A stretch of 29,153 nt of DNA from a virus. This document shows, in pieces, positions 1 to 29,153 of the stretch (position 1 is the stretch's first letter; the number at the start of each line of letters is the position of its first letter). A program made the position numbers and the translations under genes. The notes under the pieces are model-generated. The model saw only the letters and a program-made list of their open reading frames with translations, made no database searches and was not told the origin of the DNA. The DNA lies in IMG/VR virus record IMGVR_UViG_3300030333_001914, positions 1-29,153 of that record. The stretch is one strand, 5' to 3'.

Positions 1-1
1 A

Positions 2-1417
2 GTAGCAATATTATCTATTGATGATTTACCTGAAAATAACATAGCAGAAAAGAGAGCAATTAAATGGATTGCAAATGCTATAGGATTGTTTGAAGATGAA
101 ATAGAATCACAAGTAGATATATATGGAGATTTAGGAGAAGCCCTTTTAGAAATGGACTTTGGGAAAAAAGAAGATTCAAATATTTCTATAAGTATGTTTT
201 TCAATTTGTTAATATTAAACTGTTCATCAATGGACAGTGAAAATTATAGAATAATAAGAAGTCATATTAATGAAATGTCATCAAGAGAGATTAAATGGTT
301 TGTTAGATATTGGTTAAGAAAGCCAAGAAACGGTATTAATAATAGCACTATGGTTAAAGTAATGGATAAAAGATATGCAGGTAATAATGTAAAGAAGTTA
401 TCAATGTTTTATCCTAATTCTGAGTTAGAAGAATTATTATCTGCTGGTAAAACTGTTAAGGCTAGACTTATTCATGGTAGTTTTGTAAAACCAATGTTAG
501 CAAAACCCTATGCGGCAAAACATAAACCTGACAATGAAATTATAGATATTAAATATGATGGTAATAGATATCAAATTCATAGTGAAAGCGATATAATTAT
601 TTTTAACAGAAAGGGAAAAATTGTGACAAGTCAATTCCCTGATGTTGTAGAATGGGTTCAAAAGATTGATAAGAATTTTATTGTTGATGCTGAGATATAT
701 CCAATAAACAATGATGGTTCACCTGCTGAACATAAACTAATGGCTAAAAGAGTCCATAAAAAAGATGTTCAAGAAGCAGTAGATGAATGTCCTGTTAGAC
801 TTGCAGTATTTGATGTTCTTTCTTCAAATGGTTTAGTTATGTTAGACGAACCTTTGTTTGCCAGAATAGAAGAGTTAGATAAAATAATACCAGAAGAACA
901 TAAAGCATATAGATTCTCCGAAGAACATACTATGAAAAGTGCATATAATATTGCTATCAATAGAGGCTTTGAAGGAGTTATGTTAAAAGACGCTGACTTA
1001 ACTTATCAATCAGGTAAAAGAAGTGTGGGTTGGTTAAAGCACAAACCACCCCGTATTGATTTAGATGTAGTTATTGTATCTGCACAATATGGTAAAGGTA
1101 AAAGAGCAGGATGGTTTGGTTCTTTTGGTATTGCAGTTAAAGATGGCCCAGACTATGTTAATGTTGGAAGTTGTGGAACAGGCTTTTCAGAAGATAATTT
1201 GATGTATTTAACTAATCATCTCAGAAAGAACATAGAAAGTTATGAAGGAGATACTTATCATGTATTACCTAGAATTGTATTACAGGTATCATGCGATTTA
1301 ATAAGTAAAGACAGTGATGGTAATGTTGGTCTGAGGTTTCCCCGATGTGTGCGAATCAGAACCGATAAGTTCCCGTCAGATATTGATACCCTGCAAAGGG
1401 TGAAGGAGTTGATGTAA
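2..1417 (+). CDS. ATP-dependent DNA ligase (5'-truncated by window edge)
   Basis: Joins nicked DNA by lysine adenylation, here probably sealing Okazaki fragments of the viral genome. The nucleotidyltransferase motifs appear in order: motif I KYDG with the adenylated Lys encoded at 551-553, VDAEIY (motif III), EGVMLKD (motif IV), WLKHKP (motif V), and a C-terminal OB-domain motif VI, RFPRCVRIR. The N-terminal DNA-binding domain is incomplete. The frame is open to the first base of the window with no ATG in it. The TTG at 86 is the first start-like codon but is internal, so the true start lies to the left. The gene is followed directly, with zero spacing, by the next one. The motif set and C-terminal OB domain fit archaeal LigB/Lig1-type enzymes rather than NAD-dependent ligases. 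Confidence 0.93.
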   Translation, partial: VAILSIDDLPENNIAEKRAIKWIANAIGLFEDEIESQVDIYGDLGEALLEMDFGKKEDSNISISMFFNLLILNCSSMDSENYRIIRSHINEMSSREIKWFVRYWLRKPRNGINNSTMVKVMDKRYAGNNVKKLSMFYPNSELEELLSAGKTVKARLIHGSFVKPMLAKPYAAKHKPDNEIIDIKYDGNRYQIHSESDIIIFNRKGKIVTSQFPDVVEWVQKIDKNFIVDAEIYPINNDGSPAEHKLMAKRVHKKDVQEAVDECPVRLAVFDVLSSNGLVMLDEPLFARIEELDKIIPEEHKAYRFSEEHTMKSAYNIAINRGFEGVMLKDADLTYQSGKRSVGWLKHKPPRIDLDVVIVSAQYGKGKRAGWFGSFGIAVKDGPDYVNVGSCGTGFSEDNLMYLTNHLRKNIESYEGDTYHVLPRIVLQVSCDLISKDSDGNVGLRFPRCVRIRTDKFPSDIDTLQRVKELM

Positions 1418-1891
1418 GTGATTAAAGCAGGCTCAATGACCCTAATAGACGCTATACCTTATTCTTGTGTAAAAATTGAGGATGGGATGGCGTATTTGAA
1501 GAAGGTTGGGGATGAAAATAGGGGGAGATTCAAGAAAATGCGCGTAGAATTATGCCCTTATGTGAACGAAAAAAACGAGTTTATCGTTCCAAAACCCCCA
1601 CCAATCAATAGAAAGCGTATGACTAGATTTCACTTTATGAAGATAATTAAAGATGAAGTGGATTTACCAGTCTCTCACGATTTAGCCTATTTTGTGGCTG
1701 AATGGCTAGAAACGTTAGTTATGAATGCGGCCTTAGAAGCAGAGAGTAATGCTGAAAGGAGAAATGATGACAGAATCACTGCAGCCCATTGGCCACCAAA
1801 TACTGATTTGGGAAACCAATCAGGTTATTGGGAAGGTAATAGAGAATGGGCTAAAGAATATAAATTATTTTTAAAGGAAGGTGGATGGTAA
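1418..1891 (+). CDS. Histone-fold protein with N- and C-terminal extensions
   Basis: 157 residues, GTG start immediately after the ligase stop. Residues about 71-125 line up without gaps against my memory of the archaeal histone HMfB. IIKD at 76-79 matches the end of helix 1, VS at 85-86 matches loop 1, LE at 97-98 and A-x-EA-x3-A at 105-112 match helix 2, and R-I-T-A at 119-122 matches loop 2 and the start of helix 3. Several HMf DNA-contact residues are not kept: Pro sits where Arg19 would be, and Asp-Arg replaces Lys53-Thr54. DNA binding could therefore differ, or the protein could be a heterodimer partner or TAF/NF-Y-like factor. A basic 70-residue N-terminal arm and a Trp-rich C-terminal tail of about 30 residues flank the fold. 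The assignment rests on sequence pattern only. Confidence 0.65.
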   Translation: MIKAGSMTLIDAIPYSCVKIEDGMAYLKKVGDENRGRFKKMRVELCPYVNEKNEFIVPKPPPINRKRMTRFHFMKIIKDEVDLPVSHDLAYFVAEWLETLVMNAALEAESNAERRNDDRITAAHWPPNTDLGNQSGYWEGNREWAKEYKLFLKEGGW

Positions 1892-2289
1892 TGTATACCA
1901 AAGGACAGTTAGAAGGTATCTTACTCTCAATAGCCAAACCTGAAGTCCATGTGGCTAAAGCGGCTAAACTATCTATAGGATATAGAGTAAGAGTAAGAGT
2001 AAATATTAGAGGTAGTAAAGATTTTCTTGAGGGTGTTCAAAGAAGTTTACTACAAAATCAAGTTAATGCTGATTATAAAGATAAAGAACACAAAAGTAGA
2101 CCAAGACCAATATTAACTATTGGTGGTCTTTTAAATATATGGCGTTTGTGTCAATTAGTTCCAGATGAATTACCAGATGCTAAATCGGTTTGGAAAGATT
2201 TTAAAGAAATCATAAAAATAATTGATAGCGGCGAACACCATACTTTAGAAGGATTAGAAAGAATCCTTGAAATTAAGGGAGAGATATGA
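1885..2289 (+). CDS. Small protein resembling a half LAGLIDADG domain
   Basis: 134 residues. It overlaps the previous stop by 7 nt, and the alternative ATG at 1891 has better spacing from the upstream GGAAGGTGG. The central part alternates beta strand (GYRVRVRVNI), a helix with FLEGVQRSLL, a short hairpin, a strand (ILTIGG) and a helix with LLNIWRLCQLVP. This order resembles one LAGLIDADG unit as found in homing endonucleases and in domesticated DNA-binding proteins. The acidic catalytic LAGLIDADG helix is not recognisable, so nuclease activity is not implied. It is coupled to the next gene by an ATGA overlap at 2286. A role in nucleic-acid binding is inference. Confidence 0.4.
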   Translation: MVMYTKGQLEGILLSIAKPEVHVAKAAKLSIGYRVRVRVNIRGSKDFLEGVQRSLLQNQVNADYKDKEHKSRPRPILTIGGLLNIWRLCQLVPDELPDAKSVWKDFKEIIKIIDSGEHHTLEGLERILEIKGEI

Positions 2290-2507
2290 TGGAAGACCAT
2301 CATTCTGCTTTTAATTCTGATGATATTTCCTTGCTTGAGAAATCAGTAAGGGAAACATTAGAAAAAGGTTGTAAAGAATGTGGATTTAGATATATTATTT
2401 TTACAACCAATGTTTCATTAGAACCTAATGGAACTAAAACTTTTTTCTTAGAAGTAGAATGCCCAAAATGTAAATGTGAATATAGAGATATAATGGCTAT
2501 GAGATGA
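2286..2507 (+). CDS. Cys-rich small protein (zinc ribbon-like)
   Basis: 73 residues, unrecognised family. Two Cys clusters, CKEC at 29-32 and CPKCKC near 59-64, are separated by a hydrophobic beta-like stretch (YIIFTTNVSL ... FFLEVE). This is the usual layout of a zinc ribbon. The acidic N-terminus (residues 1-25) is likely flexible. It starts in an ATGA overlap with the upstream gene and sits 4 nt ahead of the P-loop ATPase gene, so it is part of the same operon. It could bind nucleic acid or a host protein; the sequence does not say which. Confidence 0.6.
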   Translation: MMEDHHSAFNSDDISLLEKSVRETLEKGCKECGFRYIIFTTNVSLEPNGTKTFFLEVECPKCKCEYRDIMAMR

Positions 2508-2511
2508 TATA

Positions 2512-3354
2512 ATGTTAAATATGAATAGAGAACGAACCCCAATAATAATAGGAAAGTCAGGAACAGGAAAGACAACAAAAGCACTTGCCATGTTTGACGA
2601 AGAACCTATTATTAAATATGCAAATGAATATGATATTGATGACAATTTTTCAATTCCGATTGATAAAGGAATATTAATTGAAGAATGTCACTATAAAGCG
2701 AATGCTGCTTTGATAACTAGAACTTTAATAGAATATAGGGGAAAGGTAGTATTAACTTCTTTGAATCAAAAAGATGTTCCTAAAAGCATTATGGATAAAT
2801 GTAAAATAAAAAGAGCGGGAACAAAAAACTACGCTCAAGAAAAATATAAAGAAATGGGTTGTAATAATATAGATACCACAATAGACCAACCCGAACTCAG
2901 TATTTTTGAATTGGTTGCTGCATATAAAAAATCTGGAGACAGAGATAAAATTGCTAAATTATTGAAACACAATAAACCATTTGATGAACAAATATTATCG
3001 TGGTTATTGACTACTGTTGGGTATCATAAGATAGGATACCTAGACTCAAAGGTAAAAAGAAGATGGGGTTCTGATTACTTTTATGAGTTATTAGCATATG
3101 CACATGAAGGGGGAACATCTGGTAGATTAGATATTCCCAGAAGAAGAGCATATGATAAAAGACCATCTACTTGTAAAAAGATTGGTCTTAAAGAAAACGA
3201 TTGGTATTTACTTAACCAATTAAAACAAGATAAAGAATTTCAAAAGTTTCTAAAAAGAAGACTCAATAAAATTGAAAGAACGTTAGTGGGATTAAATCCC
3301 AAAAAAGAAACTATACAAAGAAGTAAAAACATTACATTAAATGATTTTATGTAA
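2512..3354 (+). CDS. P-loop ATPase with C-terminal PIP-like motif
   Basis: 280 residues. Walker A is GKSGTGKTT at 14-22, and a Walker B-like GILIEEC lies near 53-59. The ATPase core is short (about 110 residues). It is followed by a basic, mostly helical region with WLLTTVGYHKIG, and the protein ends in ITLNDFM. The last eight residues (N-x-x-L-x-x-F-M) resemble the PCNA-interacting peptide at the C-terminus of archaeal RFC large subunits. No RFC large subunit is otherwise visible here, and this gene lies two genes upstream of an RFC small subunit. A reduced clamp-loader large subunit is therefore a reasonable hypothesis, but sensor and SRC-type motifs are not seen. ATG at 2521 is an alternative start. 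Confidence 0.5.
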   Translation: MLNMNRERTPIIIGKSGTGKTTKALAMFDEEPIIKYANEYDIDDNFSIPIDKGILIEECHYKANAALITRTLIEYRGKVVLTSLNQKDVPKSIMDKCKIKRAGTKNYAQEKYKEMGCNNIDTTIDQPELSIFELVAAYKKSGDRDKIAKLLKHNKPFDEQILSWLLTTVGYHKIGYLDSKVKRRWGSDYFYELLAYAHEGGTSGRLDIPRRRAYDKRPSTCKKIGLKENDWYLLNQLKQDKEFQKFLKRRLNKIERTLVGLNPKKETIQRSKNITLNDFM

Positions 3355-3376
3355 TACTAATTAGGAGAGAATAAGA

Positions 3377-3922
3377 ATGAATATATTTATATTAGATGAA
3401 TGCCCAGAAGAAAGCGCAAAGCAAATGATGGATAAACACGTAGTAAAAATGCCTACTGAAAGTATGCAAATGATTTCTACTTGTATGGATTATTTTGGAT
3501 TACCAAGTCCATATAAACCTGTTATGTTAAACCATCCTTGTACTATTTGGGCTAGACAATCAAGAGAAAATATGCGTTGGTTATTGAGACATACTAATGC
3601 ATTATGTAAAGAGTATACTGTTAGGTATAACAAAAAGCACAAAGTAGAAGAAACACTTGAAGAATGGATGCCTACTATTATAACAATGTTAGGCGACCTT
3701 CCTTCCAGTGGTCTAACTCCTTTTGCTCAAGCCATGCCTGACAGATACAAAGATGACTTAGATGCTTGTAAAGCATATCAAAGTTATTATCTGGGTGATA
3801 AATGGTTTTTTGCATCTTGGAAAACCGAATTACCAAATTGGTGGCCACCTAATCATATTGATGAAAGATATGCAGCACTTAAAAATGTGAGAGATAAAAA
3901 TGTTATGGACAGAAAAGTATAG
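3377..3922 (+). CDS. Conserved phage protein of the 'DKHVVKM' family
   Basis: 181 residues preceded by GGAGAGA. The N-terminus MNIFILDECPEESAKQMMDK followed by HVVKM, then HPCTIWARQSREN, LCKEYTVRY, and AMPD.YK with a Tyr-rich end, is a pattern I recognise from many marine phage genomes. Those proteins are sometimes labelled pyrimidine dimer DNA glycosylase, although that label is weakly founded. Conserved Asp, Lys, His and Cys residues suggest an enzyme. The biochemical role is not established by sequence alone. The 3' end overlaps the RFC gene by 23 nt in another frame. Confidence 0.6.
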   Translation: MNIFILDECPEESAKQMMDKHVVKMPTESMQMISTCMDYFGLPSPYKPVMLNHPCTIWARQSRENMRWLLRHTNALCKEYTVRYNKKHKVEETLEEWMPTIITMLGDLPSSGLTPFAQAMPDRYKDDLDACKAYQSYYLGDKWFFASWKTELPNWWPPNHIDERYAALKNVRDKNVMDRKV

Positions 3923-4802
3923 ACCAACAAAATTAGAAGAAATAATAGGACAGGATAAATTTGTATCCGATGCAAGTAATTGGAAATCAATGCCTAACCT
4001 ATTATTATATGGCCCTGCTGGAACAGGTAAAACAACTGCTGCAGGTGTTATTGCTAACTTAATATTAAAAGAACATCAACAGTCAAATTATTTTGAAGTA
4101 AATGCTTCTGATGATAGAAAGTTAGAAACAGTTAGAACAACAATTAAAGATGTAGCAACATCAATGAAAGTAGGAGACGTACCTCACAAAATTATACTTC
4201 TTGATGAAATGGAAGGTATGACTCCCGATGCTCAGAATGCACTTAAGAGAATAATGGAACGTTATAGTAGTAATGTTAGATTTATCATTACTTGTAATCA
4301 TAGACATAAAATTATTCCACCTTTACAGTCAAGGTGTGCAAACTATGCTTTTACATCTTTATCAGAATCAGAGATTAAGACAGTATTAGATTCTATCCTT
4401 TCTAAAGAGGGCATTACTCATATTGAAGAAGCGGAATTGAACACCTTTATAGGGGGGCTACATGGGGATTTAAGACGGGGAATAACTGAAATTCAAGCAT
4501 CAGTATTTAGTAATACCCCTCTTAATATACAAATGGAAAGAATGCAAGAACCTTATGCTGAAATAAGAGATTGCATTGTAAATAGAGATTTTAATACTGC
4601 GCTCAATAAGATGCATGATTTGATATACCTATCGGTAGATATGAAAGTAGTATGTCAAAATTTACATGAAGTTTTTGTATCTTCAGATATTGAAACAGCG
4701 CAGAAATTTAAATTTCTAAGAGTCATAGGTGAAGCAGAATGGAGATGTAATAATATGACTCCAAAGATATTAGCATCTTGGATGATAGGGCAGATGATGT
4801 AA
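3900..4802 (+). CDS. rfcS: Replication factor C small subunit (clamp loader ATPase)
   Basis: 300 residues. This AAA+ ATPase loads PCNA on primed DNA. The N-terminal WTEKYRPTKLEEIIGQ is the RFC box. Walker A is GPAGTGKTT at 38-46, Walker B is ILLDEME at about 99-105 (DEME in place of the usual DEAD/DEAE-type box), and the SRC arginine-finger motif is LQSRC at 143-147. The C-terminal collar domain is slightly shorter than in cellular RfcS (about 315-330 residues). PCNA is encoded about 2.7 kb downstream in the same cluster. It starts inside the upstream gene and ends in a TAATG junction with the next. A viral origin by capture from an archaeal host is inferred. Confidence 0.95.
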   Translation: MLWTEKYRPTKLEEIIGQDKFVSDASNWKSMPNLLLYGPAGTGKTTAAGVIANLILKEHQQSNYFEVNASDDRKLETVRTTIKDVATSMKVGDVPHKIILLDEMEGMTPDAQNALKRIMERYSSNVRFIITCNHRHKIIPPLQSRCANYAFTSLSESEIKTVLDSILSKEGITHIEEAELNTFIGGLHGDLRRGITEIQASVFSNTPLNIQMERMQEPYAEIRDCIVNRDFNTALNKMHDLIYLSVDMKVVCQNLHEVFVSSDIETAQKFKFLRVIGEAEWRCNNMTPKILASWMIGQMM

Positions 4803-5041
4803 TGAAAAAGAATTGGCTAGATTTTAATAAAGATGGTAAAGTAGATAGCGAAGACATTAAACATATAATGTTACGCTATGAAATAATTTTGCTAGGTGGA
4901 CTAGCATTAATTATATTTCCTATACTAAATAGTTTAGGATATATTTCAGTTTCCTCAGATACTTTTTGGGTTTTAGCAGGTGTTGTTATTACCGCAGAAG
5001 CACTGTTGGAATTGTATTATGAAAGAAAGAAAATGAAGTGA
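4802..5041 (+). CDS. Small two-TM membrane protein with EF-hand/dockerin-like loop
   Basis: 79 residues from the ATG at 4802, which overlaps the RFC stop by one base. An upstream in-frame start at 4778 would extend into the RFC gene and is less likely. Residues 7-18 (DFNKDGKVDSED) carry D, N, D, G, D and D at positions 1, 3, 5, 6, 9 and 12, as in a calcium-binding EF-hand or dockerin loop. Two hydrophobic segments follow (about 28-48 and 57-75), then a basic tail YERKKMK. The topology is like a small holin or pinholin, but a lysis role is only a guess. A single loop may not bind calcium on its own. Confidence 0.6.
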   Translation: MKKNWLDFNKDGKVDSEDIKHIMLRYEIILLGGLALIIFPILNSLGYISVSSDTFWVLAGVVITAEALLELYYERKKMK

Positions 5042-5045
5042 TAAT

Positions 5046-6263
5046 ATGGATGAACGTATTGCGAATGAAATAGAAAAAGCAGCCGAAAGGCTTGAGATGA
5101 GTGTTGAAGAAACAACACAAAAGTATATGGAAATATGCGAACAGAATAACTTAGACCCAACCAATGATGTATTGTTGGGTAGGTCATTGTTTAGACAATG
5201 GTTTAGTGGCGCATATGCCTATAAAGACGCACCTGCTACAGAAAGTACAGGTAATAGTCTAATAAAGAAAGCAAGTGGGTTCTTTATTTCGGTAAACGAA
5301 CCTCTTGACATGGGAGCAAGAATGATTGAGAATATTGTATCTAATTATAAGATGGATGCAAACAAAGTATTTTCTGAGGGAAAGGTAGCAATTGCCGTTG
5401 CAGGTGATGAAGGTTTTACTATTAGAAGATACTATAACGGAGAAGAACAAACTGTTGTTAAAGAAGGTTTACCAGAAAGTGCAGTAGAAATTGACACAGG
5501 TAATTATATTATTCCTTTAGATAGCATACCCAAATATGGTATGAGGGATAATCCTACATACGGAAAGCCTTTACCTGCTTCTCAAGTTAGAATGCAGGCA
5601 GTATTTTTGGGTGAAGTAGATGGTGAAAGAGGAATGTATTATTTTTCCTATAAGGGAGAATTTGCAAAGCAATTTACACCAACAACATTTAAGTTTTGTC
5701 ACTTTGATTGTATTCCTGACTCAAACAATAAAGACCGAATTTATGGTTTTAAGCAAGGAACATATGAAAGTTTAGTATATAATTCTGAATTATCAGAAGA
5801 AAATCAAATGGAAGAACCTTCCATTTCTGATATGCAAAACTATACTATGGAAGTAGCAATGGAAAACTACAGTCCTTTGATTGATTTAGATAGATACCAT
5901 AGTACAGCAGGAAATAAGAGTTATGCAGAAAGGTTTGTAATTACAGACGGTAGCGTTATTTCTATTGATGCTACACCTAACCGTGTAGGAAACAGAAGGT
6001 TATCAATTACAGATGTTAATTCTGATTATAATTATGATAATGCTGGATGGGCTGGAACTACTTGTTGGATTCCACCACATATTGATATTGACTTTGGTAT
6101 TAATTCAACAATCTTGGTTGTTGCAAGAACTTCACAAGGGCGAAATGATGATGGTAGCCTTAGAGAAGTTTCACTAAATGTTAGTGGTATTCTTTGTATT
6201 AACAACATGGGTGTTGTAGTAGAATCCTTTGTTGCAGAAGAAGAAGACCTTGATTGGTTCTGA
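5046..6263 (+). CDS. Candidate single-stranded DNA-binding protein (acidic aromatic tail)
   Basis: 405 residues, unrecognised by direct motif. The protein ends in EEEDLDWF, an acidic tail closed by aromatics. Such tails are typical of bacterial SSB, T7 gp2.5 and T4 gp32, where they recruit replication partners. The mid-region is rich in beta strands, consistent with OB folds, and is preceded by a helical N-terminus (residues 1-60). The position between clamp loader and RecA-like ATPase, and the lack of any other ssDNA-binding candidate in the replication block, support the idea. An unrelated replication-associated or structural protein cannot be excluded. Start ATG follows AGTGATA. Confidence 0.4.
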   Translation: MDERIANEIEKAAERLEMSVEETTQKYMEICEQNNLDPTNDVLLGRSLFRQWFSGAYAYKDAPATESTGNSLIKKASGFFISVNEPLDMGARMIENIVSNYKMDANKVFSEGKVAIAVAGDEGFTIRRYYNGEEQTVVKEGLPESAVEIDTGNYIIPLDSIPKYGMRDNPTYGKPLPASQVRMQAVFLGEVDGERGMYYFSYKGEFAKQFTPTTFKFCHFDCIPDSNNKDRIYGFKQGTYESLVYNSELSEENQMEEPSISDMQNYTMEVAMENYSPLIDLDRYHSTAGNKSYAERFVITDGSVISIDATPNRVGNRRLSITDVNSDYNYDNAGWAGTTCWIPPHIDIDFGINSTILVVARTSQGRNDDGSLREVSLNVSGILCINNMGVVVESFVAEEEDLDWF

Positions 6264-6345
6264 AACTCATATCATATACCTGTCTTAATGGAGAGATTGT
6301 TCAAGTCCATCAAATGGGGTGGGAAGCCCCTAAAAAAGTGATAAT
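6264..6345. other. Longest spacer in the early cluster
   Basis: This 82-nt spacer interrupts an otherwise overlapping gene chain. It holds a short GGGG/CCCC inverted repeat (6316-6319 and 6327-6330, 7-nt loop) and a 17-codon frame, ATG at 6288 to TGA at 6341, that would encode a basic peptide (MERLFKSIKWGGKPLKK). It could be an mRNA processing or pausing site, a weak internal promoter region, or a micropeptide. I cannot separate these. Confidence 0.3.
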
Positions 6346-6585
6346 ATGTATAAGATAGAAAATGGAATTATTCATGGAAGTAGTTTTGCTCTCCATGTAG
6401 ATAAGATTGAATTTCTTACTTGGAGATTAAATGAAGATACTGGAGATTATTGGGTAAAACTTCATATTGAATCTGGTAAAGAAATTAGACTAAAGGTATC
6501 AGAAGACGACCTTAGAGAAATAACAGAATGGAAATATAATGATAAGATAGAATTAGAAATTGGTGATTTTTATGGATTGGACTAA
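6346..6585 (+). CDS. Hypothetical small beta-rich protein
   Basis: 79 residues, no family recognised. The pattern suggests alternating strands (IIHGSSFALHV, YWVKLHIESG, EIRLKVS, KIELEIGDFY) of a compact beta domain, with strongly acidic content. Its last 14 bases overlap the next gene, whose GGTGAT ribosome-binding site lies inside this frame. Co-transcription with the RecA-like ATPase and PCNA suggests a DNA-metabolism role, but nothing in the sequence proves it. Confidence 0.6.
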   Translation: MYKIENGIIHGSSFALHVDKIEFLTWRLNEDTGDYWVKLHIESGKEIRLKVSEDDLREITEWKYNDKIELEIGDFYGLD

Positions 6586-7462
6586 AGATAAAAAGGGTAA
6601 TGCCGTTAATAATAACGAAGAGAAAGAGAATGATTTCTTTGCAGAAACAAAGAAACAGATTCTTGCTCAAATACAAGAAAGATTAAATAGAGACAGAAGT
6701 CATCTATTATGTTCTATTACAGGAAACCCCAAAGTGGGTAAGTCTGGAATAGCAATGGATTGTAGAACAGAAGAAGAAATTGAAAAGGGAATGAAGGTTC
6801 TCATTTTAGATTTTGATGATGGTTGTGAACCAACATGGAGAACAAATTGGAATTCTGACCCTAATATTGTTATATTCAACCCATTAGCAGTAAGGGTTGA
6901 TGGAACTACCGATTGGGAAAAGACATTCAATAATGCAAATTATTTCTGCGCATATGCACAGGAATTAATTGATGAAGGTAATGTTAAAGCGTTTATTTTT
7001 GATGGGGTAGATAAAGCGTTTGAAGGGTCTAGTGATGTGCTAAGAGAGTTGTTAGTTAAGCAACAATCAAGAGAAGGTAGTATTGTTAAGGCCACAGATT
7101 CTGTTAGAGTTTCCACATTAGATTGGAAGATTAGAAACAGAATTTACAATAGGCTTTTAGATTTAGTTTGTAATCTAAAGTGTGATAGATTTCTTATTAC
7201 ACACATGAAGCCTGTATATGATAACATTAATGTGCCTACACCTGTTGGTGAAGTTCCAGATTGGCATAAAAGCACACCTGCTAGGTTTGTGCAAATGTTG
7301 CATATAACAAAACAACCTGCTGAAAACAGCACTAATTATATTGCTGAACTTGAAGCGAGTAAAACTAATCCAGAATTAGTAGGTAATAAGTGGGTTATCT
7401 TTTCAACAAATGGAAAGAACGAATGGTTCGGCATTGACGAACTAAGAGAGGGAACAATATGA
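6572..7462 (+). CDS. RecA/RadA-like P-loop ATPase (Sak4/AAA_24 type)
   Basis: 296 residues from the ATG at 6572, chosen because a perfect archaeal Shine-Dalgarno GGTGAT lies just upstream. The longer frame needs a TTG at 6560. Walker A is GNPKVGKS at 51-58, followed by VLILDFDDG (strand 2 with acidic end) and a Walker B AFIFDGVDKAF. Then comes a strand FLITHMKPV, as in RecA-fold recombinases and phage Sak4-type annealing ATPases. The size and single core domain fit a virus-type RecA-like protein better than full cellular RadA (no N-terminal HhH domain). Likely role: recombination or replication restart. It overlaps PCNA by 4 nt. Confidence 0.65.
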   Translation: MDWTKDKKGNAVNNNEEKENDFFAETKKQILAQIQERLNRDRSHLLCSITGNPKVGKSGIAMDCRTEEEIEKGMKVLILDFDDGCEPTWRTNWNSDPNIVIFNPLAVRVDGTTDWEKTFNNANYFCAYAQELIDEGNVKAFIFDGVDKAFEGSSDVLRELLVKQQSREGSIVKATDSVRVSTLDWKIRNRIYNRLLDLVCNLKCDRFLITHMKPVYDNINVPTPVGEVPDWHKSTPARFVQMLHITKQPAENSTNYIAELEASKTNPELVGNKWVIFSTNGKNEWFGIDELREGTI

Positions 7463-8217
7463 ACATAATGATAAGCGTATCTGATTTTAAAGATGCGGTT
7501 GAGGCAATTTGGCTAAAAGGCAAATATAAGTCCTCAACCACATCTAAGACTGATGTTGTAAGCAATTCATGCTTATGTGTCTTGAAGACAAACCAACTCG
7601 CATTCTATAATGGAAATGATAAATGCGCATTGAATGTAAATAAAAATATTGAATATCCTTGCCCAGAAGATAAAGAAAAAATGTTTATTTTTGATATTGA
7701 AAAGGCAATGAAATACCTTAAAACATTTAAAGGTGATTTGTATTTAAGATTAACTGATTCAAATCTAATGATGAAATGTAATAGTTCTACTGCTAGAATA
7801 CCATTATTAGTAGAACATACTGCTATAGGATTAATTAGTAAAATTATTAATATAGATATTAAACCGCCTGTAATTTTTGGTAAAACTGAATTGCCTTGTC
7901 AATTAATGTTTAACGGTAAAGCCTTTGCAGATGCAATTAAATTTTGTAATGTAGTAGGAACTGCAACGTTTAAGATTAATTACAGTGCAGATTCACCACA
8001 AGCGATTGTTTCTTCTAGAAGTTTTAATAGAACAGAAAAAGCAAGTCAAAGTTTTGTTGTTATTAATCCAAATGAAGAAAGCATGACAGTAGAGTTTTCT
8101 GCACCATTAGATAAATTTTGTAACGATGAAGTTATGACTATATTTAGTGGTGATGATAAACCTATTCTTTTAATAGGAACAGATAGAAAGTTAGTGATAG
8201 CACCATATGTGAGGTAG
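7459..8217 (+). CDS. pcn: PCNA-like sliding clamp
   Basis: 252 residues, the normal length for a PCNA protomer (two clamp folds). The C-terminal half carries the recognisable end VMTIFSGDDKPILLIGTDRK and a final VIAPYVR, equivalent to the conserved P-L-x-L and LAPRV-type C-terminus of archaeal PCNA. The N-terminus (ISVSDFKDAVEAIW) is also clamp-like. Partners encoded nearby are RFC small subunit, the split polymerase (PIP box QTTLDKWW) and possibly the P-loop protein ending in ITLNDFM. ATGA overlap with the RecA-like gene and 5-nt spacing to the polymerase gene indicate one operon. Confidence 0.88.
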   Translation: MNIMISVSDFKDAVEAIWLKGKYKSSTTSKTDVVSNSCLCVLKTNQLAFYNGNDKCALNVNKNIEYPCPEDKEKMFIFDIEKAMKYLKTFKGDLYLRLTDSNLMMKCNSSTARIPLLVEHTAIGLISKIINIDIKPPVIFGKTELPCQLMFNGKAFADAIKFCNVVGTATFKINYSADSPQAIVSSRSFNRTEKASQSFVVINPNEESMTVEFSAPLDKFCNDEVMTIFSGDDKPILLIGTDRKLVIAPYVR

Positions 8218-8222
8218 ATAAA

Positions 8223-9938
8223 ATGATTATTAGTGTATCAGATAAAAATAATATAATTGGAATTAGATATAGAGATGAAAAGAATAAGCGTGTGGAAAAG
8301 GCAGTAGGATTTGATGATTTCAAACCCTACTTTTATATTCTTGCTACCGCAAAAAGGCCAGAAGAAGCGGTTATTACACATAAGTATACCAAAAGAAAAG
8401 TAAAAACTAAAATACATTATGAATTAACTAACGAAAAAAACCTTCAAGGTCAAGAATTAGTTAAAGTAACATGGTCTCCTTCTCAACCAGAACTTTCTAA
8501 AACGTTGAGAAACCTATGGCCAAATACTTATGAAGCAGATGTGGCTTACCATTATAGGTATGCTATTGATAACTTTACAGAATTTCCTAATTACGAATTG
8601 CGAAAATTTTATTGGGATATGGAATGGGTATCTGATGACCATCAACATAACGGTGCAATTACTTGTATTTGTTATTATGATAGTTATGATAAATTTTACT
8701 ATGTTTATACTTGGTTTCCAAATTCAAGAGACAATGATAAACAAAGCAAATTAACAATGTCCACATTTGGTGAAGACGAGCCAGGAGTTGTAAGAGTTTT
8801 TGATTCAGAAGAATTAATGCTTCTTGAATTTTTGTTTGACATTCAAGACAAAGACCCCGATATGTTAATTTCATGGTTTGGTTCTAAGTTCGATTTACCA
8901 AAACTTATTACTAGACTTAAGCATAATAATTTAGACCCAAGAGGTTTATCTCCCTTTAATGATGTTAAAGGCGTGTATTTTGATGTTATGGAAGGCACGT
9001 ATAAATTAACAAGAACAATAGAAAATTATTCTCCTATAGAACAACCGATTAGAGGAAGATTGACTTTAAACCTTGACTTAGCATTTGAAAGACAATGGAA
9101 TGATGCTCAGAAGGGAACGTTGCCTTCTCTTGCATTAGATTATATATCAGAAAATATATTAGGGGATAATAAATTAGTTAGTGAAAAATTCCCCGATAAA
9201 AATGATTTCTTTAATAGAGGATGGTTAGAAGATACTGAAACATATATTAAATATGCATATAAAGATGTAGAATTAATTGTAAGGATTGATGAAGAAAACT
9301 TTACATCAGAAGCAGTTTTATCTTTACAACGTTTACTGATTGCCCCCTTTGATGCTTGTTTTTATGCAAGTAATATGGGCGGTATATACTTTATGCGTAA
9401 TGCTGATTGGAAAGCACCAACAGGTTCTAAAGATGTTAAAGTGGATTATGAAGGTGCTATGATTTATGACCCTTCATCAGAAGGTACAAACGGATTACAT
9501 TTAGGTGTTGCTGCATTTGACTATGCGGGTTTGTATCCATCAATGATGATTGCAAGAAATATATCATGGGAAACTAAGTCTGATAAACCAACAGAATTTG
9601 GTGTTAATATTCTAACACCGAGAGATTTTAGTGATGAAACAGTAAAGGATATGAGATACTTCAAAACTGATAAGTTAGGTCTTTTACCTAGAGCAGTTTT
9701 AGAATTAAAAGAACTTAGAAATGAATATAAGAAAAAGATGAAAGAGGCTACTACAAAAGAAGAGTATGCAAAGTGGAATACTAATCAAATGGCTGTAAAG
9801 CGATTAATGGCCTCTTTCTACGGTGTGGTTGGTTATCAAGGATTTGCTTGGGCTGATACTGATTTAGCCGCTAGTATTACTGCTAGTGCTAGAGAAGCAA
9901 TTAGAGAAGCAGCGTTTATAGTGAGAGGATTAGAATGA
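8223..9938 (+). CDS. polB: Family B DNA polymerase, N-terminal part (exonuclease + palm A/fingers)
   Basis: 571 residues. Exonuclease motifs: Exo I WDMEW (Asp132, Glu134), Exo II SWFGSKFD, Exo III YAYKD (Tyr344, Asp348). Polymerase motif A is FDYAGLYPSMM (Asp433). Motif B is KRLMASFYG (Lys526). The frame stops after the helix ITASAREAIREAAFIVRGLE, directly before where motif C should begin. No conserved block is missing, and the last bases form an ATGA junction with a tiny gene. The remaining palm and thumb are encoded at 10381-11289. Division into a part of about 570 aa and a smaller part echoes the split PolB of Methanothermobacter, where two subunits assemble into an active enzyme. Confidence 0.95.
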   Translation: MIISVSDKNNIIGIRYRDEKNKRVEKAVGFDDFKPYFYILATAKRPEEAVITHKYTKRKVKTKIHYELTNEKNLQGQELVKVTWSPSQPELSKTLRNLWPNTYEADVAYHYRYAIDNFTEFPNYELRKFYWDMEWVSDDHQHNGAITCICYYDSYDKFYYVYTWFPNSRDNDKQSKLTMSTFGEDEPGVVRVFDSEELMLLEFLFDIQDKDPDMLISWFGSKFDLPKLITRLKHNNLDPRGLSPFNDVKGVYFDVMEGTYKLTRTIENYSPIEQPIRGRLTLNLDLAFERQWNDAQKGTLPSLALDYISENILGDNKLVSEKFPDKNDFFNRGWLEDTETYIKYAYKDVELIVRIDEENFTSEAVLSLQRLLIAPFDACFYASNMGGIYFMRNADWKAPTGSKDVKVDYEGAMIYDPSSEGTNGLHLGVAAFDYAGLYPSMMIARNISWETKSDKPTEFGVNILTPRDFSDETVKDMRYFKTDKLGLLPRAVLELKELRNEYKKKMKEATTKEEYAKWNTNQMAVKRLMASFYGVVGYQGFAWADTDLAASITASAREAIREAAFIVRGLE

Positions 9939-10069
9939 GTACATTAGATACTATTGAATTATTAATAAAGATTGCTGCATTATCATTTGTATTAACATAT
10001 GGTATGTGGTATATAGGTAGTGCTATTGATTTTGTATTAATTAAATATTTAGGAGAGAGAAATAAATGA
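9935..10069 (+). CDS. 44-aa single-TM microprotein between polymerase halves
   Basis: Begins in the ATGA that closes the polymerase N-part and ends in another ATGA. The peptide starts MSTLDTIELL and holds one hydrophobic stretch (about residues 9-37, containing AALSFVLTYGMWYIG), then a basic tail with GERNK. AGGAGAGAG near its 3' end serves as ribosome-binding site for the next gene. No family recognised. Conserved overlaps on both sides argue that it is translated. Confidence 0.5.
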   Translation: MSTLDTIELLIKIAALSFVLTYGMWYIGSAIDFVLIKYLGERNK

Positions 10070-10155
10070 AGTGTAGATGTGGAGAAAAAATGGTAGCATT
10101 CCATTATATTTATAAATGCTTTAAATGTAAAAACGAAGAATGGAGGGGGTTATAA
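10066..10155 (+). CDS. 29-aa Cys-rich microprotein
   Basis: Starts with an ATGA overlap and a good upstream AGGAGAGA. The peptide has CRC at 3-5 and CFKC at 18-21, a minimal four-Cys metal-binding knuckle, and ends NEEWRGL. No family recognised. It is second in the cassette between the two polymerase genes, and the following gene starts inside it. Confidence 0.5.
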   Translation: MKCRCGEKMVAFHYIYKCFKCKNEEWRGL

Positions 10156-10292
10156 TTAGAACTTGTAAATCCTGCAATCAACCGATTAATCAGAAGAACA
10201 CAAAAGCATCTGATTTAACAGGAAGAATATTATGTGGTATTTGTTATTTAGAATGGAAAAGAAAAGAAAGAAAGGAGAAAGGATTAAAATGA
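10140..10292 (+). CDS. 50-aa zinc-finger-like microprotein
   Basis: ATG at 10140 lies inside the previous small gene in another frame. CKSC at 9-12 and CGIC at 32-35 form a two-knuckle zinc site, followed by a highly basic tail (WKRKERKEKGLK) suitable for nucleic-acid binding. It ends in ATGA with the next gene. Function unknown. Confidence 0.5.
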   Translation: MEGVIIRTCKSCNQPINQKNTKASDLTGRILCGICYLEWKRKERKEKGLK

Positions 10293-10384
10293 AAAATTAT
10301 TGTTCGTGTCAATTTAATAAAGGACATTCAAATGTTGATAAAGAAGGTAAATGTACATATTGTAGATTAAAGGTGAGACCATGA
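10289..10384 (+). CDS. 31-aa Cys-rich microprotein
   Basis: Starts in an ATGA overlap after AAGGAGAAAGG. CSC at 5-7 and CTYC at 27-30 could coordinate one metal. It ends in ATGA with the polymerase C-terminal gene, and its own last codons contain GGTGAGACC, placed as the ribosome-binding site for that gene. No family recognised. Confidence 0.5.
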   Translation: MKNYCSCQFNKGHSNVDKEGKCTYCRLKVRP

Positions 10385-11289
10385 AAGTAGTATACGGTCA
10401 TACAGATTCTATTTATGTTCAAGTTCCAATGAATAGAACAGGCGAAGTTCTTGATTTATTAAACACCAAAGTTAGAGAAAAGTTTCCTAATGTTATGGGA
10501 TTAGAAGAACACCCTGTAGTATTAGAATTTGAAAAGTATTATGAGTCTTTAGGGGTAGGTATAACAAAGAATAGAAATGCAGGTCTTATTTCTTGGAAGG
10601 ATGGTGAATATTTAGATGAGCCAGAATTTGTTATGACAGGGTTTTCTGCTAAAAGAGTAGCAATTACTAAATTAGCAAAAACTGTTCAATTAGAAGTTTT
10701 AAATAGATGGGTAGCACAACAATCAGAAAAAGAAATAACTGATTATTTAAGAAAAGAGTATAATAGAATTTTAAAAGGTAATTTTTCTATAGATGAAGTA
10801 ATTAACAGAACCAGATTTAGACCTGAAAGATTTCAATATAAATGTGAATCATGTGATTTTACTTATAGTGTTGATGATTTATTAGAAATACATAATGAAT
10901 TCTCAACAAATGCTTTTTGTAAAAAGTGTGGAGATGATTTATCTATTGTTACTTTAGCAGGTAAAAGGCCTCAAATTAGTAGTGGCGTTGAAGGTGTTCT
11001 TTGGTATAATCAATTTGCTTCTTCACCGATTACAGATTCATATATTTATATGAAAGTATCAGATGATACTAATAGACCAAGTTATGTAAACCCAATAACA
11101 GGACAAAGAAAAAGACCATCTTTTGTATCTGCACCTAATTTGGTTGATTTAGAAACAGAGAAGCCAGATTATAAACACTATGCAGATTCTGTTATTAAGA
11201 AGGCAGAACCTATTTACAGGGCGATGGGTTGGGATTTGAATAAAATAACAATTGATGAAAATCAAACAACATTAGATAAGTGGTGGTAG
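10381..11289 (+). CDS. polB: Family B DNA polymerase, C-terminal part (motif C, thumb, PIP box)
   Basis: 302 residues. Motif C appears at once: YGHTDSIYV, with His7 in place of the usual first Asp of DTDS and the catalytic Asp9 kept. KNRNAG (63-68) matches the KKRYAG-type block. A four-Cys site (Cys155, 158, 180, 183) is inserted in the thumb region and is not typical of archaeal PolB. The extreme C-terminus QTTLDKWW is a canonical PCNA-interacting motif (Q-x-x-h-x-x-a-a). Joined to the upstream 571-aa part the total is about 873 residues, normal for an archaeal or viral family B polymerase. The two parts probably assemble into one enzyme. Confidence 0.93.
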   Translation: MKVVYGHTDSIYVQVPMNRTGEVLDLLNTKVREKFPNVMGLEEHPVVLEFEKYYESLGVGITKNRNAGLISWKDGEYLDEPEFVMTGFSAKRVAITKLAKTVQLEVLNRWVAQQSEKEITDYLRKEYNRILKGNFSIDEVINRTRFRPERFQYKCESCDFTYSVDDLLEIHNEFSTNAFCKKCGDDLSIVTLAGKRPQISSGVEGVLWYNQFASSPITDSYIYMKVSDDTNRPSYVNPITGQRKRPSFVSAPNLVDLETEKPDYKHYADSVIKKAEPIYRAMGWDLNKITIDENQTTLDKWW

Positions 11290-11290
11290 T

Positions 11291-11383
11291 ATGAATAGAA
11301 TAGATAAAATGATATTAATGTTTAGATATAATACAGCACTGAATTTAGAACAGATGAGAAAACAAATGGAGGAAGAAGAATGA
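11291..11383 (+). CDS. 30-aa microprotein
   Basis: Starts 1 nt after the polymerase stop and ends in ATGA with the next gene. The peptide is a probable amphipathic helix with several Met and a Glu-rich end (QMRKQMEEEE). The GGAGGAAG motif at its end is the ribosome-binding site of the following gene, so it could also be a leader for translational coupling. No family recognised. Confidence 0.4.
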   Translation: MNRIDKMILMFRYNTALNLEQMRKQMEEEE

Positions 11384-11571
11384 CGGACAGAAGAACAAAG
11401 GCACAATTAGTAAATGTTTTAAAATATCAAGCAGATGTTATTGATAGCAAAAATGAAGAAATTAAGGCACTAAAACAATGTGTGATTTTAATGTCTAAAC
11501 ACTTAGAAATAACGAACACAGAATTAAAATTACCATGGAAATTAGGCCCAAAAAGTGAGGAAGAAGAATGA
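11380..11571 (+). CDS. 63-aa coiled-coil protein
   Basis: Residues about 8-45 form a likely coiled coil (LVNVLKYQADVIDSKNEEIK and on). The end is Pro-containing and acidic (GPKSEEEE). ATGA overlaps on both sides place it in the operon between polymerase and Cas4-like nuclease. No family recognised. Confidence 0.55.
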   Translation: MTDRRTKAQLVNVLKYQADVIDSKNEEIKALKQCVILMSKHLEITNTELKLPWKLGPKSEEEE

Positions 11572-12434
11572 GAGAATATACATATGAATGGTATCCAGAA
11601 AGATATGATGATGAAAACGAACCCATACTAAAGATTACCAAATCTTCGTTTGGTTCTTTTCAATGGTGTCCTAAGAAGTATGAATTTTCATACCCTCTTA
11701 GAATGCCTCAAACAACAAGTGAAGCAATGATTAAAGGCACTGTTGTACATAATAGCAGAGAGGACTTCTTTAATGAATTTGATATTAATAAGGCAGAAAA
11801 TCTTTCCTTTACTGAATTAGTAGAATATAATATGGGTCTTCATCCTATTGATGATTATACTGAAATGTATAGAACCCTTTCTGTTTTTGAAGCAGAACGG
11901 TTTATTCAAGCAAAAGAGAATGATTCTATACATGAATATTTGCCCGTTATTAATGAATTATTATTAGATGCGGAAATATATATCCCTCACGATTTAAACC
12001 CAAAGTGTATATTAGAAAGGAATTATACTGTACATCTACAAGGCATCATTGATAGAATGTTTGTTCAAGATGGAAAGTATATACCTATTGAATTAAAAAC
12101 AGGCCCTTGGAAAGATTATAAACTAACTAGTATGAGAAAAGAATTAGCGTTTTATAAGATACTTATTGATGCTATGAGCGATGAAGAAAAGATAGCGGCG
12201 GGTTTAGACGTTAATGCAGAAGTAACAAATTGGGGTTGGTATTATCCAGCCTCTAATTATATTCAAGTAGAAAAGGTTAAGAAGCAAAGTATCACTGCCG
12301 TATATAGAGGTATAACAGAATTGATTAAGGCATATGAAAGAAAACAATTTAATGCAAAATATTATTATAAAACTTGTAGTCATTGTAGTTTTTATTCAAT
12401 ATGCCCAACAGCACAGGAACAGGAATTTTTATGA
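11568..12434 (+). CDS. Cas4-like PD-(D/E)XK exonuclease with Fe-S cysteines
   Basis: 288 residues. Four cysteines flank the nuclease core as in Cas4/AddB: Cys34 (FQWCPKKY) and C-terminal Cys270, Cys273, Cys279 (TCSHCSFYSICP), likely holding a 4Fe-4S cluster. His61 (GTVVH), Asp162 (QGIIDRMF) and Glu175-x-Lys177 (IELKTG) make the metal site, and RKELAFY at 190-196 matches the QxxxY motif. The family comprises DNA exonucleases used in end resection and, in CRISPR systems, spacer processing. No CRISPR array or other cas gene is near, so a role in viral recombination or replication is more likely. Confidence 0.85.
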   Translation: MREYTYEWYPERYDDENEPILKITKSSFGSFQWCPKKYEFSYPLRMPQTTSEAMIKGTVVHNSREDFFNEFDINKAENLSFTELVEYNMGLHPIDDYTEMYRTLSVFEAERFIQAKENDSIHEYLPVINELLLDAEIYIPHDLNPKCILERNYTVHLQGIIDRMFVQDGKYIPIELKTGPWKDYKLTSMRKELAFYKILIDAMSDEEKIAAGLDVNAEVTNWGWYYPASNYIQVEKVKKQSITAVYRGITELIKAYERKQFNAKYYYKTCSHCSFYSICPTAQEQEFL

Positions 12435-12805
12435 TAGAAGAAAAAGTAGTTAAAAGATTAAAAGAAGGGAATTGGACATTCCAACAAATTAGTAATGTGT
12501 CAACACTAATTGATGAAATAGCATCAAGCGTTTATGATGAGTTAGATGCAAAAGCCAAATTAGATTTAGTTTGGAATGTAGAAATATATGATGGTGACTA
12601 TAAAGTACCATTTGGCCAGATATTTGCTGAACAAGTGTCAGAAGAATTGAAGGCTAGAATAGCAGAAATAATAAAAACAGAATTAGAAACTGCAAAAGTT
12701 AATTTTAATAAGGAGAATAAAAATGAGATACCCAAGAGAAGTATGGGCAGGAAGCCACATAAGGAACGCACCACAGATGAAAAGAGCGATAGTAAGAAAT
12801 CGTGA
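12431..12805 (+). CDS. Hypothetical protein overlapping the primase gene
   Basis: 124 residues from the ATG at 12431 (ATGA overlap with the nuclease gene). An upstream in-frame ATG at 12401 is less likely. The first 95 residues are helical and acidic to neutral. The last 28 are basic and low-complexity (KRSMGRKPHKERTTDEKSDS). That tail is read from DNA that also encodes the primase N-terminus in another frame (83-nt overlap). No family recognised. Confidence 0.6.
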   Translation: MIEEKVVKRLKEGNWTFQQISNVSTLIDEIASSVYDELDAKAKLDLVWNVEIYDGDYKVPFGQIFAEQVSEELKARIAEIIKTELETAKVNFNKENKNEIPKRSMGRKPHKERTTDEKSDSKKS

Positions 12806-13739
12806 TGAATATACAACGTGGGTTAATGCGTTTAATGGAAAGATGAATTGTTATACAACAGTATATGATTTTGCAAATTTTGCTATTGACAATAAAGTAG
12901 AATCAAGTGTAATATTAGATAGAATGTTTTTAGATTTTGATGCACATAATGAGCCGATTGAAAATGCTTTTGTTGATGCTAAGAAAGTGCATGAAAAACT
13001 ATTAGAGGATGACATAATACATATGGTTTATTTTAGTGGAAACGGTTTTCATATTATTGTTTATGGGGAAACAGCCAATGATATCAGAAGCATTCAACAG
13101 TCTTTTTCAAACTTATATGAGATTGCCCCTACGCTTGATAAATCAGGTATACAGATTAACAGACTTAAAAGAATACCTAACACTGTTAATCTTAATAGTG
13201 ATGGGCCTTATTTTTGTATTCCTCTAACTGAATTAGATTTAGCATTAGGTATTGATAGTATTCTTAAAAAATCAAAAAAGGGTAATTATCCTAGTGAGAA
13301 ATTTGGTAATAGATTAATGAAATGGAAAAAGGTTAAATCTATTGAGGCTAGTGATATAGAAATAGAAGCACCAAAACCCGCAGGAGAATTACCTATTTTA
13401 CCTTGTTTAAATAGTTCTATAATGGTAGAAAATCCTGGTCATTTTGCTAGAGTTTATTTGGTTCAATGGTATAGAGATATTTTAACATTAGGTGAAAGAG
13501 AAATTGATGCAAATAAGAAAGAAGAAGTTGTTTCAATTATTATGAAAGAACTTAAAACAATTGCAGATAAACCAAATGTTTGGTTAGATTGGAATGAATC
13601 TGTAACAGAAAATCATGTAAGGTTTGTAGTAAACGGCGGATACCATGCACCTAGTTGTAAAGATAAATTAATTCCTCAAGGTTATTGTATTGGTAAATGT
13701 TGGAGATATCCAGAACATAAGTATGGTGATGAAGAATGA
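12723..13739 (+). CDS. Archaeo-eukaryotic primase fused to a PriL-like Fe-S domain
   Basis: 338 residues, start supported by AGGAG seven bases upstream. The catalytic PriS-like part shows the metal pair DFD at 71-73, SGNGFH at 105-110, and the Arg-rich NRLKRIPNTVN at 146-156. From about residue 223 the sequence follows the PriL C-terminal Fe-S domain: LPCLNSS (Cys228), a NPGHFARVYLV helix, then HAPSCKD (Cys312), QGYC (Cys322), GKCW (Cys326) and PEHKYG. Four cysteines in this order match the 4Fe-4S ligands of archaeal/eukaryotic PriL. A single-chain enzyme combining catalysis and initiation is inferred. The role is primer synthesis for the viral replisome. Confidence 0.85.
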   Translation: MRYPREVWAGSHIRNAPQMKRAIVRNRDEYTTWVNAFNGKMNCYTTVYDFANFAIDNKVESSVILDRMFLDFDAHNEPIENAFVDAKKVHEKLLEDDIIHMVYFSGNGFHIIVYGETANDIRSIQQSFSNLYEIAPTLDKSGIQINRLKRIPNTVNLNSDGPYFCIPLTELDLALGIDSILKKSKKGNYPSEKFGNRLMKWKKVKSIEASDIEIEAPKPAGELPILPCLNSSIMVENPGHFARVYLVQWYRDILTLGEREIDANKKEEVVSIIMKELKTIADKPNVWLDWNESVTENHVRFVVNGGYHAPSCKDKLIPQGYCIGKCWRYPEHKYGDEE

Positions 13740-13849
13740 ATAACCTAGATTGTAGATTATTTCTCATATTCCCTTTATGTGGTTATAATTGGGAATGGGA
13801 TGCTATCTTAGAAGGAGTATGGTTGGTGATGAATATATGCAGAGATTAA
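13736..13849 (+). CDS. 37-aa hypothetical microprotein
   Basis: Starts in an ATGA with the primase stop. The peptide is hydrophobic and Trp-rich, with RLFLIFPLCGYNWEWDA and three Cys. It ends 13 nt inside the next gene. Its 3' end provides the GGTGAT that positions the ERCC4 start. It may be a real membrane or Cys peptide or only a coupling leader. Confidence 0.35.
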   Translation: MNNLDCRLFLIFPLCGYNWEWDAILEGVWLVMNICRD

Positions 13850-14517
13850 TTATTGATAGTAGAGAGAATTCAGAACTGTTTAAAGAGATAACAGATGAAT
13901 GTGTTAAAATGAATATATTAACTGAAAAACAATGGTTGGAAATAGGAGACTATGTATTTTCTGATATGTGTTTTGAAGCAAAGTCTTCTATTGATTTTTT
14001 ACAGTCTGTTATTAGTAAAAGGTTATGGAACCAATTAGATAATATGGATAGGCATTATGAGCATTGTATTCTTATAATACATGGTTCTATTCATGATGCT
14101 TTATCGTATAAAAATTACACAAATCTAAATATTCCTAATAGGTTATTAAGTAATAAATTTTATGGCGCATTAGGAAGAATCACTTTAGATACAGATGTAA
14201 AGGTGTTTTGGACAGAAGGCCCAAAAAAGGCTGCTAAAATTGTAGCAACATTATGTAAAATGAGGCCCATAGAAAGAGATGTAATAAAACCACACTTATT
14301 AAAAAGAATAACTACAGAAGATTTAAGGTTAAATATTCTTTGTAGCATTAAAGGAATTAGTGAAGTTAAGGCTCAAACATTAATACACGAGTTTGGGTCT
14401 ATTATGGAAATAGGAGAAGCCACAATAGATGAAATATCTAAATTAGATGGTTTTGGTAGTGTCTTAGCAAAGAGAATAATAGACACGTTAAATAGTGAAG
14501 AGAAGGTAATAATATGA
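13837..14517 (+). CDS. XPF/Mus81-type structure-specific nuclease (ERCC4 + HhH)
   Basis: 226 residues from the ATG at 13837, six bases after GGTGAT. Upstream in-frame starts at 13789 and 13819 lack good spacing. ERCC4 nuclease motifs: IIDSRE (Asp7, Glu10), GDYV (37-40) and FEAKSSIDF with Glu47, Lys49 and Asp53. The family signature is ERKxxxD, and here the Arg is Ala. The C-terminal part (about 150-222) is a double helix-hairpin-helix (ISEVKAQTLIHEFGS and LDGFGSVLAKRI). It lacks the helicase domain found in Hef. Likely role: cutting branched or flapped DNA in replication or recombination. ATGA overlap with the next gene. Confidence 0.88.
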   Translation: MQRLIIDSRENSELFKEITDECVKMNILTEKQWLEIGDYVFSDMCFEAKSSIDFLQSVISKRLWNQLDNMDRHYEHCILIIHGSIHDALSYKNYTNLNIPNRLLSNKFYGALGRITLDTDVKVFWTEGPKKAAKIVATLCKMRPIERDVIKPHLLKRITTEDLRLNILCSIKGISEVKAQTLIHEFGSIMEIGEATIDEISKLDGFGSVLAKRIIDTLNSEEKVII

Positions 14518-15962
14518 ATGATAGTTTTGATGAAGATGAAATGTATTACAGTCTTATTGACGGTAATGAAGAGTTTGGTTTATCTACGGAAGTTGATAAT
14601 CCTTTACCAGCAGTGGTTAGAAAATATACTGATGATGCATTATTAGCATCTAATTTTAATAGAACTCCAGCAATAATGTCTTTCTTTGTTGTAATAGGAC
14701 AATTATGTAAAGACATGATTGCTATTCCTAGTAACCTAAATACTGATGATACTAGAATACAATTTTTATGGTTGCAAACATCAGGAACAGGTAAATCAAC
14801 ATTGACTAATTGGTTTATACCTATCATAAAAGAAGCATTTAATTTAATAAATGAAAAACATGGTAAAGATTTGACATTGTTTGATATTATAGATTATACA
14901 GATGCTGCTTTAGTAGGTAGCACTGAGAAACAAGAGATTGAAGTTGAAGAAGATGGTGTAGAAAGAACAGTCCGAGTTGATGTTCAGATTGATGGAGAAT
15001 TAGAAGGAGAAGGTTTAGCCCTTTGGGATGAGTTTGAATACTCAGGTGTGTTTAAACAATCCCAACATAAAGAACAAGCAATTGTATATCTAAATACATT
15101 TATGAATACATTATGGGGAGATACTTGGATTATTAAAAAGAAGTTAGCGAGTGGTGCTATGATTGAATGTAGATGCCGAAGGTCATCTTATGCTACTTCT
15201 TATATCCCTAAGCAATTAACTTCTGTTATTACAGAAAAAGGTGTTCTTCAAAGAATGTTAATGTTTATCTGGGAAGTTCCTCAAGATGTTCAGAAAGGGA
15301 TGAGAAGAAGGCTTATTGCTGATTTTGGTAAAATAGGCGAAAGAGAGGAACCTAAACTTCAATACTCTAAAAGTTTCTTAACTATTTATGATGCTGTAAA
15401 GGAACGGTTTGAAGAAGTAGACGAAGACCCGTTTAGAGTTTTAAGATTCAGTCCTGAAGCAAATGATGTTTTAACGAGAGAATGTATCTTAATGGAAGAA
15501 TATATTAAGACAAGCAGACCAGAAGTTTTTGCTGCGGTTGAAACTTTTATCAATCGTATATTGAAACACATTCAAAAGTTATCAGTTTTGTGCTGTGTTG
15601 CAGAAGCCCCTAGTATTAAGGATAAAAGTAAAAGATTTATTGTAACAGGTAAAAATGTTGAACAGGCATCTTACATTGTCCGAAACTGCTATAAGAGTCT
15701 TGTATCTTGGCTAGATGAAGCCCTGCGTGTGGAGAGAAGACAAGTAATTGAAAACGCTAATTATGGTATTTTCAAAACTATTTATTTAGAACTTAGCGAC
15801 ACCGATGAATGGGTACATAAATCATTACTTCTTCAAAGAGTAAGAGAAAAAACAGGTAAAGGGCCACAAACAATATATAATTGGTGGAATAAAGTTGAAG
15901 AAAAATTTGACACAAAAAAGATTAGTAAAAGTGTTTATGTAAAACTAAAGGTGAGTGAATGA
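14514..15962 (+). CDS. DUF3987-like P-loop ATPase, candidate replicative helicase
   Basis: 482 residues. Walker A is TSGTGKST (89-96), Walker B ALWDEFE with Asp172-Glu173. Upstream of Walker A, a helical stretch with FFVVIGQLCKDMIAIPSNL resembles the DUF3987 family, which is often linked to primases in mobile elements. The last 70 residues look like a winged helix (LLLQRVREKTGKGPQTIYNW). No MCM, SF4 DnaB or other hexameric helicase occurs in the window, and this gene lies just downstream of primase and nuclease. A helicase or primase-helper role is therefore inferred. A DNA-terminase role seems less likely because the C-terminal nuclease fold is missing. Confidence 0.5.
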   Translation: MNDSFDEDEMYYSLIDGNEEFGLSTEVDNPLPAVVRKYTDDALLASNFNRTPAIMSFFVVIGQLCKDMIAIPSNLNTDDTRIQFLWLQTSGTGKSTLTNWFIPIIKEAFNLINEKHGKDLTLFDIIDYTDAALVGSTEKQEIEVEEDGVERTVRVDVQIDGELEGEGLALWDEFEYSGVFKQSQHKEQAIVYLNTFMNTLWGDTWIIKKKLASGAMIECRCRRSSYATSYIPKQLTSVITEKGVLQRMLMFIWEVPQDVQKGMRRRLIADFGKIGEREEPKLQYSKSFLTIYDAVKERFEEVDEDPFRVLRFSPEANDVLTRECILMEEYIKTSRPEVFAAVETFINRILKHIQKLSVLCCVAEAPSIKDKSKRFIVTGKNVEQASYIVRNCYKSLVSWLDEALRVERRQVIENANYGIFKTIYLELSDTDEWVHKSLLLQRVREKTGKGPQTIYNWWNKVEEKFDTKKISKSVYVKLKVSE

Positions 15963-16213
15963 ATTACGAAAGAGCAAAGTTTGAATATAAATTTTTAGTG
16001 TTCAGTATATTAAATGGGCCTAAAAATATGATTGATAATTTAAACGCAGAAGGAGAAGATGGTTGGGAAGCATATGATAATCTAACTATCGGAGAAGATA
16101 GAATTGTTACTTTTTTGAAGAGAGAGAAATCTCCTCCTAAAGTAATTGAACCAAAGGCTGAAAGAGAAAAGACAATATCAAGCCTATGGGGTGGAACAGG
16201 AGATGATGAATGA
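15959..16213 (+). CDS. DUF4177-like small protein
   Basis: 84 residues. The first 55 residues show the DUF4177 pattern: an N-terminal strand (FEYKFLVF), a helix ending LNAEGEDGWEAYDN, then a strand ending in FLKRE. The last 30 residues are charged with a Pro-rich linker and end SLWGGTGDDE. Function of the family is unknown. ATGA overlaps at both ends. Confidence 0.6.
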   Translation: MNYERAKFEYKFLVFSILNGPKNMIDNLNAEGEDGWEAYDNLTIGEDRIVTFLKREKSPPKVIEPKAEREKTISSLWGGTGDDE

Positions 16214-16278
16214 TGGGATTTTTTAGTTGGTTATGGGAATGGATTTCTTATCCAAATGATGGAGAAACAGATGAGTGA
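16210..16278 (+). CDS. 22-aa Trp-rich micropeptide
   Basis: ATGA overlap with the DUF4177-like gene. The peptide MMGFFSWLWEWISYPNDGET and two more residues is short, amphipathic and aromatic, as in small membrane-associated peptides. Too short to assign. Its stop codon lies 5 nt before the thioredoxin start. Confidence 0.3.
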   Translation: MMGFFSWLWEWISYPNDGETDE

Positions 16279-16283
16279 TTAAT

Positions 16284-16556
16284 ATGATATTATGGACAGC
16301 AACGTGGTGTGGGCCTTGTAAAATGTTAGCCCCTAAAATAGTAAAAGATTATCCTTTTATAGAATTCAAAGATATAGATAAATTTATATCTTCTAGACCA
16401 AGACAAATTAAAAGTGTTCCTACATTACAAGATGGAGATACTTTTGTATCTGGTAATGAAATGATACTTGCATACTTAGATAAGCGTGTAGGTGATTTAA
16501 ACGAAAATAAAACAAAAAAGTTTAATCTAAAAGAATTTCAGGAGAGAAACGCATGA
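16284..16556 (+). CDS. Minimal thioredoxin/glutaredoxin-like protein
   Basis: 90 residues from the ATG at 16284; a GTG at 16275 is a possible earlier start. Active site WCGPCK has Cys9 and Cys12. The cis-proline segment is IKSVPTL, and the first strand MILWTATW is complete. The C-terminal extension (about residues 70-90) is charged. Marine viruses often carry thioredoxin to support ribonucleotide reductase or to remodel host redox state. No reductase gene is in this window, so the partner is unknown. ATGA overlap with the next gene. Confidence 0.85.
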   Translation: MILWTATWCGPCKMLAPKIVKDYPFIEFKDIDKFISSRPRQIKSVPTLQDGDTFVSGNEMILAYLDKRVGDLNENKTKKFNLKEFQERNA

Positions 16557-16630
16557 GTAAGTGTGAATGTTGGACTGATTGCGGAGTACCGCCTATTAAA
16601 TGGCTTTGTGCTAAGTGTCAAAAGGAGTAA
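16553..16630 (+). CDS. 25-aa Cys-rich microprotein
   Basis: ATGA overlap with the thioredoxin gene. The peptide has CEC at 4-6, Cys10 and CAKC at 19-22, enough for one zinc. It ends AAAGGAGTAA, which supplies the ribosome-binding site for the exonuclease gene, so coupling is likely. No family recognised. Confidence 0.45.
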   Translation: MSKCECWTDCGVPPIKWLCAKCQKE

Positions 16631-16635
16631 TTTAG

Positions 16636-17232
16636 ATGAGTAATGTTTTAGCATTAGATATTGAAACCAAAAACTATTCCTATGAAATAGGAGGTTGGAG
16701 AAACACACATATGTTTATTCCTTCTGTTATTTGTACTTGGAATGGTGATGTAGGAACAATTTATATTGATAAATCTGTAGATGATTTGGTTAAGTCTAAT
16801 GTAATAGTTAAATCAATTAGAGAATTAAAGTTTGATTTAGATGACCATATCAAAAAGGGTGGTGTAGTATTAGGACATAATATTGCACATTTTGATTTGC
16901 CTGTTTTAAGAGATTCTTTAGATATTTATTGTATTAATAAATATTTTAATAAGAAAGCATATATTGATACTAGCAGATTAGTTAGTAGTGAAACAGGCGA
17001 AAGATATAGTTTAGGTAATTTAGTTAAACATACATTAGGAGACTCTAAAATAATGGAAAGTTCTGATGCCCCTTTGATTTGGAAACAGGGTGGTTATTCA
17101 GAAGTAGCAGAATATTGTTTAAAGGACTGTGAGTTAGTTTATGATTTGTGGGTACATGGGAAAGACAACGGTTTTGTTAAAGGCTATTCTTTGGATAGCG
17201 ATGAAATAAAAAACATTGAGGTGAATTGGTAA
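16636..17232 (+). CDS. Stand-alone DEDDy 3'-5' exonuclease (RNase H-like)
   Basis: 198 residues. Exo I LALDIET (Asp8, Glu10), Exo II GHNIAHFD (Asp87) and Exo III YCLKD (Tyr160, Asp164) form a complete DEDDy active site, most like the exonuclease domain of family B polymerases. There is no polymerase part. The split polymerase also has intact exonuclease motifs, so this is a second proofreading-type nuclease, possibly for DNA repair, primer removal or host DNA degradation. AGGAG lies before the start. Confidence 0.85.
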   Translation: MSNVLALDIETKNYSYEIGGWRNTHMFIPSVICTWNGDVGTIYIDKSVDDLVKSNVIVKSIRELKFDLDDHIKKGGVVLGHNIAHFDLPVLRDSLDIYCINKYFNKKAYIDTSRLVSSETGERYSLGNLVKHTLGDSKIMESSDAPLIWKQGGYSEVAEYCLKDCELVYDLWVHGKDNGFVKGYSLDSDEIKNIEVNW

Positions 17233-17388
17233 ATGGTAGGAACAGTAGAAGCAATTTTATGGATAGTATTTATATTAGTCGTAAGTTTGCTATTCTTTGC
17301 TGCGTTTGGTTCAGATAGAATATCAAGCCAAACCATTGAAGAATATATGGAAAAATTGATTAGTGAGGAAAAAGAACGTGGCCCTTAG
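17233..17388 (+). CDS. 51-aa single-TM microprotein
   Basis: Starts on the base after the exonuclease stop, with GGTGAATTGG upstream. Residues 6-25 are a strong transmembrane segment (EAILWIVFILVVSLLFFAAF), followed by a charged, helical cytoplasmic-type tail. No family recognised. It overlaps the next small gene by 11 nt. Confidence 0.55.
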   Translation: MVGTVEAILWIVFILVVSLLFFAAFGSDRISSQTIEEYMEKLISEEKERGP

Positions 17389-17539
17389 AGAGCAATGTGG
17401 CGTATGTGGCGTTCACACTATACCTAGAAGAATACTAGGTTTTTATGTAGGTTCTTCGCAAAGAGTCAAAATATGGGAGTGCAGGGAATGCGCTGCTTTA
17501 TGGTCTGAAAAAACCGTGACTCTTGCGGAGACCTACTAA
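17378..17539 (+). CDS. 53-aa zinc-binding microprotein
   Basis: GTG start inside the preceding gene, last gene of the plus-strand cluster. CGVC at 7-10 and CREC at 35-38 give a treble-clef or ribbon-like four-Cys site, and HTIPRR after the first pair recalls HNH-like or transposase-type zinc knuckles but lacks a full HNH motif. It is followed at once by a T-run and a terminator hairpin. Confidence 0.5.
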   Translation: MALREQCGVCGVHTIPRRILGFYVGSSQRVKIWECRECAALWSEKTVTLAETY

Positions 17540-17551
17540 CTTTTTTTATGT

Positions 17552-17608
17552 CAAATTAAAATTCTGAATTAGCCTAAAAATCGCTTTGAAATTTTAATTT
17601 GTTTTTTT
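17552..17608 (+). terminator. Terminator of the plus-strand replication cluster
   Basis: A 12-bp perfect inverted repeat (CAAATTAAAATT at 17552-17563 and AATTTTAATTTG at 17590-17601, 26-nt loop) is followed by seven T at 17602-17608. A second T-run lies just before it at 17541-17547. T-rich tracts terminate archaeal transcription. It lies directly after the last plus-strand gene. Confidence 0.7.
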
Positions 17609-17638
17609 AGGTCTTTGTTAAACAGGTTTTCTTCTGGG

Positions 17639-17660
17639 AAAAATCCGTCAAAAATGACGG
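17639..17660 (-). terminator. Possible terminator of the minus-strand tail cluster
   Basis: Read on the minus strand, the hairpin CCGTCA-TTTT-TGACGG is followed by ATTTTT. It is the first hairpin-plus-T signal downstream of the last minus-strand gene, which ends at 17823. Confidence 0.5.
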
Positions 17661-17778
17661 CGAGAAAGTCTTGAAAATCTGCTCAAAATCAAGGGATTTA
17701 AGCCGATTAAGCGGTCTTGTTTGGCCGACCTTGATTTCCTATGGGGGGCGATTCGATGCTCTTAGGGGGCGGTTTTTT

Positions 17779-17801
17779 GGTCTAACTTATCAGACCTTTT
17801 T
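17779..17801 (+). terminator. Second plus-strand terminator-like hairpin
   Basis: GGTCT at 17779-17783 pairs with AGACC at 17792-17796 (8-nt loop) and is followed by five T. It would act as a back-up terminator or as the 3' end of a plus-strand non-coding RNA covering the junction. Confidence 0.4.
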
Positions 17802-17805
17802 CCGC

Positions 17806-17813
17806 TTTATATA
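17806..17813 (-). promoter_or_regulatory. TATA-box-like element
   Basis: TATATAAA on the minus strand (TTTATATA on the plus strand), close to the archaeal TATA consensus. On the minus strand transcription would begin about 25 nt on, within the G-rich structured junction, and no protein gene follows. It could drive a short minus-strand RNA ending at the CCGTCA hairpin. It may be chance in AT-rich DNA. Confidence 0.3.
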
Positions 17814-17822
17814 CTCTCGACC

Positions 17823-17954
17823 TTAGTTGTTTAACTTTTGGTAATAACCACAATAAGTGCAGAATCTACCATTAAGTCGGCATTTTTCAATACGCCTATA
17901 TGCCCAACAAAAAATGCAAATATTATCAGATGTTTTATCAACTGTCGTTTGCAT
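17823..17954 (-). CDS. 43-aa zinc ribbon microprotein
   Basis: Last gene of the minus-strand block, overlapping the preceding gene by 17 nt. CIFC at 13-16 and CTYC at 32-35, with an extra Cys25, give a zinc ribbon, and the rest is basic and aromatic (WAYRRIEK, GYYQKLNN). It is like the microproteins on the plus strand in size and spacing of cysteines. No family recognised. The upstream ribosome-binding site is weak. Confidence 0.5.
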   Translation of the reverse strand: MQTTVDKTSDNICIFCWAYRRIEKCRLNGRFCTYCGYYQKLNN

Positions 17955-18237
17955 CAGTAAAACCTTCTTGTGTTTTCAAATGAAGATAACATTGTTTTAA
18001 TAAGTTATATTGTGTTTTACCATTACCTATGTCTAAAGTAGTCATAAACCCTTTTCCGCCAAATGGATTCTCTCCATTTTCTTTTGCGCTTTCACTTTTA
18101 TAGAGTTTAACTGTATAATCTACATTAACTCCATTATGATTTCTCTTGTTATCAAGAGATATTCTTACAATTTTTGCATATACATTAGGAACTGTTATTC
18201 CTAATTCTTCATTTTCGTAATCTAATTCTAAAGCCAT
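17938..18237 (-). CDS. Hypothetical 99-aa protein of the tail block
   Basis: Start supported by GGTGAT a few bases upstream. The protein is predicted to be mainly beta (VPNVYAKIVRISL, VDYTVKLYKS) with a C-terminal helix (YNLLKQCYLHLKTQEG). The strand pattern and position at the end of the tail genes recall small structural or chaperone proteins of marine phages, but no family is recognised. Confidence 0.65.
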   Translation of the reverse strand: MALELDYENEELGITVPNVYAKIVRISLDNKRNHNGVNVDYTVKLYKSESAKENGENPFGGKGFMTTLDIGNGKTQYNLLKQCYLHLKTQEGFTDANDS

Positions 18238-18246
18238 TTTATCACC

Positions 18247-18789
18247 TTACCATCCCCACCCATTCATTTGTGTAATATGTGGAGAGTATTTATTTATCAT
18301 ATTATTTTTGTATTCTTCTAAAGACCAATCATTATCTGTAAGCCATGTATCAAAGAAGCCAATATCCCATTGACTATCAGTGGGTATTTCCCATGTTTCT
18401 ATATCTGCGTGAATTAAATTAAATCTTTCATCTTTAGCACAGTGTTCCCAAACTAAATCTATTACATCTTGATACTTTTCAATAATAGTAATTGATGTAA
18501 TGTTTGAATTATTTAATAAAACATGGTTAACTAATCCAATACCTAATCCACCAATTAATATATCTCCTTCTGCATTATCCCATAACCATTGATGGTCATT
18601 GTATTCTGCTTCTGAATCTTGCATTATCGGCATATCGCAACCTTCTTTTAATAATACAGTATAGTTATCATAAGATTCATTCGTGTGAAGTAAGTATAAT
18701 GGCCATTTATTACTAGTTGTATCTTTAGTATAGTGAGCGATTTCAAAATCACCCGATATACCAGCAGGAATACTAATATCTATTTTCAT
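18247..18789 (-). CDS. Spermidine-synthase-like / SAM-dependent methyltransferase fold
   Basis: 180 residues, start after GGAGTGAT. A Rossmann-type core is visible: ILIGGLGIGLV (glycine-rich loop), SITIIEKYQDVI (acidic end of strand 2), FNLIHADIETW (strand 3) and WDIGFFDTW (strand 4). This is the order in spermidine synthases and related methyltransferases. It is short and lacks the later strands of a full enzyme. Similar genes occur beside tail genes in marine phages; their substrate is unknown. Its place directly after the fibre genes could mean modification of a virion protein, which is inference. Confidence 0.6.
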   Translation of the reverse strand: MKIDISIPAGISGDFEIAHYTKDTTSNKWPLYLLHTNESYDNYTVLLKEGCDMPIMQDSEAEYNDHQWLWDNAEGDILIGGLGIGLVNHVLLNNSNITSITIIEKYQDVIDLVWEHCAKDERFNLIHADIETWEIPTDSQWDIGFFDTWLTDNDWSLEEYKNNMINKYSPHITQMNGWGW

Positions 18790-18793
18790 AATA

Positions 18794-19372
18794 TCACTCC
18801 GTAAATGAATACTTTAAGTATAAATCTGCTTCTGTATCGCCACCTGAATTAGTAGCAGTTCCTGTTAATTTGAAAATAACATAATTTCCGTCTGAAGGCC
18901 AATTATAACCACCACCTCTACCCGAACCCGGAGTTATTTGGAAATAAGTGCCTGTTCCACCACTACTTGTTGCATCTTGACTATTATTACTATTACCACC
19001 AACAGAAGCAGTTGGATGAGCACTACCAGAACTAAAATTGTGTGAATATACTCCATTAGTCCATGAAAAAGATGTAGCCCCTGTTGCTCGTAAATAAGCA
19101 AAAGGAGTTATTCTAATATATCCTATACTGTTGAAATCTCCTAAATCACCCGCGCTAACTTCTCTTTCATATTGCGTTCCAAAAGATTCACTTGTTGCAC
19201 TTGACCAATCAGAATAATCAACGGTCATTATGTCTGGCCCTTCATCAGTAATCTTAAATGAATTATTTTGACCACTACTTGCGGCTTCTGCAATACTAAC
19301 ACCTGTTGGTGCAGCAACAGTAGCATTATTGCCTTGTTGAGCAACAACACCAATTGTACCAATAAAACTCAT
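18794..19372 (-). CDS. Gly/Ser-rich candidate fibre-tip or fibre-associated protein
   Basis: 192 residues from the ATG at 19372, which overlaps the giant fibre gene by ATGA. An 18-nt longer frame begins inside that gene. The protein is low in charge and rich in Gly, Ser, Thr and Asn, with a glycine-rich segment (GSGRGGGYNW) near the C-terminus and a beta-rich end (LYLKYSFTE). It resembles adhesin tip proteins encoded just downstream of phage long fibres. The receptor is unknown. Confidence 0.6.
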   Translation of the reverse strand: MSFIGTIGVVAQQGNNATVAAPTGVSIAEAASSGQNNSFKITDEGPDIMTVDYSDWSSATSESFGTQYEREVSAGDLGDFNSIGYIRITPFAYLRATGATSFSWTNGVYSHNFSSGSAHPTASVGGNSNNSQDATSSGGTGTYFQITPGSGRGGGYNWPSDGNYVIFKLTGTATNSGGDTEADLYLKYSFTE

Positions 19373-22300
19373 GCACCCACCTGAACCCATTGACTTTCAC
19401 TACTACTGATATTAACACAAACATAAGCAGTTGCATCATTATCTGCTACTGCTGCATTAGTAGCCCAATTACTAATAATAGCATCACCTGAGCCTAATGC
19501 TACGGTTGCACTACCACCTGTATTATTGAATATAGTAAATTGAGTTCCAACTGCTGCATCTGCTGGTAAAGTTAATGTTCCACTAGTCCAATAAACATAA
19601 GAACCACTTTGTGCTTGAGTAAGGGTTGTATTACTTGATACAGACACAACATCTGCTAATTGATTTAATTTAACATTTCCTGTTGAATCTCCTGTAAACC
19701 ATGTAACACCACCATCTCCATCTGAAATAACTAATTGACTATCTGCAGTTCCATCTGGAACAGCCGCACCACCAATTACTAAATTATCTGAACCCGTTGT
19801 AATTGAATCGCCAGCATCATACCCTATAACAATGTTATTATCACCAGAAGTTATTGCTTCACCTGAATAATTCCCAATGGCTAAGTTTTGTTCACCGCCA
19901 TTTACTGTGCCTCCTAAAGCATCTTTACCTATTGCTATGTTATCACTAGCCCATCCGTTATGGTAAGCATCTTGTCCTATAGCAACGTTTCTATTACCAT
20001 TATAGTTGTTATAACCTGCATCTTGCCCTAATAATACATTTCCAGCACCACCTGTTAAATTAAGACCAGCAGAAGCACCTATTACTACATTGTAATCTCC
20101 TGTGCAAGTAGAAGCAGCGTGTTGTCCTATTGCTACTGTTTTTTCTGTATCTAAAGAGTTAGAAGAACCATAAGACCCAATAATAACTGAATAACCTTTA
20201 GTATTACTCATTGACCTACCAGCATAACTACCAATAGCAATAGAACCATGATTATTAGTTGCTGATAATGCTTCATATCCTATTGCTATATGGTCGCTAC
20301 CGCTTGTTGCCGCATCTAACGCTAAATTTCCTATTGCTATATTTCTATCAGCAGAAGTTAATGAAGCAAATACATCTTTTCCTATACCTATGTTATCTGA
20401 TGCAGAACTTAATGTTCCTGTTGTTGGTGCTGAACCATCACTATCTGTCTGAATTAAAAGTGAATCAGTAAAGTTAGTAGCATCCATCAATACATCAGTT
20501 AATTCATTTAATACAGAAGCACCGCCACCTGCTGCGGCTTCTAAAGCAATCTGAGTATTAGCATGGTCATAAGTTAATACATAGTTATCTTGCCCTGAAC
20601 CTACTGATTGGTCTGTATCAAACTTAAAATTACCTAATGATACTTGACCTGTTCCGCCCGGATTAATTTCTATATCATTGTTTTCACGCCCAATGTGTAT
20701 TATTCCGGGCGCACTTGAACCACCACTTCTTAATTCTAAATCAACGCTCGCACTATCACATTTTATTACTTGTGGGTCGGTTGTTCCATCTAATCTAAAA
20801 GTATCAGCATACATTCTAAACTTTCTTGAACCACCCATAGATACGCCTATTGTATTTACTCCATCAAGATAAAAGCCTGTATCATTATCATTACTAAAAC
20901 TAAATGTTGGAGAACCTGCAGAACCATCAACACCACCTGCGTTTGAATCACCACTTGAAACAGTAGCCCATGTTAAACCACCATTATTACCTGATTGTTT
21001 TTGTAGGAATTGACCATCAGAACCTGCATTAGAAATATAAAGATTATCTTCATCAACTGATTCAGAAGATAAATGTTCTAAATCAACTGCCCCTGCTGCA
21101 ATATGTTCTGAATCAATTGCATCATCAGCAATTTTAGCACCTGTAATTGCATCAGCAGCAATATAACCACTTGCTATTGCAGTTCCATTCCATGTTCCTG
21201 TTGTTATTGTTCCTACTGTGGCTATACTTGAATGACCCGCAACAGGTGAGTAAATACTACCAATAGCAGTTCCACCAATAGTAATTGCATCTGCTTCTAA
21301 TGTTCCATCAATATCTGCATTACCGGATATATCAAGACTTGTTGCTTCTATTTCTCCTGATGCTTTCATTTTTATTACAGGAGTTTCATTGTTAGTTTTG
21401 AAATGAATTTCATTATCTGTAGTAAAATCTATATTATTATGTGCATCTCTACCAATAATTCTTCCTGTGTTATAATCAGTAGTAATTCCTGTTTGTGCGC
21501 CAGAAACGGCAATAGTTCCTGTTGATGTAATTGTTCCACCTGAAAGACCTGTTCCAGCAACTATTTGTGTAACAGTTCCTGTTGAACCTGCACCGCTTAA
21601 TGTTTGCCAAGAACCATCTCCACGTAAATATTTATTATTATCACCTGCTGCAGTAGCAGGAACTAATCCTGTTTCAGAAGCATTTGTTCCATCACTTCCT
21701 ACAAACGGTATTACTTCTACTGTTTTTGTTCCTCCTAATGTAACTTCTTTACCTGCTAAAAGAGTAACAGATAATGAACCATTTGCAGTATGACCTGCCG
21801 CAGTAGTTCCTCTATATCCTCTTGTACAATTGTCTAAAGTTCTACCATCAGCATTAACTCCTTTATATCTTATTAATTCACTTTCTAAAGAAACAACACC
21901 TTCTGTTGGAAAACCATTATTACTATTTACTAATATATCTCCTGATTCACCTGCAGTTTGATATAAAACACTTGATAAAGATTTATCAGCAATAGCAAAA
22001 GCACTAACTTTAGCACCTGTTACTGCACTATTTGCTATCTTTGCTTCAGTAATAGCATTATCTTGAACTGTATCTGCTGTTCCTGTTAAATCACCTGTAA
22101 CATCACCTGTAACATCACCAGAAATATTACCTGTTATTGTTCCTACTCTTAAGTTAGCATAAGATGAAATACTTACATTTCCAGCAGTAGTTCCTGTATC
22201 TGCTGTATTAATTGCCGCCCATGTATCGGCTGATTCATCCCAAATAAAACCTACATTTGTAGAAGAACCTCTTTCTCCTATTATTCCTATATCAACAGAT

Positions 22301-25300
22301 GGTGTTCCTGATTGTCCATTAGCCAAATATACTAATGGGTCTTCAACACTTAGAGTTGCAGTATTTACGGTGGTTGTATCTCCCGATACAGTTAAATCAC
22401 CCGCTATTGTGACTGTTGTATCACTAGAACCTATTGTTAAAGTATTAGCACCAACAGTATCAAAAATAGTATGATTGGCTGCAGTTAAATCTAAATCGGT
22501 TAATCCTGTTAATGCTGTATCTACATTTAATGTAGTTCCACTTCTGCTTAAGTTTGTTCCAGCAGTATAAAGTCCTGATAAATCAACAGTAGGATTAGAT
22601 GCACCACTAACAGTAGCAGTTAAAGTTCCTGATGATAACCCTAATCCTGTTGTATAATAGTTAGTATCTGTATTAGTTATTGCTCCTGTTGCCGCCCCAA
22701 GATAACCCCATTGTGCGGCTGAAATTGTTGTAGAACCAATATTCTCTAATTGTGCTCCTTCATCTTCAGTTAAGTTAGAAATTTCAGTTACTTGAGATGC
22801 TGCAATTGTTTTATTTGTAAGAGTATCTGAACTAGATGCAGTAATAAAACCAGCACCATTAGTTAATTGATTATTATTGGTTGGTATTGTTGTTGAATTA
22901 AAAGCGTTAGAACCAAATATCTCAGATGATAGTTTTCTTTTTTGAGTTCCATTATCAAGAACAATAAATTCATCTTCACCTGTTACCCAAGATTGGGTCA
23001 TATCTGCAAGGTCACCCAAAGCCAGAGATAAATTACCTGAACCTGTAACAGTTCCACTTAATCCTGTATTAGTGCCTACTGAAGTTACTGTGCCTGTAGT
23101 TGTAGAATAACTATAACTTTCAATCTTTTCTTTAATAGCACCTGAAGACATTAAATGGTCATCTGTATCTACAAACTCAGAACCTATATCTATATCATTA
23201 AAAGAATGTCCTCCTAATGTAATAGAACCTGCGGTAGTAAATCCACCAGCAGTAATAGTTCCTGATGTAGTATCATCAGCATTATTCTTTAGGAATGCAT
23301 CATCAACATTAAAAGTAGTTCCACTTAATGATATATTAGTTCCTGCTGAATAAGTAGTATTAGTATAGTTATTTGCGTGAACAGTTCCTGCACCATCAAC
23401 AGTTAAATCAACAGTGTTAGTTGCACTTGCTGCTATTCCATCTAACTTAGACTTTAATGTATCTGTAAAGTTATTTTGTGTTAATCCCCCATCTCCAACA
23501 GAATATGTAGTATCTTGTGTTGGTATTGTAAATGTTGCATCAGGTATTGTTACAGTTCTATCTGCTGATAAAGTTCCAGCCAACAAAGTTAATTCATTAG
23601 CGTCTGCCGCACTTCCCTCAAATACTACACCATTACTTGTACTAACTGTTTCTACATTGTTTGTTGTTGTTGTTCCTGTTACTACAATTGAACCGGGAAA
23701 AGTCGTTGTTGTGCTTCCATCACCGATAGTAAGTGTATTACTAGCCATAGCATTATTAAGAGCACTTCTTACATTTGCTGCATCAGTTACATCAGCAGAG
23801 GCCTCTATGCCATCTAATTTAGTCTTAAGAGTATTAGTAAAGTTATTTTGTGTTAAACCACCATCACCGACAGAATAAGTAGTATTTGTATCTGTTGAAG
23901 CAATTGTTATTGTATCACTAGCCGCAGTAGTAGTTAAAGTTACATTAGAACCTGCTACAAGGGTTAGAGTATCTGTTGTTGTATCTGCTACTACATCATC
24001 TTGACCACTTACTGAAATTGTCTTAAATGAATATTCATTGGCTTCACCACTTGAACCTGTAGTAACATATCTTCCGTCTAAATCTACAGTTAAATCTGCT
24101 AATGAACCTGTTCTACCTACTGTTAAAACTCCATCACTTGTATTAAATGCTAATGAGTTTACATAATCATTTGTATCAGTATCAGGGTCAGCCCAAGTTC
24201 CGTCTTTTCTAAGATATAAACCACCATGAGATGAAGCACCTGCAGGAACTAAACCAGCAGCATAGGAGTTTCCTGAACCCATAGCAGAATAAGTTGTATT
24301 AGTATAATTACTAGAATGAATAGTTCCTGCACCACTTGCTGTCCAATCAATTATTTCATTGCTTGTAATGCCTAAATCTGAAAGAACCTCAGCAGCAGTT
24401 CTACCTTCAATAGAAGTTCCATCAACCTTTAAGAAATCATTATCCGCTACATTAGCATTAGCAACTAATACATTTCCATCAGATATACCTGATGCTAAAC
24501 CTTTTACAAATGCAAGATTGGTTACTTCTGAATCCATTAATGCTCCTGCTGCTGTAACATTTGTTGTATCTGTAACATCAGCAGATGCTTCTATAGCGTC
24601 TAATTTATCATGATGTGCAATAGACATTAATCCTGCGGCTGAACCTGTTGCTTCTGAATAAGTTGTATTTGTATAATTGGAAGAATGAATAGTTCCTGCG
24701 CTTGAGGCTGTCCAATCAATTATTTCATTATCCGCTATTCCTAAATCAGAACGAACTTCTGCTGCTGTTCTTGCTTCTAATGTTGTAGCATCGCTCCATC
24801 TAGCATATTCGTTTGCATTGATTGTTCCTGTCTTTGATACATCACCTGTATTAGCAGTAGCATTTGCTGCAACCCCACTAAGTTTAGTTTTCTCAGCATC
24901 AGTATAAGCAGCAGTAACTAAATTCCAATCACCTGTTCCTGTTGCAGATGCAGAATATACTTTATTATCATCAGTATCAACCCAAATATCTCCAATTGAT
25001 AATGCAGTAGGAGTAGAAGATTGCCTAAATACTTGATTCTTTGTTGCTCCATCTTCAAATTCTAATGAGATAGTTGCAGCATTACCATTTGCTAGACCTA
25101 ATGTTTTGGTATCGCCACTAACTGTTTTTTCTAAGGTAATTCCGCTACGAATAGTAGCAGTTGAATTATTATCTACAGAACCAAGTCCTACATCTGCCTT
25201 TGTTGTATTAGCATTTAATATAGTTGCTTCTGTTGCTTTAGTGCTTCCATCTTCTAATAATAGATTTCCTGAAGAACCCATCGTTGCGCCAACAGTAGCA

Positions 25301-27039
25301 CCACTAGCAGGTAATGTAGTAAATACTGTTCCTGTTCCACTACCACTACTTACTAATTGATTAGCAGTAATTTTAGTTAAAAAGTCCTTCATCTTAACTT
25401 TTTTATACGCACTAGCACCATCATCATAAATAGGAATTACATCATTATCAATATCTCCTGCTGTTCCTAAATCAGTAGCACTATCAAATTCATAACTAAC
25501 TTTAGCAGTATTAGCAGTAATAGCATTTGCTTGTGATGTAGTTATTCCTACCTTTGCTGTATTGGCTGTTATTGCATTTGCTTGTGATGTAGTAGCACCA
25601 ACAGTAGCACCTGCTTCTATACCTGCTAATTTAGTTCCAGTTCCTGATTCTAATGAATCTAAATCACTTAAACCAATTGTTGTTTTATCAAACCCTACTA
25701 ATACCCATTCTCCTGAAGCAATTTCATCTGCACCTACTGATTCAGCAACATATAATTTATTGCTATCATTAGTATCATACCATTGGTCGCCTATTGCTGT
25801 AGAGGTAGGAATACCATCTTGTTTAAAGGTTTTAATCTGTGCTTGGTTTAATACATTACTCAAACCAACATCAGCCTTTGCTAAAGATAAATTAGTTTTT
25901 ACATTAGATAATTGTGTTGATGTTAAACTTTGATTATTAACATCAATTCTTAATCTGTTTCCTAAAGCAGTAGTGACTGTTGAGGAAAAACTAGCATCAT
26001 CATTTATTGCAGCCGCTAATTCATTTAAGGTATCTAAAGCACCGGGAGCAGATGAAACTAAATCAGTTACTTTACCATCAACATATGTTTTTATTGACTG
26101 TTGACTTGCTGGTTTAGTAGCACTATTAGAAGCCATATCATCTTCATCTAATAAATCAGCAGATATAGCATAATTGTTAGCACTAGCGGCTATGCCGTCT
26201 AGTTTAGATTTAAGAGTATCAGTAAAGTTGTTTTGTGTAAGTCCTCCATCTCCTACTGAATAAGTAACATAACTAGGTACAGCCCATTCCATACCATTGC
26301 TAGTATATTTAAGGAATTTATCTGTACCACTAGGAGCATTGTGTATATCTAGTTTACCTTCTGCAATTGAATCATTTGCTAACATAGCATTTGTTACAGT
26401 TCCTGTATCTCCTGATGTAATTAGATTTACGTTATTACTGCTAGGGTCTGGGAATGATATTTCTCCTGTACTACTACCGACTAAAACCTTTCCTGCTTTA
26501 GTTATTCTTAATGTTTTAGTTTCATTATTAACAGCAGTAAACTCAGAATCCAATTTCTTTATTCCATAGAATTGTATTGGTCTTGCGCCTGCACTTGCAC
26601 CTGCAACCACTTTAATTAAACATACAGGAATATCACCTGCAGTTAAACTAGCAACTTTAACAACACCAGAACTATTTGCTGTATTTGAATTACTTGCATG
26701 GGTTGCAGTTCTAAGGTCTAAAGCAGAAGAATCTTTTGGTATTACTAAGAAAGCATAATGGTCTTTTGCACCTGATGAATTTAAATCATCATTTACAGCA
26801 GTAGGAGTTCCTGTTTTATATTCTCCCTTATCAAACCAGCCACCAGCACTTACAGCAAATGTGCTTCCATTCTGTATTACATTTAATCCATGAGCAACAA
26901 AAGAACCTGCTGTCTGTTGATTTAATGCATTTAATATTCCTGTATGAATACTATCTGTTCCATCCACTAAACCAGCAAGATTGCTTGCTGTGCCTAATGT
27001 ACTAATTCCTAAATCTGTGTCTCTTGTTTGTGTTCCCAT
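19369..27039 (-). CDS. Giant repeat-rich tail fibre / adhesin (2,556 aa)
   Basis: One uninterrupted frame of 7.7 kb. The N-terminal 200 residues are non-repetitive and probably attach to the tail. The central part holds fibre repeats: three VGDGGLTQNNFT...KLDGI units, TTSQANAITANTAKV in tandem, EIIDWTAS.AGTIHSSNYTN twice, DVTGDVTG, and a segment with VSGDTTTVNTATLSVEDPLV that is common in marine phage fibres. Residues about 2210-2425 carry repeated NIAIG.DA and NVVIG.SAG motifs like the trimeric YadA-type beta-roll head. The C-terminus is a beta-rich domain. It is likely a homotrimeric host-recognition fibre. Its size is large for a phage fibre. Confidence 0.9.
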   Translation of the reverse strand: MGTQTRDTDLGISTLGTASNLAGLVDGTDSIHTGILNALNQQTAGSFVAHGLNVIQNGSTFAVSAGGWFDKGEYKTGTPTAVNDDLNSSGAKDHYAFLVIPKDSSALDLRTATHASNSNTANSSGVVKVASLTAGDIPVCLIKVVAGASAGARPIQFYGIKKLDSEFTAVNNETKTLRITKAGKVLVGSSTGEISFPDPSSNNVNLITSGDTGTVTNAMLANDSIAEGKLDIHNAPSGTDKFLKYTSNGMEWAVPSYVTYSVGDGGLTQNNFTDTLKSKLDGIAASANNYAISADLLDEDDMASNSATKPASQQSIKTYVDGKVTDLVSSAPGALDTLNELAAAINDDASFSSTVTTALGNRLRIDVNNQSLTSTQLSNVKTNLSLAKADVGLSNVLNQAQIKTFKQDGIPTSTAIGDQWYDTNDSNKLYVAESVGADEIASGEWVLVGFDKTTIGLSDLDSLESGTGTKLAGIEAGATVGATTSQANAITANTAKVGITTSQANAITANTAKVSYEFDSATDLGTAGDIDNDVIPIYDDGASAYKKVKMKDFLTKITANQLVSSGSGTGTVFTTLPASGATVGATMGSSGNLLLEDGSTKATEATILNANTTKADVGLGSVDNNSTATIRSGITLEKTVSGDTKTLGLANGNAATISLEFEDGATKNQVFRQSSTPTALSIGDIWVDTDDNKVYSASATGTGDWNLVTAAYTDAEKTKLSGVAANATANTGDVSKTGTINANEYARWSDATTLEARTAAEVRSDLGIADNEIIDWTASSAGTIHSSNYTNTTYSEATGSAAGLMSIAHHDKLDAIEASADVTDTTNVTAAGALMDSEVTNLAFVKGLASGISDGNVLVANANVADNDFLKVDGTSIEGRTAAEVLSDLGITSNEIIDWTASGAGTIHSSNYTNTTYSAMGSGNSYAAGLVPAGASSHGGLYLRKDGTWADPDTDTNDYVNSLAFNTSDGVLTVGRTGSLADLTVDLDGRYVTTGSSGEANEYSFKTISVSGQDDVVADTTTDTLTLVAGSNVTLTTTAASDTITIASTDTNTTYSVGDGGLTQNNFTNTLKTKLDGIEASADVTDAANVRSALNNAMASNTLTIGDGSTTTTFPGSIVVTGTTTTNNVETVSTSNGVVFEGSAADANELTLLAGTLSADRTVTIPDATFTIPTQDTTYSVGDGGLTQNNFTDTLKSKLDGIAASATNTVDLTVDGAGTVHANNYTNTTYSAGTNISLSGTTFNVDDAFLKNNADDTTSGTITAGGFTTAGSITLGGHSFNDIDIGSEFVDTDDHLMSSGAIKEKIESYSYSTTTGTVTSVGTNTGLSGTVTGSGNLSLALGDLADMTQSWVTGEDEFIVLDNGTQKRKLSSEIFGSNAFNSTTIPTNNNQLTNGAGFITASSSDTLTNKTIAASQVTEISNLTEDEGAQLENIGSTTISAAQWGYLGAATGAITNTDTNYYTTGLGLSSGTLTATVSGASNPTVDLSGLYTAGTNLSRSGTTLNVDTALTGLTDLDLTAANHTIFDTVGANTLTIGSSDTTVTIAGDLTVSGDTTTVNTATLSVEDPLVYLANGQSGTPSVDIGIIGERGSSTNVGFIWDESADTWAAINTADTGTTAGNVSISSYANLRVGTITGNISGDVTGDVTGDLTGTADTVQDNAITEAKIANSAVTGAKVSAFAIADKSLSSVLYQTAGESGDILVNSNNGFPTEGVVSLESELIRYKGVNADGRTLDNCTRGYRGTTAAGHTANGSLSVTLLAGKEVTLGGTKTVEVIPFVGSDGTNASETGLVPATAAGDNNKYLRGDGSWQTLSGAGSTGTVTQIVAGTGLSGGTITSTGTIAVSGAQTGITTDYNTGRIIGRDAHNNIDFTTDNEIHFKTNNETPVIKMKASGEIEATSLDISGNADIDGTLEADAITIGGTAIGSIYSPVAGHSSIATVGTITTGTWNGTAIASGYIAADAITGAKIADDAIDSEHIAAGAVDLEHLSSESVDEDNLYISNAGSDGQFLQKQSGNNGGLTWATVSSGDSNAGGVDGSAGSPTFSFSNDNDTGFYLDGVNTIGVSMGGSRKFRMYADTFRLDGTTDPQVIKCDSASVDLELRSGGSSAPGIIHIGRENNDIEINPGGTGQVSLGNFKFDTDQSVGSGQDNYVLTYDHANTQIALEAAAGGGASVLNELTDVLMDATNFTDSLLIQTDSDGSAPTTGTLSSASDNIGIGKDVFASLTSADRNIAIGNLALDAATSGSDHIAIGYEALSATNNHGSIAIGSYAGRSMSNTKGYSVIIGSYGSSNSLDTEKTVAIGQHAASTCTGDYNVVIGASAGLNLTGGAGNVLLGQDAGYNNYNGNRNVAIGQDAYHNGWASDNIAIGKDALGGTVNGGEQNLAIGNYSGEAITSGDNNIVIGYDAGDSITTGSDNLVIGGAAVPDGTADSQLVISDGDGGVTWFTGDSTGNVKLNQLADVVSVSSNTTLTQAQSGSYVYWTSGTLTLPADAAVGTQFTIFNNTGGSATVALGSGDAIISNWATNAAVADNDATAYVCVNISSSESQWVQVGA
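19765..20410 (-). repeat. YadA-head-like beta-roll repeats in the fibre
   Basis: About ten to twelve degenerate units near 14-22 residues with cores NIAIGNLAL, HIAIGYEAL, SIAIGSYAG, NVVIGASAG, NVLLGQDAG, NVAIGQDAY, NIAIGKDAL, NLAIGNYSG and NIVIGYDAG. This matches the left-handed parallel beta-roll of trimeric autotransporter heads. Confidence 0.75.
22083..22135 (-). repeat. Short in-frame GDVTGDVTG repeat in the fibre
   Basis: Tandem 12-bp units encode GDVT repeated, followed by GDLTG. This small run marks a flexible or beta-helical linker before the AKIANSAVTGAKV segment. Confidence 0.6.
23421..23509 (-). repeat. Fibre repeat A, copy 2
   Basis: Module VGDGGLTQNNFTDTLKSKLD followed by GIAASATN. 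It lies about 380 bp from copy 3, and both have a NNYTNTTYS or TTYS-type strand beside them. Confidence 0.7.
23797..23880 (-). repeat. Fibre repeat A, copy 3
   Basis: Same VGDGGLTQNNFT module, here with NTLKTKLDGIEASADVT. A shorter relative, HHDKLDAIEASADVT, lies near 24575-24620. Confidence 0.7.
24288..24780 (-). repeat. Fibre repeat B, two copies
   Basis: Two copies of a module of about 40 residues, RTAAEVxSDLGIxxNEIIDW followed by TASxAGTIHSSNYTNTTYS, at about 24651-24780 and 24288-24410. They are separated by a non-repeat stretch with LAFVKGLASGISDGN. Confidence 0.75.
25503..25600 (-). repeat. Fibre repeat C, tandem pair
   Basis: Two adjacent units of about 48 bp each encode TTSQANAITANTAKV, a repeat familiar from marine phage tail fibres. 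Near-identical core, with a variant third-position pattern. Confidence 0.75.
26174..26267 (-). repeat. Fibre repeat A, copy 1
   Basis: Encodes TYSVGDGGLTQNNFTDTLKS and on through KLDGIAASA. Closely related to copies at about 23421-23509 and 23797-23880 inside the same gene. DNA differs by silent changes, so the copies are not recent duplicates. Confidence 0.75.
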
Positions 27040-27401
27040 TATTCTACCTCAATTCTAAGTGTAAACGTGATTGATTCTGATGCAGATAATGGGCCTATAT
27101 CATCAAAGACTATTCTTGATAACATATTTCCTCCTGTTGCTGCATCAAATATTCCTATTTCTGAAATTGTATTTGAAGAAATATCTGAACCTAAAAAAGT
27201 AACATCATAAACTAATGTATTTCCTACTAATGTTGGTGTTGCTGTTTTTGCTGCACCTACTTGATTATCTAAAGTTGTTTGAGATGATGATGTATTATCT
27301 CCACCATTTCCTACTCTAATATGTGTAAATGTTGTTCTACTACCAGATTCAATACCTGTTATTAATCTAGCGGCTTGTTTTTTACCTGAGTCAACTATCA
27401 T
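27039..27401 (-). CDS. Tail-fibre/collar-type protein (DUF3751-like)
   Basis: 120 residues, start after GGAGATTAAAG. The pattern GIESGSRTTFTHIRVGNGG, then TPTLVGNTLVYDVTFLG, then ISEIGIFDA and MLSRIVFDD matches phage tail-collar or fibre N-terminal domains in which EIGLFD is a landmark. It probably links the baseplate to the giant fibre. It ends in a TAATG junction with the fibre gene, so they are translated together. Confidence 0.7.
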   Translation of the reverse strand: MIVDSGKKQAARLITGIESGSRTTFTHIRVGNGGDNTSSSQTTLDNQVGAAKTATPTLVGNTLVYDVTFLGSDISSNTISEIGIFDAATGGNMLSRIVFDDIGPLSASESITFTLRIEVE

Positions 27402-27438
27402 ACTTTAATCTCCTTTCTTGTTACAGTTTCTTCTGGAA

Positions 27439-27450
27439 ACTTTATAATTG
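27439..27450 (-). promoter_or_regulatory. Possible TATA element for fibre genes
   Basis: The minus strand reads ATTATAAAG about 40 nt before the ATG of the tail-collar-type gene, in the only larger spacer (57 nt) of the minus block. A 6-bp hairpin AGTTTC/GAAACT (27425-27441) lies between. Positioning fits an archaeal promoter with a short leader, but AT-rich chance is possible. Confidence 0.3.
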
Positions 27451-27458
27451 TATTAACA

Positions 27459-29153
27459 CTAATCAAAGCCAAGTGTGCTTCCTCCTGTTGTTGATGTTAA
27501 TGCATAATGCAATGATTTTTCTTTCGGTATTAAATTATCTACTAGAACTTTACCTGTTAATGTCTTCTTAATATTACGAGTAAATAGATTTGTAAAGCCT
27601 GAGTTTTGTTGTAATCCTATTTCACTAAGTCTTTCTGCTATTGTTTTATTGAAAGTTCCTACTGTTACTTTAGATATGCTAGACATTGCATTTTCTATTT
27701 CAAATACTATATAATCTTCTGCTGGAATATTATGATTAGGGAAATCTAAATGTAATATATCTCCCGCTTCCATTAATTCAAAGCCTGTTTTTTCCATAGT
27801 TAATGTTATTTTTCTATAATCTTTTCTATGAGTTTCTAAAAGAGTATATGCTTTAATTCTTGCTTCTTCTGCATTTTTAATATTAGCATCAATATGTCTA
27901 ATTGTTCTTTTAACATCACTAGGAATTTCTACTTCTCCCTTAACGTTATCTCCAATAACTGTAACTTTATTTGCTTTATCAAATAAACTTTTATTACTAT
28001 CAACAGATATTAAATTACTTCCATCCCTATACTTTAAAGAAAATCTCCTTTTAGTAGAATAGTCATCTAAATCTTTTATTTGAATTTCGTCATCCTTAAA
28101 AGAATAATCCAATTGTTGTTTTGCCGCTAAATAATTTATACAAGAAAACATATCCTGCTCTGTAAAATTAGTATTTAAAATGAAGGGTTTTCTTTCATAC
28201 TTAACTAATTCATCGTTTTTCTTTGGCTTATAGAAAATGTTGCTAACGGCCAGACTTGACCCTGCATTCGCAGTAGTCACCTGCCCTATAAGTCTGCCGT
28301 CTTGGTTATAAATTATATCATTAACAAGGATATTACTATGCGAAGTTGTCAATGCTATGCTTGTTCCTGTGGTATCAGAATCAACGATATTACCAGTGTA
28401 AGTTATGTTTTTAATGGTATCATCTACCTTTATTTCATTTTCTTCTAAGATGTCCTTTATGGCCTGTTCAGCATCTGTACCTATTGAAACTGTAGTTCCT
28501 ATAAAAGCGTTCTTTGCAGAAGTATTATCTGGAGTAGAAGAACTTTCTATGTTAAATATTTCACCAAAAGATACTACTCCATAACCTGTTAATTCTCCAT
28601 CATAAGAAAACCTAAGATTATTTGTGGTTTCCGATACAATTATATTCTTTTCTACTTTATTTCTACCGTCTGTTATAAAACAATCCAATGAATCTCCGTC
28701 AGAAAATAAAGCCTTTGCATCAGTTAGTGTTCTCCTATCAATATAAGTGTTGAATGTATCTATATCTAATAACAAATACATCGAGTACAATCCTTGTTGA
28801 TATGCTAAATATTCGGGTACTGCTGCGGCTGTTTCTTCTGATTCATTTGCTTGCAAATCAGCACCACTTTCTTCTTCTACTCCTGTCATAAAGTTCTGGT
28901 GTATATTTGTATATGTCAATCCTGTATCAAACAGTTTATTTACTTCAAAATAGTCTGGTGTGTTTTCAAAAGTAGTTTCTGATATTCTCATTAGTCTGAA
29001 TGATGTTCCAACGCTACTTGTAGTTAATGTCTTATCTAATTTTATGGTATGAGTGGTATAACTACCACTTGTTCCTGTTGTATGTGATATTATTTTACCG
29101 ATATAATCTGGACTTCCGGTAACTGAATGTGGTAATATATTACCCGACCCATC
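27459..29153 (-). CDS. Tail hub / baseplate protein (gene cut by right edge)
   Basis: At least 564 residues are encoded. The ATG at 28991 is not the start, since the frame stays open to the window end with fibre-like text such as ILPHSVTGSPDYIGKI. The region from about 28080 down to 27600 resembles the gp27/XkdQ-type tail hub: VTVIGDNVKGEVE, RTIRHIDANIKNAEEA, a helix with KAYTLLETHRKDYRK, KITLTMEK, then MEAGDILHLDFPNHNIPAED and YIVFEIENAM. It may sit at the tip of a tail tube. The hub call is moderate; a general tail or baseplate call is more secure. Confidence 0.6.
   Translation of the reverse strand, partial: DGSGNILPHSVTGSPDYIGKIISHTTGTSGSYTTHTIKLDKTLTTSSVGTSFRLMRISETTFENTPDYFEVNKLFDTGLTYTNIHQNFMTGVEEESGADLQANESEETAAAVPEYLAYQQGLYSMYLLLDIDTFNTYIDRRTLTDAKALFSDGDSLDCFITDGRNKVEKNIIVSETTNNLRFSYDGELTGYGVVSFGEIFNIESSSTPDNTSAKNAFIGTTVSIGTDAEQAIKDILEENEIKVDDTIKNITYTGNIVDSDTTGTSIALTTSHSNILVNDIIYNQDGRLIGQVTTANAGSSLAVSNIFYKPKKNDELVKYERKPFILNTNFTEQDMFSCINYLAAKQQLDYSFKDDEIQIKDLDDYSTKRRFSLKYRDGSNLISVDSNKSLFDKANKVTVIGDNVKGEVEIPSDVKRTIRHIDANIKNAEEARIKAYTLLETHRKDYRKITLTMEKTGFELMEAGDILHLDFPNHNIPAEDYIVFEIENAMSSISKVTVGTFNKTIAERLSEIGLQQNSGFTNLFTRNIKKTLTGKVLVDNLIPKEKSLHYALTSTTGGSTLGFD

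Follow-up and report, generated by a model that had tools for sequence, protein, structure and literature searches.

A family B DNA polymerase (PolB) whose conserved motifs are distributed over two genes, with four tiny genes lying between them, raises the question of whether such a locus is the product of an assembly error, a decaying gene, or a working polymerase encoded in two pieces, and of what part the intervening genes play. The window analysed here, a stretch of 29,153 nucleotides from a 31.1 kb virus record (IMGVR_UViG_3300030333_001914), displays the following features at this locus:

7459-8217, plus strand: sliding-clamp (PCNA-like) gene, identified by its position 5 nt before polB-N and by weak profile matches
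8223-9938, plus strand: polB-N, 571 aa, with the 3'-5' exonuclease domain, palm part 1 with motif A, and fingers with motif B (Pfam PF00136/PF03104, AlphaFold2, Foldseek, motifs)
9935-9938, plus strand: ATGA stop/start overlap from polB-N to small gene 1 (sequence)
9935-10069, plus strand: small gene 1, 44 aa, one hydrophobic (membrane-like) segment; junction family 16
10066-10155, plus strand: small gene 2, 29 aa, two Cys pairs; junction family 44
10140-10292, plus strand: small gene 3, 50 aa, two CxxC; junction family 6, present in 22 genomes; overlaps gene 2 by 16 nt
10289-10384, plus strand: small gene 4, 31 aa, Cys-rich; junction family 11, present in 10 genomes; starts at an internal ATG of the open reading frame (ORF) 10232-10384
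10371-10376, plus strand: AGGTGA, ribosome-binding-site-like, upstream of the polB-C start (sequence)
10381-10384, plus strand: ATGA overlap from small gene 4 to polB-C (sequence)
10381-11289, plus strand: polB-C, 302 aa, with motif C (YGHTDS), palm part 2, thumb and a PIP-like C-terminal motif (Pfam PF00136, profile alignment, Foldseek)
10843-10929, plus strand: zinc-ribbon-like CxxC...CxxC insertion in the thumb region of polB-C, a pattern found in 51 of 116 split rows of the polymerase alignment and in 0 of 24 intact rows
11263-11286, plus strand: PIP-like motif QTTLDKWW at the C end of polB-C (Q 97%, L 96% and W 97% in the 116 split rows)

Both polymerase genes share a single Pfam DNA_pol_B domain, with profile positions 36-199 in polB-N, which also carries DNA_pol_B_exo1, and 222-371 in polB-C. 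The first gene contains ExoI (YWDMEW), ExoII (SWFGSKFDLPK), ExoIII (YxxxD), motif A (DYAGLYPSMM) and motif B (KRLMASFYG), and the second begins with MKVVYGHTDS, which includes motif C, and ends with the PIP-like QTTLDKWW. Pfam and motif searches thereby confirm the motif placement of the original prediction, which assigned exo I-III, A and B to the first gene and motif C, thumb and PIP to the second. Foldseek relates polB-N to Tgo/KOD PolB (E about 1e-25) and polB-C to PolB (E 1e-8 to 1e-6), so that the DNA_pol_B and exonuclease domains, ExoI-III and motifs A-C of a family B polymerase are all present across the two chains.

The point of division was then defined from structure models and alignments. 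The AlphaFold2 model of polB-N (pLDDT 91) stops where its last helix, 546-570, stops, and that of polB-C opens with the motif-C hairpin (strands 3-7 and 10-13), its palm part being of low confidence and poorly ordered when modelled alone. In agreement, the polB-C profile aligns to archaeal (Tgo/KOD-type) PolB from residue 534, just before motif C. The junction RGLE|MKVVYGHTDS aligns with LGYEVIYGHTDS of intact relatives, with no residue missing. Model and sequence thus concur with the earlier proposal that the first part ends with the helix preceding motif C and the second starts four residues before YGHTDS, and the gapless alignment bears out that no conserved residue is lost.

Regarding the virus itself, plus-strand genes encode an ATP-dependent ligase, a pyrimidine-dimer glycosylase, an RFC-like clamp loader, a clamp-like protein, PolB, a PDDEXK nuclease and an ERCC4 nuclease, three of them located as follows:

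86-1417, plus strand: ATP-dependent DNA ligase (gene-content test for magroviruses)
3377-3922, plus strand: pyrimidine-dimer glycosylase (gene-content test for magroviruses)
13789-14517, plus strand: ERCC4 nuclease (Pfam)

The published magrovirus replication block comprises PolB, DNA ligase, ERCC4 nuclease and DNA glycosylase (PMC10160649), and all four are found in the window. By this replication gene content the window matches a magrovirus-type (order Magrovirales) tailed virus of marine archaea, and it showed no close match in a phage genome collection. The clamp gene at 7459-8217 has no PCNA match in Pfam and is very divergent in sequence; a profile built from 14 homologues gave only weak matches (beta clamp E 4e-4, PCNA E 0.04). 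Large minus-strand genes start at about 17.9 kb, and one 2556-codon ORF at 19369-27039 on that strand takes up roughly a quarter of the whole record.

Scans of viral contigs and genome contigs, each taking the best 80 loci, yielded at least 344 loci, which reduce to 189 distinct junctions whose frequencies are not population estimates. Among the matches listed, 155 of these junctions are split and 34 intact. All 155 split loci are broken at the identical codon, with one or more stops or a frame shift between the halves, and the recurrence of this codon in 155 distinct junctions places the split locus beyond chance. The matches listed from the genome-contig scan include two contigs binned in metagenome-assembled genomes, one split (L343) and one intact (L344), which are probably viral contigs. 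An intact polB at this place in close relatives, named beforehand as an observation that would speak against a maintained split, was not found among these matches; intact polB appears only in a sister clade about 41% identical. In a FastTree analysis of 140 rows (116 split, 24 intact) split and intact sequences fall on opposite sides of one branch with support 100, and upon rooting with two halovirus PolBs, both intact, the split set forms one clade (support 100), the intact marine set being weakly supported as a group (77). With an intact outgroup and a single split clade, the split is the derived state.

Neither half shows signs of erosion. ExoI D/E, ExoII D, ExoIII Y/D, motif A D, motif B K and YG, and motif C HTDS are 100% conserved, the PIP-like tail is 96-97% conserved in the 116 split rows, and dN/dS relative to L001 is 0.19 for polB-N and 0.18 for polB-C, indicating similar purifying selection in both. 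The sequences come from metagenomes only, which is what an assembly artefact or a decaying polymerase gene has in its favor; nonetheless, the same split codon in 155 distinct junctions from many independent assemblies, the invariant catalytic residues, the low dN/dS and the lack of any second PolB match within the 31.1 kb record leave that explanation a negligible probability. The view that the arrangement is maintained rather than decaying, advanced from the window alone, is thus upheld by its relatives. Judged from alignments and tree, the split appears to be old, of single origin and kept across a large group of marine-archaeal viruses.

How the two pieces would yield one enzyme is suggested by their translation signals. 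The polB-C start codon occupies an identical column in 154 of 155 split loci (146 ATG, 4 GTG and 4 TTG), and a ribosome-binding-like site precedes it in 95 of the 155 (61%) versus about 7.6% of control 13-mers. At the level of sequence, this shows two separate cistrons. Joining of the halves after synthesis, by a split intein, a spliced intron or ribosome bypassing, has precedents, as inteins and split inteins are known in archaeal and phage PolB genes (PMC4104785, PMC10189870) and a group I intron in the T4-like gene 43 (PMC2993671). For the present locus it is very improbable, since polB-N stops at the helix and polB-C starts with MKVVYGHTDS without any intein extension, no Rfam intron was detected in the window and eight relatives, the conserved start codon and ribosome-binding site favor separate initiation, and even loci devoid of an insert retain the stop and frame shift. 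A split-intein polymerase was specifically rejected, with zero extra residues at either split end. Considering the invariant catalytic residues, the similar purifying selection on both halves, the own start codon of polB-C and its usual ribosome-binding site, the most likely product is a two-chain polymerase that reassembles without covalent joining.

In such a scheme, one operon would yield both chains, with separate initiation of polB-C through its own start codon, its ribosome-binding site or ATGA coupling. PolB-N would bring the proofreading exonuclease, motif A, fingers and motif B, and polB-C motif C, the remaining palm, the thumb and the clamp-binding tail, motif A of one chain and motif C of the other building one shared active site by noncovalent association. 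The split would have arisen once, in the clade ancestor, where the last palm helix is followed by the strand of motif C, and the joint would afterwards have become a favored spot for the gain, loss and exchange of small accessory genes. We consider it very probable that the replicative magrovirus-type PolB consists of two noncovalent chains derived from a single ancestral split, with the joint later used for small-gene exchange and the genes found here being accessory.

The closest experimental precedent is that of the T4-like Aeromonas phage 25, whose gp43A and gp43B co-purify and polymerise (PMC2988022). As in the window, phages 25 and 44RR encode a viral replicative PolB in two adjacent genes, and phage 25 carries a free-standing GIY-YIG gene between them (PMC2988022). 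On the contrary, their split lies between motifs A and B (43A, 498 aa, contains motif A, and 43B starts before motif B), and the insert is a homing endonuclease or an untranslated spacer rather than a shifting set of small genes. No nuclease gene lies between the halves in the window, which is hence not a T4-like split by a homing endonuclease. The split PolB3 of Methanobacteriales (Methanothermobacter; Kelman 1999, cited in PMC4104785) is likewise an archaeal family B polymerase of two polypeptides; compared by description, it is cellular and of another PolB group, and the available portion of PMC4104785 proposes faulty intein excision as its origin and reports no small-gene insert. PolB is also encoded in two pieces in Nanoarchaeum equitans and in phage and metagenome sequences, where the pieces bear intein halves and are trans-spliced, unlike the halves in the window, which have no intein parts. 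Further fissions around inserted ORFs, all with products that act together or are proposed to do so, include phage Aeh1 nrdA, split with mobE, the T4 topoisomerase gene, split by mobA (PMC2988022), and the cox2 fission of Campsomeris (PMC5374615). These three are isolated nuclease-linked events and not a clade-wide fixed split with insert turnover.

The gap in the window contains small genes at 9935-10069, 10066-10155, 10140-10292 and 10289-10384, all on the polB strand, and its five joints are, in order, ATGA, ATGA, a 16-nt overlap, ATGA and ATGA, just as the original prediction of four tiny genes linked by 4-nt or short overlaps had it. Small gene 3 gave weak FAM76/LIM matches in Pfam, below cut-off. 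Small gene 4 differs from its counterpart in L001 by a pS of 0.06, compared with about 0.47 for polB, a near-identity despite diverged polymerases that suggests a recent exchange.

Over the 155 split junctions, the insert ranges from -4 to 1732 nt and from 0 to 8 genes, delimited by a simple ORF chain whose caller mildly favors short overlaps; the commonest joint by far is -4 (354 cases). The 151 inserts of at least 60 nt are 99% coding on the polB strand and hold 475 genes (median 56 aa) in about 106 small-protein families, most of them confined to the junction within the fetched flanks and a few also found downstream of polB-C. Cys-rich products with two Cys pairs account for 132 of the 475 genes and membrane-like ones for 113, others being coiled-coil or, rarely, nuclease-like. 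Since pooled pN/pS of the insert families is mostly 0.1-0.4, these ORFs are real genes. A putative winged-helix-like superfamily, joined by profile comparison, has no Pfam match, its fold being an interpretation; it occupies the junction in 3/3, 9/9, 31/42, 1/7 and 0/2 of the deeper split groups and in 0/92 of the crown group that includes the window, and may have an old functional link to the split in several deep groups. Nuclease-like junction genes occur in few relatives: an HNH match slightly under the cut-off in L328, a gene of GIY-YIG type in L342, and genes in L158/L160 that look HNH-like by eye and have no Pfam match. In one relative, a 114-aa junction gene (L069:5410-5754, plus strand) matches the CRESS-DNA virus Rep (HUH) domain (Pfam Viral_Rep, E 4e-17), so that a genome of magrovirus type carries a Rep-like domain.

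These inserts are far from constant. A bare ATGA joint was found in three separate nested lineages (L039; L093/L097; L080), so inserts get lost, and among L080, L075, L076 and L077, whose polymerases are closely related, no two loci have the same insert (none, 121, 364 and 343 nt, respectively). Among 81 close pairs, junction family content is unlike in 39, and junction length differs by more than 30 nt in 48%, compared with 18%, 12%, 24% and 0% at four other module intervals. The idea of a four-gene cassette maintained as a unit, which the original prediction had favored, does not survive this comparison: the insert is absent in those three lineages and composed of different small genes in most relatives, even near ones, only the halves and the joint being conserved, so that the four genes in the window are only one passing version.

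This turnover bears on whether the small proteins serve the polymerase as assembly factors or regulatory subunits, by keeping its halves together or by tuning it, with their position setting the stoichiometry. Their ATGA translational coupling to both halves, the purifying selection on most families and the abundance of Cys-rich products agree with such a role, yet the lineages lacking an insert keep intact catalytic motifs, replacements elsewhere are unrelated (membrane-like, coiled-coil or nuclease-like), and nearly half of the close pairs differ in content, making it improbable as a general explanation. A helper role may apply in some lineages, given widespread families such as family 6. 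As for the window's four genes, one membrane-like and three Cys-rich, they are better seen as accessory, a role as polymerase subunits being unlikely.

Exchange at the joint may not be restricted to its cargo. L054:7663-8160 marks either a natural recombinant or a chimeric assembly: polB-N of L054 is 99.8% identical to that of L049 and its polB-C about 96% identical to that of L045, the breakpoint falls at the insert end or polB-C start, and upstream DNA is like L049 and downstream DNA like L045. Discord of more than 10 points between N and C identities was observed in 12 of 153 close pairs of the split clade versus 0 of 44 in the intact clade. The joint could, quite tentatively, be a permanent docking site, where an essential gene pair brackets an exchangeable island, newcomers become translationally coupled between two halves of an enzyme, and recombination at the short, conserved motif-C end swaps cargo and polymerase halves among viruses, as suggested by the L054 chimera.

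Split PolB as such is already known from Methanothermobacter and T4-like gp43A/B. Magroviruses of the ON649702 type are, by published description, alike in their genes for PCNA, RFC-S, PolB NTD and CTD and nucleases and in their opposite-facing morphogenesis genes, and the legend of ICTV Fig. 1 names the PolB NTD/CTD for Aoguangviridae, Poseidoniales virus YSH_150918, ON649702 (PMC10768690). The split, its site and the intervening genes go undiscussed in PMC10768690 and PMC10160649. Within the open literature, and with an earlier magrovirus description being possible, a clade-wide fixed split before motif C that serves as a gene-turnover hot spot looks new. An active site shared by two chains throughout a clade would serve as a natural experiment on how much cutting a family B polymerase tolerates without loss, and as the source of a two-part polymerase with a natural cut site beside motif C. 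In addition, with an essential gene on each side, many families, and near relatives differing mainly there, the joint is a natural record of small viral gene gain and loss.

The source of the small genes is indicated by the intact relatives. Every intact locus with the clamp found has an island of small genes, 604-2587 nt long, between clamp and polB, while in the 132 split loci whose clamp could be detected it sits flush against polB-N. By blastp, intact loci contain homologues of six junction families, five of them upstream of polB, and reversed controls gave no such homologues. Pure insertion of foreign genes is weakened by these homologues upstream of intact polB. An origin by tandem duplication of the small-gene island together with polB, followed by complementary loss, instead of insertion or frameshift in one gene, would account for the upstream island of the intact loci, for the five families placed there and for the flush clamp of most split viruses. 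It is nevertheless rather unlikely, as the deep split lineages L101, L196 and L201-203 retain the upstream island besides their junction, which there holds a different, winged-helix-like gene, and as family 98, which occupies the junction in L267 alone, still lies upstream of polB in L201/L203, both deep split loci, just as it does in intact loci. Because these deep lineages keep the upstream island with a different junction gene, later migration of small genes also explains the data. Read most simply, polB was split first, and its upstream joint afterwards gave up the pool of small genes to the joint between the halves. Family 42 (L244:3547-3735, L278:3594-3839) precedes the intact polB of 13 loci and sits within the junction at three split ones, and the upstream island of L196 includes, before polB-N, a gene of the Recombination endonuclease VII family (L196:1424-1864, plus strand; Pfam E 6e-26).
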